NCBI GenBank assembly: GCA_902775025.1
Contig: CACYKP010000001.1
Span: 1-64,000, forward strand
From: an uncultured bacterium
GTDB lineage: Bacteria; Cyanobacteriota; Vampirovibrionia; Gastranaerophilales; Gastranaerophilaceae
Reading direction: 5' to 3'
Length of the DNA: 64,000 nucleotides
Part shown: in pieces, positions 1 through 64,000 of the stretch
Layout: the number at the start of each line of letters is the position of its first letter
How positions within the stretch are numbered: position 1 is the stretch's first letter
Translations under genes and position numbers: made by a program
The notes under the pieces: model-generated
The model's database searches: none
What the model saw: only the letters and a program-made list of their open reading frames with translations
What the model was told of the DNA's origin: nothing

Positions 1-543
1 TAAAATTCCGGCAGGTGAAGCTGAATTTATAAGTGGAACATGCAAATTAAATAGCCATCTGCCAAGTATATCAACAAGATAAATTCCTGCAATTGAAAGA
101 GTTGTAATAAAAATTACACTTCTGAATTTTTCCGTAGCTCTAATTATATTCATTCTGTACAGAATAAGCATTGCAAACAATGCAGCAAAAGTTCCTGCAA
201 CTGCTTGAGTAACTATTCCGGGGAATTGAGCTTCAAATGTTGCGGAAATTCCGCCTAATGCACATCCTTCGCACACTGCATAAACAGGAACGAGATATTT
301 GTTTCTCGTAAAAGAAATAATAAGCGCCAGAATAAAACCTATAATTACTCCGCCTCCTGTTAGCATCATAGCTAAATCTGTGTATCCGTTTGTCATTCTT
401 GACCATACAAACGTTGCAGCACAAACAAGCAGCAAACCTAAAAATGCTGTTACTTGTATTGTTCCGTTTACTGTCATAGGGAGACCTTCAAGTATTCTCT
501 CCTGTTCATTGAATTTATTTTCATTTAAAATAGGGTTTGCCAT
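1..543 (-). CDS. Bax inhibitor-1/YccA-like membrane protein (C-terminus beyond left edge)
   Basis: The reading frame opens with ATG at 543 (MANPILNENKF) and runs open to base 1, giving 181 residues with the C-terminus missing. After a hydrophilic N-terminus of about 25 residues there are successive hydrophobic segments (TAFLGLLLVCAATFVW, GVIIGFILALIISF, AGTFAALFAMLILY, SVIFITTLSIAGIYL). The short motif PVYAVCEGCALGGIS is the P-x-Y-A...G...G-x-I-S pattern of the bacterial Bax inhibitor-1 families. Start with NPIL and overall layout suit the bacterial BaxI_1-type group of about 240 residues. Members are multi-pass inner-membrane proteins, some acting as pH-sensitive calcium leak channels; the role here is not known. 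The region upstream (544-631) is AT-rich and free of other genes. The family call is fairly firm, the function is not. Confidence 0.8.
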   Translation of the reverse strand, partial: MANPILNENKFNEQERILEGLPMTVNGTIQVTAFLGLLLVCAATFVWSRMTNGYTDLAMMLTGGGVIIGFILALIISFTRNKYLVPVYAVCEGCALGGISATFEAQFPGIVTQAVAGTFAALFAMLILYRMNIIRATEKFRSVIFITTLSIAGIYLVDILGRWLFNLHVPLINSASPAGIL

Positions 544-631
544 TTAGTTACTCCTCTTATACTCTCATACTGTTCATATTATAACACACATAACTATTTT
601 ATATTTATTTGTTAATTATTTATTAACAAAT

Positions 632-666
632 AGGTGAATATCAAAATAAATTTTTGATATTCACCT
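632..666 (-). terminator. 15-bp hairpin after the 50-codon gene
   Basis: Bases 632-646 and 652-666 are perfect inverted complements with a 5-nt loop. The hairpin lies just past the stop codon of the small minus-strand gene at 689-841 and before the Bax-inhibitor gene. On the minus strand the following bases are T-rich but not a clean U-run, so it may be a weak terminator or an mRNA-end stabiliser. Confidence 0.55.
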
Positions 667-688
667 CTAAAAAATAGTTTGTAAATGA

Positions 689-841
689 CTATAAATATCT
701 GACTTGATCAAGAACTTTAGAAATTTTATTCTTGAATTCTCTATCAATCGGGCAAGAAGTAAAGCCATTTAATTTAGCTTCTTCTTCCCTTGCAATAAAA
801 TCTTTTTCTAGCATAGCTAACTTTCTGATTGCCAAATTCAT
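689..841 (-). CDS. Small protein of 50 residues, function unknown
   Basis: The frame starts ATG at 841, ends TAG at 689, and encodes a charged 50-residue protein beginning MNLAIRKLAMLEKDFIAREE and ending in KISKVLDQVRYL. A good ribosome binding site (AAGGAG) stands 8 nt before the ATG, and a perfect 15-bp hairpin follows the stop, so it looks like a complete gene unit. The first half is predicted to be an amphipathic helix; there is a single cysteine (SCPIDREF). No signal peptide or membrane segment is present. No family is recognised. It sits between dnaX and the Bax-inhibitor gene on the same strand. Confidence 0.6.
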   Translation of the reverse strand: MNLAIRKLAMLEKDFIAREEEAKLNGFTSCPIDREFKNKISKVLDQVRYL

Positions 842-946
842 AATTAAACTCCTTACACCTTTAAATTACCTTACATATATATAAAGTTTTTTAGTGTATA
901 AAAATTGCTAATTTGTTAAGAAATGTAAGCAAACTGATTTAAAAAT

Positions 947-2812
947 TTAATCAACGTATTTGCCGTCAAATAAATCAAGTATCATTTTTTCTTGATCAGA
1001 TTCGTAATGGGGTTCTTTATTTGAGTTTGGTGTTATTTTTTCTGATATGTTTTTAGCGTGTTTATTGTTTTCTTTTTCATTAGTATGTTTTTTAGTTAAA
1101 ATTATTTTTGTTTCTTCTTGTTTATTTGATTCAACTATCTTTTTTTTTTCTTCTTCTTCTTCTTCTTCTGTGATAACAGGTTCCGATGGCAATGTTTGTA
1201 AATTTTCGTCCCCTGCTTTTGGAAGTCTTACGGTTATTTTTGTATTTGCATTATTGAACAAAACTTTAGCAGCATCAATTAACAAATCTTTTTTATTTGT
1301 ATTAGTGTATTGCGAAACAAAATTTTCATTTTTAAAGGTAATTATAATTTCTTCCGGTGTAATTTTAGCCGGAGTTCCCATTTGTTTTAACAAGGCTTTA
1401 GCAGGTGCGCTTTTTATGTTTGCAAGCAGGGCTTCCCAAAGGGATAGTATATCCATACCGTCAGCTTTCTTTGAAATAGGCGGCGGAGTAAATTCAACAG
1501 AGTTATCTGCAGTATTGGTTTTGCTGTCTTGTTTATTTTCAGCTTTTAGCTCTGTTTTTTTTATTTCTACTTGCGGCGGAACAGGTGCCGGTCTTGTTAT
1601 TGACGCTTGATCAACCTCTTTATATTCTTTTAAAGAATATGAATTTATACTGTTATTCCTTGCTTCCAGTGCTTTTACTCTGTTTTGTAATTCAAGTAAT
1701 GTTGAATTTTCTGTCATGTTTGCAAGATCAATCATTCCGACTTCTAGCCATAAATGTTGATTTGTGGCTATTTTTACTTCTTTTATATAGTATGAAATTC
1801 GCTCTATTAAAAATACAATTTGTTGAATTTCGAGTAAGTCTTTTTGTTTATTAAGTTCATCAATTTGAAGCTCGTTTAATCCTGTAAGTTCCGAAAATAA
1901 ATCATGTTTGCAAGTTTTAATAATTAAAAGATTTTTAAAATATTCCGAAAGGTTTGTTAAAATTTGCAGTGGTTCATTTCCGGAATTGTATATTTCATTT
2001 AAGATCTCAATTGCTTCATTAGGTGATGATGAGATTATTTTGTTGCTTAATTTTTTTAGTACATCAAAAGAGATCCTTCCTAAAATAGAATTAACGTCAT
2101 CTGATGTAATTTGTTTAGATACACCTAAAAGACTGAGTTGATCCAGAAGAGAGATACTATCTCTCATTCCGCCTGCTGAATTCTTAGCAATTGTTAGCAA
2201 AGCGTCGTCTGATATATTAATTTTTTCTTCATTTGATATGTATCTTAAATGCTTAACGATATCATCAGTTGTTATTCTTCTGAAGTCGAATCTTTGACAT
2301 CTGCTCTTAATCGTGTCCAAAACTTTGTGTACTTCAGTAGTAGCTAAAATAAAAATAACATTTTCAGGAGGTTCTTCCAATGTCTTCAATAAAGCATTAA
2401 AGGCATGGTTTGTAAGCATGTGAACTTCATCTATTATGTATATTTTGTATTTACCGTGAACCGGAACGTATTGAATTTTTTCTAAAATATTCTGCGTGTC
2501 TTCAACTTTACGGTTGGAAGCCGCATCAATTTCGATTACATCAATCGGAACAGTATTAGTAATATCTTTACAACTTTCGCATTCTCCACAAGGGTGAATA
2601 GTAGGTCCGTTAACACAGTTTAGAGACTTCGCTAAAATCCTCGCTGTAGAAGTTTTACCTGTTCCTCTCGGACCTGTAAATAAAAAGGCATGAGAAATCT
2701 TACCAAGTTCAATTGCGCTTGTTAATGTCTTTTTAATATGTTCCTGACCAACCAGTGTGTCTAATGTTTGAGGACGATATTTTCTGTATAAAGGTACATA
2801 ATTACCACTCAT
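947..2812 (-). CDS. dnaX: DNA polymerase III subunits gamma/tau
   Basis: This is the clamp-loader ATPase of the replicative polymerase, 621 residues. Visible are the N-terminal LYRKYRPQTLDTLVGQ signature, Walker A GPRGTGKT (residues 47-54), the zinc module Cys66/Cys75/Cys78/Cys81, the DEVH Walker B (128-131) and the sensor/arginine region (TIKSRCQRFDF). The tau-specific part has a Pro/Lys-rich linker, a folded domain (about 467-545) and a charged tail ending LFDGKYVD, likely the polymerase-alpha contact. A tract of ten A on the coding strand (1140-1149) follows seven GAA codons. Losing or gaining one A leads at once to TAG or TGA, giving forms of 558 or 560 residues without the last 60 or so. 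This resembles slippage-made gamma in Thermus and frameshifted gamma in E. coli, but is unproven here. It is divergent from the amidase gene. Confidence 0.97.
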   Translation of the reverse strand: MSGNYVPLYRKYRPQTLDTLVGQEHIKKTLTSAIELGKISHAFLFTGPRGTGKTSTARILAKSLNCVNGPTIHPCGECESCKDITNTVPIDVIEIDAASNRKVEDTQNILEKIQYVPVHGKYKIYIIDEVHMLTNHAFNALLKTLEEPPENVIFILATTEVHKVLDTIKSRCQRFDFRRITTDDIVKHLRYISNEEKINISDDALLTIAKNSAGGMRDSISLLDQLSLLGVSKQITSDDVNSILGRISFDVLKKLSNKIISSSPNEAIEILNEIYNSGNEPLQILTNLSEYFKNLLIIKTCKHDLFSELTGLNELQIDELNKQKDLLEIQQIVFLIERISYYIKEVKIATNQHLWLEVGMIDLANMTENSTLLELQNRVKALEARNNSINSYSLKEYKEVDQASITRPAPVPPQVEIKKTELKAENKQDSKTNTADNSVEFTPPPISKKADGMDILSLWEALLANIKSAPAKALLKQMGTPAKITPEEIIITFKNENFVSQYTNTNKKDLLIDAAKVLFNNANTKITVRLPKAGDENLQTLPSEPVITEEEEEEEKKKIVESNKQEETKIILTKKHTNEKENNKHAKNISEKITPNSNKEPHYESDQEKMILDLFDGKYVD

Positions 2813-2832
2813 AAATATAGTCTATCATAAAA

Positions 2833-2861
2833 TTGATAATAGTAACATTTTATATTAAAAT
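2833..2861 (+). promoter_or_regulatory. Promoter of the amidase gene, leaderless layout
   Basis: A -35 box TTGATA (2833-2838), a 17-nt spacer and a -10 box TAAAAT (2856-2861) lie immediately before the gene. Only 6 nt separate the -10 box from the ATG at 2868, so transcription should begin at or next to the start codon. No Shine-Dalgarno sequence is present. Confidence 0.65.
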
Positions 2862-2867
2862 ACTTTT

Positions 2868-4196
2868 ATGAAACGACTGTTAATCTTATTGATATTTCTA
2901 TTTATAGCTGTTTTAAAGGGTGATTGTTTTGAACTTATTATGCCTACCGAACGTAAAAATGTTACAACAAATGATTATGCATTTTTTTATGGAAAAGCCA
3001 AGTCTGCTGAGGACTTGACAATTAACGGACATAGTATTTACGTTGCTCCAAATGGTGCATTTGCTCATACAGTTAAGCTGCAAGAAGGCGAGAATAGGAT
3101 TATGATTAAAACACTTTATGGCTTATTATTGTATAAATTTTATAAAACAATCCCAGAAAAACTTGATATTCCTACTGAAGACTTCCAAAATGCAAAAGCT
3201 TATGTAAATAAAGATAACACTCCGCTCAGAAGTACACCTGTTGATGCAGGACTTAATCGAATATCGCATTTATTCGGAGGTACTCATCTGATAGTTAACG
3301 GCTCAAAAGGGCCGTTTTACAGAGTTGTGTTATCCAAAGACAAGGAAGCGTGGATTGCAAAAAAAGATGTAACTCTTACTGATGAAGGTTTTTATCCTGC
3401 TGATTTTATTAATATGAATTCAGAACGCTTTAAAAATGCTATGATTCAGACCATATCTTTTTCCAAAAAACTTCCTTATACTATTGAAGATTGTGAAAAA
3501 GAAATTATATTTAGGGTTTATAATCCGGAATTATCTGATGAATCAATTTATAATTTAAATATACCAAAACCTGCAAAATATGCTTACACAGTTACATTAG
3601 ATGAAGGTCAATATACTTTCAAAGTCAGAAAACTTCCTGAAAATTTAAAAGAAACTACAGTTGTAATAGATGCTGGCCATGGCGGCTCTGAAAAAGGTGC
3701 TGTTGGTTGTCTCGGGGATGAAGAAAAAAACATAAACTTAAAAATTGCATCCCTTGTTGCGGATTATTTAAAGAGACAAGATTTAAACGTGATTATGACA
3801 AGAGAAATTGATGCTGATGTTTCATTAGAAGATCGAGTTAAAATAGCTAAAGAAAATGATGCAGACATTTTTGTCAGCATTCATCTTAATTCTATTGGAG
3901 ATGTTCCAATGGATGTTCATAAAAAACGTGGTACAAGTGTTTTTTATTTTAATAACAGTTCTAAAAAGTTGGCAGAAAGCATTGAACGTCATGTTACCCA
4001 CCAAGCAGGTACTCGTGATGATGGTGTTCAAACAGCAAGTTTTGCTGTTATAAGACCGACAGAATATAATGCTGTTTTAGTAGAAGCGGCATATATGACT
4101 AATCCTATGGATACTATGCTTTATACAAACGATAAATGGATACAAAAAGCTTCAAAAGGTATTTCGGAAGGAATTTTGCAGTATTTGAAAAAATAA
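2868..4196 (+). CDS. N-acetylmuramoyl-L-alanine amidase (Amidase_3), exported
   Basis: This is a 442-residue peptidoglycan hydrolase. A signal peptide covers about residues 1-20 (MKRLLILLIFLFIAVLKGDC). The middle part (about 105-170) has an SH3-like stretch (TPLRSTP, GPFYRVVL, AWIAKKDV). The C-terminal catalytic domain (about 262-442) has the zinc motifs of Amidase_3: VVIDAGHGG with the first His, a Glu in EEKNINLKIA, SIHLNS with the second His, and the catalytic Glu in VLVEAAYMTNP. These enzymes cut the bond between MurNAc and the stem peptide during cell separation and wall turnover, in the periplasm. The promoter overlaps the start codon region and the gene is transcribed alone, divergently from dnaX and convergently with the Ycf45-type gene. 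Confidence 0.93.
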   Translation: MKRLLILLIFLFIAVLKGDCFELIMPTERKNVTTNDYAFFYGKAKSAEDLTINGHSIYVAPNGAFAHTVKLQEGENRIMIKTLYGLLLYKFYKTIPEKLDIPTEDFQNAKAYVNKDNTPLRSTPVDAGLNRISHLFGGTHLIVNGSKGPFYRVVLSKDKEAWIAKKDVTLTDEGFYPADFINMNSERFKNAMIQTISFSKKLPYTIEDCEKEIIFRVYNPELSDESIYNLNIPKPAKYAYTVTLDEGQYTFKVRKLPENLKETTVVIDAGHGGSEKGAVGCLGDEEKNINLKIASLVADYLKRQDLNVIMTREIDADVSLEDRVKIAKENDADIFVSIHLNSIGDVPMDVHKKRGTSVFYFNNSSKKLAESIERHVTHQAGTRDDGVQTASFAVIRPTEYNAVLVEAAYMTNPMDTMLYTNDKWIQKASKGISEGILQYLKK

Positions 4197-4218
4197 TATC
4201 ATATATTTTGCAAAATTA

Positions 4219-5796
4219 TTATTTTCTTATTACCTTTAATCTTCTGTTTGGTTCATCTCCAATTGAAATACTCTTCAAATTATATTGTTCAACAAGTTCG
4301 TGTTGTAATTTCCTAATATGAGTGTTTTGCGGCGCAAGTTCAATCTCAGGAGCACCTTCTAAAATTTTCTTAATAGCATTTTTAGCTTCATCTAAAGCAA
4401 CCTCTGTTTCATCTTTATAATCTTGCGTTGCAGCAACATCTCCGGGCTGAATATCAAGAGCCTCTTTTAGCACTTTTTGAATGTGTGCCATAGAGTTTGT
4501 TTTTACGTATAATATTCTTATTCTATACTCTTTAGCACTATTAAGAATCTTAGCCCCGCCTTTTGCATAATTTTTGTGCGCAATAACTATATCAGAATCT
4601 TCAATATTCCTTGTTATTTCAACATTCAAATCCAGACTTTCAATTATTTTCTCTACGATTGTTCTTGAAACAGCATATAAGTAAATTTTTTTAAGCGGTT
4701 TAACTTTCTCTACATATTCTTGGCGTGAGAAAGAGAAGTTCATTTTGTTATCTTCAGGTGTTTGAGATTCTTGTTGAGTTAGTTCTTGTTTTAGTTCTTT
4801 AGCAGATTCCGTAATATTAGAATCAACTTTTCTGATTTCAGGTCTTATCGGCCAGCCTCTTAAAATATAGTCTACAGCTTCGGACGTATTTCTATAAACT
4901 GCAAGTGTGTTTCTGTCCTGAATCTCTATAACAATATCAAAAGTAGGTTGTTTTTCTCTTTCCAGCACTGTTTTCTGTGATGCTCTGCGCTTTGCTTCAT
5001 CATCACCTAATGTAACCGATTGAATCCCGCCGACTAAATCTGATAAAGTCGGATTTTTAATTAAGCTTTCTAAACAATTACCGTGTGCTGTTGCAATAAG
5101 CATAACTCCACGCTCCGCAATAGTTCTTGCTGCTTGAGCTTCAGCTTCTGTTCCTATTTCGTCGACTACTATAACTTCCGGTGTATGGTTTTCGACAGCT
5201 TCAATCATAATGTCTTTTTGAAGTTCCGGTTGTGCTACCTGCATTCTTCTGGAAGAACCAACTGCAGGGTGCGGAACATCACCATCACCTGCGATTTCAT
5301 TTGATGTATCAACAATAACAACACGTTTACCTAATTCATCAGCTACTAAACGTGATATTTCTCTTAATTTTGTAGTTTTACCTACTCCCGGAGGACCTAA
5401 AAATAAAATGCTCTTTCCTTGTGTGCAAAAGTCTTTAATACAAGCAATAGTACCTGTTACCACACGACCAATACGACAGGTTAGACCTATAACTTTGCCC
5501 TGCCTGTTCCTTATTCCGCTTATACGGTGTAATGTGCCGGGTATGCCCGAACGATTGTCGTGTGTAAAAGGCTGTATACGGGAGGTAACAAAACTGATGT
5601 CATCTTCCATGACTATCTCTTCACCGAGTTTTTCTATCCTGCCTCCGGAATGTCTTACCTCGGGTGGTCTACCAATGTCTAGTACTATCTCAATTACATC
5701 ATTCAAACTTTCATGTGTAATAAAAGATATAACTTTAGGGGGCATTACCGCTAAAAGTTTGTCGAGGTCATTTTGAAATTCCATACTACTCATCAT
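4219..5796 (-). CDS. AAA ATPase with R3H domain, Ycf45 type
   Basis: A 525-residue protein related to cyanobacterial and plastid Ycf45 and to the sporulation ATPase SpoIIIAA. The N-terminal part has the family's DIGRPPEVRHSGGRIEKLGE strand region. The P-loop is GPPGVGKTT at about residues 132-140, followed by VVIVDTSNEIAGDGD and Walker B VIVVDEIGTEAEAQAA. A second domain of unknown role spans about 360-440. The C-terminus is an R3H domain (RKLQHELVEQYNL then GDEPNRRL), which binds single-stranded nucleic acid. The biological role is not established for Ycf45 proteins. ATG codons at 5796 and 5793 are adjacent, so the exact start is uncertain by one residue. The gene is monocistronic; no recognisable partner lies next to it. 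Confidence 0.88.
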   Translation of the reverse strand: MMSSMEFQNDLDKLLAVMPPKVISFITHESLNDVIEIVLDIGRPPEVRHSGGRIEKLGEEIVMEDDISFVTSRIQPFTHDNRSGIPGTLHRISGIRNRQGKVIGLTCRIGRVVTGTIACIKDFCTQGKSILFLGPPGVGKTTKLREISRLVADELGKRVVIVDTSNEIAGDGDVPHPAVGSSRRMQVAQPELQKDIMIEAVENHTPEVIVVDEIGTEAEAQAARTIAERGVMLIATAHGNCLESLIKNPTLSDLVGGIQSVTLGDDEAKRRASQKTVLEREKQPTFDIVIEIQDRNTLAVYRNTSEAVDYILRGWPIRPEIRKVDSNITESAKELKQELTQQESQTPEDNKMNFSFSRQEYVEKVKPLKKIYLYAVSRTIVEKIIESLDLNVEITRNIEDSDIVIAHKNYAKGGAKILNSAKEYRIRILYVKTNSMAHIQKVLKEALDIQPGDVAATQDYKDETEVALDEAKNAIKKILEGAPEIELAPQNTHIRKLQHELVEQYNLKSISIGDEPNRRLKVIRK

Positions 5797-5976
5797 TCTT
5801 ATATAAAAAACCTTTCTGCATTAGCAACCAAGGTACGACTATTCAAATTTGATCTCCTATATACATTATACCACATTCTCTCATACGTTTATCTCTTTTG
5901 TCATCTTTTTTAAGAAATGTAAAGTGGTTAAATGGCATATATGTAGTGTATTTTCAACAATTTTATTTACAAAAAT

Positions 5977-6008
5977 AAAAGGGCAAAACTTTTTGTTTTG
6001 CCCTTTTT
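5977..6008 (-). terminator. Intrinsic terminator
   Basis: A 13-bp perfect stem (5977-5989 with 5995-6007) with a 5-nt loop and a T-rich tail on the minus strand lies 20 nt after the stop of the gene at 6028-6330. The plus strand also ends in T5, so it could work both ways. Confidence 0.8.
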
Positions 6009-6027
6009 ATAAATCTCTTTATTTATT

Positions 6028-6330
6028 TTATGCTGCACCGGCACCGCTTTTGTCTTTTACTTTATTTTTTTCTTCTTTTTCTTTCTCTTCATCCTTTTCA
6101 TCTGCTTTTTTGTCTTGTTCCTCAACAAATAAAGTAGCAAATTGCTCGTATAAATCTTTATCGTCTAAGATTTCATCAATCTCCAAAAAGTTGTTATCAT
6201 TTGAATCTGCTTCACCAAAATGATCTTGATTAATATTCATATTGTTAGCTTTTTCGTGTGATAATTTATCGCCGCCGATTGTTCTTTTAATAAAATTAGT
6301 TAATAAATTTGTGTTAATATGTGCTGACAT
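6028..6330 (-). CDS. Small charged protein, function unknown
   Basis: The protein has 100 residues. I chose ATG at 6330 because AGGAG lies 7 nt upstream; the longer frame begins with an upstream TTG at 6336 that would overlap this binding site. The N-terminal part (MSAHINTNLLTNFIKRTIGG) is mildly amphipathic, the middle is acidic (EIDEILDDKDLYEQFATLFVE), and the last 30 residues are a lysine/glutamate repeat ending SGAGAA. There is no signal peptide, cysteine or membrane segment. No family is recognised. It has its own terminator and is followed on the same strand by nothing for 230 nt. Confidence 0.6.
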   Translation of the reverse strand: MSAHINTNLLTNFIKRTIGGDKLSHEKANNMNINQDHFGEADSNDNNFLEIDEILDDKDLYEQFATLFVEEQDKKADEKDEEKEKEEKNKVKDKSGAGAA

Positions 6331-6429
6331 AATCAAGCTCCTATCTTTTTATACATCTTACATGTATATAAAGTATATATTTTTTTCTTAATTTCAAGAA
6401 GATAAATATTTGTTACAAAACTTAATAAA

Positions 6430-6459
6430 AATAAAGCACTCAATATTGAGTGCTTTATT
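6430..6459 (-). terminator. Terminator after rpmB
   Basis: Bases 6430-6459 form a perfect 30-nt palindrome centred at 6444/6445, with T-rich sequence following on the minus strand. It lies 24 nt past the rpmB stop codon. Confidence 0.75.
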
Positions 6460-6482
6460 ATAATACTAATAAAAGCTAATAA

Positions 6483-6677
6483 TTATATAGCTTTTTGAAC
6501 TTTGCCAGCTTTTAAGCAAGAAGTACAAACGCATTTTTTAACTGCATGACCATTATTGTCAAGAACTCTTATTTCTTGCAAGTTAGGTGATTGTCTTTTT
6601 ACTATTTGCTTATGAGAGAAAGTCAGCTTAGCTGCCTTTAAATCGCCTTTTCCACATATTTCACATTTTTTAGCCAT
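6483..6677 (-). CDS. rpmB: 50S ribosomal protein L28
   Basis: A 64-residue basic protein with the L28 layout: CEICGKG near the N-terminus, the central KLTFSHKQIVKRQSPNLQ stretch, and CVCTSCLKAGKV near the C-terminus. Four cysteines in two CxxC pairs (CEIC, CTSC) make this the zinc-binding form of L28. It is a component of the large ribosomal subunit near the base of the L1 stalk. AAGGA precedes the ATG at a normal distance. It stands alone with its own terminator. Confidence 0.95.
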   Translation of the reverse strand: MAKKCEICGKGDLKAAKLTFSHKQIVKRQSPNLQEIRVLDNNGHAVKKCVCTSCLKAGKVQKAI

Positions 6678-6760
6678 AATTCTATTCCTTCTTTCTAATC
6701 TAGTGTATTTTTAGTCTAACCCAAACGATTTTATTTGACAAGGGGGTGTAAATATTTACT

Positions 6761-7288
6761 TTAATAATCGCTTTGTTCATAATCATCATCATCCTTTAGT
6801 GATGATAAGTCTGATGAATAATTTGTATCAAAATCCTCTGGTAAATATTCGTTATCGGGCCAAATTGTGTCCTCATCGAAACGGCAGGCATTTAGATTTT
6901 CCGCCATTGAGAAATCTGAGTTAGTTAAATCAGCACTTTGGAATATTGCACCGGCTAAATCTGAGTCAGAAAAATTGCTGTAATCTACTGTTGAATAGCT
7001 AAAATCAGTACCATTTAATACGGAATCGTTAAAAGAGCATTCAACCAAATTAGCTCTTGTAAAATCAACTGATGTTAAGTCGCAACCGTCAAATTTTACA
7101 TTTGTTAAGTGAGAATCGGCAAATGTCGATGATGCTAAATCTGTATTATCAAATATTGCACCGTCCAGCGTTAATCCTGAAAAATCTGATTCACTTAAAT
7201 CTGCTCCGTTCTGAATAGATTTTACTTCTTCGTTAAATTTTTCAATATCTGAATTTAATAAGTTTATTAATTCATCTTTAGATAACAT
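6761..7288 (-). CDS. Pentapeptide-repeat protein
   Basis: The protein has 175 residues. Residues about 28-140 consist of A(D/N)LXX-type five-residue repeats (ADLSESDFSG, FDNTDLASSTFADSHL, ANLVECSFND, SDLAGAIFQSADLTNSDF). These build a right-handed square beta-helix that usually serves in protein-protein contacts. The N-terminal 25 residues are helical and the C-terminus is very acidic (SLKDDDDYEQSDY). It is the last gene of the signalling operon, 10 nt after a response regulator, with AGGAG 7 nt before its ATG. This suggests it is a downstream partner or output of the regulators, which is inference from position only. Confidence 0.9.
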   Translation of the reverse strand: MLSKDELINLLNSDIEKFNEEVKSIQNGADLSESDFSGLTLDGAIFDNTDLASSTFADSHLTNVKFDGCDLTSVDFTRANLVECSFNDSVLNGTDFSYSTVDYSNFSDSDLAGAIFQSADLTNSDFSMAENLNACRFDEDTIWPDNEYLPEDFDTNYSSDLSSLKDDDDYEQSDY

Positions 7289-7298
7289 TTGTATTCTC

Positions 7299-7925
7299 CT
7301 AATTAATTAAATTTATTTCCATAGCAAGCAATACTGCTTGTGTTCTGTTTGATACTTTTAATTTTTTAAATATACTGTTCAAATGCGTTTTTATGGTAAC
7401 ATCCTGAACACACATTATATCTGCAATTTCCTGATTACTTGCACCTTTTGCAACAAGAGATAAAACCTCTTTTTCTTTTGGTGTAAGTGCATCAATATTT
7501 ACATCTTTATTAATCTTTTTTTCTTGTTTCAAAGACATCTCGGATTGCCATTTACTTCTTCTCAAAACAGCTTCAATTCTGGCAAGTAGGTTAGGAAGAA
7601 TGAATGGCTTAACAATATAATCATCTGCACCTATTTTTAGTCCTGAAACAACTTTCTGGTCTTCACTAACTGCTGTAATCATTATTACTGGGATGTATTT
7701 TGTTTTTTCATTTTTTCTTATTGCTTTTAAAGTATCCCAACCGTCCATATTAGGCATCATGACATCTAAAAGAATTAAATCAAAATGATTCTTCTCCTCT
7801 GATAGTGTTTTTAATGCTTCAATTCCATCTTCTGCTACTGTAATTTCGTAGCCGTACATTGGAAGTGCGTCTTTCAAATATTTGGGATTATCGTCTACAA
7901 CCAAAATTGATGCGATTCCGTCCAT
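7299..7925 (-). CDS. Response regulator, REC plus LuxR-type HTH
   Basis: The protein has 208 residues. The receiver domain (1-125) has the acidic pair Asp11/Asp12, phospho-acceptor Asp54 (LILLDVMMP), Thr84 and Lys106, so it should be phosphorylatable. The C-terminal domain (about 147-205) is a NarL/FixJ/LuxR-type helix-turn-helix (LTPKEKEVLSLVAKGASNQEIA, then VTIKTHLNSIFKKLKVSNRTQA). The architecture resembles plastid Ycf29 and cyanobacterial NarL-type regulators. It starts 2 nt after the stop of the other response regulator, so the two are surely co-transcribed. No histidine kinase is encoded in this operon. Confidence 0.93.
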   Translation of the reverse strand: MDGIASILVVDDNPKYLKDALPMYGYEITVAEDGIEALKTLSEEKNHFDLILLDVMMPNMDGWDTLKAIRKNEKTKYIPVIMITAVSEDQKVVSGLKIGADDYIVKPFILPNLLARIEAVLRRSKWQSEMSLKQEKKINKDVNIDALTPKEKEVLSLVAKGASNQEIADIMCVQDVTIKTHLNSIFKKLKVSNRTQAVLLAMEINLIN

Positions 7926-7927
7926 AA

Positions 7928-8575
7928 TTATACCAATCTTTCTTTTAATGCTTTTAGTGCAGCTTGTAACCTGTCATCAACTTCAAGCTTCTGTAAAATG
8001 CTTGCTACGTGCGCTTTTGTTGTATTTATACTTACAAACAATGTATTTGCAATTTCTATATTGCTATATCCTTCTGTTATTAATTTTAAAATTTGTGTTT
8101 CTCTTGAAGTTAGTCCGTAATCTTTTGCGGGTACTGTCGGTTCAATATTTTGTGAACTTGTTGCGGCTTGAAGTACAATATGCGATATTGCAGGATCGAA
8201 CCATGCTGCACCGTCAAGTACAGATTTTATAACTTCAATCAGTCTTTGTGGATTAATTTCTTTAGAACAGTATGCATTTGCACCTGCTTTTAAGCTGTTT
8301 AAAACCTCTTGTTCATCATTATGCGAGGTTAATATGACAATTTTTATATCTTTATTTAGCTCTTTAATTTTTTGTGTTGCTTCAATACCGTTCATTCCTG
8401 GTAAGCCCAGATCCATTACTATCAAATCAATCGCATTTGTTTCCACTACCTCTAATGCTTTTTCAGCCGACTCTGCTTCAAAAATAAGTTTAGCAAAATT
8501 ACTTGATTCAAAAGCTGTTTTTAAGCCAAATCTTGTTAATTCATGGTCTTCAACGATTAAAATATTAGTTTCCAT
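7928..8575 (-). CDS. Response regulator, NarL/FixJ family
   Basis: The protein has 215 residues when started at ATG 8575 (METNILIVEDHELTR). A GTG at 8584 gives three extra residues and is the alternative. The receiver domain has Glu9/Asp10, phospho-acceptor Asp55 (LIVMDLGLPG), Thr83 and Lys105. The LuxR-type DNA-binding domain occupies about 150-210 (LTSRETQILKLITEGYSNIEIA, TTKAHVASILQKL). The start lies inside the end of the TPR gene, so the two are probably translationally coupled. Together with the following regulator it forms a pair with the same architecture but clearly different sequence, so this is not a recent duplication. Confidence 0.92.
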   Translation of the reverse strand: METNILIVEDHELTRFGLKTAFESSNFAKLIFEAESAEKALEVVETNAIDLIVMDLGLPGMNGIEATQKIKELNKDIKIVILTSHNDEQEVLNSLKAGANAYCSKEINPQRLIEVIKSVLDGAAWFDPAISHIVLQAATSSQNIEPTVPAKDYGLTSRETQILKLITEGYSNIEIANTLFVSINTTKAHVASILQKLEVDDRLQAALKALKERLV

Positions 8576-10085
8576 AATACTCACTGTATCCTGAATTTAT
8601 AACTGTCGCATAATCTGCATTAATGTCTGCACAACGTAACAATGAACGGTCTGCCAACTCGTTTTCACCCTTTGCTCTTAGTACGAGGCTTAAATAATAA
8701 TAATATTTAAAGTTATTTTCGTCAATATAATAAGAATTGTTTAGATATGTTACAGCCATTGGGTAATTTCCGTCTTTAATAGCATAGTTTGCAAGCCCCA
8801 GCCATATATCATTATTTGATAAATCGATTGATGCAACTCTTGGTAAGTAATAATCGACTCTTTGCGGAATTACTTTTAATGATTCAACAAGCAAGTCTTC
8901 ATTCATCTTGTTGTCTTTAAGCAGTTTTTCATACATTTTTTTTGCTTTGTCAGAGTGTTCTAATGCTAAATAAGATTTAGCTATTCCAACCATAGGAGCA
9001 GGGTCTTTTGTGAGTCTTTTAGCTTTTTTGTAGTATTTAAGTGAGCTTGTATAGTCTTTTGTATCATAACTTATATCAGCCAGCGTGAGCGTCGCTAAAT
9101 AATTATGTTTGTTTTCTTTATATGCCCTTGCTGCAAATTCTTTTGCCTTTAGTGGTTCATTATTTTCATAGTATATTCTGCCTAATAGAGCAAATATGTC
9201 TTGTGAATATTGTTTCGCAGTTAATATTGCTGACTGTAAAACTTTTGTTGCCAATAAACTTTTATTTTGCAGGTGATAATAATATGCTAAGTGGTAGTCC
9301 TTCAATGTTTCTGATTTAGTTGTTTTGTAAAGAACATATTCTTCTGTTGCTCTTATCTTTTGTTTAAAATCAATTGTTAAAAATTCAGCTTTTTTAATTT
9401 CTTTCAATGTTTTTAATGCTTGGCTGTTTTTTTTCATATCGGATAATATTTTTGCTTTTAAACATAAATAATTAATATTAACGTTATTTTCTTTGATTGC
9501 ATTATTAATATATTTTAGTGCTTTTGGTAAATTGTTTGATTTATAGTATCCGAGGGAAATTAAATAATTTTTATAATCACTTTCATCTAAAGTAGAGGAA
9601 TTTAAAAGCTCAGAGGTTGTTTCTAAAGCCATATTGTTATAAACAATATTAGAATAGGCATCTGCAAGTTTAATTATATCTTTTTGGTTTAATATTGCAG
9701 ATGGATAATAAAATTTCCGCATATCTTTTACATAAGATGCCGTAAAATGATTGTTGTCTAATCGTTCAATTAGTTTATCGGATAAGTCAAACAGACCATA
9801 TTCAGCCATTTTCATCCCATATAAAAGGAAAACATAGTCATCGTGATTTGCTTTTTGTATTAAATCATCAAAATCATCATAAGAAGCTTTAACGTTGTTT
9901 TGAATAAATCTATTTTCAGCTGAGGCATACTTAGATTTAATAAAGTTATCCTTCAATACCATATCCATGTTGGCTACGGAAGTTTCTGTTTTAGCTTGCA
10001 GCGGTTTTAGTCCTGTTTCTGCGTTTACAGACATAACTGATGTTAATATTAAAGTTGTAATAAATAATGATTTTATTTTATTCAT
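8565..10085 (-). CDS. Exported TPR-repeat protein
   Basis: The protein has 506 residues. A signal peptide covers about 1-22 (MNKIKSLFITTLILTSVMSV then NA), so the protein is periplasmic or surface-bound. The rest is almost entirely helical with degenerate tetratricopeptide repeats, clearest in ALKYINNAIKENNVNINYLC, IFALLGRIYYENNEPLKAKE, YLATLTLADISYDTKDYTSS and APMVGIAKSYLALEHSDKAK. Its ATG overlaps the end of the HD-GYP gene and its own end overlaps the next response regulator. An exported scaffold inside a cytoplasmic signalling operon may be the sensing or envelope component; this is inference from gene order. Confidence 0.85.
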   Translation of the reverse strand: MNKIKSLFITTLILTSVMSVNAETGLKPLQAKTETSVANMDMVLKDNFIKSKYASAENRFIQNNVKASYDDFDDLIQKANHDDYVFLLYGMKMAEYGLFDLSDKLIERLDNNHFTASYVKDMRKFYYPSAILNQKDIIKLADAYSNIVYNNMALETTSELLNSSTLDESDYKNYLISLGYYKSNNLPKALKYINNAIKENNVNINYLCLKAKILSDMKKNSQALKTLKEIKKAEFLTIDFKQKIRATEEYVLYKTTKSETLKDYHLAYYYHLQNKSLLATKVLQSAILTAKQYSQDIFALLGRIYYENNEPLKAKEFAARAYKENKHNYLATLTLADISYDTKDYTSSLKYYKKAKRLTKDPAPMVGIAKSYLALEHSDKAKKMYEKLLKDNKMNEDLLVESLKVIPQRVDYYLPRVASIDLSNNDIWLGLANYAIKDGNYPMAVTYLNNSYYIDENNFKYYYYLSLVLRAKGENELADRSLLRCADINADYATVINSGYSEYYGN

Positions 10086-11751
10086 GCTCTAAATCCACGC
10101 CTACATAATATTTGTTAAATACCATTAATAACCTATTACTACAATTATTTACTATTGAGTAATATAAATCAAGCAGGTTATATTTTTTTAATATATTAAT
10201 ATCATCTTCATCGATCTTAAGACAATTTTCTGTACAGAAAACATTTACTATGTCGCTCAATTTGATTGCTAAGAATTTTTCTACAACAAGAGGATCAAAA
10301 TGGGAACCCGAGCCATCTTTAATAATGTTTATAACTTTATCAATCGGCATTTTATCACGATAATGGCGTTTTGATGTTATAGCGTCAAAAACGTCTGATA
10401 CAGCCAAGATTCTACCGCCAAAAGGTATCTCTTCACCTTTAAGATGTCTGTAATATCCTGAACCGTCAAATTTTTCATGATGGGAACAGGCTATTTCCAT
10501 AATTTGTTGAAAATCTTTTGACATGTGAATTTTTTCTAAAATATGATGTGTTATTTCAACATGTTGCTGTATGTGTTTGTACTCTTCAGGTGTTAATTTC
10601 CCTTCTTTTTGGAGAACGGCATCTCTTATTCCTATTTTACCAATGTCATGAAGTGCTGCAGCTTTTTCTAATATATATATATCGTTTTGTTCCATTCCAA
10701 ATTCTTTTGCAATTAATACTGCATACATTTTTACACGAGTTGAATGACCGGAAGTAATTTTGTCTCTTGCATCAATTGATGTTGCCAGCGTTTCAATAAA
10801 ACTATCCAATACAATTTTTTGTTCTTCTAAAAGTTTTCTTTGCCTTTCAAATAATTGGGCATTTTCTAAAGAGATGCCTGCATTAGAAGCTATTGCAACT
10901 AATAAATCTTCATCTTCCGGAGTAAAGTATTCATCAAATTTGTTAAGAACTTGGAAAACACCGATAATTTCTTGATTAAAGTTTTTAATAGGCATACAAA
11001 GCATATTTTTTGTTCTGTATCCTGTTTCTTTATCTATATCAGAGTTAAAACGTTTGTCGCTGTATGCATCTTTAATGTTAATTGTTTCCCCTGTCATTAG
11101 AACATGTCCTGCAAGTCCTTTGTTAGCAGGAATTCTTAATTCTGTTACATCCAGTCCGGTAGCAACTTTAGAATAGAGTTCATTTGTTTCTTTGTCATAT
11201 AAAAAAACTGTGCATCTGTCTGCATTAAGTGCGGTTTTAGTTTCTTCTGCTATTGTTTTAATTAATAAGTTAATGTCTTTTTCAGCAGCTACGGCTTGAC
11301 CAATTTTTACTAATGCAATTAACGGGTCTTTTGTCTGCCCGCCATGGTTAGGTGTGAAATGAGTTATAGGCGGGCATTTTAGCATTGAGTTAACTTTCTC
11401 AAAAAAGTCTGTATGTTGATTTTTTATAGACAATTTCCTTGCTTTGTTATAGTTGATTGAATATAGAGTTGTATTTTTTTCGCTAAAATTAACAAAACCC
11501 AATACCATTTCGTGAAAAATCTTTGTAATTGGATCTTTTGACTGGTCGACAAGGAATGATGCGTCATTCATAAATTGATAGAAATTATCGAAATCTTTAT
11601 TAAGAAATGAGTTTAAAGATAGTAAACAAAAACATATTGCCGTATCATCACGGTAAATCTCTTTATGCTTTTCCACTCTTTCTTTTATGGCATCATATTT
11701 TCCGTCTAATAAATCTGCCACGGACTCGTATACAAAGTTTTTTAAACTCAT
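10078..11751 (-). CDS. GAF and HD-GYP domain protein, putative cyclic-di-GMP phosphodiesterase
   Basis: The protein has 557 residues. The N-terminal part (1-140) is unassigned. A GAF domain spans about 142-300 (DPLIALVKIGQAVAA through LENAQLFERQ). The C-terminal HD-GYP domain (about 325-500) has HDIGKIGI near residue 370 and the HHEKFDGSGY stretch. These enzymes hydrolyse cyclic di-GMP using a metal centre. The hallmark reads GYY instead of GYP, a substitution also of interest for activity; the metal-binding His and Asp residues are still there. It is the first gene of the operon with TPR, two regulators and the pentapeptide protein, and overlaps the TPR gene by 8 nt. Confidence 0.9.
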   Translation of the reverse strand: MSLKNFVYESVADLLDGKYDAIKERVEKHKEIYRDDTAICFCLLSLNSFLNKDFDNFYQFMNDASFLVDQSKDPITKIFHEMVLGFVNFSEKNTTLYSINYNKARKLSIKNQHTDFFEKVNSMLKCPPITHFTPNHGGQTKDPLIALVKIGQAVAAEKDINLLIKTIAEETKTALNADRCTVFLYDKETNELYSKVATGLDVTELRIPANKGLAGHVLMTGETINIKDAYSDKRFNSDIDKETGYRTKNMLCMPIKNFNQEIIGVFQVLNKFDEYFTPEDEDLLVAIASNAGISLENAQLFERQRKLLEEQKIVLDSFIETLATSIDARDKITSGHSTRVKMYAVLIAKEFGMEQNDIYILEKAAALHDIGKIGIRDAVLQKEGKLTPEEYKHIQQHVEITHHILEKIHMSKDFQQIMEIACSHHEKFDGSGYYRHLKGEEIPFGGRILAVSDVFDAITSKRHYRDKMPIDKVINIIKDGSGSHFDPLVVEKFLAIKLSDIVNVFCTENCLKIDEDDINILKKYNLLDLYYSIVNNCSNRLLMVFNKYYVGVDLEHE

Positions 11752-11956
11752 CTTAATTCTCTCTATTCCTTTATATATAATATAATAAAATCAGAATTTA
11801 ATCAAAGGTTTACTATACACCAAATTATGTATTTTGAAGCAATTTAAAACCTATTAACGAATATTTTCATATATAGTGAAATTATTCACAGTCTGCTTCC
11901 TGTTAAGTCTCTTTAAACCCTATATATAAAATCTTAAATAAGATAAAGACAGTTAG

Positions 11957-12154
11957 TTATCCTCTTGTTTTTGTGTTTTCAAATATTGCACGACTTTGAC
12001 TCAATGCCAACATTCTAAATGAACACATTCCGTTCTTTCTGTCCATAACTCCTATGCTTGATAATCTTGCAACAACAAATTCATTTAAATCATCAGGGGA
12101 GACAAAAATAGGACAAGTGTTGTTACACTCTCTATTTGAAAACGGGCATGTCAT
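11957..12154 (-). CDS. Four-cysteine small protein, function unknown
   Basis: The protein has 65 residues. Its ATG at 12154 overlaps the TGA of the transketolase half (ATGA), so translation is coupled. Cysteines stand at 3, 10, 14 and 44 (CPFSNREC then NNTCPIFV, and GMCSF), which could hold a metal or an iron-sulfur cluster. The middle (DLNEFVVARLSSIG) looks helical. No family is recognised. The expected neighbour of a split transketolase, the C-terminal half, is absent here and this gene takes its place. It is not a remnant of that half: no similarity to transketolase C-terminal motifs is seen. Confidence 0.65.
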   Translation of the reverse strand: MTCPFSNRECNNTCPIFVSPDDLNEFVVARLSSIGVMDRKNGMCSFRMLALSQSRAIFENTKTRG

Positions 12155-12990
12155 TTCAGCTCCTCCTCTAATTCTTTTAATGCTTGAGCCAATTGTTCAT
12201 CATTAGGAGCTTTTCCATGCCATCCTGCTTGATTTTCCATAAACGAGACACCTTTCCCCTTTATTGTATTTGCTATTATTGCAGTAGGTCTGGTTGATTT
12301 TTTTGCCTTAATAAAAGAATCATATATTTGATCGTAGTCGTGTCCGTTAATTTCTGCTACATTCCAATTAAATGCTCTTAACTTATCATACAAATTATCT
12401 AATGCCATTACATTTTCTGTATTGCCATCTATTTGAAGTCTATTTCTATCAATGATAACTATAAGATTATCCAAATTTTTGTGTGAAGCTTGCATAAATC
12501 CTTCCCAGCACGAACCCTCTTGAAGTTCTCCATCACCCGTAAAAACAACAACATTAGCAGGATTTCTGTCAAGCTTTAGTCCTAAAGCAATTCCGCAGCT
12601 GATAGATATACCCTGTCCAAGTGAACCTGTTGATGTTTCAACTCCTTTAAGATGATGCTTTGAAGGATGTCCTTGTAATTTTGAACCAAAATTCCTGAAT
12701 GTCATTAATTCACTTTCGGGGAATAGACCATGTTGTGCTAATACTGAATATAAAAGCGGTGATGCGTGTCCTTTTGATAAAATAAATCTGTCACGTATTT
12801 CAAAATCAGGTGATTTATCCCATTCTTTAGGAATATTTAAGCATTTGCTAAACAAAACATTCAAAATATCCGCACCTGAAAGTGAACCTCCGGGGTGTCC
12901 TGATTTTGCAGAATGAACCATTTTTATAATATTAATTCTTGTATGAGTTGATGATTTTCTGAGTTCTTGAACTTCTGTATCGGTTAACAT
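12151..12990 (-). CDS. Transketolase, N-terminal (TPP-binding) subunit
   Basis: The protein has 279 residues and matches the first half of a transketolase as encoded by split tktA/tktB-like genes. Visible are RINIIKMVHSAKSGHPGGSL, LSKGHASPLLY, the thiamine-diphosphate motif GDGELQEGSCWEGFMQASH ending in DRN, and the closing TIKGKGVSFMEN. A full enzyme needs the pyrimidine-binding half, which is not in this window. The product with its partner would move two-carbon units in the non-oxidative pentose phosphate route (rpiB lies at 44991). It starts inside the stop of the glycosyltransferase gene (TAATG) and overlaps the following small gene, making a three-gene operon. Confidence 0.92.
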   Translation of the reverse strand: MLTDTEVQELRKSSTHTRINIIKMVHSAKSGHPGGSLSGADILNVLFSKCLNIPKEWDKSPDFEIRDRFILSKGHASPLLYSVLAQHGLFPESELMTFRNFGSKLQGHPSKHHLKGVETSTGSLGQGISISCGIALGLKLDRNPANVVVFTGDGELQEGSCWEGFMQASHKNLDNLIVIIDRNRLQIDGNTENVMALDNLYDKLRAFNWNVAEINGHDYDQIYDSFIKAKKSTRPTAIIANTIKGKGVSFMENQAGWHGKAPNDEQLAQALKELEEELK

Positions 12991-13709
12991 TATTTATCCT
13001 CTTTATATGTAATAACTTTCCATAAAAATTTAGGTATCGACGGGAATATTCTTTTAAATCTTTCGGGCTGGCAGATTGTTCTGTAAAGCCACTCCAACCC
13101 TAAATTCTGAAATATTTTTGGTGCTCTTCTAACCGTTCCAGACCAAACATCAAGGCTCCCGCCTATACCTATCATTAAACAAGGAGGGAGAATGTTTTTA
13201 GCATTGTAGATAAAAAATTCCTGTTTTGGTGAACCTAATGCAACAAGAACAAGCCTAGGAGCAGATTCTTTAAGCTTTTCATATATTTCATTGTTATCAT
13301 CAAAATATCCGTTGTGATAGTATACAATATTCAAATTTTCGACTTCTTTTTTTAAATTTTCTACTGCTTTATTTATAACTTCTTCTTTTGCGCCGATTAT
13401 AGCAATTGGCTTATTGTTTTTTGCACACCAATCGATTAATGTTCTTGCAAAATCTACTCCCGGCACTCGTTCAACGTCGTGTCCTTTGATTTTTAGCGCA
13501 ATTTTTATGCCAATGCCATCTGGAACAATCATCTCTGCCTTTTGTAGAACCTTTTTAAATTCGATATCTGTTTCCGCCTGTGCATACATTTCAGGATTAA
13601 TCGTAACAACTTGAGAAACCTTGTCGTCATTGATAAGATTAAAAGCGTGGTCTAAAGAGCATATAAATGACTCTCCGTCTATTTTTATCCCCATTAATTT
13701 GTAACTCAT
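12990..13709 (-). CDS. WecG/TagA/CpsF-family glycosyltransferase
   Basis: With the chosen ATG at 13709 (MSYKLMGIKIDGESF) the protein has 239 residues, typical of the family. A longer frame to 13748 is rejected because it would run through the promoter at 13716-13744. Family motifs are VVTINPEMYAQAE, VPDGIGIKIALK, RVPGVDFARTL, VLVALGSPKQEFF and the end region LGLEWLYRTICQPERFKR. Members transfer N-acetylmannosamine-type sugars onto lipid-linked GlcNAc during synthesis of surface polysaccharides, at the inner face of the membrane. No other polysaccharide gene is adjacent. It heads the operon with the transketolase half. Confidence 0.9.
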   Translation of the reverse strand: MSYKLMGIKIDGESFICSLDHAFNLINDDKVSQVVTINPEMYAQAETDIEFKKVLQKAEMIVPDGIGIKIALKIKGHDVERVPGVDFARTLIDWCAKNNKPIAIIGAKEEVINKAVENLKKEVENLNIVYYHNGYFDDNNEIYEKLKESAPRLVLVALGSPKQEFFIYNAKNILPPCLMIGIGGSLDVWSGTVRRAPKIFQNLGLEWLYRTICQPERFKRIFPSIPKFLWKVITYKEDK

Positions 13710-13715
13710 AAGTAT

Positions 13716-13744
13716 ATTATATATATAGATATCAAAAATTACAA
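13716..13744 (-). promoter_or_regulatory. Promoter of the glycosyltransferase operon, leaderless layout
   Basis: On the minus strand: -35 TTGTAA (13739-13744), 17-nt spacer, -10 TATAAT (13716-13721), then 6 nt to the ATG at 13709. No ribosome binding site is seen. Confidence 0.65.
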
Positions 13745-13852
13745 TCATTTAGAATCTCGTATTTTGTTAATTCAATGTTGAATTAAGATACCCTCTTGAA
13801 ATTTAAATTCTTATATTCTAAAATCTTGTTGAAATAAGAAAGGAGTTAAACT

Positions 13853-14224
13853 ATGAAGAAATTATTAACAGTATTAGCAATTATTGCTTTTTCAGGTTCA
13901 GTATTTGCAGCTACAGGTTTAAACAAATTTACAAATTCAATCACATCTGGTATAAACAAAGTTAATCAAGCTGAACAAAACTTAAATAATAAAATAGACA
14001 AGGCTCAAGCAGACAGAGCAGCTGCCAAGGCTGCTCAAGAAAAGAAGATAGCTGAACAAAAAGCTGCTGCACAGAAGAAGGCAGAAGCACAAAAGAAAGC
14101 TTATGAAGCAGAAAAAGCAAAAGTAAAGGCTCAAGCTGATGCTCAAAAGAAAATAGCTAACGATACTAAAAAAGCAGTTGATAATGAGGTTTCTTTCTGG
14201 AAAAGCTTAAAATTCTGGAAATAG
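13853..14224 (+). CDS. Exported Ala/Lys-rich coiled-coil protein
   Basis: The protein has 123 residues with a clear signal peptide (MKKLLTVLAIIAFSGSVFA, cleavage after AxA-like VFA at about residue 19). The mature part is a long helix dominated by Ala, Lys, Gln and Glu (for example QADRAAAKAAQEKKIAEQKA), ending in EVSFWKSLKFWK, whose aromatic/basic tail could touch a membrane. AAGGAG precedes the ATG and a strong terminator follows the stop, so it is a single-gene unit, possibly highly expressed. It resembles small periplasmic or outer-membrane-associated coiled-coil proteins but no named family is recognised. Confidence 0.8.
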   Translation: MKKLLTVLAIIAFSGSVFAATGLNKFTNSITSGINKVNQAEQNLNNKIDKAQADRAAAKAAQEKKIAEQKAAAQKKAEAQKKAYEAEKAKVKAQADAQKKIANDTKKAVDNEVSFWKSLKFWK

Positions 14225-14242
14225 TATTATTAAAGAATAGTT

Positions 14243-14275
14243 AAAAAGGAGGACATATTTGTGTTCCTCCTTTTT
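14243..14275 (+). terminator. Intrinsic terminator
   Basis: An 11-bp stem (14243-14253 with 14265-14275) ends in T5. It lies 18 nt after the coiled-coil gene. The loop and 3' arm overlap the purB promoter, so the two signals share DNA. Confidence 0.85.
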
Positions 14276-14285
14276 ATTGTATAAT
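14258..14285 (+). promoter_or_regulatory. purB promoter, leaderless layout
   Basis: The -10 box TATAAT (14280-14285) is 7 nt before the purB ATG. A plausible -35 box TTTGTG (14258-14263) is 16 nt upstream of it, inside the loop of the preceding terminator. No Shine-Dalgarno sequence is present. Confidence 0.6.
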
Positions 14286-14292
14286 ATTTAAT

Positions 14293-15585
14293 ATGATAGA
14301 CAGATACTCACGAGAAGAAATAAAAAAGATATGGGATTTGACTTCTAAGTTTAACTATTATTTAAAAGTTGAACTTGCGGTATGCGAAGCGTATTCAAAA
14401 TTAGGACAAATCCCAGCAAAGAATCTTGAAGAGATAAAACAAAAAGCTTCTTTTTCCGTTGATAGAATTGATGAAATTGAAAAAGAAGTGAGGCATGATG
14501 TTATTGCGTTTTTAACTAATGTTAATGAAACAGTCGGAGAAGAAAATGCAAAATATATTCATATGGGGCTTACAAGCTCTGATGTTATTGATACAGCGTT
14601 TGCTCTACAAATTGCTGATTCATCCAAGATTATCCTATGTGATATTGAAGAGCTCATAAATACATTAAAAGAACTCGCATTTAAACATAAAAATACAATT
14701 TGTATTGGGCGTTCTCATGGTGTTCATGCTGAAGTTACGACTTTTGGATTTAAAATGCTTAATTGGTTGGATGAAGTTCAAAGAGCAAAAGAAAGTTTTG
14801 AGTATGCTGTTAAAGAAGTTTCTGTTGGTCAAATTTCAGGTCCTGTCGGAACTTATTCCAACGTATCCCCAAAGGTAGAAGAATTAGCATGCAATATTTT
14901 ACATTTACCTCCTGCAAAAATATCTACACAAATAATATCACGGGACAGGCATGCAAAATTTATGTCTGCTCTGGCTTTAATTGCATCAATTATTGAACAA
15001 TTTGCTACGGAAATTAGACACCTTCAAAAAACAGAAGTAAGAGAAGTAGAAGAAGGATTCGGGAAAAATCAAAAAGGTTCATCAGCAATGCCTCATAAAA
15101 AGAATCCTGTCTTGTGCGAAAATTTATGTGGTTTGGCTCGTGTAGTCAGGTCAAATATGTTAACTGCATATGAAAATATAAATCTTTGGCATGAAAGAGA
15201 TATTTCTCACAGTTCGGCAGAACGTATAATTTTCCCTGATTCATTAATATTAGTTGATTTTATGCTTCATAGATTTATCGGAATAATGACAAATCTTGTT
15301 GTCCATGAAGATAATATGTTTAAAAATACACAATTGTACGGTGGTGTTATTTATTCTCAAAAAATAATGCTTAAGCTTGTAGAAAAAGGTTATACAAGAG
15401 AAGATGCATATAGAATTGTTCAAAAACATGCACTTAATGCATTAAATGGCGGAAATTTTAAAGAAGGTTTAGCAAATGATAATAGTGTTAAATCAATTCT
15501 TTCCAAAGATGAGCTTGATGCTTGTTTTGTTGTTCAAGATTATTTGAAAAATTTAGATTCTGTATATAACCGTTTTTTTAATTAA
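14293..15585 (+). CDS. purB: Adenylosuccinate lyase
   Basis: The protein has 430 residues, the normal length of bacterial PurB. It splits SAICAR to AICAR and adenylosuccinate to AMP in purine synthesis, in the cytosol as a homotetramer. The superfamily signature GSSAMPHKKNP is present, as are HMGLTSSDVIDTA, the GRSHGVHAE catalytic His region and the NLWHERDISHSSAER segment. The start MIDRYSREEIKKIWD is typical. No other purine gene is near. The start codon follows a -10 box by 7 nt, so the mRNA is probably leaderless. Confidence 0.96.
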   Translation: MIDRYSREEIKKIWDLTSKFNYYLKVELAVCEAYSKLGQIPAKNLEEIKQKASFSVDRIDEIEKEVRHDVIAFLTNVNETVGEENAKYIHMGLTSSDVIDTAFALQIADSSKIILCDIEELINTLKELAFKHKNTICIGRSHGVHAEVTTFGFKMLNWLDEVQRAKESFEYAVKEVSVGQISGPVGTYSNVSPKVEELACNILHLPPAKISTQIISRDRHAKFMSALALIASIIEQFATEIRHLQKTEVREVEEGFGKNQKGSSAMPHKKNPVLCENLCGLARVVRSNMLTAYENINLWHERDISHSSAERIIFPDSLILVDFMLHRFIGIMTNLVVHEDNMFKNTQLYGGVIYSQKIMLKLVEKGYTREDAYRIVQKHALNALNGGNFKEGLANDNSVKSILSKDELDACFVVQDYLKNLDSVYNRFFN

Positions 15586-15633
15586 ATAGCAAATTTATTT
15601 TTTACGTGTTTTTGTCCTTTAAAAGGAGAAATT

Positions 15634-15969
15634 ATGTATACTAACAAAATTCAGCCAATATCTTTAAAAGGAAGTCTGCAAAGACGATTAATTCCTCTTA
15701 AAGAATATAAGGGTCCGTTTCTTGAATTAAGATTTTGGGAGCAGGAAGAAGTTGATATTTTAAATAAGCAGTTATCATGTTTAGAGAATGAAGCCGAAGA
15801 TATAATACGAACAATGAATATAAACCCGCATCTGACTGGATATCAAAAGAATAAATGTCATTACAAACTTATGAATATTGAAACTTCAATAAATGCTGTA
15901 AAAAATAAAATATTTAGTATAAAAAAAGAACGTTATTTAAAACAATTAGCTGATAACAGTAAGTTATAA
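15634..15969 (+). CDS. Hypothetical 111-residue protein
   Basis: A strong ribosome binding site (AAAGGAG, 6 nt before ATG) supports this gene. The N-terminus (MYTNKIQPISLKGSLQRRL) is basic. Residues about 30-105 are predicted helical with a heptad-like pattern (EQEEVDILNKQLSCLENEAE, then NIETSINAVKNKIFSIKKER), suggesting a coiled coil. There is no signal peptide or membrane segment. It follows purB by 48 nt on the same strand, with no terminator between, so the two may share an mRNA. No family is recognised. Confidence 0.65.
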   Translation: MYTNKIQPISLKGSLQRRLIPLKEYKGPFLELRFWEQEEVDILNKQLSCLENEAEDIIRTMNINPHLTGYQKNKCHYKLMNIETSINAVKNKIFSIKKERYLKQLADNSKL

Positions 15970-16390
15970 CAGGTAATATATTTATTTTACAGTAAAAATT
16001 CTGACTCAAATATTAATTTTAGACTAAGAATCTTTTTTCTGTGTAAGCACAGATTTATTTTGTGAGCTCATTATGTAAATTTTTGTAAATTTGCCACTTG
16101 AAAAAATGTAAAAGATACCCTTATTAGTTGACTGAATTTTTTGACGGGGTATTATAGAAGAACATGCGGTCATGTACATGGGATAATTATGTCCGTTGGG
16201 TTAAACATAACAGAAGAAAGTGTTATACCCTAAAATATATCAAAGACAAAGGTTGAAAATATTATAATAGCGCAGTGCATGCTGCAAGTAAAATTGAATA
16301 GTTAAAGGTATGTCGCAGTCTTAGTTACGTTTGACTACCCTATTATAAATAAAATAACGTACATCACACAAAGACAAATGAGGTGAATTA
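15970..16390 (+). promoter_or_regulatory. rpoB upstream region: promoter and long leader
   Basis: This 421-nt gap has no convincing gene. A good promoter is visible: -35 TTGACT (16128-16133), 16-nt spacer, -10 TATTAT (16150-16155). This predicts a 5' leader of about 230 nt before the rpoB ATG at 16391. The leader holds several small inverted repeats: CATGTACATG at 16171-16180, ATAACA/TGTTAT around an 8-nt loop at 16207-16226, and GCAG/CTGC at 16272-16285. GAGGTG lies just before the ATG. The usual upstream genes rplKAJL are not here, so rpoBC has its own control. Whether the leader regulates is unknown. Confidence 0.6.
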
Positions 16391-19300
16391 ATGTCGACAG
16401 AATACGCAAAAAGAGTAACGCCAATGGGTATACCAAATACTCGTTTGGACGATTTACCGGATTTAATTGACGTGCAAAAAAAATCATTTGAATGGTTTTT
16501 AAAAGAGGGATTAAAAGAAGAATTGCTGGCATTCTCTCCTGTTAAAGATTATACAGGAAGACTAGAGCTACACTTCTTGCCTAATTACACGTTTGACAAT
16601 GCAAAATACACGGTTGAAGAAGCTCGTATCCATGATACGACTTATGCTAAACAACTTCGTGTAATGGTTAGATTAGTAAACCGTGATAGCGGTGAAATAA
16701 AAGAACAAGAAGTTTATATCGGTGATATCCCTACAATGACTGATAAAGGTACTTTCATTGTAAACGGTGCTGAACGTGTTATCGTTTCTCAAATAGTTCG
16801 TTCTCCTGGTGTTTACTTTAAGAGAGAAATCTCTCCGACAGGTAAGAGATTGTATAATGCAACTATGATTCCAAACAGAGGGGCATGGTTAAAGATTGAA
16901 ACAGACTCAAATGACGTTATCCACGTTAAGATTGATAAAAACAGAAAAATACTTGCTACTACATTGCTTAAAGCAATGGGTATTACTGTAGCAGAAATGG
17001 AATCTTTATTTACTCACTTTGAATTCTTGAAAAAGACGTTAGATAAAGATACAACTGAAACTACAGACGATGCATTAATTGATTTATATAAAAAATTAAG
17101 ACCGGGAGATCCTGCTTCAGCTCAAGGCGGTCGTCAAATATTAGAATCAAGATTCTTTGATGAAAAGAAATATGATATCGGTCGTGTAGGTCGTTATAAA
17201 TTAAATAAAAAATTAAATTTAAATATTCCTAAGAATCAAAGAACATTAACAGTTCAAGATATCGTTGCTTCAATAGAGTACTTAATTAACTTAACTTATG
17301 ATGAAGGAACATTAGATGATATCGACCACTTAGGAAACAGAAGAATCCGCTCGGTCGGTGAACTTCTTCAAAACCAATTCAGAGTTGGTCTTTCAAGAAT
17401 TGAAAGAATTGTAAAAGAAAGAATGACTCTTCAAGATTCTGAAACATTAACTCCGTTGAACTTGTTAAATACAAAACCGTTAGTTGCTTCATTGAAGGAA
17501 TTTTTTGGTTCTTCACAGTTATCACAGTTCATGGACCAAATTAACCCGCTAGCTGAATTAACACACAAAAGACGTGTATCAGCTTTAGGACCCGGCGGTT
17601 TACAAAGAGAAAGAGCTGGATTTGCAGTTCGTGATATTCACCCTTCTCACTACGGACGTATTTGTCCTGTTGAAACTCCTGAAGGTCCGAATGCAGGTTT
17701 GATTGGTTCATTAGCTACTCACGCAAGAGTTAATGATTACGGCTTTGTTGAATCGCCGTTCTTTGTAGTAAAAGACGGTGTTGTAACTGACGAAGTTGTT
17801 TACATGACAGCAGATGAAGATGAAAACTTCCGTTGTGCTCCGGCTGACGTTCAGTTAAATAAAGATAACACATTCAAGCAAAAACAAGTTCCGGTTCGTT
17901 ATAAATCAGAATTTATTATGTGTGATTCTTCAAAAGTCGACTATGTAGGTGTTTGTCCTATTCAGATTATATCTGTTGCAACATCCATGATTCCGTTTAT
18001 CGAACACGATGATGCTAACCGTGCGCTGATGGGTTCAAACATGCAACGTCAATCAGTACCTCTTCTTATTACAGAAAGACCTGTTGTCGGAACAGGTATG
18101 GAAAGAAGAGTTGCAAAAGACTCAGGTATGGTAGTTTGTGCTAAATGCGACGGTACTGTAGAAAGAGTTGTCGGTGAAGAAATTGTTATTAGAGATTTAC
18201 AAGGTAAAGCTCATCTACATACATTAATGAAATACGTTCGTTCTAACCAAGATACATGTATTAACCAAAAACCGATTGTTCACGAAGGCGATAAGGTTAA
18301 AGCAGGCGATGTAATTGCTGATGGTGCTTCTACAAGCTGCGGTGAACTTTCAATCGGTAAAAATATTTTGGTAGCATATATGCCTTGGGAAGGATATAAC
18401 TTCGAAGATGCTATCTTACTTTCTGAAAGATGCGTTCACGATGATATATTTACATCAGTTCACATTGAAAAATTAGAAATTGATGCAAGACAAACAAAAT
18501 TAGGGCCTGAAGAAATAACAAGAGAAATTCCTAATGTATCAGAAGAAGCTTTAAGACACTTAGACGAAAGAGGAATTGTTCGTATTGGTGCGAGAGTTTA
18601 TGCTGATGATATTCTTGTAGGTAAGGTTACTCCAAAGGGTGAAAGCGAACACCCACCAGAAGAGAAACTTTTGAGAGCAATCTTTGCAGAAAAAGCAAGA
18701 GATGTAAAAGATAACTCTTTAAGAGTCCCTCACGGTGAAGGCGGTCGTGTAGTCGATGTTAAGGTCTTCGATAGAGAAAAAGGCGATGAATTACCACCCG
18801 GAGCAAACACTGTTATAAGAGTTTATATTGCTCAAAAGAGAAAAGTCTCTGTCGGTGATAAACTTTCAGGTCGTCACGGAAACAAAGGTATCGTTTCTAG
18901 AATATTACCAAAAGAAGACATGCCGTTCTTACCTGATGGTACTCCGGTTGATATAGTATTAAATCCTCTTGGTGTTCCTTCTCGTATGAACGTTGGTCAA
19001 ACTTATGAATGCTTGCTAGGTTTAGCCGCATACTTAACAAAAGACCATTATGAAGCACCTTCTTTTGATGAAAGATATGGTGATAACCAATCAGAGATAG
19101 CTACTAAGGCTGAACTTATGAGAGGTATTAAAGAATCTGGCTGCGATTGGGTTAGACCTGACGGTAAAGTTTACCTGATTGATGGTAGAACCGGTGAACC
19201 TTTTGATGAGCCGATTGCAGTAGGTCTTTCTTATATCTTGAAACTTGTTCACTTAGTAGATGATAAGATTCACGCACGTTCAACAGGTCCTTACTCATTA

Positions 19301-19705
19301 GTTACACAACAACCTTTAGGTGGTAAGGCTCAGTTCGGCGGACAAAGATTCGGTGAAATGGAAGTTTGGGCTCTTGAAGCTTATGGTGCTGCTTATACTC
19401 TTCAAGAAATGTTAACTATCAAATCAGATGATGTTAACGGAAGAAATAGAGCATATGAAGCTATCGTTAAGGGCGACAATATTCCGAGACCTGGTATCCC
19501 TGAGTCATTTAAGGTACTTGTAAGAGAATTGCAAAGTATCGGTTTAGATATTACAGTTGCTAAGAAAAACGGCACAGAAGTTGATTTGATGTCTGATATG
19601 GACGACTTAAGAAAAGCTGCTCCAAAGAGAACTTTATCTGATATAGATTCTGAACTCTTAAATATCAACTTCTTTGAAACTTCTACAACGTTAGGCGAAA
19701 TATAA
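16391..19705 (+). CDS. rpoB: RNA polymerase beta subunit
   Basis: The protein has 1104 residues, the cyanobacterial length. Conserved stretches include [20 protein letters not shown], the rifampicin region ([30 protein letters not shown]), [32 protein letters not shown] with its catalytic-site basic residues, and the C-terminal [20 protein letters not shown]. It forms one side of the active-site cleft of RNA polymerase. The rifampicin-cluster residues look wild type by eye. It is followed by rpoC1 after 12 nt. Confidence 0.98.
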
Positions 19706-19717
19706 GGAGATAGGAAA

Positions 19718-21427
19718 TTGTCTACAAGTATTGATTATTTTGATTATATAAGAATAAGTATTGCATCTCCGGAAAGGATACTTCAATGGTCTCACGGCGA
19801 AGTTACAAAACCGGAAACAATAAACTATAGAACATTAAAACCTGAAAGAGATGGTTTGTTCTGTGAAAGAATTTTTGGACCTACAAAGGACTGGGAATGC
19901 TATTGCGGAAAGTATAAAAGAGTACGCCATAAAGGTATTATTTGTGAACGATGCGGTGTCGAAGTTACTGACAGTAAAGTCAGACGTCACAGAATGGGGC
20001 ACATAAAGCTTGCTGCTCCTGTTTCTCACATTTGGTTCTTGAAAGGTATTCCTTCATACTTAGGATTACTTCTTGATATGACTCTTAAAGATCTTGAACA
20101 AGTTATTTACTTCAATAATTATGTTGTAATTGATCCTGCTGATTCACCGTTTAAGAAGTTCCAATTATTAAGTGAAGAAGAATATGAAGACTTTATTTTA
20201 GAAAATGAAGAGTCTAAACTAGAAGTCGGAATTGGTGCAGAAGCGATTAAAAAACTTTTAGGCGAAATTAATACTAAGGAATTGGCTGAAGAAATCAGAA
20301 CTGAATTAGCTCAAGGTGTTACTTCTGTTCAAAGAAAAGGTAAGTTAATTAAGAGATTAAGATTATTAGATTCATTAATCTCTTCAGAAACTGAACCTAC
20401 TTGGTTAATAATGGATGTTCTTCCAGTTACACCTCCGGATTTAAGGCCAATGGTTCAATTAGACGGTGGCAGATTTGCAACATCTGATTTGAACGACCTA
20501 TACAGAAGAGTAATTAACAGAAATAACCGTTTACAAAGACTTCTTGAAATGGGTGCTCCTGAAATTATCGTAAGAAACGAAAAGAGAATGCTACAAGAAG
20601 CTGTAGATGCTCTTATTGATAATGGTAGAAGAGGCAGAACTGTTGTTGGTCCGAATAACAGAGCGTTAAAGTCATTATCTAACATTATTGAAGGTAAACA
20701 AGGTCGTTTCCGTCAAAACTTGTTAGGTAAACGTGTTGACTACTCCGGTCGTTCAGTTATTGTAGTAGGTCCTACATTGAAACTTAACCAATGCGGCTTG
20801 CCTAAAGAAATGGCAATTGAATTATTTAAACCGTTTGTTGTTAACAAACTTATTGAAAGAGGATACGTTCAAAATATTAAGTCTGCTAAAAAGATGATTG
20901 AACGCTCTGATGCAAAAGTTTGGGATATATTGGAAGAAATTATTGACGGACATCCTGTAATGTTGAACCGTGCACCAACCCTTCATAGACTGGGTATTCA
21001 AGCATTTGAACCTAAGTTGGTTGAAGGTAGAGCTATCCAACTTCACCCGTTAGTATGTACAGCATTCAACGCTGACTTCGACGGTGACCAAATGGCTGTT
21101 CACGTACCGCTTTCAATTGAAGCTCAAACAGAAGCTAGAATGCTTATGTTAGCTACAAATAACATATTAGCTCCGGCTAACGGCAAACCAATTATTACTC
21201 ACTCACAAGATATGGTTCTTGGTTTGTATTACTTAACAATTATGAAGAATCCGGATCAAGAAGTTAAGGGTTACTTCTATAGCTTCCAAGATGCTATTGC
21301 AGCACTCGAAGCTAAAGTAATTACATATCATGACAAAATTGTGGTTCGTGATGAAAAAGGTAAGAGAATTGAAACTACTGTCGGCAGAATCTTATTCAAC
21401 GAAGCAGTAAGAAAAGCTCTTGCATAA
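19718..21427 (+). CDS. rpoC1: RNA polymerase gamma subunit (N-terminal half of beta-prime)
   Basis: The protein has 569 residues and starts with TTG at 19718, chosen because AAGGAG lies 9 nt upstream and the sequence [19 protein letters not shown] is a normal N-terminus. Present are the zinc finger (CYCGKYKR...CERCGVE), the bridge to the clamp, and the catalytic [12 protein letters not shown] with the three magnesium-binding aspartates. It ends after [17 protein letters not shown], which is where cyanobacterial RpoC1 proteins end, shortly before the region that opens RpoC2. The split is thus the lineage-specific one and not a broken gene. The TTG start may keep its output in step with rpoB. 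Confidence 0.97.
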
Positions 21428-21440
21428 TTGGTTAACAAAT

Positions 21441-21500
21441 TGTAGGGTGCATCGTTGATGCACCGCAACAAAAACGGTGCGGTTTATACCACACCCTACG
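21441..21500. repeat. Palindromic repeat-like element between rpoC1 and rpoC2
   Basis: The 110-nt gap between the two genes contains a nested inverted repeat. Outer arms are GTAGGGTG (21442-21449) and CACCCTAC (21492-21499). Inside, GGTGCATC (21446-21453) pairs with GATGCACC (21457-21464) around a 3-nt loop, and GCACCG (21460-21465) can pair with CGGTGC (21475-21480). It is more GC-rich than its surroundings. The TGTAGGGTGC...GCACC layout is like small palindromic repeats found in many copies in cyanobacterial genomes. That link is from memory and would need a genome search. Confidence 0.6.
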
Positions 21501-21537
21501 ATAATAAAAAAAATAGAGAAATTGAGGAAATATAAAT

Positions 21538-24500
21538 ATGGAAAATACTTACACACACAAAACTCATACTCCTGAATTCATCAATAAACAGATGGATAAA
21601 AAGGGTTTGAATAAGTTGCTGGCTCAAATCTATTTAGAATACGGCGGAGCTAAAACAGCAGACCTTGCTGATACTCTTAAAAATTTGGGTTATAAAATGG
21701 CAACTCAATCAGGTGTTACAATTTCTATCTCTGACCTTCAAGTTCCAGATACAAAGAAAGCACTTCTTGAAGAAGCAGAAAAAGAAATTGAAAAATCAAC
21801 ACACAGATATTTAAAAGGTGAAATTACCGAAGTAGAAAGATATACAAAGGTTATCGATACTTGGTCTGAAACAACAGCTAAGTTGACAGAACAAGTAGTT
21901 GAAAACTTTGACAGATTGAACCCGGTATATATGATGGCATTCTCAGGTGCGAGAGGTAACTTATCACAGGTTTCACAGTTAGTCGGTATGAGAGGTTTGA
22001 TGGCTGACGCACAAGGTCAGATTATCGACTTGCCGATTACATCAAACTTCAAAGAAGGTCTATCCGTTACCGAATACATCATTTCTTCATACGGTGCAAG
22101 AAAAGGACTTGTAGATACAGCGCTTAAAACAGCTGACTCTGGATACTTAACAAGACGTTTGGTTGATGTTGCGCAAGACGTTATAATCCGTGCCGAAGAT
22201 TGCGGTGGTGATAAATATATCAACATGAAGCCTATTATGGATGGTGATGCAATTATTGTTCCATTGGTAGATAGATTGTTGGGGAGAACTGTTGCTCAGG
22301 ATATTTATGACGAAGACGGGAAAACTCTTCTTGTTGCCAAAAATACTACAATGGACAGAAAAGATATTAAAAAAATATCTCACTTAAATCTGACTGAATT
22401 AAAAGTTCGTTCAGGTTTAACCTGTTCTCTAGAGTACGGTGTTTGCCAAAAATGTTACGGTTGGGCATTGACTTCTCAAAAACTTGTAGATGTTGGTGAA
22501 GCTATCGGTATTATTGCTGCTCAGTCAATCGGTGAGCCCGGAACACAGTTAACAATGAGAACATTCCACACGGGTGGTGCTGTTGGTGTAAAAGAAGCTA
22601 CAAAAGAGATCCATTCACCTGTTAGCGGTACTGTTGAATCCAAGCTTAAAACAAGAGAACTTAGAACTCGTCACGGTGATGTTGTTAGAGTATCTATTTA
22701 TGAAGCTGATATCGAAATTAAGTCAGGTAAAAAAGCAGAAAAAGTTCATATACCTGCAGGTGCAACAGTATTCTTTGATGACGGAATGAAAATTGAAAAA
22801 GACTTCAAACTTGCTGAATTTAAGCCTTCTTCAAATGAATCCCGTTTAACGGAAAAAGCTACTAAAGATATTAATGCTGATATATCAGGTATGGTTATGT
22901 TTGAAGACTTTGTTGCCGATGAAAAGAAAGACAGACAAGGTAATATTTCAAGAACTGCTAACAAAAACGGTATTGTTTGGGTAATTGGCGGCGATGTATA
23001 TAATCTTCCCGGTGGTTCAAAAATTTTAGTTGAAGATGAACAAAAAGTTAAAGCAGGTGACAGACTTGCTGAAACCTTAATTATCTCTGAACATGGCGGT
23101 GAAGTAAGATATGGTGAAGATTTAGTTGTTGAAGAGATTAAATCAGGTAAGAATAAGATTAATAAGATTGTTTCAGGTAAAGAAATTACAATCGTAATCG
23201 CATCTTTATCTCCTTCTAATGCTAAATTTGAACAAACAAAGAAAGAACAATTATGGACAGTTAAGAAGTCTGATGAAAAGTATATCGTTAAGGCTCCTAT
23301 AGATACAACTGTTGAAAACGGTATGATTATTGCCGAACTTATCGATGACGAATGTTCTGTTTCATCAAGTGGTGAGATTAAATATTTGGACATTGAAGTT
23401 GATGAAAATCAAATTGTTACAAAACCGGGTAATATTGTATTTGTTCCTGAAGAAGTTCATCAAATTAACAAAGATGCAACTCTTAGAATGGTTGAAAACG
23501 GTACATTTGTTACTGCAGGTACAGAAGTTGTAAAAGATGTATATTGCCACATCGATGGTATTGTCGAATTTAAAGAATTTAATGGTGTAATTCACGAAAT
23601 TACCATAAGACCTGGTGAAGTTCATACATTATCAAGCATGTCCGAATTAAAAGTTGAAGAAGGCTCTGTTGTTGAAGCAGGTACTACAATTGCAAAAGGT
23701 ATTAAGGTTAAAGAAACTTCTATCGTTTCATTGATGGAAATGGATTTTGATGATCTTGACATTGATGATTTGGATGAAGAAATTGATACAACATCTCTTG
23801 AGGAAGAATCATTGGAAGACAAGCCTGTACAAATTCTTGTAAGACCTGTTCAACCTATGTATATTGAACCAAAAGATGTATCTATAAAATTTAGTTCAAC
23901 AGATGAGTTAATAAGCATAGTTCCTGTAACTCAATTACAATATAAAGATGGGGCAAGAGTTCGTAACTTAGACGGTGCAACTCTAACAAGAACATCGCTT
24001 GTTCTTCAAATGCAAGGATATTTATCTCACCTTAAAGGTTTGGTAGAACTTGATGATAAAGGTGATTTAAAGATTGTTGTATTAGAAACATTAATTGTAA
24101 GACGTGAATTAGAAGGTAATTCAAAACTTAACAGTTCACTTCAAACAGAATTATTGGTTAAAAACGGTGATGTAATTGAAGCTAAAACACCGGTTGCAAA
24201 AACTGATGTACTTGCTCTTAATGATGGTACAGCATCGGTTAAAGGTGATGTTACAGAGTCAAGAAGATTACTTTTAAATTGTGCTAATTATGAAACAACA
24301 ATATCAACAAAAAACAAACCATCTGTAAAGAAAGGTGCGTTTATAAAACTTGATACTGAACTTGCAAGCTCAGGTGAAACAGCTACTGTATCAGGTAAGA
24401 TTATTGATGTATCTCCAAAATCAGTTACAATAAGAACAGGTCGTCCGTATTTAATCAGCCCAGGTACTATGTTACAAGTAGATGAAGGTGCTCTTGTTCA

Positions 24501-25398
24501 ACACGGTGATATGTTAGCATCACTTGTATTTGAAAGAGAAAAAACAGGCGATATTGTTCAAGGTTTGCCGAGAGTAGAAGAACTTCTTGAAGCTCGTAAA
24601 CCTAAGGATTGCGCTATTTTGGCTGAGTATGACGGTACAGCAAAAATCGAAATTGAAGATGATGTTCCTAGATTATATCTTGTTTCAGATGAAGGTTCAT
24701 CAACTGAGATTAAGTTTGCAATTGATGCAAGTATAGTTGTTACTAACGGTCAAAAGATTAAGAAAGGTCAGCCTTTGACAAGCGGTCCTCTTAATCCTCA
24801 TGATATTATAAGACTTTGCGGGCCGGAAGAAGCGCAACAATATTTAGTAGACGAAGTACAACGTGTATATCGTTCTCAAGGTGTAGAAATTGCTGATAAG
24901 CACGTTGAAATTATTGTTCGTCAAATGACTAAAAAAGTCCGAATTGTTGATTCCGGTGATACTAATTTACTTCCTGGTGAGTTAGTTGAAGTTCAAACTT
25001 TTGAGAACGAAAATAAAGCGGTTAAAGAACATGACGGACAAGAAGCTACTTGTGAATATATGCTGCTTGGTATTACAAAAGCTTCATTAAACACAGAATC
25101 CTTCATTTCAGCTGCATCATTCCAAGAAACTACAAGAATCTTGACAGAAGCTGCTGTTGACGGCAAGAAGGATATGTTAAGAGGTTTGAAAGAAAACGTA
25201 ATTATCGGTAGATTAATACCAGCCGGTACCGGTTTCCACCACTTAACATACGCTAGTGAAGAACGTGATAAAGAAGCTCAAAAAAGAGCAGCTCAACGTA
25301 ATCAAGCCAGAAAACCTTCTGCTATATTAGAAGAAATTGAAGGTATGTTTGGAGCTCCTGAACTTACAGCAGGAAATGACAGCATAATTGAAGATTAA
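21538..25398 (+). CDS. rpoC2: RNA polymerase beta-prime subunit (C-terminal half)
   Basis: The protein has 1286 residues, close to cyanobacterial RpoC2. The N-terminal region (FINKQMDKKGLNKLLAQIY, KMATQSGVTISISDL) continues the fold of RpoC1. The second zinc site is CSLEYGVCQKCYGWAL near residue 300. The trigger-loop start TMRTFHTGGAVG lies at about 338-349 and its continuation GDIVQGLPRVEELLEARKPK at about 1003. Between them is a trigger-loop insertion (SI3) of about 650 residues made of repeated sandwich-barrel-like units (GDRLAETL, GTTIAKGI, GDVIEAKTPVAKTD) with one acidic linker (DFDDLDIDDLDEEID). The C-terminus has GEPGTQLT-coupled and KENVIIGRLIPAGTG motifs. SD GAGGAAA precedes the ATG. 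Confidence 0.97.
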   Translation: MENTYTHKTHTPEFINKQMDKKGLNKLLAQIYLEYGGAKTADLADTLKNLGYKMATQSGVTISISDLQVPDTKKALLEEAEKEIEKSTHRYLKGEITEVERYTKVIDTWSETTAKLTEQVVENFDRLNPVYMMAFSGARGNLSQVSQLVGMRGLMADAQGQIIDLPITSNFKEGLSVTEYIISSYGARKGLVDTALKTADSGYLTRRLVDVAQDVIIRAEDCGGDKYINMKPIMDGDAIIVPLVDRLLGRTVAQDIYDEDGKTLLVAKNTTMDRKDIKKISHLNLTELKVRSGLTCSLEYGVCQKCYGWALTSQKLVDVGEAIGIIAAQSIGEPGTQLTMRTFHTGGAVGVKEATKEIHSPVSGTVESKLKTRELRTRHGDVVRVSIYEADIEIKSGKKAEKVHIPAGATVFFDDGMKIEKDFKLAEFKPSSNESRLTEKATKDINADISGMVMFEDFVADEKKDRQGNISRTANKNGIVWVIGGDVYNLPGGSKILVEDEQKVKAGDRLAETLIISEHGGEVRYGEDLVVEEIKSGKNKINKIVSGKEITIVIASLSPSNAKFEQTKKEQLWTVKKSDEKYIVKAPIDTTVENGMIIAELIDDECSVSSSGEIKYLDIEVDENQIVTKPGNIVFVPEEVHQINKDATLRMVENGTFVTAGTEVVKDVYCHIDGIVEFKEFNGVIHEITIRPGEVHTLSSMSELKVEEGSVVEAGTTIAKGIKVKETSIVSLMEMDFDDLDIDDLDEEIDTTSLEEESLEDKPVQILVRPVQPMYIEPKDVSIKFSSTDELISIVPVTQLQYKDGARVRNLDGATLTRTSLVLQMQGYLSHLKGLVELDDKGDLKIVVLETLIVRRELEGNSKLNSSLQTELLVKNGDVIEAKTPVAKTDVLALNDGTASVKGDVTESRRLLLNCANYETTISTKNKPSVKKGAFIKLDTELASSGETATVSGKIIDVSPKSVTIRTGRPYLISPGTMLQVDEGALVQHGDMLASLVFEREKTGDIVQGLPRVEELLEARKPKDCAILAEYDGTAKIEIEDDVPRLYLVSDEGSSTEIKFAIDASIVVTNGQKIKKGQPLTSGPLNPHDIIRLCGPEEAQQYLVDEVQRVYRSQGVEIADKHVEIIVRQMTKKVRIVDSGDTNLLPGELVEVQTFENENKAVKEHDGQEATCEYMLLGITKASLNTESFISAASFQETTRILTEAAVDGKKDMLRGLKENVIIGRLIPAGTGFHHLTYASEERDKEAQKRAAQRNQARKPSAILEEIEGMFGAPELTAGNDSIIED

Positions 25399-25414
25399 TT
25401 TAAATCTTTATAAT

Positions 25415-25448
25415 AAAAACAGAGGTTTAATTTTGAACCTCTGTTTTT
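25415..25448 (+). terminator. Terminator of the rpoBC operon
   Basis: A 13-bp stem (25415-25427 with 25436-25448), 8-nt loop and a run of T follow the rpoC2 stop by 17 nt. It separates the operon from ruvB. Confidence 0.9.
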
Positions 25449-25465
25449 TTATTTGTAATTTATAT

Positions 25466-25473
25466 GGTATAAT
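25466..25473 (+). promoter_or_regulatory. ruvB promoter, extended -10, leaderless layout
   Basis: TATAAT at 25468-25473 is preceded by TGG, the extended -10 form, and is 6 nt from the ATG at 25480. No good -35 box and no ribosome binding site are seen. Confidence 0.55.
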
Positions 25474-25479
25474 ACGCTT

Positions 25480-26550
25480 ATGGCAATAATATCAGATAAT
25501 GAGGAGATAAGTAAAAATCAAGGTTCTTTAGGGAAAAAGAACCCTGTTGTTAAGCCTGAAAATATAGAGTATGATAAAACTTTTGAAAATAGCATACGCC
25601 CAAAGGATTTTGACAGTTATATAGGTCAAACTTCTTTAAAAGAAACTTTAAAAATTACGCTTGAAGCGGCTAAGCTAAGAGATAAACCTCTAGATCATAT
25701 GCTTTTTTACGGACCTCCGGGGCTGGGTAAAACTACTGTTGCAGGAGTAATTGCTGCACAAATGGGAGTCGAAATTCGTATTACTTCAGCACCTGCACTT
25801 GAAAGACCTCGTGATATAATCGGAATTTTAATGTCTTTAAAGGGCGGTGAAATATTATTTATAGATGAAATACACCGTTTAAATAAAGTTGCAGAAGAGA
25901 TTTTGTATCCTGCTATGGAAGACTTTACTCTCGATATGACGACAGGTAAAAGTCAGACTGCTAAAACATTAAGGATACCGATTCCTAAATTTACATTAAT
26001 CGGTGCCACAACTAAAGCCGGTGAACTATCAAGTCCATTAAGAGATAGATTTGGTATAATTCATCGTTTAGAGTTTTATACTGTTGAAGAACTTTCACAG
26101 GTAGTTAAAAGAACTGCTCAAATTTTAGATATAAATATTACTGAAGAAGGAGCCAAGGCTATTGCAAAACGTTCAAGAGGTACACCAAGAATTGCTAACA
26201 GGCTTGTAAAAAGAGTATCAGATTTTGCACTTGTAAAATTCGACGGGATTATTGATGCAAAAGTTGCAAACGAGTCTTTGGATATATTAAAAATTGATGA
26301 GTTTGGTTTAGATAATACCGATAGGGCATTATTAAATCTTATTATTGAAAAGTATGACGGAGGGCCTGTTGGTATTGAAACTATTGCAGCAGCTCTAAGC
26401 GAGGATGTCAGAACAATAGAAGATGTATGTGAACCCTATTTATTGCAAGCAGGTTTATTACAAAGAACCCCTAGGGGACGTAAAGTCTCACCTGAAGGGT
26501 ATAGACATTTGGGAATAAAAGTGCCGTCAGAGCAGCAATCTTTGTTTTAG
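25480..26550 (+). CDS. ruvB: Holliday junction branch migration helicase RuvB
   Basis: The protein has 356 residues, slightly longer than E. coli RuvB because of a 30-residue N-terminal extension. Motifs: [12 protein letters not shown], Walker A GPPGLGKT (78-85), Walker [10 protein letters not shown], the sensor GATTKAG, the arginine finger in SPLRDRFGI, and the C-terminal winged-helix part ([21 protein letters not shown], then QRTPRGRKV). It forms hexameric rings that drive branch migration with RuvA. ruvA and ruvC are not near. The YibE/F gene follows by 15 nt. Confidence 0.97.
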
Positions 26551-26565
26551 TATCAGAGGGGTGAT

Positions 26566-27672
26566 ATGAATATAAAATATTTTATTATATTATTATTTAC
26601 ATTTGTATTTACGCTTCCCGTTTTTGCTGATAATGTTCGTTTCTTTCCTTCTGAAACGGGTAAGGTTATTAGTGTTAATTATGTCGATACTGATGAAACG
26701 ATTGCACAAACAAAACAAATTGCTACAATTAAAATATTATCCGGTGAATTTAAAGGTGAGACCGTTAATATTGATAATGTTTTAACAGGAAATCCATATT
26801 ATGATATTAAACTTAAAAAAGGTGTAAAAGTTTTGCTTCATGTCGAGGATAACGGCGATGGAGTGGAATTTTCAATAGAAGATATAAAACGTGCAGGAAC
26901 GCTTGTATGGCTTTCTATAATTTTTTGCGGGTTACTTATATATGTAGGTAAGAAAAAAGGCTTATTCAGCCTTGTAGCTATCGCTATTACAGTATTATTA
27001 ATTACGCATATAATGTCTCCTCTTATATTGTTTGGATTAAATCCGATTTTTGCTACAATCACTATATGTTTAATTTCAACTGCTATAACAATGTATCTTG
27101 TAGGTGGCTTTAATGCAAAAAGCACATCTGCAGTATTAGGTACTGCATTAAGTCTTATATTTGCAGGAATTCTAGCCGGACTAACCATGTTTACTGCTCA
27201 TCTTACAGGATTTAGCGGTGAAAATTCAACTTTCTTATACTCTGCTCATCCTGAAATGGATTTCGTTGGTCTTGCAATATCTATGATAGTTCTGGCAACA
27301 TTAGGTGCGGTTATGGATGTTGCAATGTCTATTTCAAGCACTATAAATGAGATATATTTAACTGATAAAACAAAATCTGTTAAAGCGCTTTTTATATCGG
27401 GTATGAATGTCGGCAGGGATATTATAGGTACAATGGCTAATACCCTTATTCTTGTTTATTTAGGCGGTTCTTTACCACTTGTGTTACTCGCAAGTAATAT
27501 TGATCTGCAAAAATTTATAAATTTGAATCAAGTTGTAACCGAAGTTGCTTCTGCACTTATTGGCAGTATTGGAATTGTTATATGTGTTCCTTTTACGGCA
27601 CTCGTTGCTTCAGCTTTAATTCATAAGTATTCAAAAAAAGCAGAAAATGAAAAAATACCATTTGAAGAATAG
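26566..27672 (+). CDS. YibE/F family membrane protein
   Basis: The protein has 368 residues. A signal-like N-terminal segment (YFIILLFTFVFTLPVFA) is followed by an extracytoplasmic beta-rich part of about 100 residues and then seven or so membrane helices (LVWLSIIFCGLLIYVG, LVAIAITVLLITHIM, FATITICLISTAITMYLVGG, and others). Family motifs are GATMDVA-like (ATLGAVMDVAMSISSTI) and GMNVGRDIIGTMANTLILVYLG. This is the YibE/F family of Firmicutes and related bacteria. Its function is not known. GAGGGG stands 5 nt before the ATG. It is probably co-transcribed with ruvB, with no evident functional link. Confidence 0.9.
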   Translation: MNIKYFIILLFTFVFTLPVFADNVRFFPSETGKVISVNYVDTDETIAQTKQIATIKILSGEFKGETVNIDNVLTGNPYYDIKLKKGVKVLLHVEDNGDGVEFSIEDIKRAGTLVWLSIIFCGLLIYVGKKKGLFSLVAIAITVLLITHIMSPLILFGLNPIFATITICLISTAITMYLVGGFNAKSTSAVLGTALSLIFAGILAGLTMFTAHLTGFSGENSTFLYSAHPEMDFVGLAISMIVLATLGAVMDVAMSISSTINEIYLTDKTKSVKALFISGMNVGRDIIGTMANTLILVYLGGSLPLVLLASNIDLQKFINLNQVVTEVASALIGSIGIVICVPFTALVASALIHKYSKKAENEKIPFEE

Positions 27673-27725
27673 AATTGCATTAAATGAATGGTAGTGCTAG
27701 AATGGACTTTAAGAGGAGAGAAAAA

Positions 27726-28409
27726 ATGAAAAAAATAATTGTTATATTATTAATGATGCTTTTTGTATGTACAAATACTGTTTTCGCAGGAACCTTTAAA
27801 GCTGACGCAAAAACAAAAAGAATCGCTGCAGGAACAAGATTTCAAATTGAATTTTTGCAATCTGTAACTACTTCAGCAGGTAATGAAGGTGACTTTTTTA
27901 CTGCGGCTTTAAAAGATGAATTGAAAACGAATAATACTATTATTCTTCCAAAAGGTTCAGTTATTAGAGGCAGCATATCTAATGTTAAAACTGCTAAAAG
28001 ATTTTCTAGGGGCGGCATGTTGTATCTTGATTTTGATCACGTTGTAACTCCAAACGGCAGACAAATACCGTTGGATTTGTCAGTTGTACAATGTAATGAC
28101 AGGATTTATTATGATGGTGGTTTGTATAATAGCTTAGGGTATGGAGAAGCAATAAAAGAAAATTATAATAAAGGTGTTGATATTACTAAAAATGCAACAG
28201 AATATGGTTTAAGTGTAGGAGATACTCATCCCGGACTACAATTCTTGACAACACCATTCTGCGCTGTAGGTGGTTTTATTGGTGGTGTCGGCTATGTTAT
28301 TGGTGATTCTGTAGCAGATATGTTTAGAAAAGGTAAAGACGTAATTCTTACAAAAGGTGAAACAATAACTGTTCAGCTTATAAATCCAATAGATGTTCCT
28401 GTTTATTAA
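27726..28409 (+). CDS. Exported protein of unknown function
   Basis: The protein has 227 residues with ATG at 27726, preceded by AGAGGAG; the longer frame from 27684 would place 14 residues before a perfect signal peptide and is not used. The signal peptide is MKKIIVILLMMLFVCTNTVF with cleavage near residue 22. The mature part has a beta-rich domain (KRIAAGTRFQIEFLQSVTTS, ILPKGSVIRGSISNV, GMLYLDFDHVVTPNGRQIPL) that weakly recalls the C-terminal barrel of TrbI/VirB10-like proteins. A later hydrophobic Gly-rich stretch (FCAVGGFIGGVGYVIGDSV) could insert in a membrane. No conjugation genes are near, so that resemblance may be only structural. Confidence 0.7.
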   Translation: MKKIIVILLMMLFVCTNTVFAGTFKADAKTKRIAAGTRFQIEFLQSVTTSAGNEGDFFTAALKDELKTNNTIILPKGSVIRGSISNVKTAKRFSRGGMLYLDFDHVVTPNGRQIPLDLSVVQCNDRIYYDGGLYNSLGYGEAIKENYNKGVDITKNATEYGLSVGDTHPGLQFLTTPFCAVGGFIGGVGYVIGDSVADMFRKGKDVILTKGETITVQLINPIDVPVY

Positions 28410-28429
28410 TAAATAATAAATTAAGATTA

Positions 28430-28504
28430 AACCGTTTAGGATTTTGTGAGAGGTGTATAACAACACATCACAAAAGTGATGGTGGATGCTCATTTCACTC
28501 ACAA
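28430..28504. other. Structured non-coding segment with a degenerate repeat copy
   Basis: Bases 28430-28453 match bases 28904-28927 of the second tandem repeat at 22 of 24 positions. Directly after, TTGTGAG (28444-28450) can pair with CTCACAA (28498-28504), enclosing a perfect hairpin CATCAC/GTGATG (28466-28471 with 28476-28481). It begins 20 nt after the stop of the exported-protein gene. There is no coding frame. It could be part of that gene's 3' end or a separate RNA. Confidence 0.4.
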
Positions 28505-28510
28505 CAAAAA

Positions 28511-28620
28511 ACTAAAAAGAGGAGTATAATATTCAGCAGTAAGGGTAATTGTATTTGATTTGCTACACATTCAGCAAACTACGCTTTTAAACCTTACGGT
28601 TTATTCCCTCTCTTTTTTTG
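28511..28620 (+). ncRNA. Possible structured RNA ending in a U-run
   Basis: AAAAAGAG (28514-28521) can pair with CTCTTTTT (28610-28617), enclosing two hairpins: TTTGCT/AGCAAA (28559-28564 with 28573-28578) and TAAACC/GGTTTA (28588-28593 with 28598-28603). GTAAGG (28539-28544) can instead pair with CCTTAC (28592-28597), an alternative that competes with the last hairpin. The segment closes with seven T. A TATAAT lies inside at 28525-28530. No family is recognised, and chance pairing in AT-rich DNA cannot be excluded. Confidence 0.3.
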
Positions 28621-28701
28621 ACTTCCGTTCGCAAATCCTCCGAATCCTGATAAAGTTGACGCTTTGTAGGGGTTCTTTCTACTCCACGTTACTAGCAAAA
28701 T

Positions 28702-28734
28702 AAAATAGCCTATGGCAAGATCCAAGGCTATTTT
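28702..28734 (-). terminator. Terminator-like hairpin next to the tandem repeats
   Basis: A perfect 10-bp stem (28702-28711 with 28725-28734) is followed on the minus strand by ATTTTG. It occupies the same position relative to a GGCGGT motif as the two other hairpins of the array, so it marks the end of the series of hairpins downstream of tRNA-Glu. Confidence 0.55.
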
Positions 28735-28738
28735 TAAC

Positions 28739-28873
28739 GGCGGTCAGGACTGTGCCGAGAGAAAGGTGACTAAATGTCACGTTTCTCGAGAGGGGCAGAA
28801 CCCCAATGACGTAAGTTATTGCGGGTTCAATTCTCAAAAACAAAAAAGCCCTCAAAGGAGGACTTTTATTGGC
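28739..28873. repeat. Tandem structured repeat, unit 1
   Basis: The unit is about 135 nt. In plus-strand order it contains GGCGGTCAGGACT, a variable hairpin (28759-28787: GAGAAA-G-GTGAC against GTCAC-G-TTTCTC), GAGAGGGGC, a short GGGG/CCCC hairpin, a constant segment up to GGGTTCAATTCTC, and the hairpin AAGCCCTC/GAGGACTT (28846-28853 with 28858-28865), which reads as a terminator on the minus strand. It is nearly identical to unit 2 except in the variable hairpin. No coding frame is credible. Confidence 0.75.
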
Positions 28874-29006
28874 GGCGGTAAGGACTCTGCCGAAGAAAAT
28901 CCGAACCGTTGAGGATTTTCTGAGAGGGGCGAACCCCAATGACGTAAGTTATTGCGGGTTCAATTCCCAAAAACAAAAAAGCCCTCAAAAGAGGACTTAA
29001 ATTGGC
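28874..29006. repeat. Tandem structured repeat, unit 2, abutting tRNA-Glu
   Basis: The unit is about 133 nt with the same order as unit 1. Its variable hairpin is 28894-28902 paired with 28913-28921 (9 bp). The stem is kept in both units while its bases and loop are different, which is what selection for RNA or DNA structure looks like. The next GGCGGTAAGG would open a third unit, but this is the reverse complement of the tRNA-Glu 3' end, so the array runs directly into the tRNA gene. Confidence 0.75.
28979..28998 (-). terminator. Terminator of tRNA-Glu
   Basis: On the minus strand AAGTCCTC and GAGGGCTT pair (8 bp including one G-U) around a 4-nt loop, followed by T6-G-T5. It lies 4 nt past the CCA end of the tRNA. 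Confidence 0.8.
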
Positions 29007-29077
29007 GGCGGTAAGGGGAATTGAACCCCTGTTTGGAGAATGAGAATCTCCCGTCCTAACCACTAGACGATACCGCT
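29003..29077 (-). tRNA. tRNA-Glu (anticodon CUC)
   Basis: On the minus strand the gene gives a 75-nt tRNA with encoded CCA. The D-arm region ATCGTCTAGTGGTTAGGAC is typical of tRNA-Glu. The anticodon stem GGAGA/TCTCC closes the 7-nt loop TTCTCAT with anticodon CTC. The T-arm is AGGGG-TTCAATT-CCCCT, and the discriminator base is G. The acceptor stem has six good pairs, but position 1 is A against C72, an unusual mismatch. A promoter lies upstream and a terminator follows. Confidence 0.93.
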
Positions 29078-29095
29078 ATGTAATTATATTTTAAT

Positions 29096-29122
29096 ATTAT
29101 AAAAAAAATAATTAAAATACAA
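29096..29122 (-). promoter_or_regulatory. tRNA-Glu promoter
   Basis: On the minus strand a -10 box TATAAT (29096-29101) and a -35-like TTGTAT (29117-29122) are separated by 15 nt. The -10 box is 18 nt upstream of the mature tRNA 5' end. Confidence 0.5.
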
Positions 29123-29150
29123 TACAGTGTCTGATTTTTTATAAAAAAAA

Positions 29151-29175
29151 CCACTCGTGTGTGTGAATCGAGTGG
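29151..29175. terminator. Hairpin between the tRNA and lpxA terminator region
   Basis: CCACTCG (29151-29157) pairs with CGAGTGG (29169-29175). It has an A-run before and a T-rich stretch after on the plus strand. From 29176 to 29438 nothing convincing is seen: the DNA is AT-rich and its only open frame of note lacks a ribosome binding site. Confidence 0.45.
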
Positions 29176-29438
29176 GTTGTTTTCTGCATCCTAATGGTCT
29201 TTTTTAGTGTTTATTATCTAGGAGTTTATATGATTTTTGGGGTTATTAGTTTTACTATTTATATCCCTTGTTTTAGTGTTTGGACTACACTTAATGTGTC
29301 CTTTATTATTATTGCACATCATTTTTTAAAGTCAACACTTTTGTTTAATTCAATTCAAAAAAGATGTTTAAATTACTTACAAGTCAATAACTATAAGATG
29401 TTTAGCCAATTTACAAATCTTAATATAATAAATACAAA

Positions 29439-29468
29439 AAAGGGTATTAATTGTAATTAATACCCTTT
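29439..29468 (-). terminator. Terminator of lpxA
   Basis: A perfect 14-bp stem (29439-29452 with 29455-29468) with a 2-nt loop is followed by T6 on the minus strand, 27 nt after the lpxA stop. Confidence 0.85.
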
Positions 29469-29494
29469 ATCTGTATTCTATATATATTTAAATT

Positions 29495-30331
29495 CTATTC
29501 ATCGGAATCTAGAGACTGATATCCTGATTTATGTGACTTAAGGAGAACACCCCTCTTTGATGATTGAATAAATTCAATCATTTTTTCAATATATTCATTC
29601 ATAGGAATTTCAGCTTTTATCTTTTCTATTGCTTGTGTTGTATTTAATTCTTCAGATATCAAATACTTAAATGCTAAGTTCATGTTGTTTCTCACCTCTT
29701 GTGAAACACCTCTGCGTTTTAGAGCAACGACATTTAATCCTCTCGGAACAGGTGGTCTGCCTTCGCCTTTAGAATATGGAAGTATATCCTGACGAGATGC
29801 TGAGAAACCGCTTATTATTGCCATATCACCAATTCTGATGTTTTGGTGGAATACGCTCATGCCGCCGACAAAAGCGCCAAACCCAACGTGTACATGTCCT
29901 CCTAATGTAACAAGATTTGCCAATATTACTTGATCTGCCAGAACACAATTATGTGCAACGTGAGAACCAACCATCAATAAGCACTTATTGCCAATTCTCG
30001 TTGTAAAATCTCCGCATGCTGCACCACGGTGAATTGTAACGTTTTCTTTTATAATAGTATCATCGCCAATTACAACTTTAGTAGATTCACCTTTATAACC
30101 CAAGTCTTGCGGTTCAGAACCAATTGTAGAAAATGGTGATACTGTACATCTTTCACCAATTTCTGCATATTCGATATATGCATTTGCGATAATTCTTGTA
30201 TCTTTACCTATTTTTACGCCTTCACCGATAACTACATTCGGCCCGATAATTACTCCTTCTGATATTTCGGCAGTCGGGTGAATTACTGCAGAAGGATGGA
30301 TATTTGTTTTTTCAAGTAATGTATTTGTCAT
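29495..30331 (-). CDS. lpxA: Acyl-ACP--UDP-N-acetylglucosamine O-acyltransferase
   Basis: The protein has 278 residues. It performs the first step of lipid A synthesis, moving a hydroxyacyl chain from ACP to UDP-GlcNAc in the cytosol. The N-terminal two thirds is a hexapeptide-repeat left-handed helix (IHPSAVIHPTAEISEGVIIG and following). The LpxA-specific VTIHRGA, the MVGSHVAHNCV segment with His127 at the position of the E. coli catalytic His125, and the SRQDI and RGLNVVALKRRG motifs separate it from LpxD. GGAG precedes the ATG. It is alone; lpxC, lpxD and fabZ are not near. It supports an LPS-type outer membrane. Confidence 0.95.
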   Translation of the reverse strand: MTNTLLEKTNIHPSAVIHPTAEISEGVIIGPNVVIGEGVKIGKDTRIIANAYIEYAEIGERCTVSPFSTIGSEPQDLGYKGESTKVVIGDDTIIKENVTIHRGAACGDFTTRIGNKCLLMVGSHVAHNCVLADQVILANLVTLGGHVHVGFGAFVGGMSVFHQNIRIGDMAIISGFSASRQDILPYSKGEGRPPVPRGLNVVALKRRGVSQEVRNNMNLAFKYLISEELNTTQAIEKIKAEIPMNEYIEKMIEFIQSSKRGVLLKSHKSGYQSLDSDE

Positions 30332-30442
30332 TCTCTTTCTCCATAAATATTGTCAACTATTTAAGTATAGTATAAATTTTTCAAATTATTGAAAATATTT
30401 ATATAACCTTAATATTAGGTGTGTTATTTATGAAAATTATAG

Positions 30443-32941
30443 CTATGACTTACTCAACAACGCTCTGTCAAATGCATTTTTATAGTAATCCATATTTATA
30501 TTCAGATTTTCTCCGATATCAAATAACATCGTGAGTAAATCCTTGTCTGCTTGACATGATATATTTTGGATTAGTTCTTCAAAATTAGAAACTATCTTTG
30601 AGAAATAATAGCTTTGAGCTTCTGCAATATCTACTTTTAGTTCAAGCTTATTTATACAATCTAGCAGTTCTAATGTAGCGTCAACCTGTTGCAAATCAAG
30701 TGCGTATGAAAGCCTGTTTATGTTTTGTGCTATTTTTTTGCTAAATATTTTTGCGGTAGGCATTTTATCAATTTCTACACCAATTCTTTTGGCTTCAAAA
30801 TTAATATCTGATGCTTGTTGAATTATATCAGAGTCAATAAATCCTTTTGTGCTTGAAAATAGTTCGTTAAATTGCTTTGTGAGAACGTACTGAGCTGATA
30901 TTTTAAATTCTTTAGGGATAGCAAGACCAAGACCTTGCATTTGATATATAGAACCTTTGCCTTCGTTATACATAGATTCATAAGTATTAGAAAAGATTTG
31001 TAATTTACCTTTAAGCATTGTTTGCAGAATTTTACGACGTTCTTCAATAAAGATGTCTTTAAGCGTAAAGTATTCTTTTCCGTAATAACTGTCAATTTTT
31101 CTTATAATTTCTGTCAGCGGTGAAACTAAGAAGGTTCTGATTAATTCTTTTTTTATCTCACTAAAATCATTACCGTATTCTTTTATGGCACAGTGAAAAT
31201 CACCGCCGGAGAATTGTAAAAGTGAAAACATCATATTTGATTTTTCTTGTGTTATTAATGATTCAACCTCAATATGTCCGATTATTAACTTTGAATCACC
31301 CTTCTTAATCTCTTTATAAGATTTTTTCTTTATTTTATAGCAATATACATTTTCTTCTTCATCTACATCTTGATATAATGAAGAGATTGCCCATAAACAA
31401 ACAATCTGTTTTGAAGTAACTATTGATGGTTTTACAAATTTTTCATATACATCTTTTCCTGAACCAAATTCAGGTATGTTACTTTTTGCCTCTTTTAGAA
31501 TCTCTAAAAATGGTGTTTCCAAATCTTTTTTTAGAAACGATTTTGCCAGCTGCATAACTCTTGCAGCATATTTCATAATTTGAACAGTTTCGATTCCGGA
31601 AATTTCAGAGAAAAACCAACCGCAGCTTGTGTACATAAGCATAGCTTCTCTTTGTATCTCTAATAGTTCCATTGCCCTAACTTTTTGTTCATCGTCTAAA
31701 TCAGGCAAAAAATATTCATCTTGAAAACTTTTAACGGAAGCAGATGACCTGTCTAATATCACATTAATATAATTGTTTCTTGCTTCTTCAGGTTCAGTAA
31801 AATATTTTTTGCCATATTTGTTGAAAATATTAACTGTTTCATCTCTCAAATAGTCAAGCGCCTGCCTTAGAGGTTTTCTCCATTTTTGGTTCCAACCCGG
31901 ATGTCCTCCTGTTGAGCAGCCACAATCATCACTCCATCTTCCTACTCCATGGAAACAACTCCAAGAAGAAACAGGTTTAATTTCCACTTCCCAATTGCTT
32001 CTGTATTTATCAAGATATTCAGCATAATTAGTAATAATGAAGCCGGAATCTTTTACTTTTAATTTAACAGCATATGAAAGTGCCATATCACCAAATTTAG
32101 TATGGTGTCCGTAACTTTCTCCATCTGTTGCTATATTAACTAATTGCGGATAATTTCTGTCTCTTGATATACCGTCTTTCAGCCTGCTAACAAATTTATT
32201 TCCGTCTTTTAATAGTTCGTCAAATGCAACAGATCGTGATATTGCACCATCATAGAAGAATAAATCTATGTATTTTCCGGGTGCTGACTTAATATAGTAT
32301 CTGTATGAACGAGCAGGATCAATATTTCCCCAACTTACATCCTGCCAATTATTTTCACCTTCTTTTCTTATTTTTTGTGCTTGATATGGAGATAGAATTG
32401 TAAATTTAATACCATTTTCTACAAGTACTCTTAAAGTATCGTCATCAGTTGCTGTTTCCGCAAGCCACATTCCTTCAGGCTTTCTTCCGAAACGATATTC
32501 AAAATCTTTTATACCCCACTTAACTTGTGTTTGTTTATCACGTTCACTTGCCAGCGGCATTATCATGTGATTATAAACTTGAGCAATTGCGTTACCATGC
32601 CCGTTATGAGTTTTTCGTGAGTTTATGTCAGCCTTAATTACACGTTCGTAAGCTAACGGTGCAAACTCTTCCATCCAAGATAAAAGTGTAGGGCCAAAGT
32701 TATAACTCATATATTCATAGTTATTTACAACGTTTAAAATTTGATTATCTGAGGTTACAATTTTAGATACGGAATTAGGGTTATAACATTCAGCATTAAT
32801 TCTTTCATTCCAATCGTGAAATGGTCGAGCGCTATCTTGCTCTTCAATAGCTTCTAGCCAAGGATTTTCTCTTGGTGGCTGATAAAAGTGTCCATGGATT
32901 GTTAAAAATACCTTATCCTTATCATTCGTTAATTCCGTCAT
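30443..32941 (-). CDS. Glycoside hydrolase family 57 enzyme with DUF3536
   Basis: The protein has 832 residues. The N-terminal half (about 12-400) is a GH57-type barrel with FLTIHGHFYQPPRENPW, the GMWLAETATD segment near residue 157 (likely nucleophile Glu), and ATDGESYGHH, a candidate for the acid residue. The C-terminal half (about 450-830) matches the DUF3536 region that accompanies this subgroup in cyanobacteria and other bacteria. GH57 enzymes act on alpha-glucans such as glycogen or starch (amylase, branching enzyme); the exact reaction of the DUF3536 type is not known. No signal peptide is visible, so it is cytosolic. GGAGG lies 11 nt before the ATG, and an exported-protein gene lies just upstream on the same strand. 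Confidence 0.88.
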   Translation of the reverse strand: MTELTNDKDKVFLTIHGHFYQPPRENPWLEAIEEQDSARPFHDWNERINAECYNPNSVSKIVTSDNQILNVVNNYEYMSYNFGPTLLSWMEEFAPLAYERVIKADINSRKTHNGHGNAIAQVYNHMIMPLASERDKQTQVKWGIKDFEYRFGRKPEGMWLAETATDDDTLRVLVENGIKFTILSPYQAQKIRKEGENNWQDVSWGNIDPARSYRYYIKSAPGKYIDLFFYDGAISRSVAFDELLKDGNKFVSRLKDGISRDRNYPQLVNIATDGESYGHHTKFGDMALSYAVKLKVKDSGFIITNYAEYLDKYRSNWEVEIKPVSSWSCFHGVGRWSDDCGCSTGGHPGWNQKWRKPLRQALDYLRDETVNIFNKYGKKYFTEPEEARNNYINVILDRSSASVKSFQDEYFLPDLDDEQKVRAMELLEIQREAMLMYTSCGWFFSEISGIETVQIMKYAARVMQLAKSFLKKDLETPFLEILKEAKSNIPEFGSGKDVYEKFVKPSIVTSKQIVCLWAISSLYQDVDEEENVYCYKIKKKSYKEIKKGDSKLIIGHIEVESLITQEKSNMMFSLLQFSGGDFHCAIKEYGNDFSEIKKELIRTFLVSPLTEIIRKIDSYYGKEYFTLKDIFIEERRKILQTMLKGKLQIFSNTYESMYNEGKGSIYQMQGLGLAIPKEFKISAQYVLTKQFNELFSSTKGFIDSDIIQQASDINFEAKRIGVEIDKMPTAKIFSKKIAQNINRLSYALDLQQVDATLELLDCINKLELKVDIAEAQSYYFSKIVSNFEELIQNISCQADKDLLTMLFDIGENLNINMDYYKNAFDRALLSKS

Positions 32942-32967
32942 CTATTTTTAATCCTCCATATTTGAAT

Positions 32968-33456
32968 TTACTTTTTTTCTTCCGGAGCTTTTTTTGTGAT
33001 TTTGAGTTCTTGTACGTCAATCCAAGCATCACCTAGAGCATCAGAAAAAACTGTTCCCTTAATCTCAATTTCGTCATTTGTTTTTAAATCAATAAATTTT
33101 TCTGCAACTGATCGTTTTAAAAATAGTTTCATCTCAGACAGCGGGATGTTAAATGTTGTGTCATCACGTTTAATAAGAAATGAGATATAGTCTTCCGATG
33201 ACTTCATAGCAGGTTTATAGTCTAAGCCTAAAGTTGAAAACTTATCAAACTTAGCTTCCATTAATATTGTTTTATTCAAGTATGTACTAGGTGAATTTAT
33301 TACTGTCAGCGGTTTTACATATAGACATTTTGATGCTTGAATCTGTTGAACTACCGGTTTAGCTGCCGATGATTCAGCATTAACTTTATATAAAGTGCTT
33401 GTTGTAATTAATCCGGCTGTTAATGATATTAACATAAGTGATTTTATAAATTTCAT
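32968..33456 (-). CDS. Exported protein, possibly OB-fold, function unknown
   Basis: The protein has 162 residues. A signal peptide covers about 1-27 (MKFIKSLMLISLTAGLITTS). The mature part has a beta-strand pattern (KTILMEAKFDKFSTLGLDY, DYISFLIKRDDTTFNIPL, NDEIEIKGTVFSDALGDAWI, DVQELKI) like small nucleotide-binding OB-fold proteins of the periplasm, but this is a guess from the pattern. GAGGG stands before the ATG. The GH57 gene follows by 26 nt on the same strand, so they may be one transcript, although the two products are in different compartments. Confidence 0.7.
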   Translation of the reverse strand: MKFIKSLMLISLTAGLITTSTLYKVNAESSAAKPVVQQIQASKCLYVKPLTVINSPSTYLNKTILMEAKFDKFSTLGLDYKPAMKSSEDYISFLIKRDDTTFNIPLSEMKLFLKRSVAEKFIDLKTNDEIEIKGTVFSDALGDAWIDVQELKITKKAPEEKK

Positions 33457-33528
33457 AATAATTACCCTCTTCTTTCTTTTATTTTAGCATGTAATTTACT
33501 CTTAGACAATTATTTGGATATTATATTG

Positions 33529-33557
33529 TTGCATTTACACATTCTTTTAGCTAATAT
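33529..33557 (+). promoter_or_regulatory. Promoter of the sigma factor gene, leaderless layout
   Basis: A -35 box TTGCAT (33529-33534), 17-nt spacer and -10 box TAATAT (33552-33557) are followed after 8 nt by the ATG. No ribosome binding site is present. The DNA is very AT-rich, so the match is less certain than the others. Confidence 0.45.
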
Positions 33558-33565
33558 TATATTAT

Positions 33566-34228
33566 ATGAAAGATTTAAAAGCTATAAACAGAGAGAGGGA
33601 AGGCAGGGCTAATCTTTCTCATTATAAAGAACTAATTGAAACAGTGTCTAAAGTTGAATTTAAAAAATTTTCTAATTTAGGCCTGATTGAATTGTCAGAA
33701 GTAGTTGCTTTGGCAAATTATACTGTTTATTATCTTACAACAAGCATTTCCCAAAATTGTGATGCATATAATGAAGCATATCTTACAAAGGCAATAAAAT
33801 GGGCAATAAGAAATGAAATGAGGCGCCGATATAAGTGGTATGTGATGAAAAATGAGTCGAATGAAAAAGAACAGATAAAGGATGCCGTTTATAAAACAAT
33901 TTTGTCCATTGATGAGATGGAAGATGCGGAAAATCCTACCCAAATAAAAGATTATCACAGAACTCCAGATGAAAAAGCCGAGATTGTTGAGTTAAAAAAA
34001 CGTATTTGTGAAGTAATGAAAAAACTTTCGCAGCGTGAGCAAGATTTAATTGAAGCAAAGTATTTTTACGATAAAAAATTGAAAGACATAGCTATAGAAT
34101 TTAATATATCTCAATCTCGAATATCAAGAATAATTCAAAATGCACTTGATAAAGTAAAAAAGGAACTTCTTAAACAAGAAACTATTGAAGAAATTGATAT
34201 AAGTGATAACTATAAAGAGAATGAATAA
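33566..34228 (+). CDS. Sigma-70 family RNA polymerase sigma factor
   Basis: The protein has 220 residues. Region 2 is represented by EAYLTKAIKWAIRNEMRRRYKW (about 74-95), which corresponds to the -10-binding helix. Region 4 is the helix-turn-helix near 148-200: KLSQREQDLIEAKYFYDKKL, then KDIAIEFNISQSRISRIIQN. The size and layout fit the FliA/SigF-like alternative sigma factors, although region 3 is short and degenerate. No anti-sigma factor gene or flagellar gene adjoins it. Its regulon cannot be told from the window. Confidence 0.85.
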   Translation: MKDLKAINREREGRANLSHYKELIETVSKVEFKKFSNLGLIELSEVVALANYTVYYLTTSISQNCDAYNEAYLTKAIKWAIRNEMRRRYKWYVMKNESNEKEQIKDAVYKTILSIDEMEDAENPTQIKDYHRTPDEKAEIVELKKRICEVMKKLSQREQDLIEAKYFYDKKLKDIAIEFNISQSRISRIIQNALDKVKKELLKQETIEEIDISDNYKENE

Positions 34229-34375
34229 TTATATGTTAGCTGAAAAAACAACATTTTTGTGATTCTGTATTTTGTGGTTGTTTGAGCCACAGTACACTTA
34301 AAATTATTCTAATGTTATCAGTCATTTAAGTGTGATAAATATGTTTTCTGTCAGTCATAAATTTTTCACCAACTA

Positions 34376-35404
34376 TTATTGTAATGAAAGAATTTTCTTG
34401 TACAAATCTAAAATTTCTTTAGTTTGAGTTTTAGGTATAACTATTTTAATTCTTGCATTCAAATCTCCATATCCGTTTTGAGTCGGCAAACCAAGTTGTT
34501 TTAGTCGTAATGCCTGACCGCTTGATACACCTGCAGGAATTTTTATATTAATTTTGCCGTGTAATGTTTGAATATCTTTAGAACAGCCCAATACAGCTTC
34601 AGGGGGTGTTATATCTATATCTTTTGTTAAGTTTGAACCCTCAAACTCGTATTCATTATCTTTAAAATGGACAACAAAATATAAATCGCCTTTTCTTCCG
34701 TATGCATCTGACTTACCTTCACCTTTTAACCTTATTTTTTTACCTTCTTCAATTCCTTTTGGAAGTTTTACTTTAACAGTTTTTGGCGTAGAAATAATAC
34801 CTGTTCCGCCGCAGTGAGAACAATATCCACCCCCATGACAATCATGACATTTTTCAATATCAGTAAATGTAACTGATATTGATTTCCCATCAAAAACTTC
34901 TTTTGCAGTAACATTAAGGGTTTTTGTAATATCTAAATCTTCATTTTTTTCTGATCGTGTATTTCTGCCTGATCTTGAAGCTCTTTGTGTTTCTCCGAAA
35001 TCGAAGTTACTGAAACCTTGTGTTTGTTGACCGTTCATGCCGCCCATCATATCGCCGAACAAAGAACTAAAAAAGTCTGAAAAACCGCCGGCTCCGCCGC
35101 CGAAATTAAATGTTTGTGCTCCACCTTGGTTAAAATTAAAACTAAAGTTCTCAAATCCCGGTGGAGGTGTATAATCCGCTCCGCCCTGCCAATTTGAACC
35201 TAAGCTGTCATATCTTTGTCGTTTATTTTTGTCAGAAAGAACTTCGTACGCTTCATTTATATCTTTGAATTTTTCTTCGGCTTCTTTTGTTTTATTTACG
35301 TCAGGGTGATATTTGCGAGCAAGCTTTCTGTATGCCGATTTTATTGTACTTGTGTCGGCATCTCTTGTTATACCGAGTATTTCATAGTAATCTTTATATT
35401 TCAT
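34376..35404 (-). CDS. DnaJ-family co-chaperone with a single zinc module
   Basis: The protein has 342 residues. The J-domain (1-67) has the HPD motif (KYHPDVNKT) needed to stimulate DnaK. A Gly/Phe-rich linker follows (about 75-140). The zinc region is reduced to one CxxC pair of repeats (CHDCHGGGYCSHCGGTG, near 187-203) instead of the four in DnaJ. The two C-terminal substrate-binding domains are present (VKVKLPKGIEEGKKIRLKG, DIDITPPEAVLG, TLHGKINIKIPAGVSSGQAL). It is therefore between DnaJ and CbpA types. AAGGAA precedes the ATG. dnaK and grpE are not near. Confidence 0.92.
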   Translation of the reverse strand: MKYKDYYEILGITRDADTSTIKSAYRKLARKYHPDVNKTKEAEEKFKDINEAYEVLSDKNKRQRYDSLGSNWQGGADYTPPPGFENFSFNFNQGGAQTFNFGGGAGGFSDFFSSLFGDMMGGMNGQQTQGFSNFDFGETQRASRSGRNTRSEKNEDLDITKTLNVTAKEVFDGKSISVTFTDIEKCHDCHGGGYCSHCGGTGIISTPKTVKVKLPKGIEEGKKIRLKGEGKSDAYGRKGDLYFVVHFKDNEYEFEGSNLTKDIDITPPEAVLGCSKDIQTLHGKINIKIPAGVSSGQALRLKQLGLPTQNGYGDLNARIKIVIPKTQTKEILDLYKKILSLQ

Positions 35405-35545
35405 TTTTTTATTCCTTTTCTAACCTCATATTAATACAAAAAATAAAGTTGTTTACAAAAATTAATTATTTTTTAATAGTATTATTATAACCATTTACCC
35501 GATTCTTCCTTTGTGTTAAAATTTTTGCAAGTGAGGTACGTAAAA

Positions 35546-36628
35546 ATGGATTTTAAAAAAATATTATTTAAAACAAGTTCTATAGATGTGGAAAAAGCAC
35601 TTCCTGATGCGTTAATTTTTATAAATAAAGACGGAAAAATTCAATGGGTAAATGATATAGCTGCCGAAATTTTTGAAACATCAAAAATGCATCTTATGAC
35701 CTCAAAGATATCAGATTTCATTGAAAATGCAATGAACTTAATTTCTAATGCTGTTATTATGAATAAACCTGTTATATCAAAATTATTGGATAAAGAGTTT
35801 TATTATGATATGACTGTAAGGGAAATTGATGAGGGTTATGTATTAGATTTTAGAGAAACCGTACAACATTCCGTAAAAACACAAGAAGAACCCGATGTAT
35901 CAGTTATTAACCGTGAAAAAAATAATTTCCTGTTAAAATTATCTAATGACTTAAAATCTCCAATACAATCAATTGTTGGCTTTTCGCAAGCAATGTCAGA
36001 TGGTTTGGGTGGCGCAATGACTGAACAGCAGGAAAAATATGTAAGGATTATTAATAAAAATTCCGTTGAGCTTATGTATTTTATTGGGAAATTACTTGAG
36101 TTATCACAGACTGAAAGCGTATTAAAACAACCGGAAAAGAAAACTGCTGATGCTCTTGCGCTTGTACAGTCAGTTGTAAAATACAATGAACAATTGTATA
36201 AAGATAAAGATGTCAGAATTACAGTAAAGCAAGAAGAAAATTATAAAAAAACAATTACAACTGACCATGTAATTTTAAAAAATATTTTACAGGATTTATT
36301 TGAAGTAATTTTAAAATCTGTTGATATGGGTGAGATTATTATAACTTTATCAACCCCGGATGATAGTGAAGTTGAACAAAGAGGCTTAAAAGAAGGGAGC
36401 TATACTAAATTCTCAATAGCAAGCAGTGCACTTCTATTGTCGGATAATGATTTAGAGTGTATGTTTGATCCTTATAGAATTGTTGATACAACAAACAGAA
36501 AAAATGTGTTAAGAGCTATGGTGCTTGCATCGGTAAAAAATCTGGTACAATCGTTGAATGGGATAGTTTGGGTTGAATCACAAATATTAAAAAGCACAAG
36601 CTTTAATGTTATAATACCTGAAGGGTAA
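35546..36628 (+). CDS. PAS/HisKA-like protein, degenerate histidine kinase
   Basis: The protein has 360 residues with ATG at 35546, chosen because GAGGT lies 8 nt upstream; a longer frame to 35513 is not supported. A PAS domain covers about 18-105 (LPDALIFINKDGKIQWVNDI). A HisKA-like helix pair follows at about 122-190, but the H-box reads KLSNDLKSPIQS with Asn134 in place of the phosphorylated His. In the ATPase part the N-box reads LQDLFEVILKS without the Asn, the DxGxG loop is missing, and the Gly-rich GxGLGL is replaced by NVLRAM. The overall fold is otherwise retained (ending SLNGIVWVES). It is likely a non-catalytic partner or sensor, not a pseudogene, because the frame is intact. Confidence 0.82.
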   Translation: MDFKKILFKTSSIDVEKALPDALIFINKDGKIQWVNDIAAEIFETSKMHLMTSKISDFIENAMNLISNAVIMNKPVISKLLDKEFYYDMTVREIDEGYVLDFRETVQHSVKTQEEPDVSVINREKNNFLLKLSNDLKSPIQSIVGFSQAMSDGLGGAMTEQQEKYVRIINKNSVELMYFIGKLLELSQTESVLKQPEKKTADALALVQSVVKYNEQLYKDKDVRITVKQEENYKKTITTDHVILKNILQDLFEVILKSVDMGEIIITLSTPDDSEVEQRGLKEGSYTKFSIASSALLLSDNDLECMFDPYRIVDTTNRKNVLRAMVLASVKNLVQSLNGIVWVESQILKSTSFNVIIPEG

Positions 36629-36681
36629 TTAAAAGAATATATACTTTAAATTGAGTTTTAGAGTGATGGTTGGGAGCTTTA

Positions 36682-37710
36682 ATGAGTAGTGTCGTATTAA
36701 AAAATTTAGTAAAAAGCTATGACGGCAAAAAAAATATCATAGATGATATTAACTTAGAGATAAAAGACAAAGAATTTATAGTATTGGTTGGTTCTTCCGG
36801 CTGCGGGAAATCAACTATATTAAGGTTAATATCCGGCTTAGAAGATATAACGTCGGGCAGTATCATAATAGATGGTAATGTTGTAAATAATGTACACCCA
36901 AAAGATAGAGATATCGCATTTGTATTCCAAAGTTACGCATTATATCCGCACATGAGTGTATATGATAATATTGCATTTGGACTTAAAATGCGAAAATTCG
37001 ATAAAAAATATATTGATAAAAAAGTACATGATGTTGCGAAATCGCTTAATTTAGAAGATTTATTAAATAGAAAACCTCGTCAGCTTTCAGGCGGACAACG
37101 TCAAAGGGTTGCATTGGGAAGGGCTATCGTTAGAAATCCAAAAGTTTTTTTAATGGATGAGCCATTATCTAACCTTGATGCGAATTTGAGAGTGCAAATG
37201 CGTTCTGAGATAAAAAAACTTCATAATGAACTTCAAACAACATTTATATATGTTACCCATGATCAAACAGAAGCATTGACAATGGGAGACAGAATAGTTG
37301 TGCTTGATAAAGGAAAAATTCAGCAGGCAGGTACACCTGAAGAGATATATAATCATCCTAAAAATAGATTTGTTGCAGGTTTTATCGGACAAATGAATTT
37401 TATAGATGTAAATGTTAATAATCATAAATTTTTGATAGAGAATGTAGAGTTTGAAACAGATAAAAATATTTCAGGTTCTGTTACAGTAGCAATAAGAGCA
37501 GAAAAAATGCTGTCAGGTGATAAATCTGTAACAGTTCCAGTTGATATAGTAGAAATGACCGGCGGGGAAAGAATAGTATATTTCTATTTAAACGGAAATA
37601 AATGCACGGCACGTCTTCCTCTTGATTACAAATTCGAAAGCTCGGTAACTTTAAGAATTAATACTGAAAATATGTATTTCTTTAATAAAGATAGCGGAGA
37701 AATTATTTAG
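36682..37710 (+). CDS. ABC transporter ATP-binding protein, MalK/UgpC type
   Basis: The protein has 342 residues with ATG at 36682, preceded by GGGAG; a TTG 12 nt upstream gives a longer frame and overlaps this site. Walker A GSSGCGKST, the Q-loop in FVFQSYALYPHMSV, signature LSGGQRQRVALGRA, Walker B VFLMDEPLSNLDA and the switch His in THDQTEALTM are all intact. The C-terminal 110 residues form TOBE/MalK-type regulatory domains. In other bacteria such ATPases serve sugar importers. No permease or binding protein is encoded here, so it is probably shared by importers elsewhere. It is followed after 2 nt by the AsmA-like gene. Confidence 0.93.
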   Translation: MSSVVLKNLVKSYDGKKNIIDDINLEIKDKEFIVLVGSSGCGKSTILRLISGLEDITSGSIIIDGNVVNNVHPKDRDIAFVFQSYALYPHMSVYDNIAFGLKMRKFDKKYIDKKVHDVAKSLNLEDLLNRKPRQLSGGQRQRVALGRAIVRNPKVFLMDEPLSNLDANLRVQMRSEIKKLHNELQTTFIYVTHDQTEALTMGDRIVVLDKGKIQQAGTPEEIYNHPKNRFVAGFIGQMNFIDVNVNNHKFLIENVEFETDKNISGSVTVAIRAEKMLSGDKSVTVPVDIVEMTGGERIVYFYLNGNKCTARLPLDYKFESSVTLRINTENMYFFNKDSGEII

Positions 37711-37712
37711 AT

Positions 37713-40700
37713 ATGAAAAGATACAAAACACTTATAATTACATTATTAGTAATAGTTGCTTGTTTAATTTCTGTATGTTTTATTCCAATAGATGCAACTC
37801 GCTTTATTCCCATAGTTGAAAAACAATTCCAACAAGATTTAGGGGTGGATGTTCATATCGAAAAATTAATTTTCAGATTTGGTCCCTCCTTAAAAATCAA
37901 AGCACCTGCCATACACTTAATGTATAAAGACGGTCAAAAGTTTGGTCAACTTAATAATGTAAAGTTTTTTGTTCCTTGGAAAACTTTATTCAGAGATGAT
38001 ATATACGTTAAACGTATTTACGCTGATAAGCTAATTCTAAAAACGGGGTCTAAAGATAAATATCTTAATGAATTAATAGAGAAAATTCAATCAAGAGAGT
38101 ATGATTTATATCCGAACTTAATTCTTCACAATTATAGTATATTGTACACTGATAGTGCTAAAAATAAACAATATCAAATCAAAGGTGATTATTTAGAATT
38201 AACCAAAATCGAAAATTTTAAAAATATTAAACTTATTACAGATGGGCAATTTTATATAAATGATAAAAAATATATCACATATAATTTATCTGTAATTCCT
38301 AATATAGAACCAAGTAATTCTATTAAGAATGATGTTAAAATTGCTGATTTAGTGAATCAGGTTGAACTTCTCGATTTTCATTCTGACATAATTGCGGACA
38401 TAAAGATATACAAAACCTTAGATAACCAATTACAATTATCTGGATTGATTAATATTGATAACATCTCAGTGCTTGATCCACAAAAAAAGAATCCAAAAAG
38501 CTTTATTTATTTAACATTTTTCGGTAATAAAACAGGTATTTTATCAAATATTTATGCAACATCTGATAAAAAAATATATGCAGAAGGTGTTATTGGCAAT
38601 ACAAAAAAACATGAAATTGATTTAAAAGTAAAGACGGATAAAATATCATTAAATGACATTTATAAAAAAGTGAAATTGCTGGTTGATTGTTCTAAATATA
38701 AAAGTTTGGATTCTGTTGACGGAACAATGATTGCAGATTTTGCAATAAAAGGAGACATAAATAAATTAAGATCTTCGGGTTATTTAAAAATTTCTGACGG
38801 TACAGTAACTGCTTCAGGATTAAAAATACATGATATAGAATCTAATATTGATTTTTCCAATAACCTTATAAATGTAACAAAAACGGTTGGTTATGTTAAT
38901 AATGCGCCTATAACATTATCAGGTAAAATTGATAAAAAGATAGATTTAGAACTTTTGATGGATAAAGTAGAGCTAAAGCACTTATTACCGGATATATTCG
39001 GAATCAGAAATGGTATAATAACGCTAAATTCCAGTATAAAAGGGAATATTGACAGTATTATTCATAAAGAAAATATCTTAATACAGAATTTTTCTGCACA
39101 AAAGAATGGCAATATCATGTCTTTTGACGTTTTGAATATTGATACTAAAAACAATAATAATGCATATATATCAAATATAAAGATCAAGCCTGAAAAAACA
39201 GAGATTATTAAAATACCTTCTTTAAAAGTTAATATATTGGATAATGTATTAAAAATTCCTGATTTTAATATGTATATGCCAAATTCTAAAGTTAGATTAA
39301 AAGCTGATATATCGGATTATAATACTGATAATTTTATTTTTAATATTAATGCTGACGGATACATTAATTCTAAAGATTTAAGCGGATATACTAATAAATC
39401 GTTAATATATCCTATAAAAGCGAATATAAACGGCACTAAAGAAACACAAAATATTGAAGCTCAAATGCAGCTTATTAATGCAATATTATTGGATGAACCG
39501 GCATTAATTAATGTAGCTGCTGTATTAGAAAATAATATATTAAAAATAGAAGATCTAAGTATATCTGCCTTTAATGGAGTATTTTCGCAAAACCTAAAGT
39601 CAAATCTAAAAGGTAGTAAAAAAATTATTATTTCGGGCAATATAGAAAATCTTAAAGAGCCTGTGTTAAAAAATATTAGATTATTTATACCTCAACAGTT
39701 AAATATTAATATTAATGATACAGTATCTCAGCTCAAAGGCGATATATTTATTAACGGAAAATTTAATAAACCTGAACTTATTGGCCAGCTTAATATACAA
39801 AATTTGGTAAGTCGTTTAGTTCAGCTTTCAATGAATAATGTTATAGTTGATTTTAATAAAAACATTGCAGTAATAAATGCCCCAATAATAAAAATATCAG
39901 ATACCGCACTGGGATTAAATGCATCAGTATTTACCGATATTTCTAAAGGAATCATTGTAAAAAATGCAAATATAAAATCTAAATTTTTTAATACTGATAC
40001 AATTTTGATGTATAAAGATGTACCTATATTAAAAAATATTCCTATTTCTATTCAAGAAGGTAAATTCTATGCCGAGCGTATAGCTTCTACTCTATACAAT
40101 TCTCCCTTATATCTGACTGCGTTTAACTCTGATTTTAATATTAATAATAATTTGATAACAGTAAAAAATTTATCATCAGAGTTCTATAACGGAAAAATGG
40201 AAGGCTCGCTAAAATTTAATTTATCCGATGATAGTTTTTCAACAAATATATTAGCAAGAGGCGTTAGTGCTGCTCCTATTTTCGATGTTATAGCAGTAAA
40301 AAAGGATACAGTAAGCGGAACTATGGATTTTGATACAGATTTAAAAGGCAATCTTTTATCAAAGCAAAGCCTTAATGGTAAAGTCAAATTCTATGTTCAT
40401 AACGGACATATGGGTACGCTTGGAAAGCTGGAACATTTGTTATATGCTCAGAATGTAATAGCTGACAACATGCTCAGAACTTCGTTAAGTGTTGTAACAA
40501 AGGCACTTACTCTAAAGGATACCGGACTGTTTAAATATTTGAGAGGTGATATTAGTTTAATTAATGGTGTGGCAAATATTAATATGCTTCAATCACAAGG
40601 TCCATTGATGTCGTTATTTATAAAAGGACAATATTATCCTGTAACAGATTATGCAAAATTGGTCGTACTGGGACGTTTATCCGATGAAATAGTTGCCGGT

Positions 40701-40979
40701 TTAGGTTCATTTGGAGATTTTTCATTCAATAAACTTATGATTATGTTAACCGGTGATGATAATAAACTTAATTTAAAAGTTGATGATATTGAAAAATTGC
40801 CGCAGCTACCAATGAAAAATACTAAGGAATTCAGGACATATATAAACGGTATATTAGAAAAGCCGAGTTCTGTTATTCAATTTAATTGGATATCATATAC
40901 AAAAAAAACGTTAAGGCAACCGGATGTGCCAAATTCAAATGAAAAAGTGCCTGATTTTATAGAAGCACTTCCTTATTAG
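37713..40979 (+). CDS. AsmA-like large envelope protein
   Basis: The protein has 1088 residues. One membrane helix near the N-terminus (TLIITLLVIVACLISVCFI) anchors it, leaving a very long extracytoplasmic beta-rich part. The start DATRFIPIVEKQFQQDLGVDVHIEKL is the AsmA opening, and the C-terminal part (LKGNLLSKQSLNGKVKFYVHNGHMGTLG through LVVLGRLSDEIVAGLGSF) matches the AsmA/DUF3971 end region. Such proteins (AsmA, YhdP, TamB) form long grooves that carry phospholipids between the two membranes. It fits the lipid-A-type envelope suggested by lpxA. It follows the ABC ATPase gene by 2 nt, but shares no known function with it. Confidence 0.82.
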   Translation: MKRYKTLIITLLVIVACLISVCFIPIDATRFIPIVEKQFQQDLGVDVHIEKLIFRFGPSLKIKAPAIHLMYKDGQKFGQLNNVKFFVPWKTLFRDDIYVKRIYADKLILKTGSKDKYLNELIEKIQSREYDLYPNLILHNYSILYTDSAKNKQYQIKGDYLELTKIENFKNIKLITDGQFYINDKKYITYNLSVIPNIEPSNSIKNDVKIADLVNQVELLDFHSDIIADIKIYKTLDNQLQLSGLINIDNISVLDPQKKNPKSFIYLTFFGNKTGILSNIYATSDKKIYAEGVIGNTKKHEIDLKVKTDKISLNDIYKKVKLLVDCSKYKSLDSVDGTMIADFAIKGDINKLRSSGYLKISDGTVTASGLKIHDIESNIDFSNNLINVTKTVGYVNNAPITLSGKIDKKIDLELLMDKVELKHLLPDIFGIRNGIITLNSSIKGNIDSIIHKENILIQNFSAQKNGNIMSFDVLNIDTKNNNNAYISNIKIKPEKTEIIKIPSLKVNILDNVLKIPDFNMYMPNSKVRLKADISDYNTDNFIFNINADGYINSKDLSGYTNKSLIYPIKANINGTKETQNIEAQMQLINAILLDEPALINVAAVLENNILKIEDLSISAFNGVFSQNLKSNLKGSKKIIISGNIENLKEPVLKNIRLFIPQQLNININDTVSQLKGDIFINGKFNKPELIGQLNIQNLVSRLVQLSMNNVIVDFNKNIAVINAPIIKISDTALGLNASVFTDISKGIIVKNANIKSKFFNTDTILMYKDVPILKNIPISIQEGKFYAERIASTLYNSPLYLTAFNSDFNINNNLITVKNLSSEFYNGKMEGSLKFNLSDDSFSTNILARGVSAAPIFDVIAVKKDTVSGTMDFDTDLKGNLLSKQSLNGKVKFYVHNGHMGTLGKLEHLLYAQNVIADNMLRTSLSVVTKALTLKDTGLFKYLRGDISLINGVANINMLQSQGPLMSLFIKGQYYPVTDYAKLVVLGRLSDEIVAGLGSFGDFSFNKLMIMLTGDDNKLNLKVDDIEKLPQLPMKNTKEFRTYINGILEKPSSVIQFNWISYTKKTLRQPDVPNSNEKVPDFIEALPY

Positions 40980-40986
40980 TCAATGA

Positions 40987-41015
40987 TTGAATTTAAACCA
41001 AAAATTAACTATAAT
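40987..41015 (+). promoter_or_regulatory. Promoter of the PilZ-like gene, leaderless layout
   Basis: -35 TTGAAT (40987-40992), 17-nt spacer, -10 TATAAT (41010-41015), then 7 nt to the ATG at 41023. It is the cleanest of the leaderless-type promoters in the window and starts 7 nt after the AsmA-like stop. Confidence 0.75.
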
Positions 41016-41022
41016 GAATACT

Positions 41023-41637
41023 ATGGATTTACTACAAATAGGACAAAAATTAAGTATAAATATATATAAAAATGATAAACTTATAGAAATTATCGGCAAA
41101 ATCAGCGATATATTAGATGATAGAATAGATGTCGAATTGCCGCCATATTTCATGCGCTATATTGAATGTATGGATGTTGGGAAACACTTAACAGTTAAAG
41201 TTTTTTCAAAATTTGGCACAATAGATTTTAATACGGTAGTAATTACATCTCCATTAGAAGATGTCTTTTCAATAGAATTAGATTATAATGCTATGAAATT
41301 TATCCCAGGTGAAGAAATGCCCATCGTTGATGCAATCGAAAAGCTTAATATAACAATAAATAATGAAATTATTAGTGCAAATACCCTTGAATTATCTACA
41401 GAATTTATTAAGTTATATTGTGATAAACCTTTAGAAGTCGATGAAAATTTTGACTGTGAGTTAATTTTGCCTAATGATTATGGTATAATTAATTTTAAGG
41501 CAACGGTTATTTATAAAGATAATATTTATGATAATGAATATAAGGTGTCTTATTATAATATGAGTGAAAATGATAGACAAACGTTGTTATATTACATGTA
41601 TGTATATATAAAAAATTACAATCAGGAAGAATCATGA
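41023..41637 (+). CDS. PilZ/YcgR-like protein lacking the cyclic-di-GMP motifs
   Basis: The protein has 204 residues. ATG at 41023 is chosen because the promoter occupies the longer frame; an ATG at 41014 is a second possibility. The N-terminal half recalls the YcgR N-domain (LLQIGQKLSINIYKNDKL, IGKISDILDDRIDVELPPYF, VGKHLTVKVFSKFGTIDFNT). The second half has the order of a PilZ barrel, but the RxxxR motif expected at about MKFIPGEEMPIVDAI and the D/NxSxxG motif are both absent. It may be a PilZ-fold protein working without the dinucleotide, or the resemblance may be only general. Its end overlaps the TPR gene (ATGA). Confidence 0.55.
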   Translation: MDLLQIGQKLSINIYKNDKLIEIIGKISDILDDRIDVELPPYFMRYIECMDVGKHLTVKVFSKFGTIDFNTVVITSPLEDVFSIELDYNAMKFIPGEEMPIVDAIEKLNITINNEIISANTLELSTEFIKLYCDKPLEVDENFDCELILPNDYGIINFKATVIYKDNIYDNEYKVSYYNMSENDRQTLLYYMYVYIKNYNQEES

Positions 41638-43223
41638 AAAAAATAATAGAAGAAAATAGTGAAACCGGCAAAGTGAAGAGCAAAGTTTATGCACAAATTG
41701 AACGTTGTAAGTTGGATTTACAAAAAGATCCTACGAATCCAATGTTACATATAAGAATGGGGGATTTGTATTTAAGAAGACATTTAGATATTTTTAATGC
41801 CGGTCAATTTATAGATGATGCTATCACTGAATATCAATTAGCATTAGAATCTTTACTTGATTCATATGAAATTTATTTTAAATTAGGTGTTGCTTTTTAC
41901 TATAAAGGTGATTTGGATAAAGCAATTAATTATTTTACTACGTCCTTAGAAAAGAAAAATAACTATTATGAAGCATATTATATGCTTGCTGAAACATTTG
42001 TTAAAAAGGCACATTTTTCTGATGCAATTGATGCTGCTTTAGCGGCGGTTCAATGTTCTGCAATTGGTTCATCCAGCGCACATTACTTGTTATATAAGTT
42101 ATATGAAGCTTCATCTTTTAAAAACTTTAAGACGAAATTAAAGGCTTTATGGGAAAAAGTACAATCTTTTATGCTTGCGCCTTTTGACAAAACCGCACGT
42201 ACGAATATCATTCAAAATTTATCTTACTTAAGATTTTTGCCTTTATTTTTAAAAGGTTTTTATGCCATTCAAGTAAAAAATTATGGTTTGGCTGTTGAAA
42301 TATATAAATCAGCAATTGATATTGCGCCTGGTTTTGCGCCTTTATATTGTGTTTTAGGAGATATTTATCTTTCAACCGGATATTTTGATGATGCTGTTAC
42401 CGAATATAAAATGGCGATATGGCTTGACCCATTTAATATAGCAGCATATCGTCATTTATGCCGGGCATTTGAAGAACAAGGTGATTATAATCAAGCAATC
42501 GATATTTATAATAAATTAATTGCGATGGCGCCTAATATTCCTGATTTATATTCTAATCTTGCAAATATTTATTATATAAAAGGCGAATTTGACTTGGCAA
42601 TATCAAATTATCAAACGGCAATTACAATTAATCCAAATCCGTCTTGGACAAGTATTATTGCACAAACTATGGGATTCGTATATCAAGAAAATAAATCTGA
42701 TCCTGATGCCGCAATATCAGCTTATCAAACGGCTTATGTTTTAACGCCGGATGATATTGATATTTATGTAAATTTGGGCAGTGCTTTTTATGATAAAGAA
42801 GATTATGATAATGCGCTTCAAATTTATAGGCAGGCTCTTGAATTTCAACCTCATAATGCTAAAATTCATTGTAATTTAGGATTTTTATATTGGGGAAAGG
42901 GTGATACAGAAGAGGCTATGAAGTCGTATGAATTAGCTATTAAATATAATGATGCCTATGATATAGCATACAATAACTTAGGTGTTATTTATTTAGATGA
43001 TTTAGGCAGAGTAAAACAATCTATCGAACTCTTCAGAAAAGCTGTAGAAACAAATCCAAATTATGCACTTGCACATTTTAATCTTGCGAGAGCAATATCT
43101 ATAGTTGGAGATAAGATTGAGGCTGCGAAATTATATCAAATGGCGCAGGATATAAATAAAATTACTCAAGAAATTGATCCGAAAGATATTGCTGATAAAA
43201 TAAGCGAACTTTTCGAGTCTTAG
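41634..43223 (+). CDS. TPR-repeat protein
   Basis: The protein has 529 residues with no signal peptide, so cytosolic. About twelve tetratricopeptide repeats can be read, for example YEIYFKLGVAFYYKGDLDKA, APLYCVLGDIYLSTGYFDDA, DIYVNLGSAFYDKEDYDNAL and AKIHCNLGFLYWGKGDTEEA. A less regular stretch around residues 150-215 (LKALWEKVQSFMLAPFDKTA) interrupts them. It is translationally coupled to the PilZ-like gene. TPR arrays are protein-binding scaffolds; the partner is unknown. Confidence 0.88.
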   Translation: MKKIIEENSETGKVKSKVYAQIERCKLDLQKDPTNPMLHIRMGDLYLRRHLDIFNAGQFIDDAITEYQLALESLLDSYEIYFKLGVAFYYKGDLDKAINYFTTSLEKKNNYYEAYYMLAETFVKKAHFSDAIDAALAAVQCSAIGSSSAHYLLYKLYEASSFKNFKTKLKALWEKVQSFMLAPFDKTARTNIIQNLSYLRFLPLFLKGFYAIQVKNYGLAVEIYKSAIDIAPGFAPLYCVLGDIYLSTGYFDDAVTEYKMAIWLDPFNIAAYRHLCRAFEEQGDYNQAIDIYNKLIAMAPNIPDLYSNLANIYYIKGEFDLAISNYQTAITINPNPSWTSIIAQTMGFVYQENKSDPDAAISAYQTAYVLTPDDIDIYVNLGSAFYDKEDYDNALQIYRQALEFQPHNAKIHCNLGFLYWGKGDTEEAMKSYELAIKYNDAYDIAYNNLGVIYLDDLGRVKQSIELFRKAVETNPNYALAHFNLARAISIVGDKIEAAKLYQMAQDINKITQEIDPKDIADKISELFES

Positions 43224-43265
43224 TTTGCGTTTAAAAATATTTTGTCATATATTAAAATAACTAGT

Positions 43266-44150
43266 ATGAATGAAGATAATAAAACGGGTTTTTCCCACAT
43301 TATAGAAAAAGAAATAAATTGCGAAGATAAAATCTTAAAACCTGATTTTAATCAAAAAACAGGCAGAGAATTTCTTGCGTTTTATTTGCAATCAAAGTTC
43401 AGGCAAGTCTTATCGTACGATAATAAAGCTTCTCAGCCTATATTTATAAATATAAAGCGTGATTTTATACAACATTTTTCAACCAGATTAATTCAAAATC
43501 CTACTAAAAGAATAATGATAGGTATAACAGGTGAGTCGGCATCCGGTAAATCAACTATATGTAATGAAATTAAACGTGTAATAGAAAAGTTTGATATGCC
43601 TGTATCAATTGTTAACACTGATAATTATTTTAATGATATATCTGATTTAATAGCAAAATACGGTTCATTTGATGCTTTAAGAGATAACGGATATGATGTT
43701 GATTCTCCAAACAGTTTTCAATTAGATATATTAAAAGATGATTTAGAAAGCATTTCAAAAGGTGAAGACATTTATTGTCCGGAATATTTATTAAATGGTA
43801 CAGGTGTTTCTGTTCCAAAAGCCAAGTTTGTTCCTTCAAAAAAAATTGTTGTAGTTGAAGGAATGGCATCTATGTATGGTAACAATAAAGATATTTTTGA
43901 TGTAAAAATATATGTCGAAACAGATTTTGAAATCAGAAAAAATCGTTTTATGAAACGTGCATATACTGAGCGTAATCAAGATTTGGAAAATGCAAAAAAA
44001 CATTGGGAATACATTTTGGGTGCAGGTGAAAAATACATTAAACCATATAAATCTGACGCAGACATTATTATTAACGGCGATTCAAATTTAGAGTATTTCG
44101 CACAAATTTTGGAATATTTTTATACAATAACTAACAATTTTGAAGATTAA
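43266..44150 (+). CDS. P-loop kinase related to uridine kinase/phosphoribulokinase
   Basis: The protein has 294 residues with ATG at 43266. A TAAAAT box lies 7 nt before it, and a longer TTG frame to 43242 would run through this box. The first 80 residues are an extension not found in uridine kinases. The kinase core has Walker A GESASGKST (89-97), the substrate loop NTDNYFNDISD, FDALRDNGYDVDSPNSF, and the VVVEGMASMY strand with the lid region RKNRFMKRAYTERNQD. It probably phosphorylates a nucleoside or a sugar alcohol; the substrate cannot be read from the sequence. It converges with the protease gene, with stops 2 nt apart. Confidence 0.8.
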   Translation: MNEDNKTGFSHIIEKEINCEDKILKPDFNQKTGREFLAFYLQSKFRQVLSYDNKASQPIFINIKRDFIQHFSTRLIQNPTKRIMIGITGESASGKSTICNEIKRVIEKFDMPVSIVNTDNYFNDISDLIAKYGSFDALRDNGYDVDSPNSFQLDILKDDLESISKGEDIYCPEYLLNGTGVSVPKAKFVPSKKIVVVEGMASMYGNNKDIFDVKIYVETDFEIRKNRFMKRAYTERNQDLENAKKHWEYILGAGEKYIKPYKSDADIIINGDSNLEYFAQILEYFYTITNNFED

Positions 44151-44152
44151 AT

Positions 44153-44908
44153 TTATGATAAATCATCATTAAAATAGCCAACTATAAACTTAAAAGTATT
44201 GAGTGCAGTATCAATATTCATTGTCTTAGATTGATTTCCTCTTTTGTTTTTAACCTTAATAGTATTATTTTTTAAATCGACATCTTCTAGCACATAAACA
44301 TGCCAAGTTCTGCCATCAAGCATTTTTAGGCCGGTGCCTATGACTATTGAATGGTTTTTATCTTTGTCCATGCGTTGAAATAATTCCATTACTTCATCTT
44401 TTCTTGAGTCCAAATCAATATTAAATTCAGTTTCAGCAATATTTACAGTCGGCTCTTTTCCTGTAAACATTTTCATAAAATGTGAAGGTAGACTATTTTC
44501 AAATGTATAAGTTTTAAAATCATCAGTAAATCTGCATATCCAAGGTTTAGCTTTATATTTTTTTTCGTATTCCCCGACTGAAATATCTACACTTCTAACG
44601 AAGGGGTTATTCTGAGCATTATACAGCTTTTCATACCCTTTTACCGCAGTATTTGAAGGTATTTGATATTTTTCACGTTTGCCATTTGGTGCATACAAAT
44701 AGCAATTTAGTAAATCTGGGTTTGAATCATCGCGTTCTAGTTGTTTCTTTATAATATTTTTGCCGTTTTGAGTGTTAGATAATGATTCTAATGTACTCAT
44801 TATATAGCAATCGCTAAAATGCTGCTCAGCAGTTTTAAAGCTGTCAATATCTTTGTCAGTTAACAATGATTTAAAACCTACATTATATACATTCAAATAA
44901 CACTTCAT
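44153..44908 (-). CDS. Putative calpain/papain-like cysteine protease
   Basis: The protein has 251 residues, no signal peptide. The catalytic triad of clan CA calpains can be placed: Cys34 in FSDCYIMSTLESLS (compare GDCWLLAAI), His203 in GRTWHVYVLEDV (compare GHAYSV), and Asn221 in VKNKRG (compare RNPWG). Order and spacing fit the C-H-N arrangement of family C2, although the protein is short and the Asn-Pro-Trp-Gly element is altered to Asn-Lys-Arg-Gly. Substrate and role are unknown. It is transcribed alone on the minus strand, with no ribosome binding site and a T/A-rich region just before the ATG. Confidence 0.62.
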   Translation of the reverse strand: MKCYLNVYNVGFKSLLTDKDIDSFKTAEQHFSDCYIMSTLESLSNTQNGKNIIKKQLERDDSNPDLLNCYLYAPNGKREKYQIPSNTAVKGYEKLYNAQNNPFVRSVDISVGEYEKKYKAKPWICRFTDDFKTYTFENSLPSHFMKMFTGKEPTVNIAETEFNIDLDSRKDEVMELFQRMDKDKNHSIVIGTGLKMLDGRTWHVYVLEDVDLKNNTIKVKNKRGNQSKTMNIDTALNTFKFIVGYFNDDLS

Positions 44909-44990
44909 ATATTTATTAAAATAAAAAATTGTTAATTATTGCTAAATTGTTTCAAAAATGTTACAATTGAGAAGAAAAGAGAAGGGTTTT

Positions 44991-45413
44991 ATGTCCAAAA
45001 TTATTTTAGCATCTGATCATGGCGGATATAATTTGAAAAATATAATTATCTCTCATTTAAGAAATGAGGGCTATGAATTAGAGGATTTAGGTTGTTATAA
45101 TACTGAATCTTGTGATTATCCAAAGTATGCAAAAACTGTTGCCGAAGAGGTATTAAAACACAATTATAAAGGAATTCTTGTATGTGGAACCGGTATAGGA
45201 ATGTCTATAGCAGCTAACAGAATAGTAGGTATAAGAGCTTCTCATTGTACAGACACTTTTTCTGCAAAGATGACAAGAAAACATAATGATTCAAATATAT
45301 TGTGTTTAGGTGAGCGTATAACTGGAGCAGGTTTGGCGCTTGATATTGTCGACATTTGGCTTAATACCGATTTTGACGGAGGAAGACATCAAAAGCGTAT
45401 AGATATGATATAG
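44991..45413 (+). CDS. rpiB: Ribose-5-phosphate isomerase B
   Basis: The protein has 140 residues starting at ATG 44991 (MSKIILASDHGGYNLK), preceded by AGAAGGG; the 11 residues available upstream are not used. It interconverts ribose 5-phosphate and ribulose 5-phosphate. Motifs: ASDHGGYNLKN, DLGCYNTESCDYPKYA, the active-site Cys in VCGTGIGMSIAANR, and HNDSNILCLGERI. It belongs to the LacAB/RpiB family. rsfS follows by 8 nt, so they share a transcript. With the transketolase half it contributes to the non-oxidative pentose phosphate route. Confidence 0.95.
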   Translation: MSKIILASDHGGYNLKNIIISHLRNEGYELEDLGCYNTESCDYPKYAKTVAEEVLKHNYKGILVCGTGIGMSIAANRIVGIRASHCTDTFSAKMTRKHNDSNILCLGERITGAGLALDIVDIWLNTDFDGGRHQKRIDMI

Positions 45414-45421
45414 GAAGGTTT

Positions 45422-45829
45422 ATGACAGAAGAGTTAACATCGTATAAATTTGCTTGTATTGTAGCAAGAATATTAGATGAGAAAATTGCAAATAATATTT
45501 CTATACTAAATATTAGTAATGTGTCATCATTTGCTGATTATTTTGTAATTTGCTCAGCTCAAACAAATACCCAAGTTAAAGCTTTAACTGAGAATTTATC
45601 TGAAAAAGTGAAAAATACTTTTTCAAGATTACCATTAGGAAAAGAAAATGATGATAAAAACAGATGGAATTTAATTGATTATGGAGATGTTGTTGTTCAT
45701 ATATTAAAAGATGAAGAGCGTGCAACATATGCAATTGAAAAATTTTGGAATCATTCATACAGTATTCCGAAAGAAACTTGGCTTAAAGAGTCAATAGAAT
45801 ATTCAGAGTATGAAAATATTGAGAGATAA
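45422..45829 (+). CDS. rsfS: Ribosome silencing factor RsfS
   Basis: The protein has 135 residues. RsfS (formerly YbeB) binds ribosomal protein L14 and blocks joining of the subunits in starvation. Family motifs: ARILDEKIANNISILNIS, SSFADYFVICSAQTNTQVKA, WNLIDYGDVVVHILKDEERA and a C-terminal YAIEKFWNH. AGGAAGG lies just before the ATG. It stands between rpiB and a TPR gene in what looks like one operon. Confidence 0.94.
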   Translation: MTEELTSYKFACIVARILDEKIANNISILNISNVSSFADYFVICSAQTNTQVKALTENLSEKVKNTFSRLPLGKENDDKNRWNLIDYGDVVVHILKDEERATYAIEKFWNHSYSIPKETWLKESIEYSEYENIER

Positions 45830-45833
45830 GGTT

Positions 45834-46904
45834 ATGGATAAAAAAGAATTAAGTAAAGCTATTGAAAAAACTGTATTAAAGATGGCAATGGAACCGAATA
45901 ATACTGAAAATTACCATGAGTTAGCAAAATATTATGCTATGGATAATCAATATGAAAAAGTTATTTCCGTATATGAAAGTTTATTAGAGATTGATCCTAA
46001 AGACATACAATCACTAATGAATTTAGGGAGTATTTGGTTTTATTCAAAAGAGTATAAGAAAGCTCTAAAGTACTTTAATCAAGCAATGCTTGTAAATCCT
46101 AGTAACTATTATGTTTATTACAATATTGGTAATACATATGCTGAATTAAAGAATTTTGCTAAAGCGCTTCATTTTTATAACAGAACTTTGGATTTTAATT
46201 CTGAAGATCCTGAAATATATAATGCTATTGCACTTCTTTATCATGATTTTGAAGATTATGTTGAAGCAAGAGCTTATTATGAGAAAGCTTTGTCTTTGGA
46301 TCCAAATAATTTAACTGCTTTAATTGATTTAGGCAATGTATGCTTTAAGTTATATGATCATAAAAAAGCACTTGACTATTATTATAGAGTGTTTGAACTT
46401 GCTCCAGATAATAAAACCGTAGCATTATGTATTGCGAATACTCTTGCCGTTTGTAAAGAAAAAGAAAAGTGTTATGAATATTTCGACAAAGCTTTGATGT
46501 TAGGTGGTGATAATTATAAAGCTTATATTTGTTATGCTATAGCAAAGTCTGATTTTAAAGATTATGATGATGCAATTAAATTATATAAAAAAGCAATAGA
46601 GGTTAACCCAAAAGAAGCTAATGCGCATATTCTTGCCGGAAATTTATACTCTAATTTAAAACGATTTGATGAGGCTGAGGCACAATACAAAGAAGCACTA
46701 AAAATTAACAAGCTTGACCCGAGTATATATGTATTAGTTGCAAATGTTTATTATATGAATAATGAAATTGAGCGTGCAATTCAATCATATAGGGCTGCAG
46801 TTAATATGCGTCCTGAGAATGATGAGTATAAGCTGGTCTTTATTCAAATTCTCGAAGATTATATTACTGAAAAAAGAAAAGGAGATTTAGTTGAAGCAGT
46901 TTAA
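45834..46904 (+). CDS. TPR-repeat protein
   Basis: The protein has 356 residues, with ATG at 45834, chosen because ATAAGG precedes it and the longer frame would overlap the end of rsfS. Nine or so TPRs run through almost the whole length (KVISVYESLLEIDPKDIQSL, YYVYYNIGNTYAELKNFAKA, TALIDLGNVCFKLYDHKKAL, PSIYVLVANVYYMNNEIERA). There is no signal peptide. The first 30 residues are a charged helix. It is distinct from the TPR protein at 41634. Its end overlaps the next gene. Confidence 0.88.
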   Translation: MDKKELSKAIEKTVLKMAMEPNNTENYHELAKYYAMDNQYEKVISVYESLLEIDPKDIQSLMNLGSIWFYSKEYKKALKYFNQAMLVNPSNYYVYYNIGNTYAELKNFAKALHFYNRTLDFNSEDPEIYNAIALLYHDFEDYVEARAYYEKALSLDPNNLTALIDLGNVCFKLYDHKKALDYYYRVFELAPDNKTVALCIANTLAVCKEKEKCYEYFDKALMLGGDNYKAYICYAIAKSDFKDYDDAIKLYKKAIEVNPKEANAHILAGNLYSNLKRFDEAEAQYKEALKINKLDPSIYVLVANVYYMNNEIERAIQSYRAAVNMRPENDEYKLVFIQILEDYITEKRKGDLVEAV

Positions 46905-47310
46905 TTCTATTAATCCTATAGAGCGTGTTATTGCTTGTGCGTCATATTTGACTGCAGGTATGGCAGGATTTATATGGTGGATTATTGCTATATTGATTAA
47001 AAAGAATGTTAAGCCTTTTCTTATTTATCATATTATGCAATCAATTTTTTTGTCTATTGCGTATTTTATATTTATAGAATTATATAAATTAGTATTTATT
47101 ATTTTAGCAAAAGTACCGATAATAAATGCAATTTTGTTTTTCTTTAATACTGTTATTACAGGTCCATTGCCGTTATTTGGAGGACTTTCATTGCTGCAGG
47201 TGTTAACTACAGCTCTAATGTTATATCTAGCAGTAACCTCATTTATTGGAATGTATACATACATTCCTTGGGTATCTGACATCATAAATACCAATACCGG
47301 CAGAAAATAG
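46891..47310 (+). CDS. Tic20-like four-helix membrane protein
   Basis: The protein has 139 residues and starts with TTG at 46891, supported by AAGGAG 7 nt upstream. Four hydrophobic segments are visible (YLTAGMAGFIWWIIAILI, SIFLSIAYFIFIELYKLVFI, AILFFFNTVITGPLPLFGGL, VLTTALMLYLAVTSFIGMYT). The pattern NPIERVIACASYLTAGMAGF then KPFLIYHIMQSIFL is like cyanobacterial Tic20/YCF60-type proteins, where a P-F-x-x-x-H-x-x-Q motif follows the first helix. In plastids Tic20 is an import-channel protein; in bacteria the role is unknown. Its stop codon abuts the stop of the convergent gene. Confidence 0.65.
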   Translation: MKQFNSINPIERVIACASYLTAGMAGFIWWIIAILIKKNVKPFLIYHIMQSIFLSIAYFIFIELYKLVFIILAKVPIINAILFFFNTVITGPLPLFGGLSLLQVLTTALMLYLAVTSFIGMYTYIPWVSDIINTNTGRK

Positions 47311-48201
47311 TTATAATACCATTGCTAATATCATTAATATCATTGCCCCAATTTCCATAGCAGTTGACATATGTTGCTGGAATTTTTGAGAATCATATTT
47401 TTTCGATGATTTTTTTGCTTTGTTAACGCTGTTTAACCGTTTTATACGACTGTGTGTGTCTTCATTTGAAAATTCGGTTCCAAACATATCATATTCCATT
47501 TGCGTTAAATCATCGCTTAAATTATCGCGATTTAGTGCAGTTGCATCGTTAATACCGCTAAACTCACCATAATTTGAGTAAGGACGTGTATATTTTTTTT
47601 GACCGAACGGCATTTTAAACCAACTCTGCTTAGTACCTGATAAATCCATCGAATTTATCATATCGTCATTATAGTAACTGCCGTCATATTGTTCTTGAAA
47701 CTCTTGTTGTACAATTCTTTCAGGCATAATTTTTTCTTTAATTCTGTCCATTCTCTTAGAGTAATCATCAACATCATATATTTTGCCAAATATTTTTTTT
47801 TCAATTTTTACTATACGAGAGTGTATATCTAATTTGCTATTTGTTTTATTGAATAATTTTTTTTCTATATCGTCTAATATCGGATAATTTACACTACTAT
47901 CTTCTATTGCTTGTTCCTCAGCTAAAAATGTGTCTTTTACAGGCTCTATTTCCAGCCCTATGACATCAGCTGAAATATCTCCGGATAATTTTGTTATGCG
48001 CTTGTTTATATCACCGCTAGAAGATTTGCCGTAAATGGCCTTTTCTAAACGGTTTACTCTGCTTTTTAAGCTGTCTTTTGAGTAATCAAATCCATAAAAA
48101 TTGTTTTCTATTTTTGATAAAACTTCAGAATTTGAAGCATATATCGGATAACATAAATTAATATTGATAATTAAAAGGGAAAAAATTAATATTTTTTTCA
48201 T
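47311..48201 (-). CDS. Exported protein with LE...G...R repeats
   Basis: The protein has 296 residues with a signal peptide (MKKILIFSLLIININLCYPIYA). The mature part contains five or so copies of a repeat of about 40 residues with the pattern (L/I)E-x-x-(F/Y)-x-x-(F/Y)G...(S/K)R-(L/I/V)-x-x-(L/I): KIENNFYGFDYSKDSLKSR, LEKAIYGKSSSGDINKRI, IEKKLFNKTNSKLDIHSRI, IEKKIFGKIYDVDDYSKR and MEYDMFGTEFSNEDTHSRI. The C-terminus is one hydrophobic helix (AMEIGAMILMILAMVL), so the repeats are displayed outside the inner membrane. The function is unknown. Its ribosome binding site AAGGTGG lies within the loop of a hairpin. Confidence 0.75.
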   Translation of the reverse strand: MKKILIFSLLIININLCYPIYASNSEVLSKIENNFYGFDYSKDSLKSRVNRLEKAIYGKSSSGDINKRITKLSGDISADVIGLEIEPVKDTFLAEEQAIEDSSVNYPILDDIEKKLFNKTNSKLDIHSRIVKIEKKIFGKIYDVDDYSKRMDRIKEKIMPERIVQQEFQEQYDGSYYNDDMINSMDLSGTKQSWFKMPFGQKKYTRPYSNYGEFSGINDATALNRDNLSDDLTQMEYDMFGTEFSNEDTHSRIKRLNSVNKAKKSSKKYDSQKFQQHMSTAMEIGAMILMILAMVL

Positions 48202-48202
48202 T

Positions 48203-48227
48203 ATAGTACCACCTTAGTAGTACTATA
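48203..48227 (-). promoter_or_regulatory. Hairpin holding the ribosome binding site in its loop
   Basis: On the minus strand ATAGTAC and GTACTAT form a 7-bp stem around a 10-nt loop that contains AAGGTG, the start of the Shine-Dalgarno sequence of the repeat-protein gene. The 3' arm ends one base before the ATG. Coordinates are good to about one base. Confidence 0.5.
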
Positions 48228-48353
48228 AATTTATTTTTAATCTATCTCTATTAAACTCTATATCAAAAATTTTTTGTTAATTTTTAATGAAATATAACTA
48301 ATTAAATTATATAATTAATTAATATTATTGTAGTTTTAGAGTAAATATATCAG

Positions 48354-49004
48354 CTAAATATAAAGTCTGGCAAAATCTAAATCATTTTTTACAGTAATTT
48401 TTATATTTGTATAATTACCTTTTACTATATAAACCGGTATATTTATAGCTTCCAGCATAGAGCAATCATCAGTGTAATTACCATTTATTAATTTTTCATG
48501 AGCATCTTTTATTAAACAAGTTTTAAATCCTTGCGGAGTCTGTGTATTATATAATTTTGAACGATCAATAGTTCTTATTATTTTACCAAATTCATCAACT
48601 TCTTTGATTGTATCAGTTGTTTTTGTCATAACAGATACGGCATTATATTTAAGTGTCATATCCATTGTTTCTTTGATTATGTCCAAAGTAACTAAAGGTC
48701 TTGCACCATCATGAATCAATACATAATCATTATTAACTGATTTTAGTCCGCTATATACAGACTTTTGTCTTGTTGAACCGCCTTGAATAATTTTAATTTT
48801 TTTATCATGAAAAAGTTCTTTAAGTTTTCCTGATATGGCACTATTAGCAGGTATTATTACTTCTGTTACATTGGTGAAGTATAAAAACTTTTCTACTGTT
48901 TCTTCAATTACTGTTTTTTCTTTAATTTTTTCTAATAACTTGTTTGTATTGCCGTACCTTGATGATGTTCCGCCTGCTGTTATTATTACTGAAAAATGTT
49001 CCAT
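48354..49004 (-). CDS. ispD: 2-C-methyl-D-erythritol 4-phosphate cytidylyltransferase
   Basis: The protein has 216 residues. It makes CDP-methylerythritol from MEP and CTP, the third step of the MEP isoprenoid route. Motifs: VIITAGGTSSRYGNTNKLL at the N-terminus (a GGxSxR-like loop), GGSTRQKSVYSGL, VLIHDGARPLV, and TIDRSKLYNTQTPQGFKT. It begins 2 nt after the thiL stop, so the two genes are coupled. dxr, the second step of the route, is at 58573. The two are not in one operon. Confidence 0.95.
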   Translation of the reverse strand: MEHFSVIITAGGTSSRYGNTNKLLEKIKEKTVIEETVEKFLYFTNVTEVIIPANSAISGKLKELFHDKKIKIIQGGSTRQKSVYSGLKSVNNDYVLIHDGARPLVTLDIIKETMDMTLKYNAVSVMTKTTDTIKEVDEFGKIIRTIDRSKLYNTQTPQGFKTCLIKDAHEKLINGNYTDDCSMLEAINIPVYIVKGNYTNIKITVKNDLDFARLYI

Positions 49005-49006
49005 TA

Positions 49007-49900
49007 TTATTCTCCAAAATGGCTATATACTTTTAATTGGTCATATTTATTATATTTTTCACCTGATATATCAAGTAATATGCCGTCAAATTTATCGGCA
49101 TATCCGATTTCTACGGCATTGGGAATTAAATTAGTATAATTTGACGGAATGACTGCCAAAAGGTTATAATCTTCTCCCCCAAATAAAACTTGTTCTTTAT
49201 TTGCCTGTTTAACATGAGGAATTTTATCATAGCTAATTACCAATTTTACATCACTTGCTTCAGCAATTTTGAATAAAGCATCAGCTAGACCGTCTGAAGT
49301 ATCCATCATTGCATAAGGTTCAGCTATATTGCAAGCTATGTATTCAGAAAATTTCGGGCATAAAATCGGTTCAAGATGGGACTTAATAAATTCACTTTTC
49401 ATGTCTTTATTTATTAATGCATTTAATCCTAATGCACTTGAGCCATATAATCCATGAGTTACTACTGCATAACCTGTTTTTGCATTTTTTCTTGATGAAA
49501 TATTTCTGTTTTTATCAATTCCTATTGCGCAGACGGAAACCATAATATTATTGTCAGAGCCGGTAACATCTCCACCTACAATTTTAGCACCATTTAATGC
49601 ATTATTTGCACCAAGATAAAATTCATTTACGAAATTACTCGGCAAGTTATTTGGTAGTGATAACGCAATTGTAATATATTTCGGCTCAGCACCAGATGCT
49701 AACAAATCACTAATATTTACAGTAATTGATTTATAACCTAATTGGAATGGAGAACACCAATTACGTTTAAAGTGAATATTTTCAACTAGGCTATCCTGAG
49801 TAACAACTATGCCCAATTCTTTTAAATATGCACAATCATCACCAATAAAATCACTTCCGATAAGGCTTTTGATAGTATTAATAATTCCAATTTCATCCAT
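49007..49900 (-). CDS. thiL: Thiamine-phosphate kinase
   Basis: The protein has 297 residues. ThiL phosphorylates thiamine phosphate to thiamine diphosphate, the cofactor of transketolase. Motifs: IGDDCAYLKELGIVVTQDSL, VENIHFKRNWCSP, the NISDLLASGAEPKYITIALS segment, GGDVTGSDNNIMVSV, AMMDTSDGLADALFKIAE and LFGGEDYNLLA. These are the ATP- and magnesium-binding stretches of the PurM-like superfamily. The ATG at 49900 has no ribosome binding site; TACAAT lies 6 nt upstream on the minus strand and may be a -10 box for a leaderless mRNA. It is divergent from the MnmD-type gene. Confidence 0.93.
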   Translation of the reverse strand: MDEIGIINTIKSLIGSDFIGDDCAYLKELGIVVTQDSLVENIHFKRNWCSPFQLGYKSITVNISDLLASGAEPKYITIALSLPNNLPSNFVNEFYLGANNALNGAKIVGGDVTGSDNNIMVSVCAIGIDKNRNISSRKNAKTGYAVVTHGLYGSSALGLNALINKDMKSEFIKSHLEPILCPKFSEYIACNIAEPYAMMDTSDGLADALFKIAEASDVKLVISYDKIPHVKQANKEQVLFGGEDYNLLAVIPSNYTNLIPNAVEIGYADKFDGILLDISGEKYNKYDQLKVYSHFGE

Positions 49901-49920
49901 ATAATAATTGTACTATAAAC

Positions 49921-49949
49921 TTGCTTTTACTCTTTGAAATTGTTAAAAT
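49921..49949 (+). promoter_or_regulatory. Promoter of the MnmD-type gene, leaderless layout
   Basis: -35 TTGCTT (49921-49926), 17-nt spacer, -10 TAAAAT (49944-49949) and 7 nt to the ATG at 49957. The TTG that could be read as an upstream start codon is the -35 box itself. Confidence 0.65.
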
Positions 49950-49956
49950 ATACACT

Positions 49957-51348
49957 ATGAGGGATTATGAACCATATTATACGGAAGATGGCTCTATAGG
50001 TCTATATTCTTATGCTGATAAAGATGTGTATCATTCAAAGTTTGGTGCATTAACCGAAGCTTGGGAAAAGTTTGTCTTACCGTCAAATATTCCGGAACTT
50101 ATAGAAGCAAACAGAAAAGAAATAAAAGTTCTAGATGTTTGTTACGGAATCGGATATAATTCAAAAGCTTTAATGAGTTATGTAATTGAAAAAAATAAAA
50201 AGAAATTAAAATTAAAAAAATTATTTACAAGATTAAAAAACTTCGTATCGATAGGTAATAATAATACTAATGAAATACAAAATAAATTATCATTACATAA
50301 CGATACGATATATAACGATAAGAATCATGCTAATTTGCCAAAGGTTAGCATAGATTGTATGGATATAAATGAAGAATTAGTAAAATTATCTCCGTTATTT
50401 AAAACAATAATAACCCCTGACGAGATCTATACAAAAATTGTACCTAAAATATTATCTTGTTTTAAAACGTATTACACATTTAAAAGATTATTTGTAAGTA
50501 TTGCTTCTTTATTTTATCCGAAGAACAGAAAAGAGATAAAAGATTTACTTGAGATAAAATTTAGAGATATGCATATAGATAAAGAGTATAAAGTTAACCA
50601 ATTTGTAAATTATATAATTATAAATCAATTATCTAAAATTTACGGTGATAAATATATTGATAAAGAATTAAAAAAAATTACAAAAGAAAGAAGGACTTCT
50701 AAGTTTTTAGAAAAATCCTTTATAAATTATGCCCGATTTAATCAATTTTTTGGGTATCATTTATCATCTAACAGCTTTTTATCAACCTTCTTACATAATA
50801 TATATTATGAACGTCTATCGAGACGGTATAAAAATATAGATTTTAGGGCTGCTGAAAGCCTGTTTAACCTAAACTTCTATATAAATGATGCAAGAAAAAG
50901 CATAAAATCAATAAATAACGTTTACGACTGCATATTTCTTGACGCATTTACTTATACTAAGTCTCCTCAATTGTGGTCTGTTGAATTTATTGCTGAACTT
51001 TCAAATCATCTTTCGGATAAAGGTGTTATATTAACTTATTCTAACTCAGCTCAAATTAGAAATACATTTTTAGAAAATAAGCTATATGTTGGAAAAATAT
51101 ATAATGAAAAAGAGGGGAAGTATGTTGGTACAATTGCTTCAAAAGATAAATTAAAAATAAAATATCCGTTAAATTCTTATGAAGTAGGCTTATGCAATAC
51201 TAAAGCCGGAATTCCGTATCATGATCCTAATTTATCTTTTACAAATAAAGAAATATTAGAACTAAGAGAATATGAATTTAAACACAGTAATTTAATAAGC
51301 TCTTCAAAATACATGAAAATCAGATCTTTAAGAGGTGATAATGAATAA
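49957..51348 (+). CDS. MnmD-type tRNA wobble-uridine methyltransferase with large insertion
   Basis: The protein has 463 residues, against about 220-280 for simple MnmD proteins. The family (Methyltransf_30, the methylase half of MnmC) methylates nm5s2U34 in certain tRNAs. The opening YEPYYTEDGSIGLYSYADKD, YHSKFGALTEAWEKF and SAM motif I VLDVCYGIGYNSKAL match, as does the late block DCIFLDAFTYTKSPQLWSVE with TYSNSAQIR. Between the SAM motif II (PKVSIDCMDINEE) and the catalytic block lies an extra lysine-rich helical region of about 170 residues, with a second smaller one before motif II. Its end overlaps the FAD-oxidoreductase start. Confidence 0.82.
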   Translation: MRDYEPYYTEDGSIGLYSYADKDVYHSKFGALTEAWEKFVLPSNIPELIEANRKEIKVLDVCYGIGYNSKALMSYVIEKNKKKLKLKKLFTRLKNFVSIGNNNTNEIQNKLSLHNDTIYNDKNHANLPKVSIDCMDINEELVKLSPLFKTIITPDEIYTKIVPKILSCFKTYYTFKRLFVSIASLFYPKNRKEIKDLLEIKFRDMHIDKEYKVNQFVNYIIINQLSKIYGDKYIDKELKKITKERRTSKFLEKSFINYARFNQFFGYHLSSNSFLSTFLHNIYYERLSRRYKNIDFRAAESLFNLNFYINDARKSIKSINNVYDCIFLDAFTYTKSPQLWSVEFIAELSNHLSDKGVILTYSNSAQIRNTFLENKLYVGKIYNEKEGKYVGTIASKDKLKIKYPLNSYEVGLCNTKAGIPYHDPNLSFTNKEILELREYEFKHSNLISSSKYMKIRSLRGDNE

Positions 51349-52612
51349 ATATGATTTAGTCATTGCCGGTGGCGGCACTTCCGGTTGTGCTTGTGCATAT
51401 ATAGCAGGAAAGCTGGGATTAAAAGTATTACTCGTTGAAAAAAATTCTTTTTTAGGTGGCTCAATTACTTCATCTTTAGTTATTCCGGCGATGAAAACTG
51501 CTGACAATTCAATAAATAATGATTTTTTTAACATGTTATATGATGAACTGCATAAACTAAACGGTGCTTCTACCTATTCTGACGGGAATAAAGGTTGGTT
51601 TAATCCGGAACTAGCTAAAATAGTACTTGATAATTTATTAAGCCAAGTTCATGTAGATATACTGTTTGAATCTGAAATAAAAAACATAGTTAATAAGTTA
51701 TCATCATATATCGTAACGATTGATGATGATAATATTTATGTATATAACAATAAAGAATTATCGTCATCTATCGAAACGAAGTTTCTTGTGGATGCAACCG
51801 GTGATGCTAAAATTTGTGAAAAATTAAATTATCAATTTTTAGGCGATAATGAATTAAAAACTCAACCGACTAATTTAAGATTTATAATGTCAGGAGTTAA
51901 TATAGAAAAATTTTCATCTTGGCTTATGGAATATGATACTAATAGAGATGTAACATCTTGTTGTAATACTGATAACGTTACTTTATTATCTACTGCATAT
52001 ACTTGGGACTCTAATATTGATTGGGCTTTAAGACCTATATTTAAGCAGGGTGTTGATGATGGTATTATTACAGAAGAAGATTCTAATTATTTTCAGATAT
52101 TTTCAGTTGCTGGTACGCATGATTCAGTCGCATTCAATTGCCCAAGAATATTAGATACGGAATTATCACGTTCTGAGGCTTATATAAAAGCAAGAGAAAG
52201 CATTTTAAGACTTTCTATGTTTTGTAAAAAGTATTTTATCGGGTTTGAAAATGCCTATATTTCTTCTATAGCAAATTCACTGGGAGTCAGAGTATCACGA
52301 AGAGTAAAAGGTAAATATATTTATACGAAAAATGATTTAATTTCAGGTAAAAAATTTGAAAGTCCTGTATTAATATCAAACTATCCAATTGACATTCATT
52401 CTAAAGATAAAAATGGTTCTACGCTAAAAAAAGTTTATCAGGAGTATCAACTTCCAATAGAGTCGCTAATTGTTGATGAAAGATTATTTGTCATTGGAAG
52501 ATGTATTTCTGCCGAATTTGAAGCACAAGGTGCATTAAGGATCATTCCTTCTTGTTTTTCAATGGGTGAAGGTCTTGCAAAATATTTATACAATAAAATA
52601 AAAAATGTTTAA
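51341..52612 (+). CDS. FAD-dependent oxidoreductase (FAD_oxidored family)
   Basis: The protein has 423 residues with ATG at 51341, preceded by AGAGGTGAT. The N-terminal dinucleotide fold is DLVIAGGGTSGCACAYIAGK followed by LKVLLVEKNSFLGGSIT, the Gly-x-Gly-x-x-Gly/Cys pattern. A second FAD contact is VDATGDAKICEKLNY, and the end has VIGRCISAEFEAQGALRI. This is the subgroup of putative FAD-dependent dehydrogenases with unknown substrate that includes polysaccharide- and xanthan-lyase neighbours. It overlaps the MnmD-type gene by 8 nt. There is no signal peptide. Confidence 0.85.
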   Translation: MNKYDLVIAGGGTSGCACAYIAGKLGLKVLLVEKNSFLGGSITSSLVIPAMKTADNSINNDFFNMLYDELHKLNGASTYSDGNKGWFNPELAKIVLDNLLSQVHVDILFESEIKNIVNKLSSYIVTIDDDNIYVYNNKELSSSIETKFLVDATGDAKICEKLNYQFLGDNELKTQPTNLRFIMSGVNIEKFSSWLMEYDTNRDVTSCCNTDNVTLLSTAYTWDSNIDWALRPIFKQGVDDGIITEEDSNYFQIFSVAGTHDSVAFNCPRILDTELSRSEAYIKARESILRLSMFCKKYFIGFENAYISSIANSLGVRVSRRVKGKYIYTKNDLISGKKFESPVLISNYPIDIHSKDKNGSTLKKVYQEYQLPIESLIVDERLFVIGRCISAEFEAQGALRIIPSCFSMGEGLAKYLYNKIKNV

Positions 52613-52620
52613 AATTTGCT

Positions 52621-53868
52621 CTAAAATGGGATTTCTACTATAAATGTAGAACCGTTATTAACTTCACTTATAATAGACACCTTACCTCCGTGTAATTCAG
52701 CCAATTCTTTAGTTATTGTTAGTCCCAAACCGGTAGAGCTTTCTTTTTTCGTATATGCATTATCAAGTTGAACAAATTTAGCAAATATTTTACCGTGGTA
52801 TTTTGGATCAATACCTATTCCGTTATCATGAACCGCAATTCTAAAGCATTCGTTATTACATAAAACTGCAATATCTACAATATCATTTTCCGGTGAATAT
52901 TTTATTGCATTACTTACTAGGTTATAAAGTATCTGCTGTATTTTTTGATAATCAGCAAATACTTCAAAATCATTATCAATATCTGCATTTAAACTTATTC
53001 TCTTTTTTATTGCTAATGGCATCAATATATTTTTTACTTCATTTACAGCTCTTGATATCCAAAAACGGCTTTTAACAAGCTTCATTGCATTTGCTTCAAT
53101 CTTTGACATATCCAAGACTTCATTTATCATACCGAGCAGATGAGTGCCCGATGCCTTTATATCATTGATATATTCAGATTGTTTGTCATTTAATTTACCA
53201 TATATTTGTGTACTTAATATATCTGCAAAACCTAAAATAGAATTAAGGGGTGTTCTTAATTCGTGGGATATATTAGCTAAAAATTCATTTTTAACTTTAT
53301 CTGCTTCAAGAATTTTTTCATTTTGTTCCTTAATTGTTTTATAAGCGTTATTTTTTTCAACAATACCGTCTTTTAAAGCTTTTAGCTGAATTTTAAAAAC
53401 ATTAGAAAGTTCTTGGTCTTTTAGGATATATGAAAAAATAGATGCTGCTGAATTAAGTGCATCCAAATCATCTTTTTTGTAAAATTCCGGTTCTTTTTTT
53501 GAAAGAATAATAATTCCAAAAACCGTAGATTTTATGGATAATTTTGAAACTATATATGATTTATGATTAAGATTATCTAAATTTAGCAGATTTATTAATT
53601 TTGATTGTGATAAAATTTTTCCTTCTTTTTTGAATATAAAATCTTTTATTTGTTTATCTATATTATAAATTGAATCAATATTATATTCTGAGCGTTTTTT
53701 ATATGAATATTTAAGCTGCAGACTATCCGGATTTGCGAAATAAATAAACCCTTCATCAAATATAAGAATTTTTTCTAATTTTTTAAATATGTCAACTTGT
53801 CCTTTTAAATTAGTTTCAAAAAGACATGGCAAATATTCAATAATTTTCTCAGGTGATAATAAAGTCAT
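52621..53868 (-). CDS. Histidine kinase, GAF-like sensor plus HisKA/HATPase
   Basis: The protein has 415 residues. The N-terminal 150 residues are a GAF-like sensor domain without membrane segments, so cytosolic. A coiled coil (about 155-192) leads to HisKA with the phosphorylated His202 (NISHELRTPLNS). The ATPase part has an intact N-box (LVSNAIKYSP), DNGIGID and TGLGLTITKELAELHGG. Unlike the PAS protein at 35546, all catalytic motifs are kept. No response regulator adjoins it; the two regulators at 7.3-8.6 kb have no kinase of their own and could be targets, but this is speculation. AAGGAGG precedes the ATG, 12 nt after the SNF2 gene. Confidence 0.92.
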   Translation of the reverse strand: MTLLSPEKIIEYLPCLFETNLKGQVDIFKKLEKILIFDEGFIYFANPDSLQLKYSYKKRSEYNIDSIYNIDKQIKDFIFKKEGKILSQSKLINLLNLDNLNHKSYIVSKLSIKSTVFGIIILSKKEPEFYKKDDLDALNSAASIFSYILKDQELSNVFKIQLKALKDGIVEKNNAYKTIKEQNEKILEADKVKNEFLANISHELRTPLNSILGFADILSTQIYGKLNDKQSEYINDIKASGTHLLGMINEVLDMSKIEANAMKLVKSRFWISRAVNEVKNILMPLAIKKRISLNADIDNDFEVFADYQKIQQILYNLVSNAIKYSPENDIVDIAVLCNNECFRIAVHDNGIGIDPKYHGKIFAKFVQLDNAYTKKESSTGLGLTITKELAELHGGKVSIISEVNNGSTFIVEIPF

Positions 53869-53880
53869 TACTTAACCTCC

Positions 53881-56800
53881 TTAACCCGCAGAAAGAGAGA
53901 ATATATCATAGATTTCTTGATCAGATAACTCAGTTATTATCTTTTCTCCTTCATACACTGCTAAGTCTGCAAGTTCTTTTTTAGATTTAAGCATTTCATC
54001 AATTTTTTCTTCAAAAGTACCCAAAGTAATCATTCTGTGTACCATAACATTTTTATCTTGTCCTATACGATATGTACGGTCAGTCGCTTGATCTTCTACT
54101 GCAGGATTCCACCACAAGTCATAATGTATAACATTTGTAGCACTTGTAAGGTTTAAACCAGTTCCTCCTGCTTTCAGTGACAGAATCATAACTTTTCTTT
54201 CGTCATTGTTTTGAAAATCATCAATTAAATGTTCTCTTTGAGGAACTGTTAGAGAACCATGAAAGAAGGTTGGTTCTGTATTGCATTCTTCCGCAAGAAT
54301 TTTAGTTAATATATCGCCCATTTCTTTATATTGCGTAAATATAAGCATTTTTTCGTTATTTTCAATTATAGAATTAACTAAGTCAACACATTTTTCTGCT
54401 TTACCTGAAAGTTCTTTTGCCATGTCGCCATTTTTTAAAAATTGATATGGGTGATTACAAATTTGTTTAAGTGCAGTAATAAGTTTAAATATGTTCCCGC
54501 GTCTGTTAACTCCAGTAAAACCGCTAATTTTATCCATCATTTCATTTAATGTTTTTTCATATAGAATTGCTTGCGGTTTTGCTAGATAACAATAGTCATT
54601 TATAACCATTTTATCAGGAAGATCTGATATAACGGCTTTATCAGTTTTTAGCCTTCTTAATACAAATGGAGATACTGATAGTTTAAGTTTAGATGCACGA
54701 GCGTGTTCTTTAAACCTTTCAATTGGTACCGCATAGCTCTTTTGGAATTCTTTTAGAGAACCCAAATATCCTTTATTAATAAAATCAAATATGCTCCAGA
54801 GTTCAGTAAGCCTATTTTCTACAGGTGTACCTGTCATAGCAATTTTGATATTTGATTTCATTGATTTAATTGCTAAAGTTTGTGCTGTGTCCGGATTTTT
54901 AATATTTTGAGCTTCGTCAACGACAACCATGCCCCAATTGTTTTTCTTCATCTCTTCAACATCAATTCTCATAATTGCGTATGTTGTTAATATGACATCA
55001 GATTTTAAATCAAGCTCTCTGTCTAAGCCATGATATGTAGATACCTTCAAACTTGGTCCGAACATTTGCAATTCTTTCATCCAATTGCCCATAAGAGTTG
55101 TTGGACATACTACCAAAACAGGATCTTTAATCTTTTTTTCTTCTTTTAATTTAAGAATAAGTGCAATAACTTGAATAGTTTTACCTAATCCCATATCATC
55201 AGCCATGCAGCAGCCAAATCCTTTAGATACATTTGTCCACAGCCATTTTAAGCCTGTTTGCTGGTATGGTCTTAAGTCACCTGTAAGAGTATCCGGTTGA
55301 GTAACTTCAACCGGTTTAGCAAAGTCTTTTATTACATTTGCATAAGCTTCATCATAATTAAATTCATAATTCTGCAGTTGACCGGACATAGACGCATGAA
55401 TCAGTTCAAGTCTTGTCATTTTTTTGTGATTAGCATTCTTGATTTGCTCCAGAAGTTTTTTACCTTCTTCTTTATCTATTAGTATGTACTTATTATTGTA
55501 TTGAACAAGTCCGTTTGAGCTGCTTTCTTCAACAAGTTTATTAAATTCTTCAAGTGATATTTTTTCTTCTCCTAATGATACCTCATAAGAAAATTCTAAA
55601 ATATCATCTAATGAGATTGCGCTCGATGATACTGTGTTAAATATCTGCATTAATTCAGCCGAACGAGAAGCTTTTACTTTTGCGTTAATAGATGCTCTTG
55701 GAATTATTATATTAGTTAACTCTTCTGGAAGAATTACTTCTATTTGCGCTTTTTGAAGGTAGTACGCAGTTTGAGCAATAATTTTATAAACTTCATTTAA
55801 GTTTAACTTTAATGCTAAAGTTTCCTCATCTTCAAATAGTGTTTCTAATTCAGGCATATAACGAACTGCATAATTAAGCTGTTTTTCTATAATTTTACCA
55901 ATGTCTTGAGTATCAAGCTCCCATATCTCGTCTTTTTGATAAATATCATCAAGTAAAATTGTTTCATTAGTCTTTCTGTTTTTTATATGAATCTTAAGTT
56001 CAAATTCATCATTACTGATTTTGTTAACTTTGAAATATGGTATTAAGTCATATTTTCCTAAGTACAATTCATCAAACCATTGTGCTATGTTTTCAGCAAT
56101 ATCTTTACCTTTTAGCAAGCATTTTTGTTCAAGGTCTTTAAGCATATAATGGCCGGATTTGATATCTTTAAATCGGTATGCCTTTATTCCTAAAAATTTA
56201 TAAATCAGGTAATTAAGATACTCTCTAATAAATCTCTCAACAAAGTTTTTAGGTTTTTCTCCTTTGATAAAAAGATTATTCGGTAAATTATTTTCTAACT
56301 CATTTATTATCCTAGCAGACTCTTTGTTAGAAACAATCGGCTCATATACTATCCTAAACATCCCGCCTGCTGAACTGTCTTTTTTATGCACAGTCGGTAC
56401 AAAATAGAGCTTTTCTATGAGCTTCATTACAAAATGGGTTAGCTTATTGAAGTACGCAAAAGTTTGTGTGAGTGATGAAAAATCTACAACTTCACCGAAT
56501 CCGCCGAAATAGTCTAATACTAAATCAAGTGGCATAACATAACCTATTTCACCTTCAACTTCTTTTGAAGTAAAACGGAACATCGATCCTTTTGACTTTA
56601 AGTAAAATTGGAAGTTATTTGTGGGTGTGACAAAAAAACTAAGCTTTGGATTAGTTGCAGTACCGTCATTTATTAAGAAAAAGTCTGTATTTCTAACAGG
56701 AGAATTTGGAGATAAAAATATTCCTTCAAATTCATCTTCTACAAGTTGATAAATAAGACTTAATGTGTACCTAAAGTCTTTATTTTTAAATCCATTTGGA

Positions 56801-56889
56801 TTTTCACTCAAGTTATAGAAAAACTCATCTACATTATTTTTCTTTAATGATAAATCTATATCTAATGCCTTGGCTTCTTGTTCGCTCAT
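53881..56889 (-). CDS. SNF2-family DEAD/H-type helicase
   Basis: The protein has 1002 residues. The first 530 are a bacterial accessory region without a recognised motif. The Swi2/Snf2 motor follows: LRPYQQTGLKWLW (Q-like), DDMGLGKTIQ near residue 562 (Walker A), VVDEAQNIKN (Walker B in DEAQ form), MTGTPVENRLTELWSIFDFI, and in the second half MLIFTQYKEM, FHGSLTVPQRE, LKAGGTGLNLTSA and DRTYRIGQDKNV. Such ATPases move along double-stranded DNA or remodel protein-DNA complexes, for example RNA polymerase. It is downstream of gpmI by 7 nt and upstream of the histidine kinase. Confidence 0.93.
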   Translation of the reverse strand: MSEQEAKALDIDLSLKKNNVDEFFYNLSENPNGFKNKDFRYTLSLIYQLVEDEFEGIFLSPNSPVRNTDFFLINDGTATNPKLSFFVTPTNNFQFYLKSKGSMFRFTSKEVEGEIGYVMPLDLVLDYFGGFGEVVDFSSLTQTFAYFNKLTHFVMKLIEKLYFVPTVHKKDSSAGGMFRIVYEPIVSNKESARIINELENNLPNNLFIKGEKPKNFVERFIREYLNYLIYKFLGIKAYRFKDIKSGHYMLKDLEQKCLLKGKDIAENIAQWFDELYLGKYDLIPYFKVNKISNDEFELKIHIKNRKTNETILLDDIYQKDEIWELDTQDIGKIIEKQLNYAVRYMPELETLFEDEETLALKLNLNEVYKIIAQTAYYLQKAQIEVILPEELTNIIIPRASINAKVKASRSAELMQIFNTVSSSAISLDDILEFSYEVSLGEEKISLEEFNKLVEESSSNGLVQYNNKYILIDKEEGKKLLEQIKNANHKKMTRLELIHASMSGQLQNYEFNYDEAYANVIKDFAKPVEVTQPDTLTGDLRPYQQTGLKWLWTNVSKGFGCCMADDMGLGKTIQVIALILKLKEEKKIKDPVLVVCPTTLMGNWMKELQMFGPSLKVSTYHGLDRELDLKSDVILTTYAIMRIDVEEMKKNNWGMVVVDEAQNIKNPDTAQTLAIKSMKSNIKIAMTGTPVENRLTELWSIFDFINKGYLGSLKEFQKSYAVPIERFKEHARASKLKLSVSPFVLRRLKTDKAVISDLPDKMVINDYCYLAKPQAILYEKTLNEMMDKISGFTGVNRRGNIFKLITALKQICNHPYQFLKNGDMAKELSGKAEKCVDLVNSIIENNEKMLIFTQYKEMGDILTKILAEECNTEPTFFHGSLTVPQREHLIDDFQNNDERKVMILSLKAGGTGLNLTSATNVIHYDLWWNPAVEDQATDRTYRIGQDKNVMVHRMITLGTFEEKIDEMLKSKKELADLAVYEGEKIITELSDQEIYDIFSLSAG

Positions 56890-56896
56890 TTCTCAC

Positions 56897-58444
56897 CTAT
56901 TTTAATGCAGGTACTAATAACATACTTTTTCCGGTCATCTCTACAGGCTGCTTAATTCCCATTAATTGTAAAATCGTAGGAGCAACATCACACAATGCTC
57001 CACCTTCACGAAGTTCAATCTCATAAGGTGCATTAATTACAACAAACGGAACAACATTTGTTGTATGAGCAGTATGTGGTTTTCCTGTTTCATTATTAAA
57101 CATAACTTCGGCATTACCATGGTCAGCAGTCAACACCATAGTTACGCCATATTCTTTACATTTATCGGCAATTTTACCGACACATGTGTCAACTGTTTTG
57201 CAGGCAATCTCAGCCGCTTCTAAAACACCTGTATGACCAACCATATCAGGGTTAGCAAAGTTTACTAAGATAAAACCGTAATCTTTATTTTCTATAGCTG
57301 AAAGTACATTTTCACAAACTTCCGGAGCGCTCATCTCAGGCTGCAAATCATAAGTTGCAACTTTTGGTGATGCAACAAGTTTTCTTGTTTCGTGAGGTTG
57401 TGGTTCATCAATACCGCCGTTAAAGAAGAAAGTAACGTGTGCATATTTTTCAGTTTCGGCTGTTCTGAACTGGTTAATTCCGTTTGCTTCAAGAACATCT
57501 CCTAAAATATTTTCCGGTTTTGTCTTTGGAAATGCAACAGGGAAAGTAAATGTTGCATCATAACTAGTCATTGTACAATAATAAATATTATTTAAAACTT
57601 TTTTTCTGTTAAATCCGTCAAAATCTGAGAAATTAATTGCTTTAGAGATCTCTCTTGCTCTGTCAGGTCTGTAGTTAAAGAATATTATCGCATCATTATC
57701 GTGAATTCTGCTTTCTTCTCCGCCAATAGCCGTCGGAAGCACAAATTCATCGGTTATATCATTAGCATAAGATGTTTTAACCCCTTCAATTGCAGATGAT
57801 GCTTTTTCACCTTCACCGAATAATAAGCAGTTATAACCTTTTTCTACTCTGTCCCAACGGTTATCTCTGTCCATTATATAGTAACGTCCTACTACGGATG
57901 CTATTGGAGGCAGATTATATTTTTTAAGTTCATCTTCAACTGTTTGAAGATATGTGCAAGCACTGGTAGGAGGAGTATCACGACCGTCAAGAAATGCATG
58001 AATATAAACTTTTGTTAGTCCTTCATCAGATGCAAGTTTTATTAATGCGAGAAGGTGGTCTAATGATGAGTGAACACCGCCGGTTGATACAAGACCGTAT
58101 ATATGTAATGAAGAACTATTCTTTTTAGCATGATTAATAGCTTCTAAGAATTTTTCATTTTTAAAAAATGAACCATCTTTTATAGCATTATTAATTTTTG
58201 ATAAGTCTTGATATACAATTCTTCCTGCGCCTAAATTTAAGTGTCCTACTTCACTATTGCCCATTTGTCCTGCAGGAAGTCCAACGTATTCACCATCAGC
58301 GTGAATTTTAGTTGATGGGCAATCTTTTATAAGCTTTGGAACGTTTATAGCATCACATAGCTTAGTAGCGTCATATTTACTGTCATTATTAATGCCTGAT
58401 ATTCCCCAACCGTCCATAATGCATAATAAAACTCTGTTTGTCAT
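56897..58444 (-). CDS. gpmI: 2,3-bisphosphoglycerate-independent phosphoglycerate mutase
   Basis: The protein has 515 residues, the normal size. It interconverts 3- and 2-phosphoglycerate using two metal ions. Key parts are CIMDGWGIS near the N-terminus, the active-site Ser64 in GQMGNSEVGHLNLGAGR, HAFLDGRDTPP, the NYRPDRAREI segment, and the metal ligands in NFANPDMVGHTG and LTADHGNAE. GAGAGG is before the ATG. It forms an operon with the SNF2 gene and the histidine kinase. Confidence 0.96.
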   Translation of the reverse strand: MTNRVLLCIMDGWGISGINNDSKYDATKLCDAINVPKLIKDCPSTKIHADGEYVGLPAGQMGNSEVGHLNLGAGRIVYQDLSKINNAIKDGSFFKNEKFLEAINHAKKNSSSLHIYGLVSTGGVHSSLDHLLALIKLASDEGLTKVYIHAFLDGRDTPPTSACTYLQTVEDELKKYNLPPIASVVGRYYIMDRDNRWDRVEKGYNCLLFGEGEKASSAIEGVKTSYANDITDEFVLPTAIGGEESRIHDNDAIIFFNYRPDRAREISKAINFSDFDGFNRKKVLNNIYYCTMTSYDATFTFPVAFPKTKPENILGDVLEANGINQFRTAETEKYAHVTFFFNGGIDEPQPHETRKLVASPKVATYDLQPEMSAPEVCENVLSAIENKDYGFILVNFANPDMVGHTGVLEAAEIACKTVDTCVGKIADKCKEYGVTMVLTADHGNAEVMFNNETGKPHTAHTTNVVPFVVINAPYEIELREGGALCDVAPTILQLMGIKQPVEMTGKSMLLVPALK

Positions 58445-58572
58445 ATTATAATCCTCTCATATTAAGTCTTTTAAACTAATTAATTTTAGTTTAAACATAC
58501 CAAAAAGTAAAGAGATAAATTAATGAATTTTTCTGATGTATAATTAAAATACAGATTTAAAAGAGAGATATT

Positions 58573-59694
58573 ATGAAAAGAAAAATAAGCATTTTAGGTT
58601 CAACAGGCTCTATCGGAAGACAAGCATTAGAAGTAATTGATAAATTGCAAGATAAATTTGAAATTATCGCATTAACTGCAGGTTCAAATACGGATTTACT
58701 AAATGAACAGATTAAAAAATTTAAGCCAAAATATGCGTGTGCAAGTGATACAACAAAAATTGAAGGTGCAAAGCATTTATCATTAGAAGAGATATGCTCA
58801 AATAAGGAAAATGATATTATTCTTGTTGCTGTATCAGGAAAAATCGGCTTAAGACCTACAATCACCGCAATTAATAACGGTATAGACATTGCGCTGGCGA
58901 ATAAAGAAACACTGGTTATGGCAGGTGATATTGTTATGCCGTTAGCTAAGGAAAAAGGTGTTAATATTATACCTGTTGATAGTGAGCATTGTGCAATACA
59001 TCAATGTATAAAAGATATTTCACAAGTCGATAGTTTAATCATTACCGCTTCCGGCGGACCATTTTTACATAAAACAGTTGATGATATGAAAAATGCAACA
59101 GTAGAACAAGCTCTTGCGCACCCCAGATGGAATATGGGTAAAAAAATTACCGTAGATAGTGCAACACTTATGAATAAAGGTCTTGAAGTAATTGAGGCAC
59201 ACCACCTTTTCAACATGGATTATGATAGAATTAATGTGGTAGTGCATCCTCAAAGTATTGTACATTCAGCTATAGAATATGTTGACGGAAGCGTAATTGC
59301 TCAGCTTGGACTACCGAGTATGCATATTCCGATACAGTATGCAATAACATATCCTGAGAGATTTGAAGGTATAAAATCAAAAAGCTTTAGTTTTGCTGAA
59401 ATCGCAAGACTGGATTTTGAAGAACCTAACTGGGATAAATTTAAAGCACTTAATCTTGCTTATGATGCTGGCAGACTTGGGGGTTCAGCAACAGTTTGTC
59501 TTAATGCCGCAAATGAAGAAGCGGTGTTTGAATTCTTAGAAGGCAAAATTAAACTGTTTGATATAATTCATGCAGTAGAAGAAATGATGCAGAATCATAA
59601 TATTATTAAAAAACCGTCTGTTGATGAAATATTTGATATAGATAGTGAAATAAGGATAAAAACAAAAGAATGGCTAAAATGCTCTATGGTATAA
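58573..59694 (+). CDS. dxr: 1-deoxy-D-xylulose 5-phosphate reductoisomerase
   Basis: The protein has 373 residues. It converts DXP to MEP with NADPH, the second step of the MEP route. Motifs: the NADPH fold ILGSTGSIGRQALEVI at the N-terminus, ANKETLVMAGDI, the metal-binding PVDSEHCAIHQC, TASGGPFL, HPRWNMGKKITVDSATLMNK and GLEVIEAHHLF. A TATAAT at 58539-58544 gives a short leader, and AGAGAGA lies before the ATG. So unlike several nearby genes it has a normal leader. It is monocistronic with a terminator. Confidence 0.96.
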   Translation: MKRKISILGSTGSIGRQALEVIDKLQDKFEIIALTAGSNTDLLNEQIKKFKPKYACASDTTKIEGAKHLSLEEICSNKENDIILVAVSGKIGLRPTITAINNGIDIALANKETLVMAGDIVMPLAKEKGVNIIPVDSEHCAIHQCIKDISQVDSLIITASGGPFLHKTVDDMKNATVEQALAHPRWNMGKKITVDSATLMNKGLEVIEAHHLFNMDYDRINVVVHPQSIVHSAIEYVDGSVIAQLGLPSMHIPIQYAITYPERFEGIKSKSFSFAEIARLDFEEPNWDKFKALNLAYDAGRLGGSATVCLNAANEEAVFEFLEGKIKLFDIIHAVEEMMQNHNIIKKPSVDEIFDIDSEIRIKTKEWLKCSMV

Positions 59695-59700
59695 AATTTT

Positions 59701-59732
59701 AAAAGCGGTTAGTAATTTATAACAGCTTTTTT
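59701..59732. terminator. Terminator between dxr and the small convergent gene
   Basis: AAAAGC (59701-59706) pairs with GCTTTT (59725-59730), extended inside by GTTA/TAAC with one mismatch, followed by TT. It lies between convergent stop codons and may serve both genes. Confidence 0.65.
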
Positions 59733-59737
59733 ATATC

Positions 59738-59986
59738 TTATGCTTCTATGGTCATGCCTTCCGAGTCAGTAGCAAGTTCCAAAAGCCTGTAAGAAAGATA
59801 CGCCCCAAGCGCTACAGCCTTTAAATCAATATTTTCATCATACTTTGCTACCTCTAATATTGCTGAATTTATCTCAGGATTCTCTTCCTTCATATATTGA
59901 ACCATGTTTTTTCTCCAAGAATGAACATCTTGAAAAGCTTCAGAAAATATCTCAGATGACATTTCTTCGGTTATTATTGGTAGCAT
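59738..59986 (-). CDS. Small acidic protein, function unknown
   Basis: The protein has 82 residues. ATG at 59986 is chosen because ATAGGAG stands 7 nt upstream; the 16 residues that a longer frame would add come from non-coding DNA. It is predicted to be helical and acidic (MLPIITEEMSSEIFSEAFQD, EENPEINSAILEVAKYD). A hydrophobic stretch (VALGAYLSYRLLELA) could be an amphipathic helix. No family is recognised. It is transcribed on the minus strand after tolC, with 93 nt between, so it could be a separate unit. Confidence 0.6.
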   Translation of the reverse strand: MLPIITEEMSSEIFSEAFQDVHSWRKNMVQYMKEENPEINSAILEVAKYDENIDLKAVALGAYLSYRLLELATDSEGMTIEA

Positions 59987-60078
59987 ACTCTTTCTCCTAT
60001 TCTTTATATAATTGATTATATAATAATTTTTCATTTATTACAATACTTTATATATAGTTTTATTATATAAATATTTTA

Positions 60079-61524
60079 CTATCCATTTCTTATTTTTCGA
60101 ATTGTCTTTTTATCAAGCTCTACCTCATTATTTGTAATATTTCTGCCAATAGATTTTTCTAAGTTTGCTTTTGCTGAATTATATTCATATAATGTTTGAT
60201 AATATGTAAGTTGTGATTTTTCATATTGTACCTGTGCATCCCTTAATTCAACCGGACTCCCGACTCCGACTTTGTATCTGTTTAATGATAAATCGTAATT
60301 TTCTTTTCCTTGTTTCACCCCAATATATGCTACAGGAATTTTATTTTTTTTCTCTTCAAGTGTGTAAAATGCATTTTGAACTTCCAAATATACTGCATTT
60401 TTTGTAGCAATAGCTTTTGCTTGCTCTTTAGAATATAAAGATTTTGCTTCTCTTATTTCATGTTTTATAAGCATTCCGTTTATAGTCGGAAAGTTAATAT
60501 AAGCACCTAAGCTATAACCGTAATTTGAATCAGGGTGGCGGCCGCCGACTTCAATCTGACCTTGCGTGTAAAACTTCGGAAGCCATGATTTTTTTATTAA
60601 TTTTACATTTTGATTTGCTTGTTCTACTTTTACTTCAGCAAGTTGAAATTCAGGTCGTGATTTTTCACAAATTTTAACAGCTTTATCTAAATTTATATCA
60701 TAAGCATCATATCTTAATTTTTCAACAAGATTATATTTAGTAAAATATGGTATTCCAATAGCATTATTTAATTTTGCCATAGCAATATTTATAGCGTGCT
60801 CAGCCTGAATTAAAGTTAATTTTGAATTACTTAAATTCAATTGTGATATAGTAACATCAACTTTTGGTTCAACACCTGCTTTATAAAAAGCCTTCGCCTG
60901 TTCATAAAACAGTGAGTACTGTTTTACTGTGTTTTCAGCAACCTCTTTTGCTTTTATTGCGTACTGCAGATTATAATATGCGTCTTTTACATTATAAATA
61001 ACATCGTTGATAGTGCCTGTTAATATAATTCTATACCCAAGATTATCCAGCTTTCGTACAGTTACTTGATTTTGTGTAACACCAAAATCGTACAATAATT
61101 GAGAAGCACTTATTTGTCCTAAAACCCAATAATTGTATATAAGATTTTCTCTGAATACATCAGATAATTGAAGTTGTCTTATTCTGCTATATCCTGATTG
61201 CCAGCTGAATTGCGGAAAATAATTTGACCAAGCTTGTTTAATTCTTGCGTCTGATGCAAATACATCCTGCATCGCAGACTGTATTCTTGGATTATTTCCA
61301 AGTGCCATTCTTATACAGTCATCCAGATTAACATCTATGCAATGCTCTATACCACCCTTGATAGTAAGATTTTGATTATTATCAGATTCATTTAGTCTTG
61401 GTTCAACTTCATGACTTTCCGGGTATTTTGTTTTTACACTTTCTGTTAGCTTATCAATTGCATTGCAAAAAGCAAAATTAGGCACTATTATTAAAACTAC
61501 TAATACAAAAATAATTTTTTTCAT
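60079..61524 (-). CDS. TolC-family outer membrane efflux protein
   Basis: The protein has 481 residues with a signal peptide (MKKIIFVLVVLIIVPNFAFC). The TolC duplicate repeat is seen in long helices: LDDCIRMALGNNPRIQSAMQ to WQSGYSRIRQ, and LDKAVKICEKSRPEFQLAE to YTQGQIEVGG, each ending in a strand. It forms a trimer through the outer membrane and periplasm and works with an RND pump. It starts 6 nt after the RND stop, so the two are one transport operon. The membrane-fusion protein would be expected upstream, beyond the right edge. Confidence 0.93.
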   Translation of the reverse strand: MKKIIFVLVVLIIVPNFAFCNAIDKLTESVKTKYPESHEVEPRLNESDNNQNLTIKGGIEHCIDVNLDDCIRMALGNNPRIQSAMQDVFASDARIKQAWSNYFPQFSWQSGYSRIRQLQLSDVFRENLIYNYWVLGQISASQLLYDFGVTQNQVTVRKLDNLGYRIILTGTINDVIYNVKDAYYNLQYAIKAKEVAENTVKQYSLFYEQAKAFYKAGVEPKVDVTISQLNLSNSKLTLIQAEHAINIAMAKLNNAIGIPYFTKYNLVEKLRYDAYDINLDKAVKICEKSRPEFQLAEVKVEQANQNVKLIKKSWLPKFYTQGQIEVGGRHPDSNYGYSLGAYINFPTINGMLIKHEIREAKSLYSKEQAKAIATKNAVYLEVQNAFYTLEEKKNKIPVAYIGVKQGKENYDLSLNRYKVGVGSPVELRDAQVQYEKSQLTYYQTLYEYNSAKANLEKSIGRNITNNEVELDKKTIRKIRNG

Positions 61525-61530
61525 TTTTAT

Positions 61531-64000
61531 TTATCTTCTGTTTTTAAGATAAATAAAAAATCCTATTAGCGTAATTATACAAGCGGATATAATTTTAATA
61601 AATAGCGGTAATGCTATAATTTTGGAAATAATAAACGGAACCACCATAAAGAAAAACAAATAAATTAAAATAATAGCAAGGAGTAATAATGCTAACTCTT
61701 TTAATAAGGATTTTCTTTTATCTGGTTCATTTTTAATTGTATTTAATAATACAAAAAATGCTGGAACTAAAATACTTCCGAAAAATGCTACAGCTAACAT
61801 ACCACCGAATACAGAAACACCAATAGAGTGTCTGCTGCCTGCGCCGGCTCCTTTTGCGAATACCAATGGTAATAAACCTAATATAAATGCAATATTGGTC
61901 ATCATAACAGCTCTAAAACGAAGTTTTGCAGCTTGCATTGCTGCATCTATATAATGCAAGCCATCCTTTTCCATTGCATCTTTTGCAAATTCTACAATTA
62001 AAATTGCTTGTTTTGTTGACAAACCAAGTAACATTACTAAACCTACCTGAGCATATATATCAAGAGCCAGTCCCCAAACATATTGTAGGAACAAGGCACC
62101 TGATATAGCAATCGGTGATATTAACATTACAGAAATCGGAAGTGTCCAGCTTTCATATAATGCAACTAAGAATAAATAAACAAAAGCAAATGCCATTGAT
62201 AAAATTCCTAATAATTGACCTGATGATTGTTGTTCAAGGAATGATTTACCCGACCATGCGTAATCCATATCTTTTGGTAAAACTTTATCCGCTAATTGTT
62301 CCATTGCCTTCATTCCGCTTCCTGAACTCATTCCTGAAACAACTTCCGCATTTATTGTAATTGAAGGATATAGATTAAATCTGGTAAGTTCAAATGGTGC
62401 AATTATATCTTGAGTGGATATAACAGAAGTTAGCGGTACCATTCTGCCTGCTATGTTTTTTACAAAGACTTTGTTTAAATCATCCATAGTTGCTCTGTAA
62501 GGAGAATCGGCTTGCATATATACACGATAAACACGTCCGAATTTGTTAAAATCATTTATATATGAAGATGCATACTGAGCTGCTAATGTAGAATATATTT
62601 CTGATATCAATACACCTTGTGCTAAAGCTTTTTCCTCATTTATATTCACAACAACCTGCGGAAGTGATGCGGTAAATGCAGTATAAACACTTGAAAAAGC
62701 AGGTGAAACTCTGGCTGCTTTCATAAGTTTTTGTGCTTCAATAAACATTTCTTCAGCTGTTCTGTCGCCTTTATCAAGAACTTGAAATTCAATACCGTTA
62801 TACATACCTAATCCTGTTATTGCAGGCGGTTGAGAAACAAATGTTGTTGTTTCTGTATATTTACCGGTAATTGCTCTTGCTTGAGCCATGATGTTGTTAA
62901 TTGATAGTTTGCTTGATTTTCTTTCGTGCCAAGGATCTAATTTAACAATTACGAGGGCTGTATTTTCACCATTAAATCCATTTATTGATAATGTTGATTT
63001 AACCCCGGGAATTTGTAAAATCTCTTTACACATATTATTAACAACTTCCGCTGAGCGAGATAATGTTGCACCGTCTTGAAGCTGAACCTGCATAAACATT
63101 GCACCCCTGTCTTCATCAGGCAAAAAACCTTGAGGTACTATTTTAAACATTATAATAATGAATAACAGTATTCCTAAAACAGTTCTTAGTGTCTTTTTAG
63201 GCTGCATTACAAAGTAATTGACAATACCTAAATATTTATCTCTTACTTTATTGAACCAATTATCAAATTTTTTAATAAATTCGTAATCAGTTTTTTCTTC
63301 ACCGGATTTTAATATAATTGAACATAAAGCAGGAGATAATGTTAAAGCTACTACGGTAGATAGGCCGACAGAAGTTGCTATACAGACAGCAAATTGACGG
63401 AACATTTGACCTGTTATACCGCCTAGAAATGAAACAGGAACAAATACTGCCATTAATACTAAAGAGGTTGCAACAACGGCGCCAAATACTTCTTCCATTG
63501 ATATATTAGTAGCTTCTCTGGGTGATTTCCCTTCTTGTATATGTCTCTGGGTATTTTCAAGTACAACAATTGCATCATCTACAACAAGTCCGACAGCAAG
63601 CACCAGACCAAAAAGAATTAAAAGGTTTATGGAAAAACCTATGGCAGCCATTATTATAAATACACCGATTAATGAAACAGGAATCGCACAAAATGGAATA
63701 AACGCAGCTCTTGCTGTTCCTAGGAATAAGTATGTAACTGCAGAAACTAGCAGGATTGCTAATAATATTGCTTCCACAACCTCTTTTATTGATTCTCTTA
63801 CAAACTCAGTTACATCATACTGAACATGATATTCCATATCATTAGGGAATTTTTTACTCAATACTTCCATTTTTTTGTTTATTCTGTTTACTAGATCTAT
63901 TGTATTAGCATCCGGTAATTGTGTAACTGCAATAATTGCAGATTCCCTTCCTTCGACCATTGATTTATGTGTATAATTTTCAGCCCCGAGTTCAACTCTT
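61531..64000 (-). CDS. RND multidrug efflux transporter, AcrB type (N-terminus beyond right edge)
   Basis: The frame is open to base 64000, giving about 823 visible residues; the N-terminal part, about the first quarter of AcrB, is outside. The visible start RVELGAENYTHKS continues as the AcrB porter domain (IIAVTQLPDANTIDLVNRIN). Membrane helices 2-12 follow: AILLAILLVSAVTYLFLG, VVVDDAIVVLENTQRH with the Asp pair of the proton relay, and GLVMLLGLSTKQAILIVEF in the second half. The C-terminus has an extra pair of membrane segments (LLALLLLAIILIYLFFFMVV, IISACIITLIGFFIYL) not present in AcrB. It probably exports drugs or toxic lipids. Confidence 0.94.
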   Translation of the reverse strand, partial: RVELGAENYTHKSMVEGRESAIIAVTQLPDANTIDLVNRINKKMEVLSKKFPNDMEYHVQYDVTEFVRESIKEVVEAILLAILLVSAVTYLFLGTARAAFIPFCAIPVSLIGVFIIMAAIGFSINLLILFGLVLAVGLVVDDAIVVLENTQRHIQEGKSPREATNISMEEVFGAVVATSLVLMAVFVPVSFLGGITGQMFRQFAVCIATSVGLSTVVALTLSPALCSIILKSGEEKTDYEFIKKFDNWFNKVRDKYLGIVNYFVMQPKKTLRTVLGILLFIIIMFKIVPQGFLPDEDRGAMFMQVQLQDGATLSRSAEVVNNMCKEILQIPGVKSTLSINGFNGENTALVIVKLDPWHERKSSKLSINNIMAQARAITGKYTETTTFVSQPPAITGLGMYNGIEFQVLDKGDRTAEEMFIEAQKLMKAARVSPAFSSVYTAFTASLPQVVVNINEEKALAQGVLISEIYSTLAAQYASSYINDFNKFGRVYRVYMQADSPYRATMDDLNKVFVKNIAGRMVPLTSVISTQDIIAPFELTRFNLYPSITINAEVVSGMSSGSGMKAMEQLADKVLPKDMDYAWSGKSFLEQQSSGQLLGILSMAFAFVYLFLVALYESWTLPISVMLISPIAISGALFLQYVWGLALDIYAQVGLVMLLGLSTKQAILIVEFAKDAMEKDGLHYIDAAMQAAKLRFRAVMMTNIAFILGLLPLVFAKGAGAGSRHSIGVSVFGGMLAVAFFGSILVPAFFVLLNTIKNEPDKRKSLLKELALLLLAIILIYLFFFMVVPFIISKIIALPLFIKIISACIITLIGFFIYLKNRR

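What the first reader, a model, noticed from the sequence alone, without database searches (positions are those of the whole stretch)
28739..29006. Tandem structured repeats that keep a stem while changing its sequence, fused to the tRNA-Glu 3' end
Two units of about 134 nt lie directly beside tRNA-Glu. They are nearly identical except for one hairpin at the same position: 28759-28787 in unit 1 and 28894-28921 in unit 2. The stem is retained in both, with 11 and 9 base pairs, but the bases and loop are wholly different. That is covariation-like evidence of a conserved structure. Each unit begins with GGCGGT and ends in a minus-strand terminator-like hairpin. What would be the start of a third unit is the reverse complement of the tRNA acceptor end. 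The array could be a family of small RNAs read behind the tRNA, a nested set of attachment-site scars at a tRNA 3' end, or a mobile structured repeat. None of the RNA families I know fits.
Basis: partly seen in the sequence, partly recalled or inferred. Interest (0 to 1): 0.7.

Follow-up and report, generated by a model that had tools for sequence, protein, structure and literature searches.

The report
Tiny mobile hairpins targeting tRNA genes
The two odd repeats beside a tRNA gene belong to an apparently undescribed family of roughly 40-base DNA hairpins found in most genomes sampled from one group of gut bacteria; they insert at a short motif inside tRNA and other stable-RNA genes while a complete copy of the gene is kept next to them.

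Summary
Each unit holds a 38-46 nt core, ACTCTGCCGA-[variable hairpin]-GAGAG. Its ends are nearly fixed, and its stem changes sequence by paired substitutions (90% of cells paired; 104 double changes against 30 in shuffles). The core occurs in 136 of 146 sampled genomes of this family (Gastranaerophilales), up to 86 copies per genome, in one sister-family genome, and elsewhere in the phylum only at chance level. Rfam has no match.

Copies sit inside tRNA genes (D-arm in sense, T-arm in antisense), 5S rRNA, tmRNA and palindromic repeats. The insertion point obeys a target rule, ^GNARY. In the own genome 9 of 11 tRNAs with the D-arm motif carry an array and 0 of 35 others do. A second genome repeats this. 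Each array unit is a duplicated gene edge plus the core, often followed by an inverted copy of the replaced piece, and an intact gene follows. In the window, two such units lie at the tRNA-Glu 3' end, each with its own terminator.

Best reading: very small mobile DNA hairpins with RNA-gene targets. Small RNAs and attachment-site scars fit worse. The enzyme that moves them is unknown; a Y1/RAYT transposase is only weakly associated.

The parts
28702..28738 (-). probable original tRNA-Glu terminator (stem ATAGCC..GGCTAT), now displaced from the gene by the two units
   Evidence: read directly; role inferred
28739..28748 (+). unit 1: copied edge of tRNA-Glu (reverse complement of its 3' end), GGCGGTCAGG
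28749..28792 (+). unit 1 core: ACTGTGCCGA (28749-28758), hairpin 28759-28787 with loop type GACTAAATGTC, GAGAG (28788-28792)
   Evidence: model R1 E 1.6e-13
28793..28835 (+). unit 1 remainder: T-arm-like GGGCAGAACCCC, second hairpin, inverted T-arm copy GGGTTCAATTCTC
28844..28867 (-). terminator-like hairpin carried by unit 1
28874..28883 (+). unit 2: copied edge of tRNA-Glu, GGCGGTAAGG
28884..28926 (+). unit 2 core: ACTCTGCCGA (28884-28893), hairpin 28894-28921 with loop type CCGAACCGTTGAGG, GAGAG (28922-28926)
   Evidence: model R1 E 4.7e-13; relatives at other tRNA loci of the genome
28927..28968 (+). unit 2 remainder: GGGCGAACCCC, second hairpin 28937-28954, inverted copy of the T-arm including the replaced piece, GGGTTCAATTCCC
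   Evidence: 13-nt exact inverted match to tRNA-Glu
28979..28998 (-). terminator-like hairpin carried by unit 2, now directly behind tRNA-Glu
29003..29077 (-). intact tRNA-Glu (CTC), the target gene

Best explanation
The finding is two members of a family of very small (38-46 nt) mobile DNA hairpins confined, in this sample, to the Gastranaerophilales. The element is ACTCTGCCGA-[stem-loop]-GAGAG. It enters DNA just 5' of a GNARY pentamer within the arms of tRNA genes, 5S rRNA, tmRNA and palindromic repeats, and the pentamer is lost from the filled copy. At RNA genes the event is tied to a tandem duplication: the gene's outer edge and flank are copied, the core sits where GNARY was, an inverted copy of the lost piece often follows, and a complete gene stands next. 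Repeated events build arrays. At tRNA-Glu two such units were added to the 3' end in antisense, each bringing a terminator. Shown: family, covariation, target rule, empty and filled sites, unit anatomy. Inferred: that the core moves as folded single-stranded DNA, and that the duplication and inverted copy arise by fold-back (template-switch) repair or replication. The enzyme is unknown.
For: Family-wide presence, 136 of 146 genomes, no reversed-control hit in any of them; outside family f1 only one sister-family genome carries real copies, the rest is at control level. Covariation. 139 of 151 tRNA-adjacent copies have the tRNA downstream in element orientation. Insertion points fixed within the tRNA: bases 6-8, 11-12, 17-20 or 26 in sense, 10-14 in antisense; the same tRNA species is hit at different positions in different genomes. 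Target ^GNARY read from intact copies: G 35/35, A 34/35, Y 33/35. Own genome 9/11 against 0/35 tRNAs, p 5e-8; G077 6/9 against 1/32, p 1.2e-4. Filled and empty sites: palindromic repeat, antisense 5S rRNA and a G047 repeat. Inverted copy of at least 9 nt in 31 of 99 units against about 0.3 expected.
Against: No donor-recipient pair was caught in the act; one genome per species is held, so mobility is inferred from dispersal, nesting in other repeats and site polymorphism. Many dispersed copies in G047 and G098 sit in larger repeats and may have spread with them. The arrays at tRNA-Glu in three species of the genus share a diverged backbone, so some are old and could be kept for a function. No dedicated enzyme was found.
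Confidence: 0.77

Rival explanations
1. Nested attachment-site scars: mini integrative elements inserted by a tyrosine recombinase at tRNA ends, each restoring the gene edge and bringing its own leader or terminator.
For: Units lie at tRNA ends, carry a 6-20 nt copy of the gene edge plus flank, and leave an intact gene; in the window the presumed original terminator is displaced to 28702-28738.
Against: The same core lies inside 5S rRNA, tmRNA and palindromic repeats. The identity block changes with every target while the core and a GNARY rule stay constant. Filled sites lack about 5 target bases. No recombinase gene was seen between cores in the few core pairs examined.
Confidence: 0.12
2. 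REP-like element moved by a RAYT (Y1 HUH transposase) acting on folded single-stranded DNA. This is a sub-case of the best explanation that names the enzyme.
For: Single hairpin, sequence-specific target, no classical target-site duplication; RAYT-like genes in 50 of 146 genomes, which carry more copies (median 9.5 against 4.5, p 1.7e-4, no correction for kinship). GTAG or GTAA follows the core in 91 of 255 copies.
Against: 12 genomes with 15-43 copies have no RAYT match. Own-genome RAYTs are not flanked by the core; only 3 of 20 fetched RAYT regions contain one. No GTAG or CGTC tag at the 5' foot of the hairpin, the REP hallmark (PMC3733652).
Confidence: 0.25
3. A family of structured small RNAs or tRNA-linked regulatory RNAs read with the tRNA.
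For: Strong covariation; sense arrays would be transcribed as leaders of the tRNA; the conserved asymmetric loop TGCCGA/GA recalls an RNA kink (inference only).
Against: Orientation to the tRNA is sense at the D-arm and antisense at the T-arm; a terminator-like hairpin separates tRNA-Glu from the units; dispersed copies lie away from tRNAs. Covariation is equally expected for a DNA hairpin.
Confidence: 0.07
4. No mobility: local tandem duplication and slippage at tRNA genes, with the core inherited from an ancestral array.
For: Tandem units within an array are near identical; backbones at tRNA-Glu are shared across species.
Against: The same core with sharp ends lies in unrelated tRNAs, 5S, tmRNA and repeats, and at different positions of the same tRNA, under a target rule that slippage would not give.
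Confidence: 0.03

Closest known systems
REP / REPIN repeats and RAYT transposases (PMC3733652, PMC3116915, PMC8266576)
   Same: Short single hairpins dispersed in bacterial genomes, with stem variants, thought to move as folded single-stranded DNA by a HUH enzyme.
   Different: No GTAG or CGTC tag at the hairpin foot, conserved ends on both sides, targets RNA-gene arms at ^GNARY, tandem gene-sparing units, RAYT absent from many copy-rich genomes.
Cyanobacterial small dispersed repeats (Elhai and colleagues 2008; known to me from memory and as a cited title in papers found)
   Same: Very small mobile repeats, found in the sister group of these bacteria.
   Different: Not compared by sequence here; I recall 21-27 nt and no tRNA-arm rule. 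Pattern and model find nothing above control in the Cyanobacteria sampled.
Mitochondrial GC clusters and double-hairpin elements (PMC4478555; Paquin and colleagues 2000, cited there)
   Same: Mobile hairpins of about 40 nt whose stems are constrained; nested or merged clusters.
   Different: Organelle elements; the GC42 target given there is AG; gene-sparing tandem units at tRNAs are not described in the passages read.
IS200/IS605 ends and their non-autonomous derivatives
   Same: Insertion next to a fixed short target; hairpin near the end.
   Different: The target is lost from the filled copy, the unit is duplicated and has an inverted copy, and no autonomous parent was seen.

Membership tests
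REP (GTAG- or CGTC-tagged palindromes) | unpaired GTAG or CGTC tetranucleotide at one end of the hairpin | tested here: not met
   5' foot is GCCGA and 3' foot GAGAG in nearly all copies; GTAG follows GAGAG in only 61 of 255
REP (GTAG- or CGTC-tagged palindromes) | RAYT gene flanked by the repeat | tested here: inconclusive
   3 of 20 RAYT regions hold a core, none in the own genome
IS200/IS605-type single-strand insertion | insertion beside a fixed short target | tested here: met
   ^GNARY, 35 sites
IS200/IS605-type single-strand insertion | simple insertion without loss or duplication of target | tested here: not met
   GNARY lost from the filled copy; tandem unit with intact copy
IS200/IS605-type single-strand insertion | Y1 transposase present in carrier genomes | tested here: inconclusive
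   50 of 146 genomes; 12 copy-rich genomes without one
tRNA attachment-site scar | duplicated gene edge next to an intact gene | tested here: met
tRNA attachment-site scar | integrase-bearing element bounded by the same site | tested here: inconclusive
   only a few intervals of 1-2 kb between cores were read; no recombinase found
known RNA family (Rfam 15) | match above gathering score | tested here: not met
   only tRNA matches in the window; weak sub-threshold hits otherwise
cyanobacterial small dispersed repeats | sequence of the published consensus | not tested
   the paper is not in the library; only cited

The most novel reading that the evidence does not exclude
A previously unknown mode of transposition: a 40-nt folded DNA hairpin that replaces a GNARY pentamer in stable-RNA genes and, in the same event, copies the gene edge and a fold-back piece, so that the essential gene is kept. 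Such an element can saturate its targets without killing the host.
Probability: 0.35. Interest if true: 0.87.

Novelty: new variant of a known kind. Interest (0 to 1): 0.74.

Why it matters
It would be one of the smallest mobile DNA families with a clear target rule, present in most genomes sampled from a lineage of gut bacteria, and it uses essential tRNA genes as its home while sparing them. The target rule, the replaced pentamer and the inverted copies are direct, testable footprints of how a hairpin of 40 bases can be copied into new sites. It also affects annotation: it creates truncated tRNA copies and tandem repeats at which assemblies break (many copies lie at contig ends).

Tried and rejected
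Rfam at relaxed threshold: no credible match. Reverse transcriptase as mover: none found in the own genome and no clear association with copy number (median 8 against 5, p 0.10). RAYT as sole mover: see rivals. RNA-level insertion into tRNA: rejected because the core has both polarities relative to the tRNA. Loop replacement as a general rule: fits the palindromic repeat but not the D-stem and T-stem sites. Viral origin: the scan of IMG/VR with a loose pattern gave 105 stretches, not examined further and possibly chance. A decayed third core at 28425-28455, suggested by eye, is not supported by the model (no match at E up to 10). Only 3 of 30 genus loci next to the acyltransferase gene had tRNA-Glu there, so that comparison is thin. 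Literature searches found no description of this in Gastranaerophilales, but the library is partial.

Full report
The observation. The two units at 28739-29006 are as described, to the base. They are about 94% identical except for one hairpin, which differs in sequence but folds in both. The tRNA-Glu gene is 29003-29077 on the minus strand. The units lie at its 3' end, so on the plus strand each unit starts with the reverse complement of the tRNA 3' end. Each has a minus-strand terminator-like hairpin.

A family. A first search of the own genome with the two units returned short matches at tRNA-Lys, -Val, -Pro and -Leu loci and elsewhere. All share a core, ACTCTGCCGA-[hairpin]-GAGAG, with the hairpin free to vary. 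The pattern CTSTGCCNN{18,48}GAGNGG finds it 20 times in the own genome (some double counts, one spurious) and the reversed pattern never. Of 146 genomes of the family 136 have it: 1,396 matches, median 6, at most 86 per genome, and no reversed-control hit in any genome. In a phylum sample of 386 genomes it stays within this family and one sister-family genome; other genomes have scattered matches at about the rate of the control. A covariance model finds 19 copies in the own genome, 5 in the sister family, 4 in G045 (which the exact pattern had missed) and none in 14 other genomes tested, four of them core-free members of the family. Named records with the motif are almost all Candidatus Gastranaerophilales or unnamed bins, mostly from guts. 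Rfam 15 has no match.

Structure. In 40 distinct 45-nt cores, 90% of the cells of the proposed stem pair. There are 104 double-sided changes against 30 in shuffles, and the covariation score is 0.38 against 0.10; sliding the partner by a base destroys it. The ends hardly vary, and a few loop types recur (GACTAAATGTC, GATTAAGTATC, CCGAACCGTTGAGG, CCAGTG and others). It does not say whether RNA or DNA folds.

Where it sits. Of 254 distinct copies in the loci held, 151 lie within 500 bases of a tRNA. In 139 of these the tRNA is downstream of the core as the core reads: 113 in sense, 26 in antisense. Many of the rest are at contig ends, where arrays break assemblies. Others lie in antisense 5S rRNA (L038), antisense tmRNA (L098; identified by eye from its sequence) and palindromic repeats (L169, L072, L066).

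Where exactly it enters. Aligning the left flank of each core to the intact tRNA gives fixed points: after base 11-12 or 17-20 of the tRNA (D-arm), 6-8 in tRNA-Pro and initiator tRNA-Met, 26 in tRNA-Ile, and 10-14 on the antisense side, at the edge of the T-arm. Read from the intact copies, the five bases 3' of the point are GNARY: G 35/35, A at +3 34/35, C or T at +5 33/35 (the site list was compiled by hand plus 5S, tmRNA and one repeat). The rule predicts which tRNAs are hit. In the own genome 9 of 11 tRNAs with [AG]G[CT]^GNARY in the D-arm have sense arrays; a tenth, tRNA-Pro(CGG), has cores in an adjacent broken copy; none of the 35 others does (p 5e-8; cores in the C13 tRNA cluster were assigned by hand). 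In G077 the count with a strict motif is 6 of 9 against 1 of 32 (p 1.2e-4), and the one exception, tRNA-Val, is hit at its second D-loop site GTAGC.

What the event leaves. Empty and filled sites: GAGC-GTTAGC-GAAGAATCTC against GAGC[core]GGCGAAGAATCTC on one contig; GGATGGGAACGGGTGG against GGATG[core]GGGGTGG in 5S; GTGGCGTATTAGACAGC against GTGGC[core]GTAGACAGC. The target piece is replaced, usually by G, GTA, GAA or GTAA. In RNA genes the filled copy is truncated and followed by a copied flank and the intact gene; unit lengths are roughly 84 to 240 nt. After the core the tRNA resumes directly (56 of 99 units match by 8 nt or more; about 1 expected), and often an inverted copy follows that includes the lost piece (31 of 99 with 9 nt or more; about 0.3 expected). 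In the window the inverted copy is GGGTTCAATTCCC at 28956-28968. The original terminator of tRNA-Glu is probably the hairpin at 28702-28738, now behind both units.

Mechanism. The core has both polarities relative to the RNA, so insertion into RNA is unlikely. A DNA hairpin with a short target on one strand recalls IS200/IS605 and REP systems, in which folded single-stranded DNA is cut and joined by a HUH enzyme (PMC8266576). The lost pentamer, the duplicated edge and the inverted copy look like fold-back synthesis during repair or replication. Selection must also act: an insertion that broke an essential tRNA without a spare copy would be lost. These steps are inferred. RAYT-like genes occur in 50 of 146 genomes and go with more copies, but 12 copy-rich genomes lack them and own-genome RAYTs have no core nearby. 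Reverse transcriptases show no clear association.

Age. Three species of the genus share a diverged unit backbone at tRNA-Glu with different core hairpins. So units can be old while the hairpin in them changes, either by new insertions or by conversion between copies. The sister family has arrays at the same kinds of tRNA sites.

Verdict. The feature is real and is one instance of an apparently undescribed family. It works like the smallest known mobile hairpins but fails the membership tests for tagged REPs and for simple IS200/IS605 insertion. Its target rule and gene-sparing arrays are the new parts.

Noticed in passing
L091 6026-7220 (G000 C23): Two cores bracket about 1.1 kb inside a broken copy of tRNA-Pro(CGG), carrying a Gp49-like (HigB-type) toxin gene and a probable partner gene; a separate repeat of about 100 nt sits in the T-loop of the same copy.
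   Followed up: partly
L440 1502-1990 (G286, sister family): A tRNA-Met array with 242-nt units that contain an additional insert of unknown kind after the core.
   Followed up: no
L402 (G000 C24, tRNA-Arg ACG): The tRNA 3' end plus terminator is duplicated around an insert without a recognisable core, which may be another element using the same kind of event.
   Followed up: no
L058-L087 (G047, G098, G104): Larger palindromic repeats, for example TGTCCGAGAAAGACTCGCG... and GTCTGAGTGGGACCTCGCTTG..., carry the core at one or two fixed positions and may have spread it.
   Followed up: partly
tRNA leaders in many loci (for example L005, L092, L199): A shared motif close to TTGAAAANTNAATA precedes many tRNA genes and is copied in the array units.
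   Followed up: no
L104 (JAMPCZ010000013.1): A record titled Muribaculaceae carries the motif; probably a misassigned contig.
   Followed up: no
L339 1126-1650, L340 1223-1765 (G000 C6): Two stand-alone Y1 (RAYT-like) transposase genes in the own genome without the core nearby.
   Followed up: partly
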